Assembly: GCF_017795745.1 (NCBI RefSeq)
Contig: NZ_CP059067.1
Coordinates: forward strand, 62,001-126,000
Source of the DNA: Rhizobacter sp. AJA081-3
GTDB lineage: Bacteria; Pseudomonadota; Gammaproteobacteria; Burkholderiales; Burkholderiaceae_C
Length of the DNA stretch: 64,000 nt
Direction of reading: 5' to 3'
A program made the translations under genes and the position numbers. Below the pieces are notes generated by a model that saw nothing but the letters and a program-made list of their open reading frames with translations, made no database searches and was not told the origin of the DNA. Position 1 is the stretch's first letter. Each line of letters starts with the position of its first letter. Below are positions 1 to 64,000 of this stretch, piece after piece.

Positions 1-778
1 GCTCAGTGGCTCCGGTACGCAGGACTTTGAGCTGGACCTCACGCTCGGCGATCTGCGCGCGGATCTGCGCGGCGCCGCCAATCAATGCCTCGGCCTGCTT
101 GTCGAGCACGATCACCCCGGACTTCTCCTGCACGCGCTGCAGATCGCGCTCGGCCTTGATGAGGTTTTCCTTGGTACTTTGCAGTTGCGTCTCGAAGAAC
201 ACGCGCCGCAACTGCGCCTCCGAGACGGCCAAGCGACCCAGCAGCTTGGTCACTTCTCCGACATGAGCGTTGGCCAGATCGGCGGCGAACTTCGGGTCCT
301 TGTCGTCGACCTCCAAGAGAATCACTCCGGCCTTCTTGTCGGAAGACACGCGGACGAAGCCGGGCATGGCCTTTCGCAACGTTTCAAAGGTCTGGATCTC
401 GTATCGCTTGCGCAAGGCGAAGCGCTTGTCCAATTCACGCTGCACCGAATCGCTCTTAAGCAAAGCAACGTAGAGCTCGTCGGGACTCTTGGCTGCCAGG
501 CCGCCGGCGAGACCGCCCAAAGCCCCGAGTGCGGCCAATGCAGCCGCCGAGCCGCTTTGCTGCTGGCTACCGGGAGGAAGTGGCGTCGTTCGCGCGGTGT
601 AGATCGGAGGCTGCAACATCGCATAGGCCAGCGATGCAAGCGCGGTTGCGCCGGCAACAGCAGCGATGAAACGCTTGCCCTGGCCCAGCCAGGTCAGCAG
701 GTCGACCAGGCCCACGCGCGGGCCATCATCATCAAAGACTTCGGACGGCTCGCCCACCACGTCGATCTCGTTCTTCAT
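1..778 (-). CDS. Wzz-type polysaccharide chain-length determinant (partial, C-terminus outside window)
   Basis: About 259 residues are visible; the gene runs off the left edge without a stop. An acidic cytoplasmic N-terminus is followed by a hydrophobic segment at about residues 36-55, then the motif QPPIYTART that begins the periplasmic domain, as in Wzz/polysaccharide co-polymerases. The rest looks like the long periplasmic helical region ending in coiled coil (ENLIKAERDLQRVQEKSG). Proteins of this family sit in the inner membrane and set O-antigen or exopolysaccharide chain length. The second membrane helix expected at the C-terminus lies outside the window. The start is the ATG at 776-778. 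It lies 10 bases after the stop of the export gene on the same strand, which supports a shared export operon. Whether a tyrosine kinase domain follows cannot be seen. Confidence 0.8.
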   Translation of the reverse strand, partial: MKNEIDVVGEPSEVFDDDGPRVGLVDLLTWLGQGKRFIAAVAGATALASLAYAMLQPPIYTARTTPLPPGSQQQSGSAAALAALGALGGLAGGLAAKSPDELYVALLKSDSVQRELDKRFALRKRYEIQTFETLRKAMPGFVRVSSDKKAGVILLEVDDKDPKFAADLANAHVGEVTKLLGRLAVSEAQLRRVFFETQLQSTKENLIKAERDLQRVQEKSGVIVLDKQAEALIGGAAQIRAQIAEREVQLKVLRTGATE

Positions 779-788
779 GTGCGCGCCG

Positions 789-3236
789 TCAGTTGTTCAG
801 CGTCTTGATCGCCGCGGCGCCCAGGCCGAACTGCGAGAAGATCTGCGACCAGTCCTTCAAGTTGCGCACCAGCGCGCGGCCGAAGGTCTCGAAGTCGAGC
901 TGGTTCGGCACGATCAGCGCGTCGCCCGGCTGCATCTCCTGGGCTTCCAGGTTGCTGCCGCCGAAGAAACCACGGCGGTCGCCGGCATGCACCACGGTGC
1001 CATCGGCGCGCAGGATGAACATGTTCGAGGGGTCGGCCGCCTCGTCGGCGCCGGCGAGCTTCAGGTAGTCGCCTGCCTTGCGGCCCGGCTTCCAGAGGAA
1101 GGCGTTGCTGTTGACCACGGCGCCGGCGACCGTCACGAAGCCCGGACGTGGCGGCACGCTGATGCGGTCGCCATGGTCGAGCGGCACGTCGGGCAGTGCC
1201 TCGAGGGTCTTGTCGTTCGGGTTCAGCTCGAGCGCGATGCGGCCGTTGGGCTGCAGCCGCGCCAAGCGAGACAGCTGGGCTTGCGTGGCCGCGGCACTGA
1301 CAACGCTGGCGTTCGGGTCGTCACGCCGGTTGGCCGCCTCGCGCGCCGCCTGCGTGGCCGACAGAGACTCCAGCCGCGCGATCGCCTCGTTGAGGTTCTC
1401 ACGCTGGCGTTGCCGGGTCTCCTCGCGGCTGAACTCCAGGCCGTAGACGTAGGCCTGCGGCGTGAAGCCGCCAGCACGCTGGATCAGCCCACGCAGCGTC
1501 TCGCCGGGCAGCAGCTGGTAGACGCCCGGCGCGCCGACCTCGCCCTCGACGGACACCAGCCGCGTTTGCCGCGCCACCGGCACGCGCACGTCCTTCTGGC
1601 TGTAGATGGTGACCACGTCGCCCGCGCGAAGCTCGATATTGCTCGCCTCGTCGCCCTGCAGCACGGCCTTGCCGAGGTTGAAGGGAATGACCTGCGTGCT
1701 CAGATCGACTTCGCTGAGGCGCTCGACCACCGCGTAATCCCAGTTCAGCTCGTCGAACAGTGCCGCCGGTGTGCGGCGCGCACGCTGGGCCACGGCGCGG
1801 TCTTCGGATTGCTCGCGCGTGCGGAGGCGCTTGCCGGTCTGCTGCACCTGGCCGGGGGCCGGCGCCACGCCGTTGGTCGCCGCGGGCTGCATGACTTCGC
1901 CTTCAGCCTGCCCATTCGCATCGTCTTCCTCGATCACCTGCACCAGCAGGTTCTTGCGGCGATAGAAGTCGGGCGAGACCAGCGCTTCGCGGTCCGGGAT
2001 CAGGTCGCGGATGCGCATGCCGGGACGGTAGGGGTAGCGCAGCGGCTGAGCCACGTGACCCTTCAGCGTGACGGCGTTGGCGAACTTTGGCGAGATCGCG
2101 AGCAAGGTCAGCACGTCGCCGTCGCGCAGCGGCTTGGTCAGGCCGGTGGCATCGAGAGCGAAGTCTTCGACCTGGCGCGGCGACTTCGGCATCGCAGGGT
2201 CGATGCGTTCGAGCTGCGCGCGGCTCATGTTCGCCAGCACCGTGGCGCCGCCGCTGTAGCGCAACAGGTCGCGCACCGACTCCTGAGCCGACTTCAGTTC
2301 GTAGATGGCCGGCGCATCGGTGGCGCCGGCCAGCGCCACCCGCGCCCCGGCCGGCTCGAACACGACCACGTCGCCGGCCTGCAGCTGCAGATCCTTGGAC
2401 TTGTCGCCCTGCACGACGAAGTCGTAGAAATCCAGCTCGGAGACGACCTTGCCGTCGCGGCGCAGCGTCACCCTGCGCATCGAGCCCTGCGCGCCCGGGC
2501 CGCCGGCAGCTGCCATCGCCGAGAGCACGGTCGACTGCCCCGGCAGCGTGTAGGCGCCCGGTCGCTGCGCCGGGCCGACGACGAACACGCGCAGCCCGCG
2601 CAGCTGGCCGAGCGTCACGCTCAAACTGAAGTTGGTGTAGATGCGTCCGATCTGGCTGCGCAGATGCTGCTCGAGATCGGCGGCCTTCACGCCGGCGACG
2701 TTGAAGCTGCCCACCTTGGGCATGTTGATCTGGCCGTTGCGGTCGACCTTGCTGCGGTAGTCGACATCGATCGAGCCCCAGGCGCGGATCATCACCTCGT
2801 CGCCCGGGCCCACCAGATAGTCTCCGGACACCGGCACGTTGTCGGCCGTCGAGGGCAGCCGGCGGTTGTCGGCGAAGAAGTCGGCGCCGAATACCGGCAG
2901 CAGCCGGCCGGTGGCGCCTTCGACGAACTTCTGGAACTCGCTGGGTTTGACCGGAACGGCGGGCCGATCGATGGCCGCCTGTGCATCCATGGCGCGTTCG
3001 GCGCCGGTCTCGGCCTGGCGACTCGCGGGTGCGGTCGTTGCACCGCGTGTCGTTCCGGCGGCCCCGGGAGCGGCCTGACCCGCCGCGCCCGGCACACGCG
3101 TTGCGGTGGGCGGCGTGTAGCCCGGCGTGATGAAGGTCTGCGGTGACGATGCTTCCTCGGCGGCCTGGACAGCCGTGATGCCGGCGAAGATCAAGGCGGT
3201 GAAGAAGGCGGCAGAGCGCAAACGGAGGGAGATCAT
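789..3236 (-). CDS. Polysaccharide export outer-membrane protein with Poly_export and multiple SLBB domains
   Basis: A protein of about 815 residues with a signal peptide (residues 1-26, ending VQA). The Poly_export domain begins near SGDYLVGPGDEV (residues 137-148), the hallmark of Wza-type exporters. Four SLBB-like units follow (for example VVGPAQRPGAYTL, LKGHVAQPLRYPY, VEGEVGAPGVYQL, VAGAVVNSNAFLW). Wza is about 380 residues, so this belongs to the long multi-SLBB class that probably spans much of the periplasm. I chose the ATG at 3234-3236 because the signal peptide starts there; an upstream in-frame start would add 20 non-signal residues. It precedes the Wzz-like gene by 10 bases, so the two probably form the export complex of one capsule or exopolysaccharide. 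No lipobox cysteine is seen. Confidence 0.88.
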   Translation of the reverse strand: MISLRLRSAAFFTALIFAGITAVQAAEEASSPQTFITPGYTPPTATRVPGAAGQAAPGAAGTTRGATTAPASRQAETGAERAMDAQAAIDRPAVPVKPSEFQKFVEGATGRLLPVFGADFFADNRRLPSTADNVPVSGDYLVGPGDEVMIRAWGSIDVDYRSKVDRNGQINMPKVGSFNVAGVKAADLEQHLRSQIGRIYTNFSLSVTLGQLRGLRVFVVGPAQRPGAYTLPGQSTVLSAMAAAGGPGAQGSMRRVTLRRDGKVVSELDFYDFVVQGDKSKDLQLQAGDVVVFEPAGARVALAGATDAPAIYELKSAQESVRDLLRYSGGATVLANMSRAQLERIDPAMPKSPRQVEDFALDATGLTKPLRDGDVLTLLAISPKFANAVTLKGHVAQPLRYPYRPGMRIRDLIPDREALVSPDFYRRKNLLVQVIEEDDANGQAEGEVMQPAATNGVAPAPGQVQQTGKRLRTREQSEDRAVAQRARRTPAALFDELNWDYAVVERLSEVDLSTQVIPFNLGKAVLQGDEASNIELRAGDVVTIYSQKDVRVPVARQTRLVSVEGEVGAPGVYQLLPGETLRGLIQRAGGFTPQAYVYGLEFSREETRQRQRENLNEAIARLESLSATQAAREAANRRDDPNASVVSAAATQAQLSRLARLQPNGRIALELNPNDKTLEALPDVPLDHGDRISVPPRPGFVTVAGAVVNSNAFLWKPGRKAGDYLKLAGADEAADPSNMFILRADGTVVHAGDRRGFFGGSNLEAQEMQPGDALIVPNQLDFETFGRALVRNLKDWSQIFSQFGLGAAAIKTLNN

Positions 3237-3418
3237 GGAATGCCGGCCACGCAGTTCGTTGTGGACCCGCGCCACTGGCGGGCCCGGACGACGCACCGCG
3301 TCAGGCCTTGTCAGGCGCAGCGCGGCGCAAGCGAATCGACCCCAGGGGGATCAGCCCGCGATGGTACCGGATGCCGCCCGATCTCCCGACTCGCCCCTTG
3401 GCGCCTCCTGGGGGGCGA

Positions 3419-3886
3419 CTACAGCGGCTTCTGGTAGCTGTCGTGACACCCCTTGCAGGTCTGGCCGACTGCACCGAAGGCTGCCTTCACCTGTTCAGGG
3501 TTGCCTGTCTTCGCTGCGGCGTTCAGCTTGGCAACTTCTTCCTGCAGCTTGGTCGCACCGGCCATGAACTTGTCCTTCTCGGCCCAGATCTCGGGCTTGG
3601 CGCGGGTCGTTCCCTTGTCCGTGCCGTCGATGAACGCCGAGAACGGAAGCTTGGTCACGGCGGCGAGCACTTCCGCGTTCTCTGCAACCGACTTCGCGTC
3701 GAAAGGCACGCGGCCGTTCACCATGGCTCCAATGCGCCCCATGTGCTGTGCCTGCAGGAACATGGCGCTCTGCCGGTACTTGATCGCGTCTTCCGGCTTG
3801 GCGAACTGCGCGGCGGCGGGCAGGGCGGTGGCCATGCCGACGAGCGCGGCGGCGGTCAGCAGGATCGACGGGGACGGACGCTTCAT
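3419..3886 (-). CDS. Cytochrome c' family protein
   Basis: 155 residues with a signal peptide (about residues 1-26, ending AAAQF). The haem-binding motif CKGCH lies at residues 144-148, eight residues from the end, and an early RQSAMFLQAQHMGRIGAM helix carries the likely distal ligand region. This is the layout of class II cytochromes c, periplasmic four-helix bundles with a five-coordinate haem that bind NO and buffer nitrosative stress. It is divergent from a cytochrome b561-type gene starting at 4044, a common pairing in betaproteobacteria in which the b-type protein may be its redox partner. The 157-base gap between them should hold both promoters. An electron-transfer rather than NO-binding role cannot be excluded. 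Confidence 0.9.
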   Translation of the reverse strand: MKRPSPSILLTAAALVGMATALPAAAQFAKPEDAIKYRQSAMFLQAQHMGRIGAMVNGRVPFDAKSVAENAEVLAAVTKLPFSAFIDGTDKGTTRAKPEIWAEKDKFMAGATKLQEEVAKLNAAAKTGNPEQVKAAFGAVGQTCKGCHDSYQKPL

Positions 3887-4043
3887 GCGGTTTCTCCTGA
3901 GGGGTTCGGTGGGGGCGTCGCACCGGGTTGGACGGCAAACGCTTCCGGGTGTACGCCGCCGGATGCCGTTTCATTCCCGCGCGCACCGGGTGCCCGCGTG
4001 GCGGTTATGGTGCAGACTTCGACACCACGGAGGATGGGCACGG

Positions 4044-4724
4044 ATGAAGGACGATGCGGTGCGCGTGCGGGTGTGGGATCTGCCCACCCGCCTGTTCCAC
4101 TGGGGGCTGGCCGCGTGCGTGATCGGCTCGGTGGTGAGCGCCAAGATCGGCGGCAACGCGATGGTCTGGCACTTCCGTTTCGGCTACGTGGTCTTCACGC
4201 TGCTTGCCTTCCGGCTGCTGTGGGGCATGGTCGGCGGCCGCTGGTCGCGCTTCGGCAGCTTCGTCTATGCGCCTGCAACGCTGCTGCGCTACCTGCGCGG
4301 TGGCAGCCGTGCCGAGGAGCACCACGAGGTGGGCCACAGCCCACTGGGAGCGCTGTCGGTGTTCGCCATGCTGGTGATCCTGGCCGTACAGGTGGGCAGC
4401 GGCCTGTTCGCCGACGACGAAATCTCGAACACCGGGCCGCTCATCAAGTTCGTCTCCGGCGCCACCAGCAGCACGCTGACCTCGTGGCACAAGACCTTCG
4501 GCCAGTGGACCATTCTCACGCTCGTCGCCTTGCACGTGGCGGCCATCGTCATGTACAGGCTGCGCCGGGGGCGCGATCTGGTCCGGCCCATGCTGGTGGG
4601 CGACAAGTTGCTGCCGCCCGGCGTGCCCGCCTCGGCCGACGGCCTGGCCACCCGCGGCCTGGCGCTGCTGCTGGTGGCCGGCTGCGCCGTGGGCGTGGGC
4701 TGGCTGGTGAGCCTGGGCAAGTGA
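4044..4724 (+). CDS. Cytochrome b561 family membrane protein
   Basis: 226 residues. It opens with VRVWDLPTRLFHWGLA, the first helix of the Ni/Fe-hydrogenase b-type cytochrome/b561 family (Cytochrom_B_N), with the histidine of FHW as a likely haem ligand. Further histidines lie in HFRFGY, HSPLG, SWHKTFGQW and ALHVAA. I count four to five membrane helices, the last one close to the C-terminus. Such proteins exchange electrons between the quinone pool and periplasmic partners. The neighbouring divergent cytochrome c' is the obvious candidate. I chose the ATG at 4044 because it lies just before the conserved first helix; longer in-frame versions would run back over the cytochrome c' gene. Confidence 0.85.
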   Translation: MKDDAVRVRVWDLPTRLFHWGLAACVIGSVVSAKIGGNAMVWHFRFGYVVFTLLAFRLLWGMVGGRWSRFGSFVYAPATLLRYLRGGSRAEEHHEVGHSPLGALSVFAMLVILAVQVGSGLFADDEISNTGPLIKFVSGATSSTLTSWHKTFGQWTILTLVALHVAAIVMYRLRRGRDLVRPMLVGDKLLPPGVPASADGLATRGLALLLVAGCAVGVGWLVSLGK

Positions 4725-4734
4725 GCGCAGGGCG

Positions 4735-5253
4735 ATGAGCTACGACCTCGCACCGGACATCCGGCTCGTCATGCCCGAATCGCCCGAGGGGCTCGATGCC
4801 ACGCGCGGCATATTCCGCGAGTACGCCGCCGGCCTGGGTGTGGACCTGTGCTTCCAGAACTTCGAGGCCGAGCTGGCCGGCCTGCCGGGCGAGTACGCGG
4901 CGCCGGGTGGCCACCTGCTGCTCGCGCTGGTCGACGGAGAGATTGCCGGCTGCGGCGGCTTCCGGGCGCTGACCGATTCGGACCACGCCAACGCATGCGA
5001 GATGAAGCGCCTGTACGTCAGGCCGGCCTTTCGCCGCTTCGGCCTCGGCCGGCGCCTGGCCGAGGCATTGATGGACGAGGCCCGCCGCTGCGGCTACTCG
5101 GTGATGCTGCTCGACACGCTGGACGACATGGAGGCGGCGCGCGAGCTCTACGCCTCGCTCGGTTTCGTCGAGACGGCGCCCTACTATTACAACCCGATTC
5201 CGGGCGCACACTATCTGCGTGCGGCGCTGCTGGACAGCCCCAGCCGCTATTGA
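4735..5253 (+). CDS. GNAT family N-acetyltransferase
   Basis: 172 residues with a GNAT fold. The acetyl-CoA loop is seen as RRFGLGRRLAEALM from residue 100, preceded by the strand EMKRLYVRP. The C-terminal ARELYASLGFVETAPYYYNP is typical of the family's last strand and tail. It acetylates an unknown small molecule or protein amine. It starts 10 bases after the cytochrome b561 stop, so it may be co-transcribed, and the aldolase gene follows 17 bases later. Nothing in the sequence indicates a substrate. Confidence 0.85.
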   Translation: MSYDLAPDIRLVMPESPEGLDATRGIFREYAAGLGVDLCFQNFEAELAGLPGEYAAPGGHLLLALVDGEIAGCGGFRALTDSDHANACEMKRLYVRPAFRRFGLGRRLAEALMDEARRCGYSVMLLDTLDDMEAARELYASLGFVETAPYYYNPIPGAHYLRAALLDSPSRY

Positions 5254-5270
5254 ACCGAAGGGACCACGCC

Positions 5271-6077
5271 ATGAACGCGTTCAGGCAGTTGCTCAAGGCC
5301 GCCGGCGGCCACCCGCCGGTGGGCACCTGGATCATGTCGGCCAGCCCGCTGGTCGCCGAGGCGACCGGCCACGCCGGATTCGACTGGGGCGTGATCGACA
5401 TGGAGCATGCGCCGCTGGACCTGATGGAGGTGGTGCAACTCCTGCAGGCGGTGGCCTCGACCAAGATGGTGCCGGTCGTGCGCGTGCCGTGGAACGAGGC
5501 GGTGATCGTCAAGCGCGTGCTCGATGCCGGCGCGGCCACGGTGATGTTCCCGTTCGTGCAGGACGCTGCCGAAGCGGCACGCGCCGTCGCTGCCACGCGC
5601 TACCCGCCCGAAGGCGTGCGCGGCATGGCCGGCATGAGCCGCGCCAATCGCTACGGCACGGTGCCGAACTACTTCGCCACCGCCAACAAGCACGTGGGCG
5701 TGATCGTGCAGCTCGAGACGGTGCAGTCGGTCAAGAAGCTCGAGGCGATCGCGGCGGTCGACGGTGTCGACGCGCTGTTCATCGGCCCGGCCGACCTGTC
5801 GGCCTCGATGGGCCATGTCGGCCAGCTCACGCACCCGGCGGTGATGGACCTGATGGCCCAGGCCGTGCAGCGCTGCAAGGCGATCGGCAAGCCGGTGGGC
5901 ACCATCGGCGGCGATCCGGAGTCCGTGGCGCAGTACCGTGCGACCGGGTTCGACTACGTGGCGGTCGGCTCCGATCTGGGCCTGTTCATGCAGGGCGCAA
6001 AGTCGGCCATCGCCGCGCTGCGCACTCCCGGCGGCGACCACGTGCATTCGGTGTCGTCGGGCACTCGGGGTTACTGA
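5271..6077 (+). CDS. HpcH/HpaI-family aldolase (2-keto-3-deoxy sugar acid or 4-hydroxy-2-oxoheptanedioate type)
   Basis: 268 residues. Class II, metal-dependent pyruvate aldolase signature: DMEHAPLD with the catalytic His46, Arg71 in VRVPW, and the metal ligands Glu149 (VQLET) and Asp175 (IGPADLSASMG). The family (HpaI, GarL, RhmA) reversibly splits 2-keto-3-deoxy acids into pyruvate plus an aldehyde. Its followers are a mutarotase and an SMP-30 lactonase, which points to a sugar-acid substrate rather than an aromatic-degradation intermediate; that is inference. A plausible ribosome site GAAGGGACC lies just before the ATG. Confidence 0.85.
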   Translation: MNAFRQLLKAAGGHPPVGTWIMSASPLVAEATGHAGFDWGVIDMEHAPLDLMEVVQLLQAVASTKMVPVVRVPWNEAVIVKRVLDAGAATVMFPFVQDAAEAARAVAATRYPPEGVRGMAGMSRANRYGTVPNYFATANKHVGVIVQLETVQSVKKLEAIAAVDGVDALFIGPADLSASMGHVGQLTHPAVMDLMAQAVQRCKAIGKPVGTIGGDPESVAQYRATGFDYVAVGSDLGLFMQGAKSAIAALRTPGGDHVHSVSSGTRGY

Positions 6078-6114
6078 GCATCGGGGCGGCGCCGGATTCG
6101 GTGCCGTACGGGCG

Positions 6115-6120
6115 TAGCAT
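6115..6120 (+). promoter_or_regulatory. Possible -10 box just upstream of the aldose epimerase start
   Basis: TAGCAT ends six bases before the ATG at 6127, and no ribosome-binding sequence separates them. This spacing would place transcription start at or near the start codon, i.e. a leaderless transcript. No clear -35 is visible, so this is weak evidence. Confidence 0.3.
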
Positions 6121-6126
6121 CGGCGC

Positions 6127-6993
6127 ATGACTGCCCACGCCTCCACCGCCCACAGCTTCGAACTCCACGCCGGCGCGCTGCGCCTGGCGCTGCGCCCCGA
6201 CCTCGGCGGCTGCATCGCCGGCTTCTGGCATCGCGAAACGCCGATCCTGCGCGGTGCCGAGCCCGTAGCGTTGGCCTCCTCTCGGCAGGCGGGCAGCTAC
6301 CCGCTGGTGCCGTACTCCAATCGCCTGGGCTACATGCGCTTTCGCTGGAAGGGGCACGACCACAGCACGCAGCCCAACTTCGGCGACCACCCGCACTCCC
6401 TGCATGGCGTGGGCTGGCAGCGGCCCTGGGAGATCGTCTCCTCCAGCGCGCTCGAGGTGGTGCTGCGCTACCGCCACCGGCCCGATGCCGAGTGGCCGTT
6501 CGCCTTCGAGGCAACGCAGTACTTCACGCTCTCGCCGCAGGCCTTGCACATCGAGATGGTGGTCACCAACCAGGCCGACATCGCGCAGCCCATCGGCCTG
6601 GGCTGGCACCCGTACTTCCCGAAGCGCGCGCGCAGCCGCCTGCACATCGAGCTGTCGGACCGCTGGGACAACGACGCCGCGCAGCTGCCGGTGCGCAAGG
6701 TGGCGCAGCCCGGCATCGACAGCGACGTGTCCCACCTGGATTTCGACAACTGCTTCGAGGGTTGGCGCGGCGCGGCGCGCATCCGCGACGAACGCTTCTC
6801 GCTGCAGCTCACCTCGTCGCTGGACCGGCTGGTCGTCTACACGCCGCAGGACAAGGACTTCTACTGCGTCGAGCCGGTCAGCCACGTCAGCAACGCCATC
6901 CACATGGCCGATCCGCTGGCCCACGGCCTGCGCAGTGTCGCGCCCGGCGAAAGCACGAGTGCCTGGATGCAGCTGGACGTGACGGTGGTATGA
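6127..6993 (+). CDS. Aldose 1-epimerase (mutarotase)
   Basis: 288 residues of the GalM/aldose-epimerase superfamily. Family landmarks are PYSNRLG, the substrate histidine in HSLHGVGW, the catalytic histidine in GLGWHPYFP, and the catalytic glutamate in CVEPVSHVSNAI. It interconverts alpha and beta anomers of hexoses such as galactose before or after C1 oxidation. Its stop overlaps the start of the SMP-30 lactonase by four bases (ATGA), so the two are translationally coupled and probably act on the same sugar. Confidence 0.9.
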   Translation: MTAHASTAHSFELHAGALRLALRPDLGGCIAGFWHRETPILRGAEPVALASSRQAGSYPLVPYSNRLGYMRFRWKGHDHSTQPNFGDHPHSLHGVGWQRPWEIVSSSALEVVLRYRHRPDAEWPFAFEATQYFTLSPQALHIEMVVTNQADIAQPIGLGWHPYFPKRARSRLHIELSDRWDNDAAQLPVRKVAQPGIDSDVSHLDFDNCFEGWRGAARIRDERFSLQLTSSLDRLVVYTPQDKDFYCVEPVSHVSNAIHMADPLAHGLRSVAPGESTSAWMQLDVTVV

Positions 6994-7889
6994 GTTCGGG
7001 CGAGGTGCGCGTCGCCGTCGCGTCGGCGGCGCTGCTGGGCGAGTCGCCGTTCTGGCACCCGCGCGAGCGCGCGCTCTTCTATTGCGACATCCCCGACCGC
7101 AAGCTGCAGCGTTTCGACCCGGCCAGCGGCGCGCTGGTGCACTGGGACTTCGACACCGAGCTGGCCAGTTGCGCCCCATGTGTCGACGGCCGTCTGCTGC
7201 TGGCGATGCGCGACGGCCTGTGGCGCTTCGACCCCCAAGGCGGTGCGCGCACCCTTCTGGCCGAGCCACCCTACGACCCGGCGAAGGAGCGCTTCAACGA
7301 CGGCAAGTGCGATCCGCAGGGGCGCTTCTGGGTCGGCACGATCTACGAGCCGCGCGACGCCGCCAAGGCGACGCTGCACTGCTGGGTCGGTGGCAAGCTG
7401 GTCAAGCGAGCCGACAACGCCACGGTCGGCAACGGCCTGGCCTGGAGCCCGAACGGCCGCACGCTTTACTGGAGCGACACCAAGGCCCACACCATCTACG
7501 CCTTCGACTTCGAGCCGGCCAGCGGAGAGCTCAGCGGCCGCCGCGTGTTCGCGCGCTTCCCGATCAAGCAGGACGGCCAGTCGCTCGACAGCTATGGCGG
7601 CCGGCCCGACGGTGCGGCGGTCGATGCCGAGGGCTGCTACTGGGTCGCGATGTTCGAGGGTCAGCGGCTGCTGCGCCTGTCGCCCTCGGGCGAATTGCTC
7701 CGCGAGGTGCGGCTGCCGGTGCGCTGCGCCACCATGCCCTGCTTCGGCGGCGCCGACCTGAAGACGATCTACATCACCACCTCGCGTGAAAAGCGCCCGG
7801 CGGCCGAATTGATCGCACAACCGATGGCCGGCTGCGTGCTGTCGCTGGAGGTCGACGTGCCCGGCCTGCCGGTGAACTTCGCGACCTGA
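6990..7889 (+). CDS. SMP-30/gluconolactonase family lactonase
   Basis: 299 residues forming a six-bladed propeller of the SMP-30/regucalcin family. The metal-ligand positions are visible: Glu18 in LLGESPFW, the asparagine of RFNDGKCDPQGRFWVGT, the asparagine of VGNGLAWSPNGRTLYWSDT and the aspartate of GRPDGAAVDAEGCYW. These enzymes hydrolyse sugar 1,5- or 1,4-lactones to aldonic acids in oxidative sugar catabolism. It overlaps the mutarotase by four bases. Together with the dehydrogenase and KDPGal aldolase of the sugar cluster at 35-44 kb it would supply the lactone-opening step of galactose oxidation. Confidence 0.9.
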   Translation: MSSGEVRVAVASAALLGESPFWHPRERALFYCDIPDRKLQRFDPASGALVHWDFDTELASCAPCVDGRLLLAMRDGLWRFDPQGGARTLLAEPPYDPAKERFNDGKCDPQGRFWVGTIYEPRDAAKATLHCWVGGKLVKRADNATVGNGLAWSPNGRTLYWSDTKAHTIYAFDFEPASGELSGRRVFARFPIKQDGQSLDSYGGRPDGAAVDAEGCYWVAMFEGQRLLRLSPSGELLREVRLPVRCATMPCFGGADLKTIYITTSREKRPAAELIAQPMAGCVLSLEVDVPGLPVNFAT

Positions 7890-7914
7890 ATGGCCGGCGC
7901 CGCGCGCGGTGTGA

Positions 7915-8538
7915 TCAGTCGGCGTACTTGACGGAGCAGCCGTAGGCCTGCGACGTGGCCACGCTGACCGGCTTGCCGGCGAGCGTGTCCGCCAGCGCCT
8001 GGTTCACATGGTTGGTCGCGCCCTTGATGTCGGCCGGGTTGGCCGTCGGCTTGCTGTCGATGGCGCCGGCATAGACCAGCGTGCCGCGGGCGTCGATCAC
8101 GTACATGTGCGGCGTCGTGCGGGCACCGTAGGCGCGGCCGAGCTTGCCGTCGGCGTCCATCAGCGTCGCGGCCGGCGCGGCGCCCTGGTCCTTCATCCAG
8201 CCCGCCAGCGCCGCCGGAGCCAGATAGTCGCTCGCGCCGGCGTGCGTCGAATTGACGGCCAGCCACACCACGCCCTTGGCGGCGGCGGACTTCTGCGTCG
8301 CCTGCATGTTGGCGCTGTCGTAGTGCTTGCGCACGAAGGGGCAGCCGGGGTTGACCCATTCGAGCACCACGGTGCGGCCCTTGAAGTCGGCCAGCGACAC
8401 CGTCTTGCCCGAGGTGTCGGTGGCGCTGAAGGCCGGCGCGCTCTGGCCCACCGCCGCAGCGGCGAAGGCGGGCAGCGGTGCCGTCAGTGCGGCGCCGAGC
8501 GTGGCAACGATCGAGGCAAGGCGAACGGCGGTGTGCAT
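7915..8538 (-). CDS. Periplasmic redoxin (thioredoxin-like, AhpC/TSA fold)
   Basis: 207 residues with a signal peptide ending about AFAAA. The thioredoxin-fold core begins GQSAPAFSATDTSGKTVSLADFKG, and the reactive cysteine lies in NPGCPFVRKHY. The usual CxxC is replaced by CPFV, a single-cysteine form common in this family. A cis-proline region is seen as TTPHMYVID. A second cysteine lies at YGCSVKY near the C-terminus. It starts 22 bases after the DsbD-type gene on the same strand, so DsbD probably supplies its electrons. A strong AAGGAGTCC site precedes the ATG at 8536-8538, which decided the start over an upstream in-frame ATG. Confidence 0.85.
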   Translation of the reverse strand: MHTAVRLASIVATLGAALTAPLPAFAAAAVGQSAPAFSATDTSGKTVSLADFKGRTVVLEWVNPGCPFVRKHYDSANMQATQKSAAAKGVVWLAVNSTHAGASDYLAPAALAGWMKDQGAAPAATLMDADGKLGRAYGARTTPHMYVIDARGTLVYAGAIDSKPTANPADIKGATNHVNQALADTLAGKPVSVATSQAYGCSVKYAD

Positions 8539-8560
8539 CGTGGACTCCTTGTGCACGGGG

Positions 8561-10681
8561 TCAGAGCCGGGCCAACGCGTCGCGGACCTCGCGCACGCTC
8601 AGGATCTCGGCGAGGATCTGCGGCGGCCGGGCCGGGTCGGCGCCGTACAGCGCGTAGACCGGCACACCGTTGCGGCCGAAGCCGGCCAGCGCAGCGGTGA
8701 TGGCGGCGTCGCGCCGCGTCCAGTCGGCGCGCAGCAGGACCACGCCTCGCGCGGCGAAGTCGGCCATCACCTCGGCGTCGGCCAGCGTGCTGCGCTTGTT
8801 GTACTGGCAGGTCACGCACCAGGCGGCGGTGAAGTCCACGAACACCGGCTTGCCGGCCGCGCGCAACTCGGCCACGCGTTGCTCGCTCCACGGCTGCCAG
8901 TGTGGCCCGGCCTCGCCGGTGCGGGGTGCGGGCGATGCGGCGGCCTGGAAGGCCGGCAGCATCCACGACAGCGCCAGCACCAGGCTCGCCACGCCGACCA
9001 CGCCGAATGCGGCCCGGGCCACCTGCCCGATGCCCGGCGTGCCCAGCGCCCACGCGATGAAGGTCAGCGCCAGCAGCGTGGCCAGCAATGCCGCGGCGCC
9101 GTCGATGCCAGTCTGCTGCCCGATCACCCAGACCAGCCAGACGACGGTGGCGAACATCGGGAAGGCCATCAGCACCTTGAAGCGCGCCATCCAGGCGCCG
9201 GGCCGCGGCAACGCGCGGGCCAGGCCCGGCCACAGGCTCGCGGCGAGGTAGGGCAGTGCCATGCCCAGGCCGAGCGCGCCGAAGATGGCCAGCGCTTCGG
9301 CGGCGGGCAAGGTGGCCGCCAGGCCGAGCGAGGCGCCCATGAAAGGCGCAGTGCAGGGCGAGGCCACGGCCACCGCGAGCACGCCGGTGAGCAGCGAATC
9401 GACCAGCGGGTGGCGCGCGCGCAGCGAGGCCAGTCCACTGGGCAGCACCGAGCCGAACTCGAACACGCCGGCCAGGTTCAGGCCGATCAGCGTGAACAGC
9501 GCGGCCAGCACCGCGATGACGGCGGGCGACTGCAATTGGAAGCCCCAGCCCAGTTGCTCACCGCCGGCGCGAAGCACCAGCAGCAGCGCGGCCAGGCCGA
9601 TGAACGACAGCACCACGCCGGCGGTGTAGGCGAGGCCGCCGAGCATCAGCGCCCGGCGGTCGTGCGCGTGGCTGGCGAAGCCCAGCACCTTCAGCGACAG
9701 CACCGGAAACACGCAGGGCATCAGGTTGAGGATCGCGCCGCCGATCAGCGCGAACAACAGCGCGGCCGCCAGGCCGAGCGGTGGTGCCGTGTTCGCCGCG
9801 GGCAGGGGCGCGGCGGTTGGCGCGGCTGCTGCTGCTGAGACGGGCGCGAGCTTCGGCCAACTGCCGGCGATCGCGAAACCGACCCGCGAGCCCACGGCGC
9901 TGCCGGCGGGCACCAGCACGGCGTCCATGCGCTGAGGGCTCTCGAAGCGCTGATCGGACAAAGGCACGGTCACCGTCCAGCGGCTGCCGCTCCATGCGGC
10001 CTGGCGCGGCGCGGCGTTGTCGAGCACGCCGGCGGTCTCGGGAAACAGCTCGATCGACTTGCCGGCCCAGCCGGCGGGCAGCCCGCCGATCTCGATCTGC
10101 ATGCCGCTGTCGGTCAGCGATGCCGACGCCGTGGCGCCGGCCAGCGCGCGCGGCGCCGACGCGAGGGCGGCGTCGAACGCCGCTGCCTGCGCCGACCAGG
10201 CTGCACGGGCCGGCAACTCAAGCGCGAAGTCGCCCGACTCGGGAATGCACACGTCCTTGCAGACCAGCCATTCGGCATGCAGCTTGATCGGCAAGGCGTC
10301 GGCGGCGAAACCCGCGGGGATCTCCACGCGCACCGGCAGCAACAGTTTGCCGTCGTAGCCGTGGTTGACCAGCGGGCCGATCGGCATGCGTCGGGGCGTG
10401 GGCCACTCGATCTCGCCGGCCTTCACGCCTTCGGGCAGCGTCCACTGCATTGTGGTCGGCAGGCCGGAGTCGCCGGGGTTCTTCCAGTACGTGTGCCAGT
10501 GCGGCTGGTGGTCGATGGACAGGCCCAGCCAGATCGTCTGGCCGGCGACCACGCCCTGTGGCGCGTGCGCGACGAGTTCGGCGCGGACCTGGTCGGTCGT
10601 GACGACGGTGCCCGGAGCGGCCAGCGTCGGCAGCGACGAGCCGAGGGTCAGGATCGCGAGGAGCGTGCGCAGCAGCCGCAT
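8561..10681 (-). CDS. DsbD/ScsB-type protein-disulfide reductase
   Basis: 706 residues. A signal peptide (ending TLAAP) is followed by a periplasmic DsbD N-terminal-like domain with the cysteine pair in WLVCKDVCIPESG. A membrane domain follows with eight helices and the redox cysteines in LNLMPCVFPVLSLK and ASPCTAPFMGAS. The C-terminal thioredoxin domain has WCVTC (cysteines 622 and 625). The enzyme passes electrons from cytoplasmic thioredoxin across the membrane to periplasmic thiol proteins. The neighbouring redoxin is a likely client; cytochrome c maturation is another. The ATG at 10679-10681 fits the signal peptide. The frame stays open far upstream, but that part is antisense to the atp genes. 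Confidence 0.92.
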   Translation of the reverse strand: MRLLRTLLAILTLGSSLPTLAAPGTVVTTDQVRAELVAHAPQGVVAGQTIWLGLSIDHQPHWHTYWKNPGDSGLPTTMQWTLPEGVKAGEIEWPTPRRMPIGPLVNHGYDGKLLLPVRVEIPAGFAADALPIKLHAEWLVCKDVCIPESGDFALELPARAAWSAQAAAFDAALASAPRALAGATASASLTDSGMQIEIGGLPAGWAGKSIELFPETAGVLDNAAPRQAAWSGSRWTVTVPLSDQRFESPQRMDAVLVPAGSAVGSRVGFAIAGSWPKLAPVSAAAAAPTAAPLPAANTAPPLGLAAALLFALIGGAILNLMPCVFPVLSLKVLGFASHAHDRRALMLGGLAYTAGVVLSFIGLAALLLVLRAGGEQLGWGFQLQSPAVIAVLAALFTLIGLNLAGVFEFGSVLPSGLASLRARHPLVDSLLTGVLAVAVASPCTAPFMGASLGLAATLPAAEALAIFGALGLGMALPYLAASLWPGLARALPRPGAWMARFKVLMAFPMFATVVWLVWVIGQQTGIDGAAALLATLLALTFIAWALGTPGIGQVARAAFGVVGVASLVLALSWMLPAFQAAASPAPRTGEAGPHWQPWSEQRVAELRAAGKPVFVDFTAAWCVTCQYNKRSTLADAEVMADFAARGVVLLRADWTRRDAAITAALAGFGRNGVPVYALYGADPARPPQILAEILSVREVRDALARL

Positions 10682-10876
10682 GGCAGGTTCGAGTGACGGA
10701 ACAAGAGGAGATTGTCGTTGCTGCGCGGGCCGGGTTGTCGCCAAGCGCAACGAAGCCCTGGAGCGACTCGCGACGGCGGGCGAAGGTTCCATGCGCGCGC
10801 GCAAAAGCGTGATGTAAGGCAAGCGCCCGAACATGCGCGCGGAGACGTCACAAGACCCGACGGAATAGGGGGTCGG

Positions 10877-10904
10877 TCGAACAGACCGGGTTACCCCGTA
10901 TAAT
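10877..10904 (+). promoter_or_regulatory. Predicted promoter of the atp operon
   Basis: A perfect TATAAT -10 box lies at 10899-10904 within CCCGTATAATTCCG, with a weak -35 candidate TCGAAC at 10877-10882 and a 16-base spacer. It sits about 40 bases upstream of the atpI ATG and is the only consensus -10 in the 261-base gap between the divergent dsbD-type gene and atpI. Confidence 0.65.
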
Positions 10905-10942
10905 TCCGAGGCTTTGCTGCAAGCAGACGTAACCCGCGCACC

Positions 10943-11437
10943 ATGACCGACACGATCGACCAGGGCGCGCGGATCGCCAGCGAGACAGATGAGGCGACGG
11001 ATCCGCCTTTCAAGACACTGTCCCGCGAAGAGGCGCAGGCCTTGAGAGCGTCCATCCCGCAGGTTTCGCCCTGGCGGGTCGTCGCGGCCCAGGCCGCGGC
11101 GGGCTTGGTGTGCGGGGCCGTCACCTGGCTCGTCACCGAGCGAAGCGGGGCAGCCTGGTCGGCGCTTTACGGCGCGGCCGCTGTGGTGGTGCCGGGTGCC
11201 TTGCTGGCACGCGGGATGACCAGAGGTACCAGTTCCAATCCGGGCGCTGCCGTGTTCGGGTTCATGTTCTGGGAGCTGGTGAAGATTGGGGTGGCGGTCG
11301 GCATGCTGCTGGCCGCTCCGAGGGTGGTACCCGGCCTGAGCTGGCCAGCGTTGCTGGTGGCGATGGTCGTGTGCGTGAAGGTGAACTGGTGGGCGCTGCT
11401 GTGGCGGCGCCGACCGGTAGCGACGAAGACAACATAA
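10943..11437 (+). CDS. atpI: ATP synthase protein I
   Basis: 164 residues. A polar N-terminus of about 45 residues precedes four hydrophobic helices (beginning PWRVVAAQAAAGLVCGAVTWL and LYGAAAVVVPGALLARGM). The short FGFMFWELVKIGVAVGML segment is typical of betaproteobacterial AtpI. AtpI assists assembly of the c-ring or of Mg uptake for the synthase and is not part of the final enzyme. It is first in the atp gene order and lies 15 bases before atpB, which confirms the assignment despite low conservation of the family. Confidence 0.85.
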   Translation: MTDTIDQGARIASETDEATDPPFKTLSREEAQALRASIPQVSPWRVVAAQAAAGLVCGAVTWLVTERSGAAWSALYGAAAVVVPGALLARGMTRGTSSNPGAAVFGFMFWELVKIGVAVGMLLAAPRVVPGLSWPALLVAMVVCVKVNWWALLWRRRPVATKTT

Positions 11438-11452
11438 CGAGTCCGATTCGAC

Positions 11453-12316
11453 ATGGCTGCCGACGCTCAACATGGACCCACTGCCGGTGAATACATCGGC
11501 CATCACCTTCAGCACCTGCGCTCGAAAGAGCAGCTGAACATCGTCGACTTCACGGTCTTCAACATCGACACGCTGGTCTGGTCGATCCTGATGGGCGTGC
11601 TCGGCCTGTGGGTGCTGCGCGGCGTTGCCAAGCGCGTCACCTCCGGCGTGCCGGGCCGGCTGCAGGCCGCCGTCGAGCTGGTGCTCGAGATGGTCGACAA
11701 CCAGGCCAAGTCGATCGTGCACAACGCGCAGTCGCGCAAGTTCGTCGGCCCGCTGGCGCTGACCGTGTTCATCTGGATCTTCCTGATGAACTCGATGGAC
11801 TTCCTGCCCGTCGACCTGATCCCGCGAATCTGGGAGTGGATCTACGGCGCCGCCGGCGGCGACCCGCACCACGCCTACATGCGCGTCGTGCCCACCGCCG
11901 ACCTCTCGGCCACGCTGGGCATGTCGATCGGCGTGCTGCTGGTGTGCCTGTACTACAACGTCAAGATCAAGGGCCTGGGTGGCTGGATCCACGAGCTGTT
12001 CTCGGCCCCGTTCGGCGCGCACCCGCTGCTGTGGCCGTTCAATTTCCTGATGCAGATGATCGAGTTCCTGGCCAAGACCGTGTCGCACGGCATGCGGCTG
12101 TTCGGCAACATGTACGCCGGCGAACTGGTCTTCATGCTGATCGCGCTGATGGGCGCCGCCGGCTTCGGCTCGGCCACGGGCATCTTCCTGTGGCTCGGCC
12201 ACATCATCGCCGGCACCGGCTGGGCGATCTTCCACATCCTGATCGTGGCGCTGCAGGCGTTCATCTTCATGATGCTCACGCTCGTGTATGTCGGCCAGGC
12301 GCACGACGCTCACTGA
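11453..12316 (+). CDS. atpB: F1Fo ATP synthase subunit a
   Basis: 287 residues. This is the Fo half-channel subunit. The essential arginine sits in SHGMRLFGNMYAGELVF, and the final helices run GWAIFHILIVALQAFIFMMLTLVYV. The N-terminal domain with EYIGHHLQHL and FNIDTLVWSILMGVLGLWVL matches proteobacterial AtpB. It conducts protons past the c-ring to drive rotation. It is second in a canonical atpIBEFHAGDC operon. Confidence 0.97.
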   Translation: MAADAQHGPTAGEYIGHHLQHLRSKEQLNIVDFTVFNIDTLVWSILMGVLGLWVLRGVAKRVTSGVPGRLQAAVELVLEMVDNQAKSIVHNAQSRKFVGPLALTVFIWIFLMNSMDFLPVDLIPRIWEWIYGAAGGDPHHAYMRVVPTADLSATLGMSIGVLLVCLYYNVKIKGLGGWIHELFSAPFGAHPLLWPFNFLMQMIEFLAKTVSHGMRLFGNMYAGELVFMLIALMGAAGFGSATGIFLWLGHIIAGTGWAIFHILIVALQAFIFMMLTLVYVGQAHDAH

Positions 12317-12619
<303 letters not shown>

Positions 12620-12662
12620 TCCGCCGGCGCCCCGATCAACCTGCCCCAAGAAAGGTGTTGCC

Positions 12663-13133
12663 GTGAGTCTCAACGCAACCCTGTTTGCGCAGCTCGTGGT
12701 GTTCTTCATCCTCGCGTGGTTCACGATGAAATTCGTGTGGCCGCCGATCGTGAAGGCGCTCGATGAGCGTGCGCAGAAGATCGCCGACGGCCTGTCGGCC
12801 GCCGACAAGGCGAAGGCCGACCTCGCCAGCGCCAACAAGCGCGTCGAGGAGCAGCTCACCGCCGCCCGTACCGACGCCGCCCAGCGCCTGGCCGATGCCG
12901 AGCGCCTGGCGCAGCAGATGATCGAAGAGGCCAAGGGCCGCGCGTCCGACGAAGGCGCCAAGATCATCGCTGCCGCCAAGGCCGAAGCCGAGCAGGAAGC
13001 CGTGAAGGCCCGCGAGGCGCTGCGCGAGCAGGTGGCCGCGCTGGCCGTCAAGGGTGCCGAGCAGATCCTGCGCAAGGAGGTCAATGCCGGTGTGCACGCC
13101 GACCTGCTGTCGCGCCTGAAGACGGAGCTGTGA
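12663..13133 (+). CDS. atpF: F1Fo ATP synthase subunit b
   Basis: 156 residues. A single N-terminal membrane helix ([19 protein letters not shown]) is followed by a long charged, alanine-rich coiled coil that forms the peripheral stalk. The start is GTG at 12663, preceded by AAGAAAGGTGTTGCC. It lies between atpE and atpH as expected. Its length equals the E. coli subunit. Confidence 0.96.
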
Positions 13134-13136
13134 TCC

Positions 13137-13670
13137 ATGGCTGAGCTCGCAACCATCGCGCGCCCCTACGCCGAGGCCTTGTTCAAGGCTGTCGGCGCAG
13201 CCGACGCCCTGGCCGTGGCGGAGCAGGTTGCCGAGCTCGCCAAGGTGGCGGGCGACAGCCAGCTGCGCCAGTTCGCCGACAGCCCGAAGACCCAGCCCGA
13301 ACAGGTGTTCACGCTGGTGACTTCGGTCGTCAAGGTGTTCCTCGGCGACGCCGCGAAGAACCTGCTGCGCACGGTGATCGACAACGGCCGCCTCGCGGCG
13401 ATGCCGGAAATCGCGGCGCAGTTCCATTCGCTGGTGAACGCGCGCTCCGGCGTGTCCGACGCCACGGTGTACAGCGCCTTCCCGATCGACGCGGCGCAGC
13501 TCCCCGGGGTGGTGGCCTCGCTGGAGAAGCGCTTCGGCCGCAAGCTCAATGCGAGCGTGGTGGTCGATGCATCGCTGATCGGCGGCATCCGCGTGGTGGT
13601 CGGCGACGAGGTGCTCGACACCTCGGTGGCGGCCCGGCTCGAACAAATGAAAGTGGCGTTGACTGCCTGA
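13137..13670 (+). CDS. atpH: F1Fo ATP synthase subunit delta
   Basis: 177 residues. It starts [19 protein letters not shown], the conserved N-terminal helix that binds the top of the alpha subunits, and ends with [20 protein letters not shown], the conserved C-terminal segment of OSCP/delta. It joins the peripheral stalk to F1. Only three bases separate it from the atpF stop. Confidence 0.96.
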
Positions 13671-13721
13671 GCACCGCATCGCGTTGCGCTTGAGCTGGTC
13701 CCCGTCGTCACGGAGAAAGTC

Positions 13722-15275
<1,554 letters not shown>

Positions 15276-15285
15276 GGAGCCCGTC

Positions 15286-17611
<2,326 letters not shown>

Positions 17612-17620
17612 GGAGCCGCC

Positions 17621-18040
17621 ATGGCCGCCACCATCCACGTCGACGTCGTCTCCGCAGAAGCGAGCATCTTCTCCGGCGAGGCGAAGTTCGTCGCGCTGCC
17701 GGGCGAAGCCGGCGAGCTCGGCATCCTGCCGCGCCACACGCCGCTGATCACCCGCATCAAGCCGGGTGCGGTGCGCATCGAGCGTGCCGACAACGGCGAA
17801 GAGGAGTTCGTCTTCGTCGCCGGCGGCATCCTCGAGGTGCAGCCGCACTGCGTCACCGTGCTGGCCGACACCGCGATCCGCGGCCATGACCTCGACGAGG
17901 CCAAGGCCACGGAAGCGAAGAAGCTCGCCGAAGAAGCGATGAAGAACGCCAAGAGCGACATCGACTTCGCCGCGGCGCAAAGTGAGTTCGCGACCATGGC
18001 CGCGCAACTCGCCGCGATTCAGAAGCTGCGCCGCAAGTAA
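17621..18040 (+). CDS. atpC: F1Fo ATP synthase subunit epsilon
   Basis: 139 residues. The N-terminal beta-sandwich ([21 protein letters not shown], then [14 protein letters not shown]) is followed by a C-terminal two-helix domain ([20 protein letters not shown]) that can inhibit ATP hydrolysis. It is the last gene of the operon and is followed within 25 bases by a terminator hairpin. Confidence 0.96.
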
Positions 18041-18060
18041 GCGCCTCGGCTTCGCGAACC

Positions 18061-18094
18061 ACCCGCCCGGCGGCGACGCCCGGCGGGTTTTTTC
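18061..18094 (+). terminator. Rho-independent terminator after atpC
   Basis: A 12-base-pair stem with one mismatch (18061-18072 with 18077-18088) closes a GCGA tetraloop and is followed by TTTTTT. It lies between atpC and the convergent transporter gene ending at 18104. The U-tract is on the plus side, so it mainly serves the atp operon. Confidence 0.85.
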
Positions 18095-18103
18095 TTGCGC
18101 GCG

Positions 18104-19096
18104 TCAGTCGCGGCGCACGCCGAAAGCCCAGGCGATCACCGAGAAGCTCACGAAAGCCAGCGCCGTGCTGACCATGATGATGCGCGTCACCCGGCCATTG
18201 TCGGCGCCGTAGCGCTCGGCCAGGATGGCTACGTTGCTGGCACTGGGTAGCGCGGCGTTGAGCACCAGTACCAGCAGCGCGAACTGCGAGATGGTCGCCC
18301 CGAGCGCATTGGCCACCACGCCGCCGCTGAGCACCAGCAGGGGATGCACCAGCAGCTTGACCAATGCCACCGGCAGGTAGTCGGCCGTCGGCGTGCGGGT
18401 GTGCGCGTGCTGCTGCGCGCGCCACAGCACGGCGCCGATGGTGAACAGCGCCACCGGCGTGGCGGCATCGCCGAGCATGCGCACGATCTCCTTGACCGGC
18501 CCGGGCAGCGGCACCGACAGCGCTGCCACCGCGGCGCCGAGCGCGATGGCCCAGGGCAGCGGGTTGGAGAAGGCGCCTCGCATTGCGCGGCCCAGCGGGG
18601 CCCACAAGCCATGCTGCGTGGCTGTCTCGCTGGCCGGGCGCAGCTGCGCCAGCGCCAGGCACAGCGAACTGGTGACGACGATGTCGATCAGGATGCAGCC
18701 GATCAGGGGCCCGGCCACCTTCTCGCCGAGCAGGCCGATCAGCAGCGGGAAGCCCATGAAGCCGGAGTTCGGAAAGGCCGCAACCAGCGCACCGAACGCG
18801 GCGTCCTTCATCGACACGCCAGGCCCCTCGGGCGAGCGGCGCAGCGTCAGCGCGATCGTGAAGCCGACCATCAGCAGCGCGCTGCCGCCCCAGATGGCGA
18901 TCAGCACCGGGTCGATGAGCTGCGCGAAGGGCATGCTCGAACCGAAGCGGAACAGCATGCACGGCAGCGCGAAGAAGAGCACGAAACCGTTCAGCCCCGG
19001 GATGGCCGACTCGGGAAGATAGTTGCGTTGAACGGCGAGGTAGCCGAGCAGCACGAGCGCGAAGAAGGGGAAGGTGACGGCCAGGATCGCCTGCAT
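18104..19096 (-). CDS. AEC-family transporter (auxin efflux carrier / MdcF-like)
   Basis: 330 residues with about ten hydrophobic helices. The conserved NSGFMGFPLLIGLLGE motif and the C-terminal helix LNAALPSASNVAILAERYG are typical of the AEC family, which includes malonate and malate permeases (MdcF, MleP). The first helix starts MQAILAVTFPFFALVLLGYLA. The substrate cannot be told from the sequence, and no malonate decarboxylase genes are nearby. Confidence 0.88.
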   Translation of the reverse strand: MQAILAVTFPFFALVLLGYLAVQRNYLPESAIPGLNGFVLFFALPCMLFRFGSSMPFAQLIDPVLIAIWGGSALLMVGFTIALTLRRSPEGPGVSMKDAAFGALVAAFPNSGFMGFPLLIGLLGEKVAGPLIGCILIDIVVTSSLCLALAQLRPASETATQHGLWAPLGRAMRGAFSNPLPWAIALGAAVAALSVPLPGPVKEIVRMLGDAATPVALFTIGAVLWRAQQHAHTRTPTADYLPVALVKLLVHPLLVLSGGVVANALGATISQFALLVLVLNAALPSASNVAILAERYGADNGRVTRIIMVSTALAFVSFSVIAWAFGVRRD

Positions 19097-19144
19097 GGCC
19101 GCCAGTATCGCAGCGCGCCGGGCGCGCCGCGGCTCACGGGTGAC

Positions 19145-19450
19145 TCAGTCCCAGTGCGCGTCCAGTTGCTGCAGCCTTTCGCGTGCGACATGCTCGCCGT
19201 GGGCGAGCGAGATGGCGCCGAACAGGTGCGAGCGCAGGTTCCACAGGTCGCCGCGGTCGTGCGAGCGCAGGATGCGCAGTTCCAGCGGCCCACGCTGCGG
19301 CGCGGGCAGGTCCTGCACGAGCGAGCGGCACAGCTGGCGGAGGAACTCCACCTCGCCGTTCTCGTCCGGAAGCTCGGTCCTTTCGAGGCGGGCGAGCCTC
19401 AGGACGCTGTCGAGGGCCCGCTTCCAGCGGGTGTCGGAGTGCGATTGCAT
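19145..19450 (-). CDS. Small hypothetical protein
   Basis: About 101 residues from MQSHSDTRW, or 105 from a start four codons upstream. It is charged and leucine-rich (ALDSVLRLARLERTELPDENGEVEFLRQLCRSL) and probably all-helical, with no signal peptide or membrane segment. I recognise no family. It lies alone between the AEC transporter and the divergent Rep helicase. Codon use is like its neighbours, so it is likely a real gene of unknown role. Confidence 0.55.
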   Translation of the reverse strand: MQSHSDTRWKRALDSVLRLARLERTELPDENGEVEFLRQLCRSLVQDLPAPQRGPLELRILRSHDRGDLWNLRSHLFGAISLAHGEHVARERLQQLDAHWD

Positions 19451-19690
19451 GAGATGGACCATGGTGGGCTCGACGGGGCTGCCTTCGTGGGACGGCGCTT
19501 CGGCCAGGGTGGGGGTGACGACGGACGGCAGTGTGGGCCGGCCGTCGCGGGCGCGGAACAGGCGGCACGCACGCGATCGGCGCTTCGCCTGAAAACGTCA
19601 CCGCGAGTGGCCTGCGTGTGGTGCCGGAACCCACGTTGCCGTGACATTTGCCCAGGGTGCCGAGAGGCACGGAGCGCACCGGCGCGCCGC

Positions 19691-19696
19691 TATGAT
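19691..19696 (+). promoter_or_regulatory. Possible -10 box upstream of rep
   Basis: TATGAT lies 35 bases before the GTG start of the helicase gene. I see no good -35 at the expected distance, so support is limited to the -10 match and its position. Confidence 0.35.
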
Positions 19697-19730
19697 GGGC
19701 TGCCCCTGACCGCATCGACTGCCGCCCTCT

Positions 19731-21788
19731 GTGTCCGAACCTGCCGCTTCGCTCAACCCGGCCCAGCTCGAAGCGGTGCACCACCTCGGTGGGCCCTGCC
19801 TCGTGCTGGCCGGCGCCGGATCGGGCAAGACACGCGTCATCACGCACAAGATCGCACGGCTGCTGCAGGCCGGCTACGCGCCCGGGCAGATCGCCGCGAT
19901 CACCTTCACCAACAAGGCCGCCGCCGAGATGCGCGAACGCGCCAAGGCGCTGATCGGCGCGCGAGCCGCCAAGCCGCTGGTGGTGAGCACCTTCCACTCG
20001 CTGGGCGTGCGCATCCTGCGCGGCGACGGCCAGCGCATCGGTCTGAAGGAGCAGTTCAGCATCCTCGACAGCGACGACGTGCTGGGCATCCTGAAGGACG
20101 CCGGCAGCAGCACCGACAACGCGCTGGCGCGCCGCTGGCAATGGGCCATCAGCGGCTGGAAGAACCAGGGCCTGAGCAGCGGCCAGGTCGAGCCGGCGAA
20201 CGACGACGAGCGCGTCGCGCAGCGTGTCATGCAGCGCTACGAGGAGCGGCTCGCCGCGTTCCAGGCGGTCGACTTCGACGACCTGATCGGACTGCCGATG
20301 CAGTTGCTGCGCCGCGAACCCGAGGTGCGCGCCAAGTGGCAGGACCAGCTGCGCTATCTGCTCGTCGATGAGTACCAGGACACCAACGCGACGCAGTACG
20401 AGATGCTCAAGCTGCTGGCCGGTGACCGCGCCATGTTCACCGCGGTGGGAGACGACGACCAGAGCATCTACGGCTGGCGCGGCGCGACCATCGACAACCT
20501 GAAGCGCCTGCCGGTCGAGTACCCGCAGCTCAGGGTCATCGCGCTGGAGCAGAACTACCGCTCCACCGGCCACATCCTGCGCGCGGCCAACGCGGTGATC
20601 GGAAACAACCCCAAGCTGTTCGAGAAGAAGCTGTGGAGCGCCTTTGGCGATGGCGAGCCGGTGCGCGTGATCGAGTGCGATGGCGAGGAGCACGAGGCCG
20701 AGCGCGCGGTGGCCTTCATCCAGAGCCAGCGTGGCCAGGGCGGGCAGGTCGCGTTCAAGGACTTCGCAGTCCTCTACCGCGCCAACCACCAGGCCAAGGT
20801 GTTCGAGAAGGCGCTGCGCAAGGCGAGCATCCCCTACAAGGTGTCGGGCGGCCAGAGCTTCTTCGACCGTGCCGAGATCAAGGACCTGTGCGCCTGGCTG
20901 CGCCTGCTCGTCAACAACGACGACGACCCGGCCTTCCTGCGCGCCGTGGCCACGCCCAAGCGCGGCATCGGCCACCAGACACTGGCCAGCCTTGGCGAGT
21001 TCGCGGGCAAGTGGAAGACCAGCCTGTACGAAGCGCTGTTCGCCGACAGCCTGGGCACGGCGCTGCCTGCGCGCGCGGTCGGCTCGCTGCACGAGTTCGG
21101 CCGCTATGTGAACGACCTCGAGTACCGCGCCCGCCACACCACCGGCGCCGAGGATGCGAAGGCGCTGCTGATGGGCTGGCTGAAGGACATCGACTACGAG
21201 AAGCACCTCTACGAGGGCGAGGAGAGCGAGAAGCTCGCCGCGGCCCGCTGGTCCAACGTGATGGACTTCGTCGACTGGGTTTCGCGCCGTTGCGGCGGCG
21301 AGATCGAGAACGATGGTGGTCTCGCGGTCGAGACCGAGAAGAAGAGCGTGCTCGAGGTGGCGCAGACCATCTCGGTGATCATCAGCCTGGCCGAACGCGG
21401 CGACGAGCAGGACGTGGTGACGCTGTCGACGCTGCACGCTGCCAAGGGCCTGGAGTGGCCGCACGTGGTGCTCGCCGGGGTCAACGAGGGCTTGCTGCCG
21501 TTCAGGAGCGAGGACGACGAGATGACGCCGCAGCGCCTCGAGGAGGAGCGGCGGCTGATGTACGTCGGCATCACGCGCGCACGCACCACGCTGGCGGTGA
21601 GCACGCTGCGCCGGCGCAAGCGCGGGCGCGACACCGTGCAGGGCGTGCCGAGCCGCTTCATCGGCGAGATGAAGCTGCACGAGGTGCAGGTGAAGGAAGA
21701 TCCGCGCGCGAAGCTGAAGGCGCTGCGCGAGGCGGCGGCGGCGCGTGCCGCGCAGGCGGTGGTGGCCGACGCGAAGGTGAATCCATGA
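19731..21788 (+). CDS. rep: ATP-dependent DNA helicase Rep (UvrD/Rep superfamily 1)
   Basis: 685 residues with a GTG start. All SF1A motifs are present in order: the Q-motif LNPAQLEAV, motif I AGAGSGKT (residues 27-34), motif Ia TFTNKAAAEMRER, motif II LVDEYQDTN, motif III GDDDQSIYGWRGA, motif IV EQNYRST, motif V VVTLSTLHAAKGLEW, and motif VI EERRLMYVGITRA. The length and the DDDQSIYGWRGA form favour Rep over UvrD or PcrA. It is a 3'-5' helicase that clears proteins ahead of replication forks. Its stop overlaps the start of the next gene by four bases (ATGA). Confidence 0.93.
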   Translation: MSEPAASLNPAQLEAVHHLGGPCLVLAGAGSGKTRVITHKIARLLQAGYAPGQIAAITFTNKAAAEMRERAKALIGARAAKPLVVSTFHSLGVRILRGDGQRIGLKEQFSILDSDDVLGILKDAGSSTDNALARRWQWAISGWKNQGLSSGQVEPANDDERVAQRVMQRYEERLAAFQAVDFDDLIGLPMQLLRREPEVRAKWQDQLRYLLVDEYQDTNATQYEMLKLLAGDRAMFTAVGDDDQSIYGWRGATIDNLKRLPVEYPQLRVIALEQNYRSTGHILRAANAVIGNNPKLFEKKLWSAFGDGEPVRVIECDGEEHEAERAVAFIQSQRGQGGQVAFKDFAVLYRANHQAKVFEKALRKASIPYKVSGGQSFFDRAEIKDLCAWLRLLVNNDDDPAFLRAVATPKRGIGHQTLASLGEFAGKWKTSLYEALFADSLGTALPARAVGSLHEFGRYVNDLEYRARHTTGAEDAKALLMGWLKDIDYEKHLYEGEESEKLAAARWSNVMDFVDWVSRRCGGEIENDGGLAVETEKKSVLEVAQTISVIISLAERGDEQDVVTLSTLHAAKGLEWPHVVLAGVNEGLLPFRSEDDEMTPQRLEEERRLMYVGITRARTTLAVSTLRRRKRGRDTVQGVPSRFIGEMKLHEVQVKEDPRAKLKALREAAAARAAQAVVADAKVNP

Positions 21789-22456
21789 GGCGGATGCTGC
21801 CGGTGGCCATCGTGCTGGCGGCCGCCGTGGCGATCGGCGCCGGGCTCGGCCTGCTGCCTGCAGGATGGGTGTTCGTCGCCAAGCCGCTGGCCACGCTGCT
21901 GCTCATGGTGCTGGCCTGGCCGCGGGGCACCGACACGCCGAGGCTGCGCCGCCTCGTGCTGGTCGGACTGGTGCTCTCGCTGGCCGGCGACGTGGCGCTG
22001 ATGTGGCCGAAGGAAGGTTTCCTGCCGGGACTGATCGCCTTCCTGCTCGCGCACCTGGCCTACATCGCCGCGTTCTGCACGCGCGCGAAGTTCCTGTCGC
22101 GGCGGACTCCCTTCGCCGTCTATGCCGTGGTGGCCGGTGCCGTGCTGATGCACCTGTGGCCGGGCGTGCCGGCGGCCCTGCGCGTGCCGGTGCTGCTGTA
22201 CGTGCTGTGCCTGGCCTCGATGGCGGCGCAGGCGGCGGCGGTGTGGCTCGCCGCACGCGGCACGGCCGACGAAGCGCTGACACGGTCCGCGGCGATCGGC
22301 GGCGCGCTGTTCGTCGCCTCGGACGCGCTGCTGGCCACGAACAAGTTCGCCGGGCCGCTGCCGCTCGCGCCGCTGCTCGTGCTCTCGACCTATTGGGCGG
22401 CGCAGTTCTTCATCGTCGGCTCGCTGCGCGAGCGCGCCACGCCTACATTCCCTTGA
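21785..22456 (+). CDS. YhhN-family membrane protein (lysoplasmalogenase-like)
   Basis: 223 residues with seven to eight hydrophobic helices. The YhhN/TMEM86 features are visible: VLSLAGDVALMWP with the conserved aspartate, FLLAHLAYIAAF, and the late ALFVASDALLATNKF with a second conserved aspartate. The human homologue TMEM86B hydrolyses lysoplasmalogen; the bacterial role is unknown. It overlaps rep by four bases, and its 3' end overlaps the convergent response-regulator gene by 14 bases. Confidence 0.85.
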   Translation: MRRMLPVAIVLAAAVAIGAGLGLLPAGWVFVAKPLATLLLMVLAWPRGTDTPRLRRLVLVGLVLSLAGDVALMWPKEGFLPGLIAFLLAHLAYIAAFCTRAKFLSRRTPFAVYAVVAGAVLMHLWPGVPAALRVPVLLYVLCLASMAAQAAAVWLAARGTADEALTRSAAIGGALFVASDALLATNKFAGPLPLAPLLVLSTYWAAQFFIVGSLRERATPTFP

Positions 22457-23264
22457 AGAGACCGGTGAAGCTGCGGCTGACTTCCAGCTTCTCCGGGTGA
22501 CCCTTCACGGCGACCAGCTGCCGGCCGCGCAGGTCGCGGCTCACCCCGGCGATGGCCTTCACGTTGACCAGGGTCGAGCGGTGGATCTGCCAGAACAGCT
22601 CGGCATCGAGCTCCTCGATCAGCTCCTTGATCGGCTTGCGGATCAGCGCCTCGATCGTCGCCGTCTGCACGCGCGTGTACTTCTCGTCGGAGATGAAGAA
22701 CAGCACGTCGTCCACCGGGATCATCTGGATGCTCTGGCCGACCGTGGCCTGGATCCACTTGAGCTTCGGCGCGCCGCCCGGGTTCATGTGCTGCGCCAGG
22801 CGCTGCAGCATCTGCTGCATGCCCGCCTGCGCCGGGCCTTCGGCGCTGCCGCGTTGGGCGATGCGCTTGCGGATGCGTTCGCCCGTCACGGCCAGCCGCT
22901 CGCGCTCGGCCGGCTTGAGCACATAGTCAGCCGCGCCCTGCTCGAAGGCCTCGACCGCGTACTCGTCGTAGGCGGTGATGAAGACGATCTCGCAGCCGGC
23001 CCAGCCATCCTCCACTTCATCGCCACAGGGCAGCTGAGCGATTGCGCGCGCCGCCTCCACGCCGGTCAAACCCGGCATGCGGATGTCGAGGAAGGCGATG
23101 TCGGGGTGATGCTGCTCGACCAGCTGCAGCGCCTCGTCGCCGTTCTTCGCCTCGCCGACGATCTGCAGCGCGGGCCACACCTCGGCCAGGCGGGCGCGCA
23201 GCTGCTCGCGCATCAACCGTTCGTCGTCGGCGATGACGGCGCGCAGGGCACTGGGCGTGTTCAT
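22443..23264 (-). CDS. LytTR-family response regulator
   Basis: 273 residues. The receiver domain has acidic residues in VIADDE, phospho-acceptor Asp60 in IAFLDIRMPG, Thr in VFITAYDEYAVEAFE and Lys in DYVLKPAERERL. A linker follows, then a LytTR DNA-binding domain with ISDEKYTRVQT and FWQIHRSTLVNVKAI. LytTR regulators bind short direct repeats near target promoters. The start overlaps the stop of the sensor kinase by four bases, so they are translationally coupled. The 3' end overlaps yhhN by 14 bases on the opposite strand. Confidence 0.93.
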   Translation of the reverse strand: MNTPSALRAVIADDERLMREQLRARLAEVWPALQIVGEAKNGDEALQLVEQHHPDIAFLDIRMPGLTGVEAARAIAQLPCGDEVEDGWAGCEIVFITAYDEYAVEAFEQGAADYVLKPAERERLAVTGERIRKRIAQRGSAEGPAQAGMQQMLQRLAQHMNPGGAPKLKWIQATVGQSIQMIPVDDVLFFISDEKYTRVQTATIEALIRKPIKELIEELDAELFWQIHRSTLVNVKAIAGVSRDLRGRQLVAVKGHPEKLEVSRSFTGLFKGM

Positions 23265-24667
23265 GCGGCCATCGTAGCGCCGTCGCGCGCCTGCGCCACG
23301 TAGGGCACGGTGATCGTCACCCGCGTGCCGCTGGGCAGGTTCTCGCCCACGCTGAGCGAGGCTCGGTTGCCATACAGCAGCTGCAGGCGCTCGCGGATGT
23401 TGTTCAGCCCGATGCCGGTGCCGGCGGTGGCGGCCTTGCCGAAGCCCAGGCCGGAGTCGGCCACCGTCACCGCCAGCTTGCCGTGCACGATCTCCGCCTT
23501 CACGGCCAGCGAGCCGCCCTCGGGCTTGGGCTCCAGGCCGTGCTTGATGGCGTTCTCCACCAGGCTCTGGATCATCATCGGCGGGAACTCCGCCGAGCGC
23601 AGGCCCTCGGGCACGTCGATCAGGGTGCTCAGGCGGTCTTCCATGCGCACCTTGAGGATCTCCAGGTAGGGCGCGATCACCGCCAGCTCGCGGCCGAGGT
23701 CGCGCACGCCGTTGGCCGCCGTCTCGCGCATCGTCGGCATGCTCGCGCGCAGCAGCGCGATCAGGTTCTTCTGCATCACCGAGGCGCGCTTCGGGTCGGT
23801 CTCGATCAGGTGGTCGATGGAGGCCAGCGTATTGAACAGGAAGTGCGGCTCCACCTGCGCCTGCATGGCCGCCATGCGCGCTTCCACCACCTGGCGCTTG
23901 AGCGACTCGGCCTCGGCTGTCTCGGTGGCCTGCGCGGCCTTCACCTCGGCCTGCAGGCGGCCCTTGTAGGTGATCTTCAGGATGATCGACATGGCGATCC
24001 ACAGGAACGCGAGCTCCGGCAGCGAGTCGCCGAAGGTGGCGCGGCGCGGCTTGCGCTTGGGCGCCACCTTGACGGTGACGTCGGCAGCCTTCTTCGCGTC
24101 CGACTTGGCGTCGCGGGCATCCTCGATGGCGTCGGCGATCTCCGCGCGGGCGTCCTCGATGGCCTGGCGCACTTCCTCGCTGTCGGCGCCTGGCGGCACC
24201 TTGATCTCGATGCTGTTCTTGCCGAAGTGCACGGTCGGGTCGGAGGCCGCGCCGGCGGGCACTTCGGCGTTCGGGCGCACGATGATGCCCTTGCCGCTGA
24301 TCGAGATCTCGACGCCGCTCTTGGCGCCGCTGGCGGCCGTGTCCGCGGGCTGAGGCCCCTCCAGCCGAACGACGGGTGACTTCGGCGGCGCGGGCGCCTT
24401 GGCCTGCGGCGCCTCGGTCGCGAACCACTGCGGCGTCGGCCAGCTGAACGGCGGGATGTTCTGCGCGATGCCGGTGATGATCAGCAGCAGCACCGCCAGC
24501 AGCGCGAAGCGCCACCAGCTGATGCCCACCAGCCAGTTGCCGTAGGCATGGAAGGCGCTCAGCGCGGTCGCCTTGAAGGCCTGCCAGCGCCCGGGCGGCA
24601 CCGGCCGCGGCGGCAGCGGCGGCAGCGGGGGGATGGGCGGGGCGGGTGGCACGGGCGGGATCGACAT
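23261..24667 (-). CDS. LytS-type sensor histidine kinase
   Basis: 468 residues. A proline-rich cytoplasmic tail (residues 3-30, mostly PP pairs) precedes a membrane helix (WRFALLAVLLLIITGIAQ). An external region of about 150 residues follows, with an acidic/lysine helix of repeated DARD and DAK motifs. A second helix (LAFLWIAMSIILKIT) comes next. The kinase core has His275 in QAQVEPHFLFNTL, the His_kinase family signature, and an ATPase domain with SLVENAIKHGLEP and SGLGFGKA. It pairs with the LytTR regulator through an ATGA overlap. I chose the ATG at 24665-24667; upstream codons give an unlikely arginine-rich extension. The signal is unknown. Confidence 0.9.
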   Translation of the reverse strand: MSIPPVPPAPPIPPLPPLPPRPVPPGRWQAFKATALSAFHAYGNWLVGISWWRFALLAVLLLIITGIAQNIPPFSWPTPQWFATEAPQAKAPAPPKSPVVRLEGPQPADTAASGAKSGVEISISGKGIIVRPNAEVPAGAASDPTVHFGKNSIEIKVPPGADSEEVRQAIEDARAEIADAIEDARDAKSDAKKAADVTVKVAPKRKPRRATFGDSLPELAFLWIAMSIILKITYKGRLQAEVKAAQATETAEAESLKRQVVEARMAAMQAQVEPHFLFNTLASIDHLIETDPKRASVMQKNLIALLRASMPTMRETAANGVRDLGRELAVIAPYLEILKVRMEDRLSTLIDVPEGLRSAEFPPMMIQSLVENAIKHGLEPKPEGGSLAVKAEIVHGKLAVTVADSGLGFGKAATAGTGIGLNNIRERLQLLYGNRASLSVGENLPSGTRVTITVPYVAQARDGATMAA

Positions 24668-24799
24668 GGGCGGCTTTCGGCAAGACGCCCGAACTGTACG
24701 GTCGCCGCACCGGCGCTGCGCGGGCCGTGCGACAGCCCGCCGCCCCGGGCGGACAGCCCGCATACGCCGGCGACAGTCCGTCGGCGGCCCCCGCCGCTC

Positions 24800-26242
24800 C
24801 TACAGGAAGCCGAGCGTGCGCGCGCTGCCGAAGTTGCGCAGGTTGGGCAGCACCGTGTCGAGCTGCGCGTCGGTGGTGCCGAACCACGAGAGCAGCGTGG
24901 CCGCGTACTGGTCGACCGAGCTGGTCGGGATCCAGCGGCCCTGCAGTTCCCAGCTGTCCACGCCCACGTCATCGGGGCCGCCCAGGGCCAGCGTCGGATA
25001 GGTGCCGTAGGTCAGCCCGCCCTTGACGGCGCCGCCGATCACCAGGTGCTGGCTGCCCCAGGCGTGGTCGGTTCCGCTGCTGTTGTTCGGCGTGAAGGTG
25101 CGGCCGAAGTCGCTCTGCGTGAATGCCGTGACCGCGTCGGCCAGCGCCATCGCCTTCATCGCGTTGTGGAAGCAGGCGAGCGAATCGCCCACCTCCTTGA
25201 GCAGGTTCGCGTGGTTGCCCACCAGCACGGTGCCGCCGATCTGGTTGGCATGGGTGTCGAAGCCGCCGAGCTGCGCGAAGAAGATCTGCCGGTTGCCCTG
25301 CACCGTGGCGTTGCCGGCGATCAGCTTGGCGATCTGGTAGAGCTGTCGCGGCAGCCCGTCGGCCACGTCGCCATTGGCGATCAGCGGCGCGAAGGCGTTG
25401 TCGATTGCCGCCACCGAGCCGGCCTGTCCCGGCTTCACCTTGATCAGCGCGGCCAGCCGGTCCGACATCGCGAAGGCGTCGCGCTGCATGCCCGCGTAGA
25501 CCTCGGCGAGGTCGTTGTCCTGCGCCTGGCTGTAGATGCCGCGCAGCGCCGTGGCGCGCGCCACCAGGGGCGCGTAGCCGGTGCGCCAGCTCTCGGTGCC
25601 GAGTTCATAGGCGCCGAAGGTAGCGCCCGGCTCGGGCAGCACCAGCGGGGCGGAGAGCGCAGACAGGCCGAAGCGCCCATTGCCGCCCACCGAGATCACC
25701 GGGTTGGCGGTGGCCAGCGTCTGCGCGGCCCGCCCGCCCCAGCCGGTGCGCGTCAGCGCATCGGTGCTGCCGCTCTCCCACAGCACCTGCTGGTCGCTGT
25801 GCGAGAACAGGTTGTCGGGCACCAGGTCCGAACTCTCCGGCGCGGCGCGGAACTGCGCCTTGGTCATCGGCTGGAACAGCGGGCCGACGTTGAACACCGG
25901 TGCGAGCCGGCCTTCGGCCCAGGCCGGTGCCAGGGCCGCCAGCGAGGGGTGCAGCCCGTAGCCGCTGCTGCCCAGGCCGATCAGGCTGGCCTGCGGCAGC
26001 GCCAGTGCCCTGCGCACCGCGCTGTACTGGCCGTAGCGCGTGGCGTCAGTGGGCACGATGGTGTTGAGGCCGTCGTTGCCGCCGTACAGGAAGATGCACA
26101 CCAGCGCCTTGTAGTCGGCGGCGCGCGCCGGCGCGCCCGGCAGCAGCAGGTTGCCGATCGTGCCGGCGCCGGCGGTGGCGCCCATCAGGCCGGCGAGCTT
26201 GAGCCAGTGGCGGCGGTTCATCGTCATGGCGCGGGCTTTCAT
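24800..26242 (-). CDS. DUF1501 family secreted protein
   Basis: 480 residues. The N-terminus MNRRHWLKLAGLMGATAGAG is a twin-arginine-type signal ending about PARA. Mature landmarks are ICIFLYGGNDGLNTIVP-like (seen as VCIFLYGGNDGLNTIVP), HSDQQVLWESG, GGFDTHANQ and FGRTFTPNNSSGTDHAWGS. These match DUF1501, a sulfatase/alkaline-phosphatase-like fold of unknown reaction with conserved Asp/His/Asn metal-type residues. It starts at the ATG that overlaps the DUF1800 stop by four bases, an almost universal pairing for these two families. Export is probably by Tat in folded form. Confidence 0.9.
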   Translation of the reverse strand: MKARAMTMNRRHWLKLAGLMGATAGAGTIGNLLLPGAPARAADYKALVCIFLYGGNDGLNTIVPTDATRYGQYSAVRRALALPQASLIGLGSSGYGLHPSLAALAPAWAEGRLAPVFNVGPLFQPMTKAQFRAAPESSDLVPDNLFSHSDQQVLWESGSTDALTRTGWGGRAAQTLATANPVISVGGNGRFGLSALSAPLVLPEPGATFGAYELGTESWRTGYAPLVARATALRGIYSQAQDNDLAEVYAGMQRDAFAMSDRLAALIKVKPGQAGSVAAIDNAFAPLIANGDVADGLPRQLYQIAKLIAGNATVQGNRQIFFAQLGGFDTHANQIGGTVLVGNHANLLKEVGDSLACFHNAMKAMALADAVTAFTQSDFGRTFTPNNSSGTDHAWGSQHLVIGGAVKGGLTYGTYPTLALGGPDDVGVDSWELQGRWIPTSSVDQYAATLLSWFGTTDAQLDTVLPNLRNFGSARTLGFL

Positions 26243-28194
26243 CGCTGCACCTGGAAGGCGGGGGTGGCGAACACCAGGTAGGCGGCCTGCTTGACGCGCT
26301 CGCTCTGCCAGGTGCTGCTGGTCGAGGCGTTGAAGGCCTCGACGGCGGTGATGATCTGCGTGCGCGTCGCGCTCGGCAGCGCGGCGCCGGTGGCCAGCAC
26401 CGAGAGGCGGTCGACGAGCCTGGCGGCATCGGCCGCATCGGCCTCGAAGGGCGCCGTGTTCACCGCCGTGCCGAAGGCGCCAGGCACGCCGGCCTCCGCC
26501 GTCGAGCCGCCCCAATAAAGCAGGTAGGTGAGGAAGTTCAGCCGCTCCAGCGCCGAGTTGGCGTTGTGGATGCCGAACTGCGGGCCGACCATCGTGGCGT
26601 TGCCCGGCACCGGGTAGTCCGGCGGGTAGAAGTTGAACACCGAGGGCGGCCGGAACACATGCTGGCGCAGCACCTCGCCCCACCACCAGGCCAGCGCCTC
26701 GCCGTCGCTGCGGCCGTTCAGCGCACGCAGCACGCCGGTGAACATCAGCGTCGGCTCGCGCAGCTTGCCGGCGCGGCGCGCGGGCGTGTCGCCGCGCGCC
26801 TCGGCATCGAGCAGCACGGCCGCCACGGTGGCGGCCAGGTCGCCTCGCGTGCCGGCACCGAAGGTCCGGCCCTCGGCGGCGTAGCTGCCGGCGATGAAGG
26901 CCGCGGCCACGCGCTGCACGTAGGCCGGGCTCGGGTTGCTGCTGACCAGGTGCTGGATCAGCTGCTTTCCGATGAAGGGCGCGGTGTTCGGATGCTGCAT
27001 CACGCTGTCGAGCACCAGCTCGAGCGCCGTCGCCGGCGTGCTGTTGGCCGGCTTGCTGACGCCGCCGAGCAGCGGGCGCACGCTGGTGTCGTGGTAGCGC
27101 GTCACCGGCACCATGTCGCCCCCGTAGTACTGGCAGTTCGCGCCGGTGGGCCAGCAGCCGTAGGCGGTGGTGCCGCCGGCCGGGTAGGTCCAGCCGGTCA
27201 TCGCATAAGCGTAGTTGCGCACCGTCTCGTTGTTGTAGGTCGGCGAGCAGGCACCGCCCTTGAGCGAGCCGTCGGCATTGAGCTCGCAGGTGCCGATCGA
27301 GAACAGCTGCAGCAGCTCGCGCGCATAGTTTTCGTTCGGGGCGGCCTTGTCGTTGTTGGCGTTGTTGAGGAAGTCGCCCATCACCGGCGACAGCGTCACC
27401 TTCTTCAGCACCTGCCGGTAGTTGGTGAAGGCGTTGTCGAGCAGCGTGTTGTGGTAGTTGCGCAGGCCGTAGGTGCCCTCGACGTCGAGGTTGTTGACGA
27501 CGACGATCTGCTGCAGCGCGAAAGCCACGCGCTGCCGCAGCTGGTCGGCGTTCTGCGTCGCGTTGCGGTAGAAGTCCCAGGTCAGCGGCTGGCTGGAGAA
27601 CCAGTCGCGCCAGCAGTTCGCGCCGGCGTAGGCGGGCAGGTCGCAGAAGAAGGTGTTGCTGGTGTTCTTGTGGATCGCGTCGCCGCTGCCCGCGGTGTAG
27701 CGCGAGGCCGAGACGCCCATCTGCGCGGCGATCCAGGCGGAGCGGCCCTGGGTGCGGATGTCGGCGATCAGTGATTCGGTGGCGCCGAAGCTGGCCTGGT
27801 CGGCCAGGCGAAACGCGTCGCGAACGCTGACGGGCGCAGGAGCCGGCGCGGGTGCAGGAGCCGGCGCGGGGGCCGGTGCGGGTGCAGGGGCCGGCGCGGG
27901 GGCCGGTGCGGGTGCAGGGGCCGGTGCGGGCGCAGGGGCCGGTGCGGGCGCAGGAGCTGGCGCGGGCGCAGGAGCTGGCGCGGGCGCAGGAGCTGGTGCG
28001 GGCGCAGGAGCTGGTGCGGGCGCAGGAGCTGGCGCGGGCGCGGGCGCGGGCGCAGGAGCTGGTGCGGGCGTGCCGCCCGTGGGCGGAGATGCACTGTCGG
28101 TCGCGCCGCCGCCGCACGCGGCGAGCAGTGCGGTCGCGCCCACCGTCGCGAAGAGCGAGCGCAGGGTGCTCGCCGTATGTACTGCCTTGCGCAT
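26239..28194 (-). CDS. DUF1800 family lipoprotein with long Pro-Ala linker
   Basis: 651 residues. The lipobox LLAAC puts the lipidated cysteine at residue 27. Residues 43-121 are 79 strictly alternating Pro and Ala residues. The DUF1800 domain follows from DAFRLADQASFGATESLI, with landmarks WRDWFSSQPLTWDFYRNA, LRQRVAFALQQIVVVNN, PNENYARELLQLFSIGT and KQLIQHLVSSNPSPAYV. DUF1800 proteins are secreted, of unknown function, and encoded with DUF1501 partners. The Pro-Ala tract would be an extended tether holding the domain well away from the membrane. An ATGA overlap couples it to the DUF1501 gene. Confidence 0.9.
   Translation of the reverse strand: MRKAVHTASTLRSLFATVGATALLAACGGGATDSASPPTGGTPAPAPAPAPAPAPAPAPAPAPAPAPAPAPAPAPAPAPAPAPAPAPAPAPAPAPAPAPAPAPAPAPAPAPAPAPAPAPAPVSVRDAFRLADQASFGATESLIADIRTQGRSAWIAAQMGVSASRYTAGSGDAIHKNTSNTFFCDLPAYAGANCWRDWFSSQPLTWDFYRNATQNADQLRQRVAFALQQIVVVNNLDVEGTYGLRNYHNTLLDNAFTNYRQVLKKVTLSPVMGDFLNNANNDKAAPNENYARELLQLFSIGTCELNADGSLKGGACSPTYNNETVRNYAYAMTGWTYPAGGTTAYGCWPTGANCQYYGGDMVPVTRYHDTSVRPLLGGVSKPANSTPATALELVLDSVMQHPNTAPFIGKQLIQHLVSSNPSPAYVQRVAAAFIAGSYAAEGRTFGAGTRGDLAATVAAVLLDAEARGDTPARRAGKLREPTLMFTGVLRALNGRSDGEALAWWWGEVLRQHVFRPPSVFNFYPPDYPVPGNATMVGPQFGIHNANSALERLNFLTYLLYWGGSTAEAGVPGAFGTAVNTAPFEADAADAARLVDRLSVLATGAALPSATRTQIITAVEAFNASTSSTWQSERVKQAAYLVFATPAFQVQR
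27832..28068 (-). repeat. Degenerate tandem repeat coding for the Pro-Ala tract
   Basis: The 237-base tract is built from variants of CCGGCGCGGG, GCAGGAGCTGGC and GCAGGGGCCGGT (plus-strand view), repeated in six-base multiples and in larger 24-30-base blocks. Third-position changes vary while the Pro-Ala coding stays unbroken, so the coding is under constraint. Such a tract could change length by slippage without frameshift if whole six-base units are gained or lost. Confidence 0.9.
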
Positions 28195-28351
28195 CGAACT
28201 CCCTTTGCCGTCATGTCGCGGCTTGAGCGGTGAACGATGCCCGAGCGGAGGTGCTACGCAGTGACCAAACGTGTCGCCCGACGGCGCTTCGAGCGCTCGG
28301 CGCTTCAGCTTGTCACAGCTGGGCGGGATGTTTCGCGTCGGCGCGACGTCT

Positions 28352-29836
28352 TCACGAGCCGCGCCGGGCCGCGGTGGCCGAGGCCCGGGCGTTCAGCGCG
28401 TTGGGGAAGTACAGCGCCGTCAGGCTCGCGGTGTGCACCGGCACGAAGCCCTCGCGCTGCGGCGTGTCGCCGGAAAAGCGCCGCCAGTCGCGCAGCCAGT
28501 GGATGGCGTCGCAGGTCTCCAGCAGGCCCAGCGTCTCGCGGTCGCCGACGAGGATGCCCTGCACGCGCAGGCCGAGTTCGCTGCGCGCCGCCTCCAGGTG
28601 CGCCTGCGTCGCCGGCGTGCAGCCGAACTCGCCGTCGCTGACGATCAACAGGTCGGCACCGCTCCAGCGCGCCTCGCGCACACGCTGCACCGCGCGTTCG
28701 ATCGGCGCCTGCACGTCGGTGCCGCCGTCGAAGCTCTGGCCGAGCAGCTCGAGCAGCGCATCGAGGCCGTCCTGCGGCCGCTCGGCCGGGCGCAGCTCGC
28801 GCTCGATCACTTCGTCCGGCCCGCCGAAGGCGATGAGCAGGCAGCCGCGCTTCTCGCGATGTGCGGTGCGCAGCGCCTCCAGCACCACCGCCTTGGCGAT
28901 GTTCTCCGGCGCACCCTGCATCGAGCCCGAGGTGTCGACGGCCAGGATGATCGGCCCGCGTTCCAGCCGCTGCGGCTGCGACACGCTGCGCTGCCGCGCA
29001 CGCCCTTCGGGATCGGGCACGTGTTCGATCAGCACGGCTTCGCTCTGGTAGGTGAGCAGCCGGCTCTCGGCCAGCCGCGCACGCCACAGCTTGTGCAGCA
29101 CCGGGTGGCGGATCTGCAGGGCCTCGCTGCCCAGCATGCGCTCGATGCGGTCGGAATGGCGGATGCCCATCAGTTCGCCTGGGGCGTCCGGCAGGCGCGT
29201 CTCGCGCTCGTGCAGCGGCAGCGGCGTGTCGAGCGCCGCCTGCGCTGCCAGGGCGGGCGGACGATCGGGATGATGGTGGGCGCGGCCCAGGCTGCGGATC
29301 AGCTCGGCCAGCGGCTGCAGGTGCGCCAGCAGCGCGCTGATGCGCTGGGCCTCGCGCCATTCGCGCGCCGTGAGCCGGCCGCGCAGTTCGTCCCAGCGCA
29401 GGTGGGCGAGGTCGCCCAGGCCCTGCATCAGCGCGAGCGCTTCTTCCCAGCCGCTCTTCTCGACGGCCCACTCCTCGCGAAAGCCCTGCGCGCTCGCCGC
29501 GATGGCCTGGGTGCGCGTCAGCCGCGGCTGCAGGTCGATGATGCGATCCAGGTGCCACAGCATCGTGCGAAGCACCTGCTCGGCGAGCGCAGGGACGCCG
29601 TGGGTGAGTTGCGGCAGGTCGAGTTCACCGATGGCCGTGCGCAGCGGCATCAGCGCCTGCGCATCGCCGAAGTCCAGCCTCTCGTCAGGCAGCTGTCCAC
29701 GCTCCAGCGCGTCGAGCCAGCCGCGCAGGTCGGCCAGCCGCGCGGCGCTGTTGCCGCAGGCAGTCACCAGCCCCGGCAGCCACAGCTCGCGCGGCAGGGC
29801 GGCGAGCCGGTCGTAGGGCGCGTCGATCGGCCCCAT
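28352..29836 (-). CDS. ViaA-like VWA-domain protein
   Basis: 494 residues. A helical N-terminal region of about 290 residues precedes a C-terminal von Willebrand A domain. The MIDAS motif is DTSGS at residues 301-305, followed by GGTD and the VSDGEFG aspartate. The tail IHWLRDWRRF is like the end of ViaA. In E. coli ViaA works with the AAA+ ATPase RavA and affects respiratory complexes and aminoglycoside sensitivity. Here the RavA-like gene lies just upstream with a four-base gap. I chose the ATG at 29834-29836 over a TTG five codons upstream that overlaps the ATPase stop. Confidence 0.85.
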   Translation of the reverse strand: MGPIDAPYDRLAALPRELWLPGLVTACGNSAARLADLRGWLDALERGQLPDERLDFGDAQALMPLRTAIGELDLPQLTHGVPALAEQVLRTMLWHLDRIIDLQPRLTRTQAIAASAQGFREEWAVEKSGWEEALALMQGLGDLAHLRWDELRGRLTAREWREAQRISALLAHLQPLAELIRSLGRAHHHPDRPPALAAQAALDTPLPLHERETRLPDAPGELMGIRHSDRIERMLGSEALQIRHPVLHKLWRARLAESRLLTYQSEAVLIEHVPDPEGRARQRSVSQPQRLERGPIILAVDTSGSMQGAPENIAKAVVLEALRTAHREKRGCLLIAFGGPDEVIERELRPAERPQDGLDALLELLGQSFDGGTDVQAPIERAVQRVREARWSGADLLIVSDGEFGCTPATQAHLEAARSELGLRVQGILVGDRETLGLLETCDAIHWLRDWRRFSGDTPQREGFVPVHTASLTALYFPNALNARASATAARRGS

Positions 29837-29840
29837 GGAC

Positions 29841-31223
29841 TCAGGCGCCAATGGCGATGGGCTCCGGCGCCTGCTGCGGCAGGGCCTCGTCGATCGGCAG
29901 CGCAGCGAAGCCTTCGCGCGCGTGCGCCAGACGGGCGAGCAGCGAGTCGAGGATGGCGATCGTGCGGCGGCGGTTGCCGGTCAGCGTGGCCGCGAGCGAG
30001 GGGGGCAGCCAGACGCGGCCCTCGAGAGCGCGCTCCAGTTCGGCCAAGGCCGCGCGCAACGCGGGCAAGGGTTCGGCGGCACGCGCCGTGACCTCATCGA
30101 CCTGGGCGAGCCGCGCGGCCACGTGCACCGGGCTCCAGCGGCGGCGCATCGCGTCTTCCAGCGAGGTGGTGACCATGCGCAGCATGCCGGTCTCGCCGGC
30201 GCCGCCGATGGCACGCGCCAGCGCGAGCTTGCCGGCGCTGTCGTCGGCGCCGTCGGCCGGCATGGAGAGCTCGATCTCCAGCTGCTTCTCGAAGGCCTCG
30301 ACGGCGCGGGTGAGCCAAGGCGCCTCGTGCACCGTGGCCTGCGCCACCTCGGCGATGAACCACTCGTGCAGCGCCGGCACCTGCGCCGGCTGCGCAGCCA
30401 CCACATAAGGCACGAGCCAGAGGTCGAGCGTGTCGACGGCGGCGCGGCCTTCGGTGTGCGCAGCGCTGCGCAGCAGGGCGACGAGCTGCCGCCAGCGGCG
30501 GTCCGACACCGTGATGCCCTGCGACGCAGCGAAGCCACGCAGCGCGCCCAGCGCCTCCAGCACACCGGCGGGCAGTTCTACCTGCTCGCGTTGAACCAGC
30601 GCGTCGCGCAGCTCGTCGTTCGACACCGGCACGGCGGCGGCCGGCGCGCCGGGCTGCAGCGTCAGCAGAGCGGCAAACGCCGCATCGCTGACGCCGGCCA
30701 CCGGCACCCGCACCAGGAAGCGGTCGTGGAAGGCCATCAGCGCCTCTTCGGCCGGCACCTCGTTGGTCGCCCCGACCACGCAGATCAGCGGCGTGCGCAC
30801 GCGCGCGCTGCCGTTGTCGAACTCGCGCTCGTTGAGCAGCGTGAGCAGCGCGTTGAGGATCGCCGAATTGGCCTTGAACACCTCGTCGAGGAAGGCGATG
30901 CTGGCCGTGGGCAGGTAGCCGTCGACCAGGCGCTCGTAGCGGTCGTGCTCCAGCGCCTTCAGCGACAGCGGGCCGAACAGCTCCTCGGGAGTCGAGAAGC
31001 GCGTGAGCAGCCGCTCGAAGTAGCGTGCGCCACCGAAGGCGCGGTGCAGCCGCCGCGCCAGTTCGCTCTTGGCCGTGCCCGGCGGGCCGATCAGCAGCAC
31101 GTGTTCGCCGGCGAGCGCGGCGAGCAGCGCCAGCCGCACCGCGGTATCGCGTTCGAGCAGGCCCAGTTCGAGCTGTGCGACCAGCGCGCGCCAGCGCGCG
31201 CGGTCGGTGAGGGCGGCATTCAT
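29841..31223 (-). CDS. RavA-like MoxR-family AAA+ ATPase
   Basis: 460 residues. Walker A GPPGTAKS (residues 46-53), Walker B region ASIAFLDEVFKANS, sensor I in CVVGATNEVPAEE, and a sensor-2 region follow. STPEELFGPLSLKALE is the typical MoxR/RavA pore-loop segment. E. coli RavA is 498 residues with an inserted LARA domain; the part after residue 300 here is shorter and less conserved. It is probably a hexameric remodelling ATPase working with the VWA partner encoded four bases downstream. An exact RavA orthology is inference from fold and pairing. Confidence 0.87.
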   Translation of the reverse strand: MNAALTDRARWRALVAQLELGLLERDTAVRLALLAALAGEHVLLIGPPGTAKSELARRLHRAFGGARYFERLLTRFSTPEELFGPLSLKALEHDRYERLVDGYLPTASIAFLDEVFKANSAILNALLTLLNEREFDNGSARVRTPLICVVGATNEVPAEEALMAFHDRFLVRVPVAGVSDAAFAALLTLQPGAPAAAVPVSNDELRDALVQREQVELPAGVLEALGALRGFAASQGITVSDRRWRQLVALLRSAAHTEGRAAVDTLDLWLVPYVVAAQPAQVPALHEWFIAEVAQATVHEAPWLTRAVEAFEKQLEIELSMPADGADDSAGKLALARAIGGAGETGMLRMVTTSLEDAMRRRWSPVHVAARLAQVDEVTARAAEPLPALRAALAELERALEGRVWLPPSLAATLTGNRRRTIAILDSLLARLAHAREGFAALPIDEALPQQAPEPIAIGA

Positions 31224-31277
31224 GCGCGCATTCTGGCGCGATTCACGCCGCCCCCGACTTGATGCAGCTTCAGGGCA

Positions 31278-33326
31278 TCACTTGTAGAGCACCTGCGGCA
31301 GCCACAAGCCGATGGCCGGGAACATGTACAGCAGGAAGATCGCCAGCACCTGGATGCCCATGAACGGCAGCATCCCCGCGAAGATCTGGTTCAGCGTCAC
31401 GTGCGGCGGGCTCACGCCCTTCAGGTAGAACGCGGCCATCGCCACCGGCGGGCTGAGGAACGCGGTCTGCAGGTTCAGCGCGACGAGCAGGCCGAAGAAC
31501 AGCGGATCGACACCGAAGTTGTCGAGCAGCGGGATGAAGATCGGCATGAAGATGACGATGATCTCCGTCCACTCCAGCGGCCAGCCGAGCACGAAGATGA
31601 TCGCCTGGCTGAGCAGCAGGAACTGCGTCTTCGACAGGTTCATCGACATGACCCAGCGCTCGACCAGTTCCTGACCGCCCAGCAGCGCGAAGGCGGCAGA
31701 GAAGATCGCGCTGCCGACGAACAGCCAGCAGACCATCGCGCTGGTCTTGGCGGTGAGGAACACCGACTCCTTCACCATGGTCAGGTTCAGCTGCCGGTAG
31801 GCCGCCGCGAGGATGAAGCCGCCGAAGGCCCCCACCGCCGCTGCCTCGGTGGGCGTGGCCAGGCCGAAGACGATGGAGCCGAGCACCGCGAGGATCAGGA
31901 TCACCAGCGGAAAGAAGCTCGCCAGCAGCATCTTGAAGACCTCCAGGCGCTGGAAGCTCAGCATCGCGTAGAGGCCGAACAACGCGATCGCGCCCACGCC
32001 CAGCCCGATCCAGAAGCCACGACTCGCGCTGCGACGTTCGGGTGCGGCTTGCGGTGCGGCATTGGCGTTGCTGCCTGTCGTGGCACTCGGCGGCTCCTTC
32101 ACGCCGCCGGCGGCGCCGGGAGGCTCCTGCACGCCAGACCCGGGTGGCTCCTTGAGTCCGCCGCTGGCACCCGCAGGCTCCTGAACGCCACCGGCTGCCG
32201 GCGGCTCCTTCAAGCCGCCGCTGGCGGCGGGAGGTTCCTGCAGCCCGCCGGCGCTCGGCGGCTCCTGCAAGCCACCCGAAGAGCCCGGAGGCTCCTGCAC
32301 GCCGCCACTGGCGCCGCGCCCTTCGCGCAGGCTGCCTGCGGGCTCGGCCAGGCCGCCGGACTGCATCGCCGCCACCGGGTCGAGCGGTTCGGTGGCGGAG
32401 CGGTACGACAGCCCGGCCACCAGCACGAACACGATCGCCGGCAACAGCGTGATGCCGAGCTGCTTGAGGATGTAGTCGGCCGGCACGCCGGCGTTGCGCG
32501 AGCCCTTCAGGGCTGTCAGCAGCGCCGGCAGCGCGCGGTTGGACACGGCGTCCGAGATGCGTTGCGTCATCGGCGGCAACGGGACGAAGCGCGCCTCTGC
32601 GGAGAGCGGCGGCGCCATCTCCGGCTTCAGCTTGGCCAGGATGATCACGTAGACGATGTACAGGCCGGCCAGCATGATGCCGGGGAAGAACGCGCCGGCA
32701 TACAGCTGCACCACCGACACGCCGGCCGTGGCGCCGTAGACGATCAGCAGCACCGAGGGCGGGATCAGGATGCCCAGGCATCCGCCCGCGGTGATGGCGC
32801 CGGCCGACAGGCGTACGTCGTAGCCGCCCTTGAGCATCTGCGGAAAAGCCAGCAGGCCCATCAGCGTGACCACGGCGCCGACGATGCCGGTGGCCGTGGC
32901 GAACACCGCGCAGGTGAACAGCGTGGCCACCGCCAGCGAGCCCGGCACGCGGGCCAGCGCGAGGTGCAGCGACTTGAACAGCTTCTCGATCAGGTTGGCG
33001 CGTTCGACGAGGTAGCCCATGAACACGAACAGCGGGATCGAGATGAGCACGTCGTTGCTCATCACCTTGAAGGCCGACTGCACCATCAGGTCCAGTGTCT
33101 TCGTCGTGTCTTCCTCGTAGGCGAGCCAGGTGAACACCATGCCCATGCCCATCAGCGTGAACGCGGTGGGAAAGCCCAGCATGATCGCCACGACGACCAG
33201 CGCCAGCATCATCAGGCCGAGGTGGCCGTTGGTGATGGTCGGCGCCGAGACCAGCATCACCAGCGTGCCGGCGACGATCAGCCCCATGATGATGAAGCCG
33301 AACCAGAGTTCCCTGCGGATCTTCAC
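31278..33326 (-). CDS. dctM: TRAP transporter large permease (DctM) with a repeat-rich insert
   Basis: 682 residues with a GTG start overlapping the dctQ stop (GTGA). The N-terminal half holds DctM motifs such as GFPTAFTLMGMGMVFTWLA, SIPLFVFMGYLVERA and ITAGGCLGILIPPSVLLIVYG. The C-terminal half holds FGLATPTEAAAVGAFGGF and LNLQTAFLSPPVAMAAFYLKG. Standard DctM is about 430 residues; this is of the longer class with extra central helices. Between two of those helices, at about residues 321-412, lies a soluble insert of eight or nine Gly-Gly-(Leu/Val)-(Gln/Lys)-Glu-Pro-Pro repeats. It forms a sodium-driven uptake complex with DctQ and DctP. The effect of the insert is unknown. Confidence 0.93.
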   Translation of the reverse strand: MKIRRELWFGFIIMGLIVAGTLVMLVSAPTITNGHLGLMMLALVVVAIMLGFPTAFTLMGMGMVFTWLAYEEDTTKTLDLMVQSAFKVMSNDVLISIPLFVFMGYLVERANLIEKLFKSLHLALARVPGSLAVATLFTCAVFATATGIVGAVVTLMGLLAFPQMLKGGYDVRLSAGAITAGGCLGILIPPSVLLIVYGATAGVSVVQLYAGAFFPGIMLAGLYIVYVIILAKLKPEMAPPLSAEARFVPLPPMTQRISDAVSNRALPALLTALKGSRNAGVPADYILKQLGITLLPAIVFVLVAGLSYRSATEPLDPVAAMQSGGLAEPAGSLREGRGASGGVQEPPGSSGGLQEPPSAGGLQEPPAASGGLKEPPAAGGVQEPAGASGGLKEPPGSGVQEPPGAAGGVKEPPSATTGSNANAAPQAAPERRSASRGFWIGLGVGAIALFGLYAMLSFQRLEVFKMLLASFFPLVILILAVLGSIVFGLATPTEAAAVGAFGGFILAAAYRQLNLTMVKESVFLTAKTSAMVCWLFVGSAIFSAAFALLGGQELVERWVMSMNLSKTQFLLLSQAIIFVLGWPLEWTEIIVIFMPIFIPLLDNFGVDPLFFGLLVALNLQTAFLSPPVAMAAFYLKGVSPPHVTLNQIFAGMLPFMGIQVLAIFLLYMFPAIGLWLPQVLYK
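32085..32365 (-). repeat. Tandem repeat coding for GG(L/V)(Q/K)EPP units inside dctM
   Basis: Eight clear units and one degenerate unit of 27-30 bases encode GGVQEPPGSS, GGLQEPPSA, GGLQEPPAAS, GGLKEPPAA, GGVQEPAGAS, GGLKEPPGS, GVQEPPGAA and GGVKEPPSA. In plus-strand view the unit is close to GGCTCCTGCAAGCCGCCG. The copies differ at third positions and in the spacer, so they are not a recent expansion, yet the GG..EPP core is kept. Confidence 0.9.
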
Positions 33327-33955
33327 GACTTGCCCCCCTGCACGTAGTTCGCGGGAGCAACGTACTTGTCGAGCGCGGCGATGTCTTCGTCCTTCACGTG
33401 GACCATCTCCTTGAGCTTGTCGACGTCGACTTCCTCGACATCGTGTTCGCGCGACGGCCATTCGCCGTCACGCAGGCAGGTGATGCAGCGCACGATCTCC
33501 ACGATGCCCTGCAGCAGCAGCATGCCGCCGGCGACCGGGATGACGAACTTGAAGGGGTACAGCGGCAGCGCCGTGGCCGAGAAGGTCTGCTCCCGGATCG
33601 CCAGCGCCTCGTTGGCGTAGCCCCAGCCGGCGTAGGTGAGCGCGACGATGCCCGGCAGGAAGAAGATCACGTACAGGATCAGGTCGATGGTGGCTTGCGT
33701 GCGCGGCCGGAAGAAGCCGTAGAGCACGTCGCCGCGCACATGGCCGTTCTTGCTCAGCGTGTAGGCGCCGGCCATCATGAACAGCGTGCCGTACAGCATG
33801 ATCTGCACGTTCAGGTTCCAGTCGTGCGGGTTGTTCAGCACGTAGCGCGAGAACACCTCGTAGGTGATCAGGAACGTGAGCACGACGATGAACCAGGCGA
33901 ACAGCTGGCCGAGCCAGGTGGAGAGGCGGTCGACCGCCAACAGCAGTTTCTGCAT
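33323..33955 (-). CDS. dctQ: TRAP transporter small permease (DctQ)
   Basis: 210 residues with four membrane helices. The first is LGQLFAWFIVVLTFLITYEVFSRYV, carrying the conserved EVFSRYVL motif, and the second includes NVQIMLYGTLFMMAGAYTL followed by NGHVRGDVLY. The C-terminal 45 residues are acidic and soluble, longer than in most DctQ proteins. Its GTGA overlap with dctM shows tight coupling. The ATG at 33953-33955 fits the first helix. Confidence 0.92.
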   Translation of the reverse strand: MQKLLLAVDRLSTWLGQLFAWFIVVLTFLITYEVFSRYVLNNPHDWNLNVQIMLYGTLFMMAGAYTLSKNGHVRGDVLYGFFRPRTQATIDLILYVIFFLPGIVALTYAGWGYANEALAIREQTFSATALPLYPFKFVIPVAGGMLLLQGIVEIVRCITCLRDGEWPSREHDVEEVDVDKLKEMVHVKDEDIAALDKYVAPANYVQGGKS

Positions 33956-33984
33956 TGAGTTTCCTCGCGAGGGCAGCACAAAGT

Positions 33985-34021
33985 AAAAGGGCTGCCGGCC
34001 GATGGTGCCGGCCGGCAGCCC
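33985..34021 (-). terminator. Strong hairpin between dctP and dctQ (attenuator or mRNA stabiliser)
   Basis: A perfect 12-base-pair stem (33989-34000 with 34010-34021) with a nine-base loop lies between the dctP stop and the dctQ start. On the minus strand it is followed by TTTTAC, a short U-run. Partial termination or 3'-end protection here would make binding protein more abundant than the membrane subunits, a known arrangement for binding-protein-dependent transporters. Confidence 0.75.
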
Positions 34022-34039
34022 GTGCGGCCCGGGTCGCGC

Positions 34040-35152
34040 TTACTTCTTGCCGAAGTAGTGGTTGTAGGCCATCGTGAAGTCGACCATGTAGTCGTTCTGC
34101 CAGGCGCCGGCGCGCTGCGCGAAGGCCTTCTGGCTCTCCAGGATCTTCTTGAACATCGCGTTCTCTTCGCTCTTCTTGGCGATGATCTTGTCCCACGACG
34201 CGAGCTGCGCGCGCAGGATGGCGTCGGGCGTCTTGTAGAAGTTGACGCCGGCCTTCTTCAGCTCGATGTAGTCCTGCGAGTTGCGCTGGATCGCCTTCCA
34301 GCTCATGTCGGCGCTGGCGGCCTGCACGGCGTAGTCGATGATCGACTTGAGCTCGGCGGGCAGGGCGTTGAACTTGCCCTTGTTGAACAGGATCTCGAAC
34401 TGCTCGCCCGACTGGTGGAAGCTCTGCAGCATGCAGTTCTTGCTGACGTCGGGGAAGCCGAGCAGGCGGTCCGAGCTGGCGTTATTGAACTCGGCGCCGT
34501 CGATCAGGCCGCGGTCCAGGGCCGGCACGATCTCGCCGCCGGGCAGCGGGTTCACCGCGGCGCCCATGTCGGTGTACATGTCGACCGCCAGGCCGACGGT
34601 GCGGAACTTGATGCCCTTGATGTCTTCGACGCGGGCCACCGGCTTCTTGAACCAGCCGAACGGCTGCGTCGGCATCGGGCCGTACAGGTAGGACACGACG
34701 TCGAGGTTCAGCGTCTTGTAGATCTCGTCGAGCAGCGCCTTGCCGCCGCCGTAGTTGTGCCAGGCCAGCACCATGTTCGGGTCCATGCCGAAGGCCGGGC
34801 CGGAGCCCCACAGCGCCAGCGCCGAATTCTTGCCGTAGTGGTAGGCCACCACGCCGTGGCCGCCGTCCAGCGTGCCCTTGGAAACGCCTTCGAGCAGTTG
34901 GAACGCGGGCACCACGGCACCGGCCGGCAGCACCTCGATCTTCAGGCGGCCACCCGCCATGTCGTTGACTTTCTTCGCGAAGTCGGTGGCGTACTCGTGG
35001 AAGATGTCCTTCGAGGGCCAGGTGCTCTGGAAGCGCAGCGAGGTGGTCTGGGCATTCGAGACCATCGGCGCGGCCATCGCGCCGGCGGCCACGGTGCTGG
35101 TGGCGGCGGTCTTCAGGAAGCGGCGGCGCGGGGCGGGCGAGGGCTTGCTCAT
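34040..35152 (-). CDS. dctP: TRAP transporter substrate-binding protein (DctP/TakP-like)
   Basis: 370 residues. A twin-arginine-like signal (RRRFLKTAATSTVAAGAM) ends near SNAQT. The mature protein begins LRFQSTWPSKDIFHEYATDFAKKVN. Conserved elements include IKGIKFRTVGLAVDMYTDMGAAVNPLP-like sequence with the arginine that usually binds the substrate carboxylate, and ALDRGLIDGAEFNNASSD. The overall layout resembles the TakP group that binds 2-oxo acids or related carboxylates; the exact ligand is not visible. A GGAG site precedes the ATG. Confidence 0.92.
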   Translation of the reverse strand: MSKPSPAPRRRFLKTAATSTVAAGAMAAPMVSNAQTTSLRFQSTWPSKDIFHEYATDFAKKVNDMAGGRLKIEVLPAGAVVPAFQLLEGVSKGTLDGGHGVVAYHYGKNSALALWGSGPAFGMDPNMVLAWHNYGGGKALLDEIYKTLNLDVVSYLYGPMPTQPFGWFKKPVARVEDIKGIKFRTVGLAVDMYTDMGAAVNPLPGGEIVPALDRGLIDGAEFNNASSDRLLGFPDVSKNCMLQSFHQSGEQFEILFNKGKFNALPAELKSIIDYAVQAASADMSWKAIQRNSQDYIELKKAGVNFYKTPDAILRAQLASWDKIIAKKSEENAMFKKILESQKAFAQRAGAWQNDYMVDFTMAYNHYFGKK

Positions 35153-35188
35153 CGGGGAGTCTCCGGTAGGGCGTTACGACAACGTGGA

Positions 35189-35263
35189 TTGCTCGCGTGC
35201 CACCCTGTACCGGGCGATTGACGCGGACCCCCTAATGTCTCTATGCCGCCCATTTGCGAGCAA
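35189..35263. repeat. Inverted repeat upstream of dctP
   Basis: TTGCTCGC at 35189-35196 and its exact complement GCGAGCAA at 35256-35263 are 59 bases apart in the 239-base gap before dctP. A short palindrome GGGTAAAACCC lies at 35266-35276. These could be regulator sites for the TRAP operon, but chance is not excluded for eight bases. Otherwise I see nothing in this gap. Confidence 0.35.
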
Positions 35264-35391
35264 GTGGGTAAAACCCTCCGACACTTTGTCGCACTGCACC
35301 ATGGCGCGTCGGCGCGCCCAGGCGAGGATGCCGATTGCGGCGGTGCGGTCGATTCAGTTTCGACCTGCGCGCAAAGATCGTTCGCGCGGAG

Positions 35392-36165
35392 TCAGGCCCA
35401 GCCGGCGTCGACGATGAATTCCTGGGCCGTCACCATCCGCGCCGTGTCGGCAGCCAGGAACAGCACCATGTGGGCGATATCCATGCCGACGATGCGCCCG
35501 GGGATGCAGTGCTGCTTGTCCATCTCGGCCTCGCCGGCGGCGTCGACCCACAGCGAGACCTGCCGCTCGGTCATGGTCCAGCCCGGCACCACGCAGTTCA
35601 CGCGGATGCCGTCGCGGCCGAGGTCGCGCGCCAGGCAGCGCGTGAAGCCCTGCATCGCCGACTTGGCAGTCGCGTAGACGCTCAGGTTCGGCGTCTTGTT
35701 CTTCCAGCTGCCCGAGCCGATGTTGACGATGCTGCCGCCGCCCTTGCCGCGCATCGAGGCCAGCACCGCCTGCGTCGCGAAGAAATGCGGCCGCAGGTTG
35801 ATGGCGATGCGCTCGTCGAAGTATTCCGGTGTGATCTCGTCGATGCTGTGGCGCTGGTCGTTGGCGACGTTGTTGACGAGCACGTCGACGCCGCCGGTGC
35901 GCACGGCCAGGCGTTCGATCGCCGCTTTCAGCGCCGGCACGTCGGTCACGTCGACGGCCTCGAAGAAGGTGTCCGGCAGGCTTGCAGCGAGCGCGCGGCC
36001 GGCGGCCTCGTCGCGGTCGACGAAGCCGACCTGGCAGCCCTGCTGCGCGAAGGCGCGCACGATGTCGGCGCCGATGCCGCCGGCGCCGCCGGTGACGATC
36101 ACGCCCTGGCCGGCCAGGCTGTTGAAGCGCACGCCGGCGTATTCGATGTGGGGAACGGTGGCCAT
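35392..36165 (-). CDS. SDR-family sugar dehydrogenase (galactose/xylose 1-dehydrogenase-like)
   Basis: 257 residues. The NAD(P) motif TGGAGGIG spans residues 25-32. The catalytic set is Ser151, Tyr164 and Lys168 (SVYATAKSAM). NNVANDQRH, DERIAINLR and the C-terminal FIVDAGW resemble Caulobacter D-xylose 1-dehydrogenase and related aldose 1-dehydrogenases. It is last in the sugar transport operon, seven bases after the second permease. With a GH42 beta-galactosidase in the same operon, galactose is the most likely substrate, giving galactonolactone; that is inference. Confidence 0.82.
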   Translation of the reverse strand: MATVPHIEYAGVRFNSLAGQGVIVTGGAGGIGADIVRAFAQQGCQVGFVDRDEAAGRALAASLPDTFFEAVDVTDVPALKAAIERLAVRTGGVDVLVNNVANDQRHSIDEITPEYFDERIAINLRPHFFATQAVLASMRGKGGGSIVNIGSGSWKNKTPNLSVYATAKSAMQGFTRCLARDLGRDGIRVNCVVPGWTMTERQVSLWVDAAGEAEMDKQHCIPGRIVGMDIAHMVLFLAADTARMVTAQEFIVDAGWA

Positions 36166-36172
36166 GGAATCC

Positions 36173-37024
36173 TCAACCCTTGGTCGCGCCGAACGTCAGC
36201 CCGGCGATGAAATGCTTCTGCATCGCGAAGAACAGCAGCACCGCGGGCAGCGCCGCGACGATGGCGCCGGCCGAGACCAGGTTCCAGCGTGCCACCCAGG
36301 TGCCCTTCAACTGTGCCACGCCCACCGTGATGGGCCGGGCCTCGTCGCCCTGGGCCAGCGTCAGGGCCCAGAAGTAGTCGTTCCACACGAAGGTGAAGAC
36401 GAGCACGGCGAGTGCCGCCAGCGCCGGGCGGATCAGCGGCAGCACCACCTTGTGGAAGATCGTCCACTCGCTCGCGCCCTCGACCCGCGCCGCCTCGATC
36501 AGCTCGTAGGGCAGCTGCTTGATGAAGTTGCGCAGGAACAGCGTGCAGAAGCCGGTCTGGAAGGCCATGTGGAACAGGACCACGCCGGTGACCGTGTCGA
36601 GCAGCCCGAGGTCCAGCGTGAGCGATCGCACCGGGATCATCAGGATCTGGAAGGGGATGAAGTTGCCGGCGATGAAGATCGCGAACAGCAGCGTGTTGCC
36701 CTTGAAGTCGTAGGTGGCCAGCGCGAAGCCGGCCATGCTGGCCAGCACCAGCGCCAGCAGCACCGCGGGAATGGTGATGCGGCAGCTGTTCCAGAAGTAC
36801 TTCAGCATCGGCGAGCCGGTCAGCACTTCCTTGTAGTTGGCCCACATCGAGAAATCGCGCGGCCAGCCCCAGTAGTTGCCGGCCATGATCTCGTCCGCCG
36901 AGCGCATCGACGTGACCAGCACCGCGATCAGCGGGAGCAGCCACAGGATCAGCACCACCGGCACCGCGATGCGGTACAGGTTGCGGTTCAGCGGTCGCCA
37001 CTTGGCGATGGGGGTGGGGAACAT
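36173..37024 (-). CDS. Sugar ABC transporter permease (MalG-like)
   Basis: 283 residues with six membrane helices. The inner-membrane EAA loop that contacts the ATPase is seen as ELIEAARVEGASEWTIFHKVVLPLIRP. The early short periplasmic part and WGWPRDFSMWANYKEV match the MalG/CUT1 second permease. It follows the first permease by four bases. Confidence 0.93.
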   Translation of the reverse strand: MFPTPIAKWRPLNRNLYRIAVPVVLILWLLPLIAVLVTSMRSADEIMAGNYWGWPRDFSMWANYKEVLTGSPMLKYFWNSCRITIPAVLLALVLASMAGFALATYDFKGNTLLFAIFIAGNFIPFQILMIPVRSLTLDLGLLDTVTGVVLFHMAFQTGFCTLFLRNFIKQLPYELIEAARVEGASEWTIFHKVVLPLIRPALAALAVLVFTFVWNDYFWALTLAQGDEARPITVGVAQLKGTWVARWNLVSAGAIVAALPAVLLFFAMQKHFIAGLTFGATKG

Positions 37025-37028
37025 GGCG

Positions 37029-37916
37029 CTACCTTCCGCCCTCGCGTTCCTGCCGGATCATGCGCGTCAGGAAGTAGGCGATGTAGATCAGCATGATCAG
37101 CATCAGCACCACGGCGATGGCGGCGCCGTAGCCCTGCCGGTAGTACTTGATCGCCTGCTCGTACATGAAGAAGGCGAGCACGGTCGAGCTGCCGTACGGG
37201 CCGCCGTCGCTCATCACCGAGATCAGGTCGAAGCTGCGCAATGCGCCGATGACGGTGACGACGATGGCGATGAAGGTCGCCGGCCGCAGCTGCGGCAGGA
37301 TCACCCTGCGCAGCAGCGTGAAGCCCTTCGCGCCCTCGATGCGCGCCGCCTCGATCAGCTCCGGGCTGACCGCGGTCAGCCCGGTGAGGTACAGGATCAT
37401 GCAGTAGGCCGTCTGCGGCCACAGCGCCGCGGCGATGATGCCGAAGGTCACCGTGTCCTCGTCGCCGAGCACCGGCATGGCGTGGCCGACCATCAAGGCC
37501 AGCAGCCCGGCGGTCGGTTCGTAGAACCAGTTGAACACCATGCCGATGACGACGCCCGAGAGCACGAAGGGCATGAAGAACAGCGACTTCGCCAGACGCA
37601 TGCCGCGCATCTGCTGATTCAGGAACAACGCCAGCGCCAGCCCGATCGGCGGGGCCAGCAGGAACAGCGCCAGCCAGATGACGTTGTTCTTCAGCGCCTT
37701 GTAGAAGGTGTCGTCGTCGAGCAGCTCCCGGTAGTTGGCCAGGCCGACGAACACCTTGGGCGCGAGCCCGTCCCACTCGTAGAAGCTCAGCACGATGCTC
37801 TGGCCGATCGGCCAGAGCACGTACACGGTGAAGAACAGCACCGCCGGCGCGAGGAACAGAAACGCAGCGCGCCGCTTGCGCGCTGCCATCGGCGACCGGG
37901 GAGGCTGTGCCTTCAC
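37029..37916 (-). CDS. Sugar ABC transporter permease (MalF-like)
   Basis: 295 residues with six membrane helices. The first helix is FLFLAPAVLFFTVYVLWPIGQS and the EAA loop is ELIEAARIEGAKGFTLLRRVILPQLRP, typical of CUT1 first permeases. I give the GTG start seven bases after the binding-protein stop. An ATG nine codons later (37887-37889) is equally possible, since neither has a good ribosome site. Confidence 0.92.
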   Translation of the reverse strand: MKAQPPRSPMAARKRRAAFLFLAPAVLFFTVYVLWPIGQSIVLSFYEWDGLAPKVFVGLANYRELLDDDTFYKALKNNVIWLALFLLAPPIGLALALFLNQQMRGMRLAKSLFFMPFVLSGVVIGMVFNWFYEPTAGLLALMVGHAMPVLGDEDTVTFGIIAAALWPQTAYCMILYLTGLTAVSPELIEAARIEGAKGFTLLRRVILPQLRPATFIAIVVTVIGALRSFDLISVMSDGGPYGSSTVLAFFMYEQAIKYYRQGYGAAIAVVLMLIMLIYIAYFLTRMIRQEREGGR

Positions 37917-37923
37917 TGCCCGC

Positions 37924-39159
37924 TCACTTCGCCTTGTGGATGCGCTGGCGATCCTTCTCGAGCTTGGCCAGGATCGCATCCAGCCGCTCCGGCTTGGCGA
38001 GGAACTCCTGCATGCCCTTCATGCCCTCGTCGGCCATCTCCTTGACCGCGTCGCGGTCGTAGAACTGCGCCACGCCGCCGGCCGCGCCGGACAGGATGTC
38101 GAATGAGGTCTTCTCGAGCGGGTCGGTGGGCGGCGACGACTTGCTGTTGGTCGGCAGCGAGCCCATGCCCTTGGCGAGCTTGGCGACGTTCTCGGGCTTG
38201 GCCGCGAACTCGAGGAACTTGCGCGCGTCGGCCTTGTTCTTCGCCTTGGCCGGGATGTGGAAGGTGTCGGTCGGGCCGTCCTCGGCGCGCTTGACCTTGG
38301 CGTCGATCTCCGGGAACTGCATGTAGCCCATCTTGTCCTTCACGTCGGCGGGGAAGCCCGGCGCCATGAAGGTGCCCATCAGGAACATGGCGGCCTTGCC
38401 GGTGTACAGCAGCGGCTGAGCCGTCTGGTAGTCGTAGCTGGTGATGTTGTCGACGAAGCAGCCGACGTCCATCGCGCTCTTCCAGTTCGCGAAGGTCTTC
38501 TTCACGCGGGCATCGGTGTACGGCACCTTGCCGTCGGTCAGGTCGATGTGGAACTCGTAGCCGTTGGTGCGCAGGTTCATGTAGTCGAACCAGCCGGCCA
38601 GGTTCCAGCCGTCCTTGCCACCGGCGGTCACCGGCGCGATGCCTGCAGCCTTGAGCTTCTTGCAGGCGTCGGTGAACTCGGCCCAGTTCTTCGGCTCGGC
38701 CTTCACGCCGGCCTTGTCGAACAGGTCCTTGCGGTAGAACACGCCCCACGAGTAGTACATGTAGGGCAGCGCGTAGAACTTGCCGCCCAGCGAAGCCGAC
38801 TTGGTCGTGCTGGCGAACTCCTTCTCCCAGCCGTTCTTCTTCCACAGGTCCGAGATGTCCTCCAGCAGGCCGCGGCGCACGTAGTAGCGCATGCGTTCGC
38901 CGGCGTACCAGTTGATCAGGTCGGGCGACTCGGCGGACAGCCAGTTCGGCAACTGCACCTTGTAGCCTTCGGCGTCGATGTAGCTGACCTTGACCTTGAT
39001 GTCCGGGTGGGCCTTCTCGAAGTCGTCGATCAGCGCCTGGAAGGCGGCCTTCTGGTTCGGGCCGTGGATGCTGGCGTTGTAGGTGATCGTGCCGGCCTGG
39101 GCGCCGGCCGTGGCCAGCAGCGCGGCCGCGGCCAGCAGGGTGAGGGTGGGGTACTTCAT
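37924..39159 (-). CDS. Sugar ABC transporter substrate-binding protein (CUT1)
   Basis: 411 residues. A signal peptide (residues 1-22, ending GAQA) is followed by TITYNASIHGPNQKAAFQALIDDFEKAHPDIKVKV-type sequence of family 1 solute-binding proteins. Aromatic sugar-contact candidates occur in INWYAGERMRYYVR, ALPYMYYSWGVFYRK and GWNLAGWFDYMN. The ATG at 39157-39159 is preceded by GGAGACTCCCG. Operon position directly after the GH42 gene suggests a galactoside ligand. Confidence 0.93.
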   Translation of the reverse strand: MKYPTLTLLAAAALLATAGAQAGTITYNASIHGPNQKAAFQALIDDFEKAHPDIKVKVSYIDAEGYKVQLPNWLSAESPDLINWYAGERMRYYVRRGLLEDISDLWKKNGWEKEFASTTKSASLGGKFYALPYMYYSWGVFYRKDLFDKAGVKAEPKNWAEFTDACKKLKAAGIAPVTAGGKDGWNLAGWFDYMNLRTNGYEFHIDLTDGKVPYTDARVKKTFANWKSAMDVGCFVDNITSYDYQTAQPLLYTGKAAMFLMGTFMAPGFPADVKDKMGYMQFPEIDAKVKRAEDGPTDTFHIPAKAKNKADARKFLEFAAKPENVAKLAKGMGSLPTNSKSSPPTDPLEKTSFDILSGAAGGVAQFYDRDAVKEMADEGMKGMQEFLAKPERLDAILAKLEKDRQRIHKAK

Positions 39160-39203
39160 CGGGAGTCTCCTGCAGCGTGGTTGTGGTTGACGGGAAATTG
39201 CGC

Positions 39204-41159
39204 TCAGTCGCCGCGCAGGCGTGCAACGCACACGCCCTGTGCAGGCACGGTGTCGTTACCGATCAGCCAGTCCACCGATTCGGTGGGCAGCGTCGCGGGC
39301 TCGTCGCCGTAGTTGAAGAGGAAGATCAGTTCGCCGCGCTGGCGAATGCGCACGCCCGCGGGCAGCGCGTAGGGTTCGAGGCCGGCGTCGACGGCGGCGC
39401 GATGCATCACTGCGCTGAGGGTGGGCGCGTCGAACCAGCCGGCGAGGTAGCGCACGCTCCCGCAGCGAACGACGGCCGGGCCACCGAACTCGTCGGCAAA
39501 CTGGGCCTCGCCGACGCTGTCATTGCCCAGTTCGACGTGCTCGCGCCAGCGGATGCACCCGCCGCGGTGTTCGCCGAGCACCACCGGGGCGGCGATGCCA
39601 GGGCGCAGCGACTCGACGCGGCGCACGCGAATCGGCATCAGCGTGCGCAGGTCGCCTGGCGGCAGGCCATCGGCGATCGACAGCGTCTCGACCTTGGACC
39701 CGCAGCGCGGGCCGAGCACCACCTGCGCGCCGCTGTCGCGCAGCCGCGCCACGAAGCCGTCGGGCAGGTGAGGCAGAGTCGGTACGACGACCAGCGCATA
39801 ACCCTCCAGCGGAGCCTGCGCCGACACGATGTCGACGTCCAGCGCCAGCTCCCGCAGCGCGCTGTACCACTCGAAGGCCAGGCGCAGCGCGTTGAAGTCG
39901 GCGCCCTGCGGCTGCGCCTCGATGGCCCAGCGCGCCTCGTAGTCGAAGACCAGCGCCACGGGGGCCCGCTCACTCTTGACGACCGGCACACGGCCCAGTT
40001 CGTCAGCCACCTGCGCGGCCTCGATGCCGCCGGCGTCGAGCTGGTTGTCGGGCGTGTTCAGGCCGGCGTGCATCTGTTCCTGCGCGAACGGCGCCTGCCG
40101 CCAGCGGAAGTAGCTGACCACGCCCGCGCCGTGCGCGAAGGCCTCCCAGGTCCACAGCCGCACCATGCCGTCCTTGGGCGACGGGTTCCAGTGGGCCCAG
40201 TTCACCGGGCCGGGCTGCTGCTCCATCACCCAGAAGGGCAGCCGGCTCATGCCGCGGTACAGGTCGTGATGGAAGGCGGCGAAGTCCGGGTGGCCGGTGC
40301 GCAGCCAGCGACGCTTCTCTTCGTCGCTGAACCAGAACATTTCCAGCGCACCCAGTGGGTAGCTGTCCCATCCGACGAAGTCGAGGTCGGCCGCGACCTT
40401 GTGGTGGTCGAACTCGGTGAAGAAGAGCATGAAGTTGTGCGACACCGGCCGGCCCGGCGCATGCTCGCGCAGGATCTCGACCTGCATGCGGTTGAAGCGC
40501 ACCACTTCGTCGCTGGCGAAGCGACGGAAGTCGAAACGATGCGCCGGGTTCGACTCAGTGACCGTGAGCATCGGCGCGTCGATCTCATCGAAGCTGCGGT
40601 ACTCCTGGCTCCAGAACACGTTGCCCCAGGCCTCGTTCAATCGCGCGATGTTCCCGTAGCGCTTGCGCAGCCACAGCCGGAAGCGCTGCGCGGCCTGGGC
40701 CGACCAGCTCAGCACGGTGTCGTGGCAGCCGTACTCGTTGTCGGTCTGCCAGGCGGTCACTGCCGGGTGGCGGCCGTACCGTTGCGCCTGCAGCGTGACG
40801 ATGCGCCGCGACTCTTCGAGGTAGGCGTCGCTGGAGAAGTCGTAGTGGCGGCGCGAGCCGAAGCGGCGTTCGCGGCCTTGCGCGTCGACCGCGAGCATGC
40901 CCGGGTGGCGATCCACCAGCCACTTCGGCGGCGTGGCCGTGGGCGTGCCCATCACGACTTCGAGACCGGCGCGCGCCAGCGTTTCCACCGCGCGGTCCAG
41001 CCAGTCCCAGTGCAGCTCGCCCGGGCTCGGCTCGATGCGCGACCAGGCGAACTCGCCGATGCGCACATGCCGGATGCCGAGCTCGGCCATGCGCCGCGCG
41101 TCGTCGGGCCAGAGGGCTTCCGGCCAGTGCTCGGGGTAGTAGCAGACGCCCAGCTTCAT
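39204..41159 (-). CDS. Beta-galactosidase, glycoside hydrolase family 42
   Basis: 651 residues. It starts [20 protein letters not shown], typical of GH42. The acid/base is Glu142 in [11 protein letters not shown] and the nucleophile is Glu313 in [15 protein letters not shown] middle trimerisation-like domain ([15 protein letters not shown]) and a C-terminal beta domain follow. No signal peptide is present, so galactosides are hydrolysed in the cytoplasm after import by the ABC system encoded around it. Some family members act on arabino- or xylo-galactosides. Confidence 0.93.
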
Positions 41160-41167
41160 CGCAGGCC

Positions 41168-42298
<1,131 letters not shown>

Positions 42299-42331
42299 GG
42301 GCGTGGGCGAAACTGCGCTACTTCAGTGATT

Positions 42332-42342
42332 TCATCATACAA
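42332..42342 (-). promoter_or_regulatory. Candidate FadR-family operator upstream of the sugar transport operon
   Basis: On the minus strand TTGTATGATGA matches five of six fixed positions of the FadR-subfamily pattern TNGTNNNACNA. It lies 34 bases before the ATPase start, within ATTTGTATGATGAAAT. The similar site before the aldolase shares ATTTGTA. Confidence 0.45.
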
Positions 42343-42367
42343 ATAAGCGCCCGCCGGCGCCGCAGGG

Positions 42368-43126
42368 TTAGCCCCGATGTCGGCGGGAGGCGCGCGCCGG
42401 CGGTTCGGTGGCCGGCGGCGGCAGCAGGCGCCGCCGCGAATCGGCCAGCAGCAGCGCCATCGCCTGCCCCGCGGCCAGCGTGTCGCGGGTGCGGATCGCC
42501 TCGCTCACGCGGGCGTGGTCGGGCAACGCGATGCGGAAGTCCTGCGCATGACTGGCGGTCAACACCAGCAACGACTCCAGCGTGGAGCCGATCAGCGCGG
42601 CCAGCGGCATCAGCAGCGCGTTGCCGGTGGCGCTGAGGACGGCGCGGTGGAAGTCGACGTCGGCCTCGACCCACCGTTCGATGCTGCGCGCCGCACCCAT
42701 GCGCGCCAGCGCGTCCTGGATCTCCGCCATCTGCTCGTCGCTGCGGTGCCTGGCAGCCAGCTGCGCGGCGGCCGGCTCGATGATCTCCCGCATCTCGGCG
42801 AGCTGCTCGATGAATCGCGCATCGGGCAGGGTGCGGCAGCGCCACGCCAGCACATCGGGGTCGAGCTGGTTCCATTCGGTGATCGGTCGTACCCGCGTGC
42901 CGATGCGAGGCCGCGATTCAAGAAGCCCCTTCGCCGCAAGCACCTTGATCGCCTCGCGCAGCGCGGTGCGGCTGACGTGCAGCTGCACACACAGATCTTC
43001 CTCGCTGGGAAGCACCGTGCCGGGGGCGTAGTTTCCGCCGGCGATGCGAGCGCCGAGCTCGTGGACCACCTGGCCGTGCAGGCTGGGGCCGCGGTAGGTG
43101 GCGCCGATGTGGGTGACCTTCGACAT
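42368..43126 (-). CDS. FadR-subfamily GntR transcription regulator
   Basis: 252 residues. The N-terminal winged helix contains LHGQVVHELGARIAGGNY, then LPSEEDLCVQLHVSRTALREAIKVLAAKGLLESRPRIG-type sequence, typical of GntR. The C-terminal FCD domain is all-helical with metal-site histidines in DVDFHRAVLSATGN and near ASHAQDF. FadR-type members such as DgoR, UxuR and LldR sense carboxylic acids, often sugar acids. It lies between the transport operon and the divergent KDPGal aldolase, so it probably represses both and responds to galactonate or a derivative. Confidence 0.9.
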   Translation of the reverse strand: MSKVTHIGATYRGPSLHGQVVHELGARIAGGNYAPGTVLPSEEDLCVQLHVSRTALREAIKVLAAKGLLESRPRIGTRVRPITEWNQLDPDVLAWRCRTLPDARFIEQLAEMREIIEPAAAQLAARHRSDEQMAEIQDALARMGAARSIERWVEADVDFHRAVLSATGNALLMPLAALIGSTLESLLVLTASHAQDFRIALPDHARVSEAIRTRDTLAAGQAMALLLADSRRRLLPPPATEPPARASRRHRG

Positions 43127-43156
43127 GGCGCTCAGTCTAGGCCGGGCCGGCTCGAT

Positions 43157-43171
43157 TTGTAATACAGTATT
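43157..43171. promoter_or_regulatory. Candidate FadR-family operator between the regulator and the KDPGal aldolase gene
   Basis: TTGTAATACAG at 43157-43167 matches five of six fixed positions of TNGTNNNACNA, and the overlapping AATACAGTATT at 43161-43171 is a perfect inverted repeat around one base. It lies in the 56-base gap between divergent genes and could block both promoters. Confidence 0.6.
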
Positions 43172-43182
43172 TTCCTCGACCG

Positions 43183-43818
43183 ATGCCAGCCGACCCCGCC
43201 ATGACGACGACCGACTCCCAGCCGCCCCTGGTGGCCATCCTGCGCGGCCTCGAAGCCGAGCGCGCCGCCGAGGTCGCTCGGGTGCTGTTCGATGCCGGCT
43301 TCCGCATCGTCGAGGTGCCGCTGAACCGGCCCGGCGCGATCGATGGCATCGCCGCCATCGTGCGCGTCGCGCCCGCCGACGCGCTGGTGGGCGGCGGCAC
43401 CATGCTCACGCCGGCCGACGTCGACGCGGTGCACGCCGCCGGCGGCCGCATGATGGTCTCGCCGAACTGCAACCCGGCGGTGATCGCGCAGGCGCGCCAG
43501 CGCGGCATGTTCGCCGCGCCCGGTGTGGCCACGCCGACCGAGGCCTTCGCGGCGCTCGAGGCCGGAGCCAGCGTGCTCAAGCTGTTTCCGGCCGAGGTCA
43601 TCGGACCGGCGGGCTTGAAGGCGATGGCCTCGGTGCTGCCGGCCGGCACGGGGCTGTGGCCGGTGGGCGGCATCACGCCGGAAAGCCTGGCGCCCTGGGT
43701 GCGGGCCGGCGCCACCGGCTTCGGCATCGGCAGCCAGCTCTTCAAGCCGGGCATGGCGCTGGCGGAGATCGACCGAATGGCGCGCGCTTTCGTCGCCGCC
43801 TGGGCGGCCACGCGCTGA
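43183..43818 (+). CDS. dgoA: 2-dehydro-3-deoxy-6-phosphogalactonate aldolase
   Basis: 211 residues of the class I KDPG/KDPGal aldolase family. The Schiff-base lysine is Lys133 in VLKLFPAE and the proton-transfer glutamate is Glu44 in RIVEVPLNRP. LVAILRG, GGGTMLTPADVDA and VGGITPESLAPW match DgoA more closely than Eda. It cleaves KDPGal to pyruvate and glyceraldehyde 3-phosphate, the last step of galactonate breakdown. No ribosome site precedes the ATG at 43183 or the alternative ATG six codons later, so a very short or absent leader is possible. It is divergent from the GntR gene. Confidence 0.87.
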   Translation: MPADPAMTTTDSQPPLVAILRGLEAERAAEVARVLFDAGFRIVEVPLNRPGAIDGIAAIVRVAPADALVGGGTMLTPADVDAVHAAGGRMMVSPNCNPAVIAQARQRGMFAAPGVATPTEAFAALEAGASVLKLFPAEVIGPAGLKAMASVLPAGTGLWPVGGITPESLAPWVRAGATGFGIGSQLFKPGMALAEIDRMARAFVAAWAATR

Positions 43819-44391
43819 TCAGGGGTCCTGGATGGCCTCGACCTGCACGAGCAGCCGCACGCGGTCGGCCACCAGCGGCAGGCCGAACGTCAGCCCGTAG
43901 TCGCTGCGCAGCAGTTCGGCCTCGAAGTCGCCGCCGCACCAGGGCCGCTGGACGACCGGGTGCGTGCCGCAGGCAAAGCGCTGCGCGCGCAGCGTCAGCG
44001 GCCGGCTGATGCCGCGCAGCGTGAACTCGCCGCGCACCTCGCGCAGCGCCTGGCCCTCGAAGACGAATCGCTCGGCGACGAAGTAGGCCTGCGGATGCGC
44101 CGTGCTGGCGAGCAGGTCGTCCTGCCGCAACCGGCTGTCGAGCACGGCCAGCCCGGTGCTCACGGCCTGGGTCGGCACGCTCAGCGACACCTGGCCCGTG
44201 CCGGCGCGCATGTCGAGCGCGGCCAGGCCGTCCAGCGGCCCGAAACGCCCGCGCAGCGTCGCGGTGCCGAAGTGCATCACCTCGAAGTGCACGAAGCTGT
44301 GCGACGGGTCGAATCGGTAGTTCGCCGGCTGAGCCGCCGCAAGGCCGGCGGCCACGGCCAGCCCGATCGCGAGAACTGCTCGACGTTTCAT
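43819..44391 (-). CDS. YceI-family periplasmic protein (first copy)
   Basis: 190 residues. A signal peptide (ending GLAAAQP) leads to the YceI lipocalin-like barrel: NYRFDPSHSFVHFEVMHFGTATLRGRFG, then RDYGLT-like SDYGLTFGLPLVADRVRL at the end. YceI proteins bind long-chain isoprenoid lipids such as octaprenyl compounds in the periplasm. Two cysteines (FACGTHPVVQRPWCGGDF) may form a disulfide; a similar pair is present in the second copy. Its stop abuts the dgoA stop on the opposite strand. Confidence 0.88.
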   Translation of the reverse strand: MKRRAVLAIGLAVAAGLAAAQPANYRFDPSHSFVHFEVMHFGTATLRGRFGPLDGLAALDMRAGTGQVSLSVPTQAVSTGLAVLDSRLRQDDLLASTAHPQAYFVAERFVFEGQALREVRGEFTLRGISRPLTLRAQRFACGTHPVVQRPWCGGDFEAELLRSDYGLTFGLPLVADRVRLLVQVEAIQDP

Positions 44392-44456
44392 CGCCGGATT
44401 GTCTGCCGGCTCCCACAGTGCAGTGTGAGAATTCGCGACCAGCATCCTGCCCGCCG

Positions 44457-46247
44457 ATGCGTCCGCTCAGCGAATCCCGCCCCCCCGGGGCCACCGACCT
44501 CGACGCGATCGACGCCGCCGGGCTCGACTCGCGCATCGATCGCGCCGAGATCGCCCTGCTGTTCGACCGCACGCGCACGTCCAACTGGATCGCCTTTCCT
44601 GTCGGGCTGCTGCTGTGCTGGCTGCTGTGGAACGTCGTGCCGCAGACGACGCTGCTGGGCTGGCTGGCGCTCAAGTACCTGGTGGCCTTCGTTCGCCTGG
44701 GCATCGCCTGGCGCTACCGGCGCGACGGCCCGGCCCACGAGGCGCGCTGGGGGCGGCGTTACGAGTGGGCGCTGGTCGTCGACGGCACGGTCTACGGACT
44801 GATCGCCACGCTGCTGCTGCCACCGGGCGATCCCGAAGCCGCGGCGCTCTTGAACGCCACCGTGATCGGCGTGGCGGCGATCGGCCTGATCGTGCTGTCG
44901 GTGCGGCCGTTCGCCTGCCTGGGGTTCTGCGTACCGGTGCTGTTGCCGCCGATCCTCTATCAGCTGTCGGTGGGGACGAGGCTGTCGTTCTACACGGCAC
45001 TGGCGATGACGGTCTTCCTCGGTCTCATCGTCAGCGAAGGGCGGCGTGCTGCGGCGACCACGCGCACCATGCTGCGGCTGCGGTTCGAGATGGCCATCGT
45101 CGCCGACCAGCGCGCGCAGGCGCTCGACCTGGCGAAGCGGCACAGCGCGGTGAAGGGCCAGTTCCTCGCCACCATGAGCCACGAGATGCGCACGCCGCTG
45201 CACGGCATGCTCGGGCTGGCCTCGCTGGCACGTGCCGGCTCGCCCGAGGCCGACCGCTACCTCGGCATGCTCGAGCACACCGGGCGGCACCTGCTCGGCT
45301 TGATCAACGACGTGCTCGACTACTCGAAGATCGAGAGTGGCTACCTGCAGCTCGCGCCGCGACCTTTCGACCTGGCCGAACTCGTTGCCGCAGTGGCCGA
45401 GCTCACGCGTGTCTCGGCGGCTGAGAAGGGCCTGGTCTTCCGTCTCGATCTGGCGCTGCCGCGGCCCTTCTGGGTGACCGGCGACGCGGTGCGCCTGCGC
45501 CAGGTGCTGCTCAACCTCACCGGCAACGCCGTCAAGTTCACTGACGCCGGGCGGATCGAGTTGCGCGTGCGCTGCGATGTCGGCGGCCGCGCGGTGTTCA
45601 CGGTGATCGACAGCGGCGAGGGCGTGCCGATGTCCGAGCGCGAGCGCATCTTCCAGCCCTTCCACCAGGGCGATGCCTCGTTCGGGCGGCGCCACGGCGG
45701 CACCGGGCTGGGGCTGGCGATCTCGCGGGAGCTGGCACGCGCGATGGGCGGCGACGTGAGCTGCGCCGACGCCGCAGCTGCCGCAGGGGCCTGCTTCGAG
45801 CTGCGTCTGCCGCTGCCGCTGGCCGAGGCCGCCGAATCGGCGCCCGACCCCGAGCTCTCGAGCACGCTGCAAGGCGAGGTGCTGCTGGTGGAGGACAACC
45901 CGGTCAACGCGCTGGTGGCGCAGGCCATGCTCGAGCGCGTCGGCCTGCACGTGGAGTGCGTCGAGGACGGCGAGCAGGCGCTGCGGCGCGTGCGCGAACG
46001 CCGCTACGACCTGGTGTTGATGGACTGCCAGATGCCCGGCATGGACGGCTTCGAGGCGACCCGACGCATTCGCGCCGAAGAGCGCGCCGAGCGCCGCGAG
46101 CCGCTGCGCATCGTCGCGCTGACCGCCAACGCGCTGGAAGGTGACCGCCAGCGCAGCCTGGAGGCCGGCATGGACGACCACCTCGCCAAGCCCTTCGGCG
46201 AGGCCGAACTGGCCCTTCTTCTGCAGCGCCACCTGGGTGGCGGCTGA
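44457..46247 (+). CDS. Hybrid sensor histidine kinase / response regulator
   Basis: 596 residues. About six membrane helices fill residues 44-192, with no sizeable external sensor loop. A short coil leads to HisKA with His242 in ATMSHEMRTPLHG, an ATPase domain with the N box in LLNLTGNAVKFTD and a G box in GGTGLGLAIS. A receiver domain from about residue 474 has phospho-acceptor Asp523 in LVLMDCQMPGMDGFEATRRIR. The 7TM-like input without a ligand domain suggests it senses membrane or redox state; that is inference. It sits between YceI genes on the opposite strand. No separate partner regulator is adjacent. Confidence 0.9.
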   Translation: MRPLSESRPPGATDLDAIDAAGLDSRIDRAEIALLFDRTRTSNWIAFPVGLLLCWLLWNVVPQTTLLGWLALKYLVAFVRLGIAWRYRRDGPAHEARWGRRYEWALVVDGTVYGLIATLLLPPGDPEAAALLNATVIGVAAIGLIVLSVRPFACLGFCVPVLLPPILYQLSVGTRLSFYTALAMTVFLGLIVSEGRRAAATTRTMLRLRFEMAIVADQRAQALDLAKRHSAVKGQFLATMSHEMRTPLHGMLGLASLARAGSPEADRYLGMLEHTGRHLLGLINDVLDYSKIESGYLQLAPRPFDLAELVAAVAELTRVSAAEKGLVFRLDLALPRPFWVTGDAVRLRQVLLNLTGNAVKFTDAGRIELRVRCDVGGRAVFTVIDSGEGVPMSERERIFQPFHQGDASFGRRHGGTGLGLAISRELARAMGGDVSCADAAAAAGACFELRLPLPLAEAAESAPDPELSSTLQGEVLLVEDNPVNALVAQAMLERVGLHVECVEDGEQALRRVRERRYDLVLMDCQMPGMDGFEATRRIRAEERAERREPLRIVALTANALEGDRQRSLEAGMDDHLAKPFGEAELALLLQRHLGGG

Positions 46248-46255
46248 GATTTCCC

Positions 46256-46822
46256 TTACTGCTTGACGGCTTCGATCTGGATCAGCAGGCGGATGTTGTC
46301 GGGGATGCCCGGCAGGCCGTAGACGATGCCCCACTGGCTGCGCGCGATGGTGGTCTCGAAGTCGCCGCCGCACACCTCGCGCTTGAGCATCGGGTTCTGG
46401 TAGCAGTTGAAGTTGCTCGCCTTCAGGGTGACCGGGAGGGTCTTGCCCATCATCGTGAGCGTGCCCGCCACTTCGCTGACCTTGTCGCCGTTGAAGCTGA
46501 ACTTGTCGCCGACGAACTTGGCGCTCGGGTTGGTGGCGGCGTCGAAGAAGTCCTTGCTCTTCAGGTGGCCGTCGAGCGGTCCCACGCCGGTGCTCACCGA
46601 GGTGATGTCGATGGTGATCTCGGCCTTGCCGGTCTTGCCGGCGCGGTCGAACTGCACGGTGCCTTCCTTGCGGTCGAAGCGGCCGCGCAGCGTCGAGGTG
46701 CCGAAGTGCTGCGCCTCGAAGGTCACGAAGGTGTGCGTCGGGTCCACGCCGTAGGTGGCGCTTTGCGCCTGGGCGAAGCCGGCGGCGGCGATCAGTGCGG
46801 AGGCAATCAGTGTCTTCTTCAT
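46256..46822 (-). CDS. YceI-family periplasmic protein (second copy)
   Basis: 188 residues with a signal peptide ending FAQAQ. YceI landmarks are TYGVDPTHTFVTFEAQHFGTSTLRGRFD, KSKDFFDAATNPSAKF and SQWGIVYGLPGIPDNIRLLIQ. The first copy (43819-44391) shares the HFGT.TLRGRF core, the cysteine pair and the Q.E..... end, so these two are close paralogues separated by the kinase gene. It lies 47 bases after the third copy on the same strand. Confidence 0.92.
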   Translation of the reverse strand: MKKTLIASALIAAAGFAQAQSATYGVDPTHTFVTFEAQHFGTSTLRGRFDRKEGTVQFDRAGKTGKAEITIDITSVSTGVGPLDGHLKSKDFFDAATNPSAKFVGDKFSFNGDKVSEVAGTLTMMGKTLPVTLKASNFNCYQNPMLKREVCGGDFETTIARSQWGIVYGLPGIPDNIRLLIQIEAVKQ

Positions 46823-46869
46823 CGTCGTGTCCCTGTCGGAAAGTGGATTCGGGTGTGTGGGGGTGGAAC

Positions 46870-47433
46870 TCAGAGCGCGCCGACACCCGTCAGCGCGAGC
46901 TTGAACTTGACCTGAACGTCGTTGGCGACCATGGAGGTGTCCTTCCAGTCGCCGTCGCCGATCTTGTAATCGAGCCGTTTGAGCACGAAGCCGCCGGTGG
47001 CCGTGGTGATGCCGCTGGCCTGCGACAGCGCCACCGGCACCACGACGTTCTGACTCGCGCCCTTGATCGTGAGCTTGCCGGTGACCTCGAACTTGCCCGC
47101 GCCGGCAGGCTTCACCGCGGCGCTCTGGAAGCTGGCCTGAGGAAACTTCTTGGTGTCGAACCAGTCGGGCTTGACGACTTCCGCCTCGGTCTCGGCCGCA
47201 CCCAGCGAGACGCTGGCCAGGTCGATGGTGAAGGCGATCTTCGCGGCCTCGGGCTTCTTCGGATCGAAGCTGACCTGGGCCTCGAACTTGCGGAACTTGC
47301 CGTCCACCGGCACGCCCATCTGCTTGCTGGTGAAGGCAATCTCGCTGCCGGCCGGCACGAGTTGCTGCGCGCAGGCGGGCGCGGCGAACAAGGCGGCCAC
47401 CGACAGGGCGCTGACGACGAGGTAGGTCTTCAT
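46870..47433 (-). CDS. YceI-family periplasmic protein (third, divergent copy)
   Basis: 187 residues with a signal peptide ending PACAQ. It has the YceI barrel with IAFTSKQMGVPVDGKFRKFEAQVSFD and WFDTKKFPQASFQS, but lacks the HFGTSTLRGRF and cysteine features of the other two copies. This form is the one normally found after a cytochrome b561 gene, as in E. coli yceJ-yceI. It starts 14 bases after the b561 stop here. Confidence 0.9.
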   Translation of the reverse strand: MKTYLVVSALSVAALFAAPACAQQLVPAGSEIAFTSKQMGVPVDGKFRKFEAQVSFDPKKPEAAKIAFTIDLASVSLGAAETEAEVVKPDWFDTKKFPQASFQSAAVKPAGAGKFEVTGKLTIKGASQNVVVPVALSQASGITTATGGFVLKRLDYKIGDGDWKDTSMVANDVQVKFKLALTGVGAL

Positions 47434-47447
47434 GGGTCGGTGTTCTT

Positions 47448-47990
47448 TCAGGCGCGGCCCGGACGCATGCGGTCCAGCAGGCCGTCGCGGTCGACGAAGT
47501 GGTGCTTCAGCGCTGCGCCCACGTGGGCAAGCACCAGCGCGGCCAGCGTGAAGGCCAGGATCTTGTGCAGCGGCTTGATGGCCTCGGCCAGCGCCTTGTC
47601 GGGCGAGACGAAGTCGGGCAGCGGCAACACGCCGAAGACGACGACGGGGAAGCCCGCCGCCGAGCTGTAGGCCCAGCCGGCCAATGGCACGGCGAAGAAG
47701 AGCAGGTAGAGCAGGCCGTGCACCGCGTGCGAGGCGCGCTGCTGCCAGGCCGGCATCGGCACGTCGGCCGGGGGCCGGTGCGTCAATCGCCACAGCAGGC
47801 GCAGGGCCGACAGCGTCAGGATGCAGATGCCGGCCCATTTGTGCCAGTTGTACAGCTTCAGGCGCTGCGGCGAGATCGGCAGCTCGGTCATGTACACGCC
47901 CACGCTGAACGAGCCGACGATGGCCAGCCCCAGCAGCCAGTGCAATGCGATGGCCGGGCCGGTGTAACGCTCGCGGGATGCAGTGCTCAT
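47448..47990 (-). CDS. Cytochrome b561 (YceJ-like)
   Basis: 180 residues with four helices and the expected haem histidines: AIALHWLLGLAIVG, LYNWHKWAGICILTLSALRLLWRLTH, SHAVHGLLYLLFFAVPLAGW and PLHKILAFTLAALVLAHVGAALKHHF. It transfers electrons between membrane quinol and periplasm. Its pairing with yceI suggests redox chemistry on the isoprenoid quinone-like lipid that YceI binds. I chose the ATG at 47988-47990; an ATG 20 codons upstream adds a basic stretch without support. Confidence 0.9.
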   Translation of the reverse strand: MSTASRERYTGPAIALHWLLGLAIVGSFSVGVYMTELPISPQRLKLYNWHKWAGICILTLSALRLLWRLTHRPPADVPMPAWQQRASHAVHGLLYLLFFAVPLAGWAYSSAAGFPVVVFGVLPLPDFVSPDKALAEAIKPLHKILAFTLAALVLAHVGAALKHHFVDRDGLLDRMRPGRA

Positions 47991-48188
47991 GGGGTTCCGA
48001 AGGGGCGCAAGGCCCGCACTGTAGGTGGCGGTGGCGGCTCGGCGCTTCATGCGGCTTGACGTGAGCGTTCAAGAAAACTGGTGAACCAACCCGGTTCCGA
48101 CCCGGCGATGCCCGTTGCGTTCACTCAACGGCGCCGGGCGCGCACTGCCTACAGTGTGTTTGTCTCAAAATGAAAACAGGAGTGGGCG

Positions 48189-49166
48189 ATGAATGCGGCT
48201 TCTTGCAGGCGCCTTCTGCGGCAATGGCTGGTGCCGGGCGTGCTGGGTGTGTTGCTGGCCGCGTGCGGCGGTGGTGGCGGAGATGACGGCGGCGGGCCGC
48301 CGGGCAGCATCGACGTGAGTGCAGCCAACCAGGACCTGCTCGTGCGTGCCGGTGTGATCGCCATCCAGGGCGACGTGATCGGCGGTGCGCTGGGCGTGGC
48401 GGCCAGCCCGGGGCGCGCAGCGCCGCTGGCGAGCGGCCTTCGCAAGCGCATCGCCGCGCTGATCGGCCCGGAGGTCGAGGCCTGCTTCGTGTCGGGCAGC
48501 ACCAGCAGCACGCTCGACGACCGCGACAACAGCGGTGCCGCCACGGTCGGCGACGTACTGACGATGACCTACAACGACTGTGTCGAGGTCGCCGGCGAGG
48601 TCACGAACGGAACCTTCATCGCGACCTACACGCAGATCAACCCGGCGACGCTGACCATCGCAGCCAACGTCACGACGAGCGACATGTCGTCGGTCTCCAG
48701 CACGCGCAGCGTGACCGCGCAGGGCGACTTCAGCCTGCAACTGCGATTCGTCAGTGTGACGAGCGAGACACTGCATCTTGCGGTGGGTCAGGCTCTGGCG
48801 ATGGCGGTCACCACGCCGCGCTTCAGCGACACGATCACCTTGCGCGCCGGCTACACGACCGACTCGGTGTACGACAGCACGATCCTGCCGCCCGGCGGCA
48901 CGGTGGCGGGCCTCACCTCGACCACGGCCTCCGGGCAGGTGGCGTCGGCCAATGCCGCGGGCTACGTGACCGTGCGCACGCTGCAGCCGATGCTGCAGTA
49001 CGACGTCGACGCCAACCCGCGCTCCGGTCAATTCGAGGCGGTGGGCAAGACCGGCTCGCTGCAGGCCACCGTGCTGTCGACCACGCAGGTGCAGATCGAC
49101 CTGGACGCCGATGGCAACGGCGTGTTCGACGCGAGCAAGGTCGTGCTCTGGAGCGACCTCTTCTAG
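48189..49166 (+). CDS. Hypothetical lipoprotein
   Basis: 325 residues. The signal ends in a lipobox VLLAAC followed by GGGGGDDGGG, a common outer-membrane lipoprotein linker in this order. The mature part is rich in Thr, Ser and Val in alternating strands (TLTIAANVTTSDMSSVSSTRSV), probably a beta-barrel or beta-helix. It has one cysteine in EACFVSG and another in YNDCVE, which might pair. The C-terminus DLDADGNGVFDASKVV resembles an EF-hand-like calcium loop. I do not recognise a family. It stands alone between divergent b561 and convergent ior genes. Confidence 0.75.
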   Translation: MNAASCRRLLRQWLVPGVLGVLLAACGGGGGDDGGGPPGSIDVSAANQDLLVRAGVIAIQGDVIGGALGVAASPGRAAPLASGLRKRIAALIGPEVEACFVSGSTSSTLDDRDNSGAATVGDVLTMTYNDCVEVAGEVTNGTFIATYTQINPATLTIAANVTTSDMSSVSSTRSVTAQGDFSLQLRFVSVTSETLHLAVGQALAMAVTTPRFSDTITLRAGYTTDSVYDSTILPPGGTVAGLTSTTASGQVASANAAGYVTVRTLQPMLQYDVDANPRSGQFEAVGKTGSLQATVLSTTQVQIDLDADGNGVFDASKVVLWSDLF

Positions 49167-49175
49167 CGCTGGCGA

Positions 49176-52100
49176 TCAGGCGGCCTGCCGCGCCGCGCCG
49201 CCTCGCCACTGTGCCATCAGCGCGGCCCACTTCGGCCGCGCTGCCTTCAGGTGGCGCTCCTTCACGTGGCCGAAGCCGCGGATCTCTTCGGGGATGCGCG
49301 CGATCTCGGCCGCCAGCGCCAGGTTGCCGGCGTTCAGCGTGCCCAGCAATTCCTCGACACAGGCGCGGTACTCGACGATCAGCGCGCGCTCGGTCTTGCG
49401 CTCCTCGGTGCGGCCGAACACATCGAAGGCCGTGCCGCGCAGCCCCTTGAGCTTCGCCAGCACACCGAAGGCGCTGCGCACCCAGGGGCCGTAAGGCTGC
49501 TTCACGAGTTCGCCGCGGTCGTTGTGCTTCGCGAGCAGCGGCGGCGCGAGGTGGTGCACCAGCTTGAAGTCGCCCTCGAACATGCCGGCGATCTTCTGCG
49601 TGAAGGCCGGGTCGGTGTGCAGCCGCGCCACCTCGTACTCGTCCTTGTAGGCCATCAGCTTGAACAGGTAGCGTGCCACCGCCTCGCTGAGCTTGGTGCC
49701 CTTCAGCGGCGCCTCGGCCGCGCGCACCTTCTCGACGAAGGCCTTGTACTGCGCAGCATAGGCGGCGTCCTGGTAGCCGGTGAGGAACTCGACGCGCTTG
49801 CTGACCATCTCGTCGAGCGACGGCTTCTTGACGAACTCGATCACCGCGGCCGCCTTGTACAGCGCCTGCACCGAGGCCAGGTCGTGCGCGCAGCGGCGGC
49901 CCCATTCGAAGGCAGCCTTGTTGTTGTCGATCTGCACGCCGTTGAGCTCGAAGGCGCGCATCAGTGCGGCGTGGGAGAGCGGCACGCGGCCCTTCTGCCA
50001 GGCGTAGCCCAGCAGCAGCGGGTTGGTGTAGATCGAGTCGCCGACCAGTTGCACCGCGGCCTGCTCGGCATCGAAGGCGCCCACCATGTCGATGCCCACC
50101 GCGCCGGCCACCGCCGTCTCGCAGTTGCCGCCGGGGAACTGCCAGTCGGGGTTGCGCACGAAGGCGGCGGTCGGCGTGCCGTGCGTGTTGAGCGCCACGA
50201 AGGTGCGCCCGCCGTGCATCACGCTCATCGTGTACTTGCTGGCCGCCACGATGGCATCGCAGGCGATCACGAGATCCGCCTTGGCGGTGTCGACCTTGGT
50301 GGTGTGGATGGCCTCGGGCCGGTTGGCGATCTGGATGTGGCTCCAGGTGGCGCCGCCCTTCTGCGCGAGGCCGCCGGCGTCCTGCGTGACCACGCCACGT
50401 CCCTCCAGGTGCGCGGCCACGCCGAGCAGCTGGCCGATGGTGATGACGCCGGTGCCGCCGACGCCGCCGACCACGATGCCCCAAGCTGTCTCGGCCAGCG
50501 GCAGGCTCGGCTCGGGCAGCGGTGGCAGTGACGACAGGTCGCTGCGCGCTTCCTTCTTCGCCTTCTTCAAGTTGCCGCCCTCGACCGTGACGAAGCTCGG
50601 GCAGAAGCCCTTCACGCAGGAGAAGTCCTTGTTGCAGGTGTTCTGGTTGATGCGGCGCTTGCGGCCGAACTCCGTCTCCACCGGCTCGACCGACAGGCAG
50701 TTGGACTGCACCGAGCAGTCGCCGCAGCCTTCGCACACCAGCTCGTTGACGACCACCGTCTTGGCCGGCGTGGCCAGCTTGCCGCGCTTGCGGCGGCGGC
50801 GCTTCTCGGTGGCGCAGGTCTGGTCGTAGATGATCGCGGTGCAGCCGGGCAGCTCGCGGAACTGGCGCTGGATCGTGTCGAGCTCGTCGCGGTGGTGCAC
50901 CGTGACTCCGGCCTCCAGCGACACACCGGCGTACTTCTGCGGCTCGTCGGTGACGATGACCAGCTTCTTCACGCCCTCGGCGATCAGGCTCTTCTGGATC
51001 TGCAGCACCGAGTGGCCCTCGGGCCGCTCGCCGACCTGCTGGCCGCCGGTCATCGCCACGGCGTCGTTGTAGAGCACCTTGTAGGTGATGTTCACGCCAG
51101 CGGCGATGCTCTGGCGGATCGCCAGCAGGCCGCTGTGGAAGTAAGTGCCGTCGCCAAGGTTGGCGAACACGTGCGTGTCCTTCGTGAAAGGCGCCTGGCC
51201 GACCCAGGCCACGCCCTCGCCGCCCATCTGGCTGAAGGTACTGGTGCTGCGGTCCATCCACACCGACATGAAGTGGCAGCCGATGCCGGCCATCGCACGC
51301 GAGCCTTCGGGAACGCGGGTGCTGGTGTTGTGCGGGCAGCCGCTGCAGAACCACGGGGCGCGTTCGCCGGTGTCGGTCTTCAGCTCGAGCAGCGCGCGCT
51401 CGCGCTGCCCGACCACGGCCAGACGCTCGTCCATGCGCGCCGCGACATCGCTGCCTTCGGGTGCGAGGCCGAGCTTCTTCAGCCGCTTGGCGATCGCCTT
51501 GGCGATGATCGCCGGCGTCAGGTCGGCCTTGGCGCGCAGCAGCCAGTTGTCGCTCGGGTTCGGCATCGACCATTCGCCGCCGGAGAAGTCGCCCTCGGTC
51601 TCGTCGAACTTGCCCAGCACGTTGGGCCGCACGTCGGAGCGCCAGTTGTAGAGCTCTTCCTTGATCTGGTACTCGATGACCTGGCGCTTCTCCTCGACGA
51701 CGAGGATCTCCTGCAGGCCCTGCGCGAAGTCGCGCGTGATGGTCGCGTCCAGCGGCCACACCACGTTGACCTTGTGCAGCCGGATGCCCAGGCGCCCGCA
51801 GGTGTCGTCGTCCAGGCCCAGGTCGGCCAGCGCCTGGCGCGTGTCGTTGTAGGCCTTGCCGCTGGCAATGATGCCGAAGCGATCGTTCGGGCCCTCGACC
51901 ACGTTGCGGTTGAGCCTGTTGGCGCGCACGTAGGCCAGCGCCGCGTACCACTTGTGGTCGAACAGGCGTGCCTCCTGGTCGAGCGCCCCGTCCGGCCAGC
52001 GGATGTGCAGGCCGCCCGGCGGCATGGTGAAGTCTTCCGGCATGACGATCTTCACGCGGTCCGGGTCCACCGACACCGAGGCGGACGACTCCACCACCTC

Positions 52101-52742
52101 CTGGATCGTCTTCATGCCTGCCCACACGCCGGCGTAGCGGCTCATCGCGAAGGCGTGCAGGCCCATGTCGAGGATGTCCTGCACCGACGACGGGAAGAAC
52201 ACCGGCAGCCCGCACGCCTTGAAGATGTGGTCGCTCTGGTGCGCGGCGGTGGAGCTCTTCGCGACGTGGTCATCGCCGGCGATGGCGATCACGCCGCCGT
52301 GCTTCGCGGTGCCGGCCATGTTGGCGTGCTTGAAGACGTCAGAGCAGCGGTCCACGCCCGGGCCCTTGCCGTACCAGATGCCGAACACGCCGTCGTACTT
52401 CTTGCTCTGCGGGTAGAGGTCGAGCTGCTGTGTGCCCCACACCGCGGTAGCGCCGAGTTCCTCGTTCACGCCGGGCTGGAAGACGATGTGGTTGGCCTCG
52501 AGGTGCTTCTTCGCCGCCCACAGCGACTGGTCGTAGGTGCCCAGCGGACTGCCGCGGTAGCCGCTGATGAAGCCGCCGGTGTTCAGCCCCGCGGCCAGGT
52601 CACGCTGGCGCTGCAGCATGGGCAGCCGCACCAGCGCCTGCACGCCGCTCATGAAGGCGCGGCCGTGGTCGAGGCTGTACTTGTCGTCCAGCGATGCGCT
52701 CTCGAGCGCCTTGCGGATCGACTCGGGCAGGGGTGCATTCAT
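49176..52742 (-). CDS. Indolepyruvate ferredoxin oxidoreductase, fused alpha-beta form
   Basis: 1188 residues. The N-terminal pyrimidine-binding half has GGFISGYRGSPLGTYDQSLW. The thiamine-diphosphate half has PWFCSGCPHNTS and GGEGVAWVGQ with GDGTYFHSGLLA. A cysteine-rich segment near residue 669 on (CEGCGDCSVQSNC, then CNKDFSCVKGFCPSF) binds Fe-S clusters. The gamma-type domain begins GGVGGTGVITIGQLLG near residue 758, and a long C-terminal tail follows. It converts arylpyruvates or branched 2-oxo acids to acyl-CoA. In aerobic proteobacteria this fused enzyme serves phenylalanine, tyrosine or tryptophan breakdown. A divergent Lrp-type regulator is probably its controller. Confidence 0.93.
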   Translation of the reverse strand: MNAPLPESIRKALESASLDDKYSLDHGRAFMSGVQALVRLPMLQRQRDLAAGLNTGGFISGYRGSPLGTYDQSLWAAKKHLEANHIVFQPGVNEELGATAVWGTQQLDLYPQSKKYDGVFGIWYGKGPGVDRCSDVFKHANMAGTAKHGGVIAIAGDDHVAKSSTAAHQSDHIFKACGLPVFFPSSVQDILDMGLHAFAMSRYAGVWAGMKTIQEVVESSASVSVDPDRVKIVMPEDFTMPPGGLHIRWPDGALDQEARLFDHKWYAALAYVRANRLNRNVVEGPNDRFGIIASGKAYNDTRQALADLGLDDDTCGRLGIRLHKVNVVWPLDATITRDFAQGLQEILVVEEKRQVIEYQIKEELYNWRSDVRPNVLGKFDETEGDFSGGEWSMPNPSDNWLLRAKADLTPAIIAKAIAKRLKKLGLAPEGSDVAARMDERLAVVGQRERALLELKTDTGERAPWFCSGCPHNTSTRVPEGSRAMAGIGCHFMSVWMDRSTSTFSQMGGEGVAWVGQAPFTKDTHVFANLGDGTYFHSGLLAIRQSIAAGVNITYKVLYNDAVAMTGGQQVGERPEGHSVLQIQKSLIAEGVKKLVIVTDEPQKYAGVSLEAGVTVHHRDELDTIQRQFRELPGCTAIIYDQTCATEKRRRRKRGKLATPAKTVVVNELVCEGCGDCSVQSNCLSVEPVETEFGRKRRINQNTCNKDFSCVKGFCPSFVTVEGGNLKKAKKEARSDLSSLPPLPEPSLPLAETAWGIVVGGVGGTGVITIGQLLGVAAHLEGRGVVTQDAGGLAQKGGATWSHIQIANRPEAIHTTKVDTAKADLVIACDAIVAASKYTMSVMHGGRTFVALNTHGTPTAAFVRNPDWQFPGGNCETAVAGAVGIDMVGAFDAEQAAVQLVGDSIYTNPLLLGYAWQKGRVPLSHAALMRAFELNGVQIDNNKAAFEWGRRCAHDLASVQALYKAAAVIEFVKKPSLDEMVSKRVEFLTGYQDAAYAAQYKAFVEKVRAAEAPLKGTKLSEAVARYLFKLMAYKDEYEVARLHTDPAFTQKIAGMFEGDFKLVHHLAPPLLAKHNDRGELVKQPYGPWVRSAFGVLAKLKGLRGTAFDVFGRTEERKTERALIVEYRACVEELLGTLNAGNLALAAEIARIPEEIRGFGHVKERHLKAARPKWAALMAQWRGGAARQAA

Positions 52743-52829
52743 GGCAGGCGCTCCGTGATAGGGCGAGCACGAGTGTAGAGATTCAGGGGCAGGAAGTGCT
52801 TTCTTTCGTTGCCGGGTTATGGTCTCTAT

Positions 52830-52846
52830 GAGAAAGCTTCTTGCTC
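52830..52846. promoter_or_regulatory. Imperfect palindrome in the ior-lrp gap (candidate Lrp-family site)
   Basis: GAGAAAGCTTCTTGCTC is a 17-base inverted repeat with 13 symmetrical positions (arms GAG.AAG and CTT.CTC). It lies in the 138-base gap between the divergent ior gene and the Lrp-type gene. Lrp/AsnC proteins often bind such AT-richer palindromes beside their own gene. Confidence 0.45.
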
Positions 52847-52880
52847 CAGATACTCGATTCGTATCAGAATCACGCCCGAA

Positions 52881-53441
52881 ATGGCCACTTCAGGGAAAAC
52901 CCCAGAGCCACCCACGGACGTGCAGGATGCGCATGGCGCGAGCCTGGACCGCTTCGACATCGCCATCCTGCGCGCCCTGCAGCAAGACGCACGCCTGTCA
53001 AACGCCGAGCTGGCCGCGCGCATCGGGCTGTCGGCCGCGCCGACCTGGCGGCGCGTGCGCTGGCTCGAGGAGCAGGGCTTCATCACCGGCTACCGCGCCG
53101 AGATCGACCGCCGCAAGATCGGCCTGGGGGTGCTCGCCTTCGTGCGCATCGACGCCGATCGCAACACCGCCGCCGCCACGCGCGAGCTGGAGGAGGCGAT
53201 CCGCCGCATCCCGGAGGTGATCTCCTGCCACTACATCTCGGGCTCGGGCACCTTCGAGCTGCAGGTGATGGCCACCGACCTCGATGCCTTCTCGCGCTTC
53301 GCGCTCGACGTGCTGCTCAACCTGCCGCACGTGAAGGACCTGCACACCAGCTTCTCGCTGGGTGAGGTGAAGTCCGGCGGCGCGCTGCCGCTGGGCCACC
53401 TGCGCGGCGCCGTCGAGGCCGGCACGCCGGGGGCGCGATGA
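52881..53441 (+). CDS. Lrp/AsnC-family transcription regulator
   Basis: 186 residues. After a short polar tail the HTH runs LDRFDIAILRALQQDARLSN then AELAARIGLSAAPTWRRVRWLEEQGFI. The RAM domain follows: LGVLAFVRIDAD, IPEVISCHYISGSGTFELQVMATDLDAF. It normally senses an amino acid and forms octamers. Divergent placement next to the arylpyruvate oxidoreductase gene suggests control of aromatic amino-acid use. I chose the ATG at 52881 rather than an in-frame start 24 codons earlier, which would run through the palindrome. Its stop overlaps the GGDEF gene by four bases. Confidence 0.92.
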   Translation: MATSGKTPEPPTDVQDAHGASLDRFDIAILRALQQDARLSNAELAARIGLSAAPTWRRVRWLEEQGFITGYRAEIDRRKIGLGVLAFVRIDADRNTAAATRELEEAIRRIPEVISCHYISGSGTFELQVMATDLDAFSRFALDVLLNLPHVKDLHTSFSLGEVKSGGALPLGHLRGAVEAGTPGAR

Positions 53442-54544
53442 ACGCGCGCTGGGCCTCGCTGACCGACTGGCTGCTCGGCACCGAGCCGCAGCAGCGCGTG
53501 CGTGCGGCGCGCTGCGGCCTCGCCTGCGGCCTGATGCTCTACAGCATCGCCAGCATGGGCTACTTCGTCTGGGTCGGCATGGCCTCGGCCGGGCCGGTGG
53601 CCGCACTGGCACTGGTCGGCCTGGGCGGCATGGGCGCCTGCTTCGCGGTGATCCGCAGCGGGGCCAACCTGCGCCTGGCCGACCCCTCGCTGACCGGCGT
53701 GCAGATGAGCTTCGCGCTGGCTGTCGGGGCCGTGGCCTACACGCTCGCCGGCCGCGGCCGCGGCGCAGTGTTCCCGATCATGATGGTGGTGCTGATGTTC
53801 GGCCTGTACTCGCTCAAGCCGCGGCAGGTGCGGCACATGAGCCTGCTGGCGCTGGTGTTGTTCGGCAGTGCGATGGCCTTGATGGCGTGGCTCTCGCCGG
53901 CCATCTACCGGCCCGAGGTGGAGTTCGCGCATTTCCTCGTCATCGCCATCATGCTGCCGGCGGTGTCGATGCTGGCCGGCCAGCTCAGCCGCTTGCGCGA
54001 CAGGTTGCGCCGCCAGAAGGCCGAACTGCAGGAGGCCCTGTCGCGCATCCAGGAGCTCGCGCTGCGCGACGAACTCACCGGCCTGGCCAATCGCCGCCAC
54101 ATGCAGGCCCTGATCGACCTGGAGCGCGAGCGCTGCGTGCGCTCGGGCGGCAGCTTCTGCCTGGCCGTGATCGACATCGACCGCTTCAAGCGCATCAACG
54201 ACACGCACGGCCACCCGGCCGGCGACGCGGTGCTGCGCGACTTCGCGCGCGAGGCGATGGCCACGCTGCGCAGCGCCGACGTGCTGTCGCGCTGGGGCGG
54301 CGAGGAGTTCATGCTGATGCTGCCCGACACGCGCCTGACCCTGGCACGCCTGGGCGTCGAGCGGCTCCGCACGCGGGCGGCGGCGATGCGGGTGGAGCAC
54401 GCCAGCGGGCCGCTGTCGTTCACGCTGTCGGCCGGCGTCGTGGAGCACCTGGCCGGCGAATCGGTGGTCGATTCGATCGCCCGTGCCGACCGGGCGCTCT
54501 ACCAGGCCAAGCAGCAGGGGCGCAACAAAGTGGTGTCGGGTTGA
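53438..54544 (+). CDS. Membrane-bound GGDEF diguanylate cyclase
   Basis: 368 residues. Six hydrophobic helices fill about residues 24-190, followed by a coiled coil (RLRDRLRRQKAELQEALSRIQ) and a GGDEF domain beginning ALRDELTGLANRRHM. The active-site loop is GGEEF at residues 287-291, and the product-inhibition site RSAD lies at 278-281, the right distance upstream. So it should make cyclic di-GMP and be feedback-inhibited. The ATGA overlap with the Lrp-type gene couples their translation, an uncommon pairing. Confidence 0.93.
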   Translation: MNARWASLTDWLLGTEPQQRVRAARCGLACGLMLYSIASMGYFVWVGMASAGPVAALALVGLGGMGACFAVIRSGANLRLADPSLTGVQMSFALAVGAVAYTLAGRGRGAVFPIMMVVLMFGLYSLKPRQVRHMSLLALVLFGSAMALMAWLSPAIYRPEVEFAHFLVIAIMLPAVSMLAGQLSRLRDRLRRQKAELQEALSRIQELALRDELTGLANRRHMQALIDLERERCVRSGGSFCLAVIDIDRFKRINDTHGHPAGDAVLRDFAREAMATLRSADVLSRWGGEEFMLMLPDTRLTLARLGVERLRTRAAAMRVEHASGPLSFTLSAGVVEHLAGESVVDSIARADRALYQAKQQGRNKVVSG

Positions 54545-54553
54545 GCTGAAGGC

Positions 54554-55702
54554 TCAGCGCGGCCACAGCACCCACAAACGCAGCGGCTGCTTCATGCGCC
54601 CGGCCTGTGCCTCGGCGTCTTCGCCCCAGCCCCAGAAGTAGTCGGCACGCACCGCGCCGGTGATGGCGCTGCCGGTGTCCTGCGCCATCACCAGGCGGCG
54701 CAGCGGCGTGCTCGACAGCGGCTCGGTGGTGTCCAGCCACACCGGCGTGCCGTAGGGCACCGACTGCGGGTCGACGGCGATCGATCGGCCCGGTGTCAGC
54801 GGCACCGCCTGCGCGCCCTTGGGGCCGACCGTCGGGTCGGGCAGCGGCTCTTCGCGGAAGAACACATAGCGCGGGTTGCTCCACAGCATTTCGTTCAGGC
54901 GCTTCGGGTTGGCGCGCGCCCAGGCCTTGATGGCCGGCCACGAGGCCTGTTCGGGCTTGAGCTCGCCCTGTTCGATCAGCCAGCGGCCGACCGACTTGTA
55001 GGGCTGGTCGTTGTGGCCCGCGTAGGCCACGCGCAGCTGGCGCCGCGCGCCGTTGGCCTCGGACAGCATCAGCCGCCCCGAGCCTTGCACCTGCAGCAGC
55101 AGCGCGTCGAGCGGGTCGGCCACGTAGGCGAGCTCGCGCCCGCGCAGCGCGGCCTGGGCGGCAGGCAGGGTGTCGATCTGCTGGCGTGTCCACCAGGGCT
55201 TGCGCGTGGCCAAGTCGTCGGGCAGGCCGTGCAGCGGCACGCGGAAGGCGGCGCGCGGCTGGCGCTGCGCCTCCACCAGCGGCTCGAAATAGCCGGTCGC
55301 CAGGCCCTCGGTCGCACCGTCGGGCGACTCGACGCGGTAGGGGCGCAGCCGCTGCTGCAGCCAGGTGCGCGCCTCGGCATCGCTGGCCGGTGCAAAGCCG
55401 CGCGCGGCCACGCAGATCGCCTCCCAGCCCGGCGCCGGCTTGTCGCAGCCGCGCAGCAGCGCGGGCCACAGCTCGCGTGTCGCGTCGCCTTGCCAGCCGG
55501 GCAGGTCGGCCCAGTTCGCCGGCACCCAGCGCGAGCGTGCGCGCACGAGGGACGCTCCCGCAGCCGGTGCAGGCGCCGGCGCGGCCTGCGGCGGCGGCGC
55601 CCGGCCGGTCTCGTCCGGCGGTGCGGCGTCAGGGACAAACAGGCCGCAGCCGGCGAGCGCTCCTAGAATCGCCGCGGCAACGAGCCCTCGGCTACGGGAC
55701 AT
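54554..55702 (-). CDS. mltA: Membrane-bound lytic murein transglycosylase A
   Basis: 382 residues. The lipobox GALAGC gives an outer-membrane lipoprotein. MltA landmarks are ATGYFEPLVEA, VQGSGRLML, YVFFREEPLPDPTVGPKGAQ and the 3D-domain end IAVDPQSVPYGTPVWLDT then MAQDTGSAITGAVRADYFWGWG, with the catalytic aspartates of the 3D domain. It cleaves peptidoglycan glycan strands to anhydromuropeptides. The start may be 55702 or two codons earlier at 55708; the earlier one overlaps the start codon of the small plus-strand gene. Confidence 0.93.
   Translation of the reverse strand: MSRSRGLVAAAILGALAGCGLFVPDAAPPDETGRAPPPQAAPAPAPAAGASLVRARSRWVPANWADLPGWQGDATRELWPALLRGCDKPAPGWEAICVAARGFAPASDAEARTWLQQRLRPYRVESPDGATEGLATGYFEPLVEAQRQPRAAFRVPLHGLPDDLATRKPWWTRQQIDTLPAAQAALRGRELAYVADPLDALLLQVQGSGRLMLSEANGARRQLRVAYAGHNDQPYKSVGRWLIEQGELKPEQASWPAIKAWARANPKRLNEMLWSNPRYVFFREEPLPDPTVGPKGAQAVPLTPGRSIAVDPQSVPYGTPVWLDTTEPLSSTPLRRLVMAQDTGSAITGAVRADYFWGWGEDAEAQAGRMKQPLRLWVLWPR
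55664..55669 (+). promoter_or_regulatory. Candidate -10 box for the 38-residue membrane peptide
   Basis: TAGAAT within TCCTAGAATC lies 37 bases before the ATG at 55707, inside the signal-peptide region of the opposite mltA gene. The same CCTAGAAT octamer occurs twice between apaG and rpe. No clear -35 is seen. Confidence 0.4.
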
Positions 55703-55706
55703 CTTC

Positions 55707-55823
55707 ATGGCATTGATTCTGCTGGAGGCGCTGGGCGCGCTGGTGATCCTGCTGCTCATCGTGTGGTGGACGATGTTCTCCGGCCGCAAAGGCGGCGAGC
55801 GGCGCGACGACGACTCACGCTGA
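55707..55823 (+). CDS. Small single-helix membrane protein (38 residues)
   Basis: A 38-residue peptide: one hydrophobic helix (LILLEALGALVILLLIVWW) followed by TMFSGRKGGERRDDDSR, a positive then acidic soluble tail. The layout, an N-terminal helix with a charged cytoplasmic tail, is that of real small membrane proteins. It is divergent from mltA, with the start codon overlapping one possible mltA start, and its stop overlaps the 3' end of the convergent Gcr-family gene by nine bases. A possible -10 box supports transcription. I recognise no family. Confidence 0.55.
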   Translation: MALILLEALGALVILLLIVWWTMFSGRKGGERRDDDSR

Positions 55824-57809
55824 ATCCTTCGGCGGCAGCACGAACGACACCGGCGCGTGCCGCAGCCGCGCGCGGATGGCGCGATAGATGCGGCTGCGGT
55901 CGGCCAGGCGGATGCCGCGCGAGCGCAGCGCCACCTTGAAGGCGAGCACGAAACTCACCGTGAGGTTGAGCACACCGGTCACCGCGATGCCGGCCGCGCA
56001 CCACCAGAACGCGCTGTCATGCAGCACTTCGGCGCCCAGTGCGCCGAGCGCCGCGGCCAGTTGGCCGGTGGAGAGCGTGACGTGGCGCACCTCCAGCGGC
56101 AGTGCGAAGAACGTGGCCACCGCCGGCACCAGGCCGAGCATCAGGCCGAGCGAAATGTTGGCGGCCAGCCCCGAGACGTTGGCGCGCCACCAGGCGCCCC
56201 AGCGCCGGGCGCGCGCGGCGCCGAGCAGTGCGATGGAGCGTGGGTTCCAGGCGATCGCGCTGTCCAGGCGGTGCCAGACGAACCAGTTCTCCGCCCAGCC
56301 GGCGATCAGCGAACTGGCGAACAGCAGCACGCCGGTGAAGGCCGCATACAGCGCCGTGGGGCCGAGCAGCGTCAGCGAATGCAGCACGTACTCGGCCTGC
56401 GGCTTGCCCACCAGCGGCGCGCCGAACGCCGCCTGCCAGGCGAGCTGCACCCCCAGCACCACCGGCCCGGCGACCATCAGGTTGCCGAAGATGCCGGCCG
56501 CCTGCGAGCGGATCAGGTGCGCGACCTCGTCGACGAAGGCCTCCACCTTGGCGTCGTCGGCCAGGTCGCCGAGCTTGTCGGCCATCGCCGGCGCGGTCAT
56601 CGCCGGCTGCTTGGTCGCCACCGTCCAGTGCAGCAGGTGGATGATCACGAAGCTGCCCGCGTAGTTGACGCCGGCCAGCAGCCCGGCCCAGAACGCAGCC
56701 AGGCCGAGCGCGCCGACGAGGAACTTGACGAAGGTGGTGCCGACGATCACCGCACCCCCGCCGGCCGCCGCGCGCAGCATCGCGCGGTACGCGGCGCGGT
56801 CGCGGGTGATGTAGTGCTCGCCGGTGGCGGCGCTGCGCTCGGCCACCTTGCGCGCGAGGAGCGAGTAGTGCCGCGCGAACAGGCTGCGGATGCCGCGCCG
56901 CTCTTCCGCCTGCCGGGCCAGGCCGGCGATCAGGTGCAGCAACTCGCGCGCCGGCTGCGGCGCGAGCAGGGTGTTGAGCACGGCCTCGATGCGGTCGCAG
57001 CGCTCGCGCAGCTGGTCGACCTCGAACACCACGTTCACCGACACGCCGTACTGCTCGAGGTGCGCATGCACGCTGTCGGCGCAGCGCCGGCAGGCATCGA
57101 GCAGCGCGCGCAGGTACTGCGATTCCTGCAGCAGCAGCGTGTTGTCGGCGTCGGCCGCCCGGGCGCCCAGCCGCTCGGCGGCGCTGGCGAGCTGGCGGAA
57201 CGGGTCGTCGGCCAGCAGCTCCGGGCTCATGCGCTGGCGCAGGGCGCCCGAGTGGCCCGACGCCCGCACTGCCGCGGCGAGGTAGACGATGCCGTCGGCC
57301 AGCGGCCGGCGCCAGCCGTCGCCCTGGGCGAGCATCGGCCCGAGCGCCTCGACCAGCCGCGCCAGCGTGTCGTCGTCGATGGCATCGAGCCACTGCGCGT
57401 CGCGATCGCGCGGGAAGAGCAGGGCGAACAGCTCGCCCAGGTCCAGCGTCTCCGGCGTGATCGGCAGCAGCCGCAGGCGCAGCCGCTGGCCGAGCTCGCC
57501 GAAGAGGTTCATGCGCGGCGCGAAGCCGAAGTCGGCGAACAGCGCCACCGTGTCCACCTCGCGCCAGATGCGCGCCAGCATGGCGCCCACCGCGGCGCGC
57601 TGCGGCGGGTTGCGCTGCAGCACGTTGAGCAGGTGCTTCAGTCGCAGCACCGGCGTGGGCGTGCTGCGCTCGGCTTCGCCTTCCAGCGGCGCGCGGCGCA
57701 GCCACTCCATCAGCCGCACCAGCCACAGGTGGCGCTCGGCCAGCGGCGCCTTCGGGTCGGCCGCGTTGAGCAGCGCCGTCAGGTCCCAGCCCGAGCCCGC
57801 GCGGGCCAT
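55815..57809 (-). CDS. Gcr-family membrane protein ('site-specific recombinase' family)
   Basis: 664 residues. The family is annotated as site-specific recombinase after a gonococcal gene, but the sequence shows no tyrosine- or serine-recombinase motif. A helical N-terminal half (to about residue 330) precedes about six membrane helices, including GGGAVIVGTTFVKFLVGALGLAAFW, MVAGPVVLGVQLAWQAAFG-like and ISLGLMLGLVPAVATFFALPL. The C-terminus is basic. It starts at the ATG at 57807-57809; a TTG four codons upstream overlaps the apaG stop and may be used instead. It is probably co-transcribed with apaG. Real function unknown. Confidence 0.8.
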   Translation of the reverse strand: MARAGSGWDLTALLNAADPKAPLAERHLWLVRLMEWLRRAPLEGEAERSTPTPVLRLKHLLNVLQRNPPQRAAVGAMLARIWREVDTVALFADFGFAPRMNLFGELGQRLRLRLLPITPETLDLGELFALLFPRDRDAQWLDAIDDDTLARLVEALGPMLAQGDGWRRPLADGIVYLAAAVRASGHSGALRQRMSPELLADDPFRQLASAAERLGARAADADNTLLLQESQYLRALLDACRRCADSVHAHLEQYGVSVNVVFEVDQLRERCDRIEAVLNTLLAPQPARELLHLIAGLARQAEERRGIRSLFARHYSLLARKVAERSAATGEHYITRDRAAYRAMLRAAAGGGAVIVGTTFVKFLVGALGLAAFWAGLLAGVNYAGSFVIIHLLHWTVATKQPAMTAPAMADKLGDLADDAKVEAFVDEVAHLIRSQAAGIFGNLMVAGPVVLGVQLAWQAAFGAPLVGKPQAEYVLHSLTLLGPTALYAAFTGVLLFASSLIAGWAENWFVWHRLDSAIAWNPRSIALLGAARARRWGAWWRANVSGLAANISLGLMLGLVPAVATFFALPLEVRHVTLSTGQLAAALGALGAEVLHDSAFWWCAAGIAVTGVLNLTVSFVLAFKVALRSRGIRLADRSRIYRAIRARLRHAPVSFVLPPKDSA

Positions 57810-57817
57810 CGGCAAAC

Positions 57818-58192
57818 TCAATGCAGCGCCGACGCCGTGGTCAGCCCGAATTCGGGCACCGGCGCGTCGAAAGGTTGCGCGTCCTCGGTCATGCAGAAGA
57901 ACTCGCCGCGCATCGTGCCGTGCGGCGTGGCGATGCGCGTCCAGCTCGTGTACTCGAAACTCTCGCCCGGCTTGAGCATCGGCTGGTGGCCCACCACGGC
58001 CAGGCCGCGCACCTCGTCGACGTGGCCGTCGGCGTCGGTGACCACCCAGTGGCGCGCGATGAGCTGGGCCGTCACGTCGCCGGTGTTGCGGATGGTGATG
58101 GTGTAGGCGAACGCATGCTCGCCGTTGCCGGGGTCGGACTGCTCGGGCAGGGGGCGCACGACGACGCTGCTGGTGAACTCGGGTTTGGCCAT
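57818..58192 (-). CDS. apaG: ApaG (CorD) protein
   Basis: 124 residues of the ApaG immunoglobulin-like fold: AFAYTITIRNTGDVTAQLIARHWVVTDADG, VVGHQPMLKPGESFEYTSW and GTMRGEFFCM are the family hallmarks. Its biochemical role is poorly defined; in enterobacteria it is linked with Co/Mg resistance and the ApaH gene. Here it is divergent from rpe. The ATG at 58190-58192 starts only eight bases after a TAGAAT box on its strand. Confidence 0.93.
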   Translation of the reverse strand: MAKPEFTSSVVVRPLPEQSDPGNGEHAFAYTITIRNTGDVTAQLIARHWVVTDADGHVDEVRGLAVVGHQPMLKPGESFEYTSWTRIATPHGTMRGEFFCMTEDAQPFDAPVPEFGLTTASALH

Positions 58193-58199
58193 GCGGCCC

Positions 58200-58221
58200 A
58201 TTCTAGGAGGCCACCTAGAAT
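58200..58221. promoter_or_regulatory. Palindrome with face-to-face -10 boxes between apaG and rpe
   Basis: ATTCTAGG and CCTAGAAT form a perfect eight-base inverted repeat around AGGCCA. Each arm read outward gives TAGAAT, a good -10 hexamer, so divergent promoters would overlap. The box is 30 bases before the rpe ATG and about eight before the apaG ATG, which would make the apaG message leaderless or nearly so. It could also be a regulator site. Confidence 0.5.
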
Positions 58222-58251
58222 CCCGCGGATCCGAAGGCCCGAAGCCCCGCC

Positions 58252-58932
58252 ATGAGCACCTTTCGCATCGCCCCCAGCATCCTCTCCGCCGATTTCGCCC
58301 GACTCGGCGAGGAGGTGCGCGACGTGCTCGCCGCTGGCGCCGACTGGATCCACTTCGACGTGATGGACAACCACTACGTGCCCAACCTGACCTTCGGACC
58401 GATGGTCTGCGAGGCGCTGCGCAAGCATGCGGTGAAGCCCGACGGCCACAAGGCGCCGATCGACGTGCACCTGATGGTGCAGCCGGTCGATGCGCTGGCG
58501 AGCGCCTTCGCCAAGGCGGGCGCCGATCTGGTCAGCTTCCACCCCGAGGCGAGTGCGCATGTCGACCGCACGCTGCAGCTCATCAAGGCCGAGGGCTGCC
58601 AGGGCGGGCTGGTGTTCAACCCGGCCACGCCGCTGGATGTGCTCGACTGGGTGATCGACAAGGTCGACCTCGTGCTCATCATGAGCGTCAACCCCGGCTT
58701 CGGCGGCCAGAGTTTCATCCCGGCGGCATTGAAAAAGATCGAGCGCGCGCGCAAGATCATCGACGCCAGCGGGCGCGACATCCGCCTCGAGGTCGACGGT
58801 GGCATCAAGATCGACAACATCCGCGCCGTGGCCGACGCCGGAGCCGACACCTTCGTGGCCGGCAGTGCGATCTTCGGCCAGCGAGACTACAAGGTGGTGA
58901 TCGACGCGATGCGCGCGCGGCTCGCCGGCTGA
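58252..58932 (+). CDS. rpe: Ribulose-phosphate 3-epimerase
   Basis: 226 residues, a TIM barrel. Active-site residues are visible in [48 protein letters not shown] and EVDGGI (the aspartates and histidines that bind metal and act as acid/base). It interconverts ribulose 5-phosphate and xylulose 5-phosphate in the pentose phosphate or Calvin cycle. No Calvin-cycle genes are adjacent. Confidence 0.97.
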
Positions 58933-58977
58933 TCGGCCGGCGCCGCGGCGCCGCTGCGCTGCACGAGGAGGACGACG

Positions 58978-59421
58978 ATGGACTCCGCCCGAAGGGCCGC
59001 TGCACCGCAGACCGTGCTGTGCATCGAGGACCACCCGGTCAACATGCAGCTCGTCGAGGCCATGCTCGCCGGGCTGGCCGGTGTGCGGCTGCTGAAGGCC
59101 TTCAACGGGCGTGACGGGGTGCGGCTGGCCCAGGCCGAGTTGCCCGACCTGGTGCTGCTCGACATGCGCCTGCCCGACATCGGCGGCCTGGAGGTGGTGC
59201 GCGAACTCAGCGAGCTCATCTCGCAGGAGCAACTGCGCGTCGTGCTGCTGACCGGCGAATCGTTCTCGATGGAGGTGGTCAAGGCGATGAGCCTCGGCGC
59301 CCACGACTACTGGCCCAAGCCGCTGACCGTCGAGCGTGTGCGCGACGGCGTGACCCGTGCCCTGGCCGACGCGGCGGCACGGCGTACCCGCCGCGACGGC
59401 GGCGGCGCTTCAGGCGCGTAG
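58978..59421 (+). CDS. Single-domain response regulator
   Basis: 147 residues, only a receiver domain. Acidic residues are in CIEDHPVN (Glu17, Asp18), the phospho-acceptor is Asp62 in LVLLDMRLPDIGG, Thr is in VVLLTGES and Lys in YWPKPLTVERV. There is no output domain; a short arginine/alanine tail ends it. The hybrid-kinase-like EDHPVN form suggests a phosphorelay or a regulator of an adjacent signalling protein. The next gene is a convergent chemoreceptor, but CheY-like features are weak. Confidence 0.88.
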   Translation: MDSARRAAAPQTVLCIEDHPVNMQLVEAMLAGLAGVRLLKAFNGRDGVRLAQAELPDLVLLDMRLPDIGGLEVVRELSELISQEQLRVVLLTGESFSMEVVKAMSLGAHDYWPKPLTVERVRDGVTRALADAAARRTRRDGGGASGA

Positions 59422-59435
59422 CGCTGCAGGCCGCT

Positions 59436-61868
59436 TCAGGCCGGCGCTGCGGCCCGCTTCGTGACGCCGACGAGATGCTTCTTCTGCTCGTCGCGCTGGC
59501 CGCGGTGCAATGCGGCCTGTCCCGCGGCAGCGCTGCCGCGCGACTTGTAGATGCCGCAGCCGACGATGAGGTCGTCGCGCACCGGTTCGACGTACGAAGT
59601 CTTCAGATCGACCGCGCCGGTCTGCGGGTTGGCGAAGTCGTAGTCGACCCAGCCGCCGCCGCGTGCGGCCTGCTCGAAGGCATCGCGCACCAGCTTGTCG
59701 CCGTCGACGCCGGGGTTGTCGCGCACCGCCGTGCCCACCCGCTCCGGCTTGCCGGCGAAGGCGCGGTAGATGCCCTGGCGATCGAAGGCGAATACGTACA
59801 TGTCGCGGTCGGCCAGGCCGCTGGCCGGGTCGGTGATGGTGGCCAGCGCAGCCTGCCCCTGCGCGGCATAGAGTTGGACGCCCTTGTGCACCAGCGCGAG
59901 CGCCTCGTCGGCACTGCCCTGGCGCAGCCGGAACGAGGCCACCGCCTGGGCCAGCTTGGCTGCTCGCTCGCTCAGCTGCGAGGAGCTGTGCAAGGCCGAG
60001 TCGACCATCTGCGCGTTCTGCTGGGTCAGCTCGTCGATGTGCTGCACCGCCTGCGCGATCTGCGCGAGGCCGCTGCTCTGCTCGGTGGTGCTGGTGTGGA
60101 TCGCACGCACGCTGTCGGCCATCTCGCGGATGCCGGCGACGATCTCCTCGAAGGTGCGGCTCGCGCCGGCGATCTGCACCACGCCGGTCTCGACGTGGCC
60201 GGACGACGCGCCGATGAGCGACTTGATCTCGCGTGCCGACGACGAACTGCGTTGCGCCAGCGAGCGCACCTCGGAGGCGACCACGGCGAAGCCACGGCCC
60301 TGCTCGCCGGCACGCGCTGCTTCGACGGCGGCATTGAGCGCGAGGATGTTGGTCTGGAACGCGATCCCCTCGATCACGCCGACGATGTCGTTGACGCGCT
60401 TGGAGCTGGCCTGAATGTCCTGCATCGAGGCCACCGCCGACTGGATCGACTGCCCGCCCTGCTCGGCGACACGGCTCATGCGTGCGGCCATCTGTGCGGC
60501 GGCCTCGCTGCCCTGTGCGCTCCTGCGCACGGCAGCGCTGATCTCCTGCACGCTGGCCGAGGTCTGCTCCAGGCTGGAGGCCTGCGATTCAGTGCGCTCG
60601 GACAGGGCCTTGGTGTCCTCGGCCAGTCGCGAGCCGGCCTGCGCCACGATCGACGAGTTGCTGCGGATGTCGGACACCATCTCGGAGATGCGGCCGGTCA
60701 TCGCATCGAGCGACTGGCCGACCACCGAGAGTTCGTCGGTGCCGCGCAGCCGGATGCGCGTGGCGAAGTCGCCGGCCGCCAGCTGGGCCACCGAGCCCTG
60801 CAGTACGCGCACCGCGCCGAACGAGGTGCGGAAGAACACCAGCGTCAGGTAGGCCACGCCGAACACCGCGGCGATGCCGGCCGCCAGAGCCATCAGCCAG
60901 ATGCGCTGCAAACGCTGCGCGCGTTCGTCGAGCAGCGTCTGCAGCCGCTTCGAGCTGGCGCGGCCCACGCCGACCACGGCCTCGATGGCCTGCGTGCCGG
61001 ACTCGAAATAGTCGGCGGTATGGCCGCCGCCGCTGCCCGTGGCGACCAGCGCCTGGGTGCGATCGGCGAACGACTTCGACAACGCCAGCGCCTGCGCAAA
61101 ACCCGGCGGGGCCGCCTCTCCGCTGCGGCCCAGGGCCTGCACCATCTGCTGCGCGGTGGCGCTGGTGTGCTCGAGCAGCCGCATCTGCGCAACCAGCTCG
61201 CCGGCTTCGACCGGGTCGATCTGGCCGCGGCGCAGCAGCGCCGCACCACGGCCGCGCAGCTGGCCGAGCGATTCCGACCAGGGCACCAATGGCTCGACGG
61301 CCAGGTGCATGAGGTGGAAGGGCGTCGACTCGGGTTCGAGCAGCAGGCCGCTCGATTCAGCGCTCCGGGCGAGCAGCTCGCGCAAGGCGCTCACCTGTTC
61401 GGAGTGCAGCCGGAAGCTCGCCGCGGCATCGCGAGGCACGTCGCCGTCGGCCAGCTGCGAAAGCACGCGGTGGATCGGCTGCCAGGGTGCGAGCAGGCCG
61501 CTGCCGGGCTGCGTCAGCAAGCGGGAGTTCAGCGCCTGGCTCGCCGATTTCAGGGCCGCACGGGTGTCGGCGAGTGCCGCGTCGGCGGCGGTGTCGCCGG
61601 CCAGAGAACGGTTGACGAGGCCACGGTGCTTCTGGGTCTGCACCACCACGTCGAGCGTCAGCCCGATCAGCGGCACGCCTTCGGCCTCGGTGCGTGTGGC
61701 CTGCAGATCTCCGTGCGCCGACCACAGCGCTTGCGCCGTCAACCACGACAGCGGCAGCAGCAGCACCACCGCCATCAGCGTCATCTTGGCGGGGAACTTC
61801 AGCTCCCGCATCAGCTTCATGCCGGGCTTCATGAACAGGACGACGGCGGGATGCGTGAAGAGGCTCAT
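59436..61868 (-). CDS. Methyl-accepting chemotaxis protein with C-terminal Cache domain
   Basis: 810 residues. One membrane helix ([21 protein letters not shown]) and a second near residues 323-347 flank a helical periplasmic domain of about 270 residues. A HAMP region follows, then the signalling hairpin with [20 protein letters not shown] near residue 510. After the signalling domain, residues about 650-775 form a Cache-like domain ([70 protein letters not shown]). By topology this lies in the cytoplasm. It is 93 bases downstream of napF on the same strand and may be read from it. Confidence 0.92.
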
Positions 61869-61961
61869 GGGTGATCCGGATGACGGCGCGTGACGGAGCT
61901 GCGGCACCCGAACGGGCGCCTCACCGTCGTATCGGTCGGCGCAGGTCCGACTTGAGCCGGC

Positions 61962-62459
61962 TCAACGAAGATCGATCGCGCCGACCGGGCAGACGGCGAC
62001 GCAGTCCCCGCAGCCGGTGCAGGCGGAGGTGTCCACCTGCAATTGGGCGATGCCTCCGCGTGCCGGCGCGAAGCGCAGCGCGCGGGCGTCGCAGGCATCG
62101 CCGCAGACGCGGCATTCGACGCCGCGCCGGTTCAGGCAGCGCTCGTCGATCCGCACGCGCCAGCTGAAGGCGACGGGGCTCGCCGCCGGATCGATCGCGC
62201 CGCTGGCGCAGGCCTTCGCGCAGTCGCCGCACAGGCTGCAGCCGTTCGCCGCGAAGCTGATCAGCGGGAAGCCGCCATCGCCGTTGCCCAGCACGCCGCG
62301 CGGGCAGGCGCGCACGCAATCGCCGCAGCGTGTGCAGTGGTCGGTGAAGTCGGTGTCGGGACGCAGCGACCACGGTGGCCGCGGCGAGGTGGAGGCATCG
62401 CTGCTCATCACTGCGCGCACGTCACCGCGCAGAAATGAGCGTCGGCGCGGATCGACCAT
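61962..62459 (-). CDS. napF: NapF ferredoxin-type protein
   Basis: 165 residues. The N-terminus DPRRRSFLRGDVRA corresponds to the conserved start of NapF, which fixes the ATG at 62457-62459. Four cysteine clusters follow: CTRCGDCVRAC, CSLCGDCAKAC, CRVCGDACDA and CTGCGDCVAVC, for up to four [4Fe-4S] centres. NapF is a cytoplasmic accessory protein thought to help load or mature NapA. It is transcribed away from napD-napA, whereas in many bacteria it leads the nap operon. Confidence 0.92.
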   Translation of the reverse strand: MVDPRRRSFLRGDVRAVMSSDASTSPRPPWSLRPDTDFTDHCTRCGDCVRACPRGVLGNGDGGFPLISFAANGCSLCGDCAKACASGAIDPAASPVAFSWRVRIDERCLNRRGVECRVCGDACDARALRFAPARGGIAQLQVDTSACTGCGDCVAVCPVGAIDLR

Positions 62460-62473
62460 GACGGGGCTCCGGG

Positions 62474-62487
62474 TTGATGCTTGTCAA
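62474..62487. promoter_or_regulatory. FNR/Anr-type box between napF and napD
   Basis: TTGAT-GCTT-GTCAA matches nine of ten fixed positions of the FNR consensus TTGAT-N4-ATCAA. It is centred about 64 bases before the napD ATG, consistent with the usual -41.5 activator position for a start near 62522. For napF the box is only about 21 bases before the ATG, too close for that class. Confidence 0.75.
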
Positions 62488-62544
62488 TCGGGCTGGGACT
62501 CGGCAGGCCCACAGTGCGCACCGAAATGGAACAGGAGACAAGGC

Positions 62545-62892
62545 ATGAGCATTCTCGGTGCAGTCGTGCGAGTCCGGCCGGAACATCTGTCTGCCGTGGT
62601 GCCGCGCCTGGCGACCCTGCCCGGCGCGGACCTGGCATTGAACCCCGGCGATGGCCGGCTCGTGCTGGTGATCGAGGACGCGCAACTCGACGGCGTGGTG
62701 CACGGCGCCGCGGCCACGCTGGCCTCCATCGCCTTGTGGCCCGAGGTGCTCAACACCTCGCTGGTCTACGAATACTCCGGCCCCGATGCGCCGCCCACCG
62801 GCGGCGGAGCGGTGGAGGACTACCGCGCCTGGCGCGGCAGCCTGAAGGACTGGGCCGGATCCTCTGGCGCCGAACCGACGCCGGGTTCTTGA
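62545..62892 (+). CDS. napD: NapD chaperone for periplasmic nitrate reductase
   Basis: 115 residues; E. coli NapD is 87. It begins [27 protein letters not shown], the ferredoxin-like fold of NapD that binds the NapA Tat signal. The C-terminal 25 residues beyond LVYEYSG are an extra tail. AGGAGACAAGGC precedes the ATG. It is followed by napA after 94 bases. Confidence 0.92.
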
Positions 62893-62986
62893 ACTGCTTC
62901 AACGACAGCGACCTGCCCCTCGCGCAGCATGTGAAGCGAGCCAGAAGACGACCAGGCGCGACCTCGCGCCACATGGAGAACCGAAG

Positions 62987-64000
62987 ATGCAAGCCAATCG
63001 CCGTGAATTCCTGAAGACCCAGGCCCTGGCCGCCAGCGCCGCTGCGGCCGGCATCCCGATCGTGGCCGTCGGCGCGCCCGCGCCGGCACCCGCCGTCGAC
63101 ACCGCGGTGCGCTGGGACAAGGCGCCATGCCGCTTCTGCGGCACCGGCTGCGCGGTGATGGTCGGCGTGCAGGAAGGCCGGGTCGTCGCCACGCAGGGTG
63201 ATCCCGATGCGCCGGTCAATCGCGGCCTGAACTGCATCAAGGGCTACTTCCTGTCCAAGATCATGTACGGCAAGGACCGCCTGACCACGCCGCTGCTGCG
63301 CAAGAAGGACGGCAAGTACGACAAGAACGGCGAGTTCGTGGCGGTGAGCTGGGACGAGGCCTTCGACCTGATGGCCGCCAAGTGGAAGGAAACGCTGAAG
63401 AGCGACGGGCCGGCCGGCGTGGGCATGTTCGGTTCCGGCCAGTGGACCATCTTCGAGGGTTACGCCGCCGCCAAGCTGTGGAAGGCGGGCTTCCGCTCCA
63501 ACAACCTCGACCCGAACGCGCGCCATTGCATGGCCAGCGCGGTGGCCGGTTTCATGCGCACCTTCGGGATCGACGAGCCGATGGGCTGCTACGACGACAT
63601 CGAGCAGGCCGATGCCTTCGTGCTGTGGGGCAGCAACATGGCCGAGATGCACCCGGTGCTGTGGAGCCGCATCACCGACCGGCGCCTGTCGAATCCGAAC
63701 ACCAAGGTGGTGGTGCTGTCGACCTTCGAGCACCGCAGCTTCGACCTGGCCGACATGGGCATGATCTTCGCCCCGCAGACCGATCTGGCGATCCTCAACT
63801 ACATCGCCCACTACCTCATCACGAACAAGAAGGTCGACACCGAGTTCGTCAAGAAGAACGTCAACTTCAAGAAGGGCGCCGACGACATCGGCTACGGCCT
63901 GCGTCCGGCGCACGCGCTCGAGAAGGACGCCAAGAGCAACGGCTACGCCGGCGCGGACGGCAAGCCCAAGGGCAACCCGAACGACTCGACGCCGAGCAGC
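62987..64000 (+). CDS. napA: Periplasmic nitrate reductase catalytic subunit (partial, C-terminus outside window)
   Basis: 338 codons are visible; the gene runs off the right edge. The Tat signal is [17 protein letters not shown]. The [4Fe-4S] site is CRFCGTGC with a later cysteine in NCIKG, and the molybdenum ligand cysteine is in [13 protein letters not shown]. It reduces nitrate to nitrite in the periplasm with a bis-molybdopterin guanine dinucleotide cofactor. An AGAACCGAAG ribosome site precedes the ATG. Downstream napB/napC genes would be expected next. Confidence 0.96.

Follow-up and report, generated by a model that had tools for sequence, protein, structure and literature searches.

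The TRAP large permease SiaM (PpSiaM, 7qha) is described, in the accessible part of PMC9971032, as an N-out/C-out protein whose first hairpin enters the membrane from the cytoplasm, with SiaP docking on the periplasmic face of SiaQM. For TakP, which serves as receptor for alpha-keto acids in the TakPQM system of Rhodobacter sphaeroides, residues 326-365 form a swapped dimer helix, and a figure legend models the dimer with one monomer on a membrane partner, in a membrane-bound pathway (PMC1839085, excerpts). The TAXI-TRAP permease VcGluQM carries a claw domain, DUF3394, which the available text presents as a model and predicts to contact the binding protein (PMC11574862). The way in which a free binding protein arrives at a TRAP permease and departs again is unsettled. 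OpuA and other ABC importers in which the binding domains are fused keep these modules at the membrane.

Here, a TRAP operon was analyzed in a window of 64,000 nucleotides from Rhizobacter sp. AJA081-3. The kind of transporter is known; the repeat-bearing hairpin insert in its permease appears to be new. Among the top-ranked results of our literature searches, which covered few subscription papers, no description was found of inserts, repeats, extra helices or proline-rich or disordered loops in TRAP permeases, and top-ranked results on tethered binding proteins, TakP/TakM and motif strings held no description of such an insert. This is in line with the initial annotation, which knew of no described function for it. 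Coupling of a binding protein to its permease by a motif tether was likewise not seen in the literature searched.

The Operon and Its Large Permease

The operon runs in the order DctP-DctQ-DctM on the minus strand (35152..31278), and DctM thus lies together with genes for DctP and DctQ, as PpSiaM does. The initial annotation had placed the permease gene correctly at 31278-33326; it is read from 33326 to 31278. The Pfam DctM profile matched over two stretches (231.3 bits, cut-off 23.8) and the NCBIfam dctM model scored 274.1 against a cut-off of 268.45 for the same permease; with both halves covered by the DctM profile, the protein is a TRAP large permease (Table 1). Genome contigs were scanned, and in the best 80 of 569 loci, a selection that favors insert-bearing proteins and in which each locus aligned over nearly the whole query, DctP was found beside DctM in 77 and DctQ in 78.

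Table 1. Features of the operon and of the DctM protein, in window coordinates.
Feature	Position	Strand	Evidence
DctP binding protein, twin-arginine signal, TakP-like	34040..35152	minus	profile and structure-database matches
DctQ small permease, 210 aa	33323..33955	minus	Pfam DctQ, 93 bits
DctM, TRAP large permease, 682 aa, GTG start	31278..33326	minus	Pfam and NCBIfam profiles
Extra N-terminal helix after K/R-rich N-terminus, ~residues 9-28	33243..33302	minus	hydropathy, charge
First DctM half, ~residues 35-231	32634..33224	minus	profiles; query 48-242 aligned to PpSiaM 12-202
K/R-rich loop, ~residues 232-288, presumably cytoplasmic	32463..32633	minus	charge; SiaM topology (PMC9971032, accessible part)
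Inserted helix TM6a, ~residues 289-308	32403..32462	minus	hydropathy
Linker, residues 309-436, presumably periplasmic and disordered	32019..32402	minus	composition, charge
Nine [LV]xEP repeat units, residues 324-413	32088..32357	minus	pattern search; Tandem Repeats Finder
Inserted helix TM6b, ~residues 437-456	31959..32018	minus	hydropathy
Second DctM half, ~residues 464-682	31281..31937	minus	profile; query 475-680 aligned to PpSiaM 218-422

Both halves of PpSiaM align with the query; however, the matched stretches are joined by 15 residues (203-217) in PpSiaM and by 232 in the query, which hold two helices and the repeat linker. Relatives lacking the insert have 12-14 residues at the site of the query's 223. 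Between the DctM halves, the K/R-rich loop leads into a helix, which a linker of about 128 residues joins to a second one; hydropathy predicted, in agreement with the first observation, that the repeats sit between two extra membrane helices, whose ends were set by hand from the best-scoring windows (290-308 and 440-458). The 128-residue linker consists of approximately 20% Gly, 17% Ala, 16% Pro and 9% Glu. The claw of VcGluQM is likewise an accessory part between extra permease helices, and is periplasmic as the DctM linker presumably is, but according to the available text it is globular, mainly beta and a C-terminal extension (PMC11574862), whereas the DctM insert is a central repeat linker. 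In Pfam, DctM showed no match to DUF3394, only DctM itself and a sub-threshold match to SARAF, and is therefore not of the claw type. In three orthologues (L021, L022, and L025) a further insertion of about 60 residues was observed in the second DctM half, near query residue 510; it has hydrophobic stretches and is perhaps another helix pair.

A Conserved Motif in a Fluid Array

The window gene contains nine [LV]xEP[PA] units, with cores at window positions 32088-32351 (residues 326-413), and Tandem Repeats Finder placed the array at 32088-32315. Six units are exact GG(L/V)(Q/K)EPP and the others read SGVQEPP, GGVQEPA and GGLAEPA; the initial count of eight clear and one degenerate repeat was therefore slightly generous. 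Silent sites between units are well diverged, with pS of 0.56 as compared to pN of 0.15 (pN being zero at E and the first P by construction, since the search pattern fixes both residues), which bears out the earlier view of an old repeat with constrained amino acids. A sequencing or assembly error, which had been named as a possible source of the repeats, is excluded because the insert occurs in many independent genomes.

In the strain's own genome, a loose DNA pattern gave 10 matches, 5 of them inside the dctM gene (reversed control: 8), and a stricter pattern gave 5, with 4 inside the gene (reversed control: 3). The sole strict match outside dctM (C1:4488334-4488356), coding for GGLAEPPG, is probably not real because its frame differs from that of the 1004-aa ORF at this place. 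A search for the array at E 0.01 returned one place, the dctM gene, in each of 10 of the 30 genomes; the search is insensitive and missed DctMs with few copies (e.g., in G008, G011, and G037), therefore single motifs outside DctM may exist.

Conservation of the motif was analyzed over 96 linkers with a summed match score of at least 590, six repeat copies of loci and the insert-free L027 being left out; lower scores were obtained for, among others, L020, L025, and L028, which have the insert, and L029-L033, which lack it. The strict motif [LVI]xEPP occurs 333 times in these linkers (shuffled mean 3.1) and is present in 83 of them (shuffled mean 3), and a looser form is found in all 96, representing 94 distinct proteins (shuffled mean 36); because the sequences are related, these counts are not independent. 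The consensus of the 471 loose instances is G(59%)-G(74%)-L(69%)/V(29%)-x-E(87%)-P-P(78%)-G(47%)/A(22%), the first P being imposed by the search pattern, which also limits what can stand at L/V, E and the second P. The motif is conserved over Burkholderiales and Rhodocyclales. Moreover, a second, LQEMG-like motif was found in 60 of the 96 linkers (shuffled mean 5.6), often soon after TM6a as read from the listing. GLQEMG and GLQEPPG look alike, and one might guess that the array grew from the LQEMG-like motif.

Comparison of the repeat number among relatives, which the initial annotation had proposed, showed that the array is fluid and that the single motif is kept: nine copies in the window gene compare with eight in the closest relative, and eight, nine, nine and six copies were counted in L009, L010, L011, and L021, respectively. 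Over the 96 linkers, the loose copy count ranges from 1 to 13 and the linker length from 74 to 158 residues, the two being correlated (r 0.83). Both copy number (rho 0.50, n 112) and insert length (rho 0.43) correlate with the GC content of the locus. The low-GC loci keep the motif at one to three copies: in the six lowest (43.5-47.5%), [LVI]x[EALVP]PP is present in six of six and the strict EPP form in four of six, as read from the listing. What is conserved is the single motif G-[LV]-x-E-P-P-G/A, not the whole array. Compared with the closest relative, dN/dS was 0.11 for the linker and 0.09 for the core; over nine relatives it was 0.11-0.52 and 0.09-0.35, respectively, with the linker equal or higher in each and its pS also raised in each, although alignment of the repeats makes the linker dN/dS and pS values rough.

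Distribution and Origin of the Hairpin

Genomes beyond those of the scan were added, and sorting was performed on 149 distinct DctM proteins of 158 rows, after two rows below the score/length limit had been dropped and with loci L002-L008 and repeat copies left out; an insert was labeled EPP-type when [LVI]x[EAVLP]PP occurred anywhere in it. This search of homologues for length and repeats at the insert site, as suggested initially, detected the insert in 113 proteins, 107 with and 6 without an EPP-type motif, and no insert in 36. Among the six, L115 and L123 keep a GLAEP form, L130, L180, and L181 have LQEMG-like or LEELG-like motifs in place of the EPP type, and L172 has the hairpin without a motif, its linker being about a dozen residues long. 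As 36 of the 149 relatives lack the insert and L172 is motif-free, TRAP transport in general can do without it.

Sorting and phylogeny indicate that the insert extends beyond this one protein and is an inherited feature of a DctM subfamily. In a quick tree, in which 43 of 146 inner branches are weak, the insert occurs in two clades, and eight insert-free rows branch with the larger one; the nearest named relative is Piscinibacter defluvii (L038). A single group of all 113 insert-bearing rows, defined with the tree already in view, was not rejected (p-AU 0.417). The hairpin flanks of the two clades match each other, with hhalign probabilities of 97.6 and 94.7 in comparisons that each used one profile. 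Given these results, two origins of the insert are unneeded, and the simplest reading would be one gain with later losses.

Predicted Topology and a Candidate Partner

Prediction of the side that the insert faces had been called for, and helix counting and charge both point to the periplasm. Since SiaM is N-out/C-out in the accessible description, helix counting puts the junction of the DctM halves in the cytoplasm; with two added helices, the linker would therefore be periplasmic. The distribution of positive charge is consistent with this: K+R per 100 aa amounts to 34.3 in the N-terminus (94 orthologues), 15.0 before TM6a and 19.9 after TM6b (96 orthologues), as compared to 4.4 in the linker, which has a net charge of -11.2 (96 orthologues); the last 12 residues before TM6b, at 9.7 per 100, contain more positive charge than the linker does. 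Homology and charge thus suggest a periplasmic linker, and its composition that it is probably disordered.

The solved proteins best matching DctP are a ketoacid-binding protein (7ug8) and TakP (2hzk), and it is through DctP that the system resembles TakPQM. DctP aligns to the TakP chain 2hzk over 3-353 of 365 (E 1.3e-42); as the dimer helix comprises residues 326-365 in the excerpted TakP paper, the alignment would take in the greater part of it, provided that both numberings correspond, and judged by alignment DctP would have the long C-terminal dimer helix of the TakP type. A binding role for the insert is plausible, and the most economical partner of the motifs would be the DctP dimer, because DctP is the operon's soluble periplasmic product and SiaP, in the part of PMC9971032 at hand, docks on that same face.

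Several DctP residues separate insert-bearing from insert-free systems (e.g., A113, N201, and D310). A113 is invariant where the insert is present (79 of 79 and 3 of 3), whereas the insert-free systems have S (12 of 12). DctP and DctQ residues that track the insert were rejected as evidence of partnership: they are confounded with substrate, as the insert-free systems may carry others, and only two close insert-free DctPs (L162 and L163) entered the comparison. At residue 310, the systems with insert have Asp (79 of 79 and 3 of 3), and of the 12 without insert 9 have Lys or Arg.

Possible Role of the Linker

Our tentative proposal, put forward as possible, is that the hairpin linker is disordered and acts as a multivalent tether, its motifs binding a partner in the periplasm, for which the DctP dimer would be the simplest choice. 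In a TakM-like TRAP permease, TM6a, linker and TM6b would form a membrane hairpin that separates the inverted halves and exposes to the periplasm a long, probably disordered linker, acidic and rich in Gly, Ala and Pro, in which repeated short linear motifs of the consensus G-G-[L/V]-x-E-P-P-[G/A] would be weak binding sites acting jointly. Such a tether might keep the binding protein near the permease and make it more concentrated there, an effect that fused domains have in some ABC importers; the OpuA type differs in that folded domains are covalently joined, whereas the DctM insert offers short motifs. Copy number would drift by repeat slippage, more so in GC-rich genomes, with at least one motif retained. 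The wider notion that a secondary transporter catches and holds a dimeric binding protein via many weak peptide sites, with copy number tuning affinity, is slightly more doubtful. With its conserved motif, the probably periplasmic loop in permeases of TakP-like systems lends ideas of a membrane-bound pathway a concrete part.

Alternatively, the hairpin might be structural and the linker a passive spacer, an entropic low-complexity loop grown by slippage in GC-rich genomes, with the motif as a by-product. The correlation of copy number and length with GC, the higher substitution in the linker than in the core, the units that differ between close relatives, the richness in G, A, P and E and the pure Pro-Ala linker found elsewhere in the window are all in accordance with this. 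However, the motif is retained in low-GC loci, L/V, E and P recur although silent sites are well diverged, and shuffled linkers seldom yield the motif. We consider a plain spacer somewhat less probable than the tether.

The motifs could also dock on another periplasmic partner, such as an envelope or outer-membrane protein or a chaperone, and so place or stabilize the permease. They resemble a docking peptide, nothing ties them to DctP and the DctP comparison is confounded; against this, MoxR/VWA genes were found in only 1 of 80 loci (best 80 of 569, within at most 3 kb on each side), no neighbor was conserved among those tested and no candidate emerged from them. We consider such a partner slightly less probable than the spacer. 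Least probable appears an action inside the complex, with motifs folding back on DctM or DctQ to regulate docking or elevator movement as a loose claw domain. It would be supported by the modelled accessory domain of VcGluQM, predicted in the available text to steady docking from between extra helices (PMC11574862), and by the alike hairpin flanks of both insert-bearing clades, but the wide ranges of linker length and copy number fit a flexible reach better than one fixed contact.

Neighboring Features of the Window

Directly downstream of DctM (window 28352-31223) lie genes for a MoxR-type ATPase and a VWA protein, which we take to be RavA/ViaA-like; a functional tie to them was rejected given their presence beside the operon in only 1 of the best 80 loci, within at most 3 kb on each side. 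Further along, on the minus strand, an ORF of 651 aa (28194..26239) whose start resembles that of a lipoprotein contains near its N-terminus a pure Pro-Ala dipeptide repeat of about 240 bases (window 27833-28068). This is a simple linker of low complexity, unlike that of DctM with its motifs.
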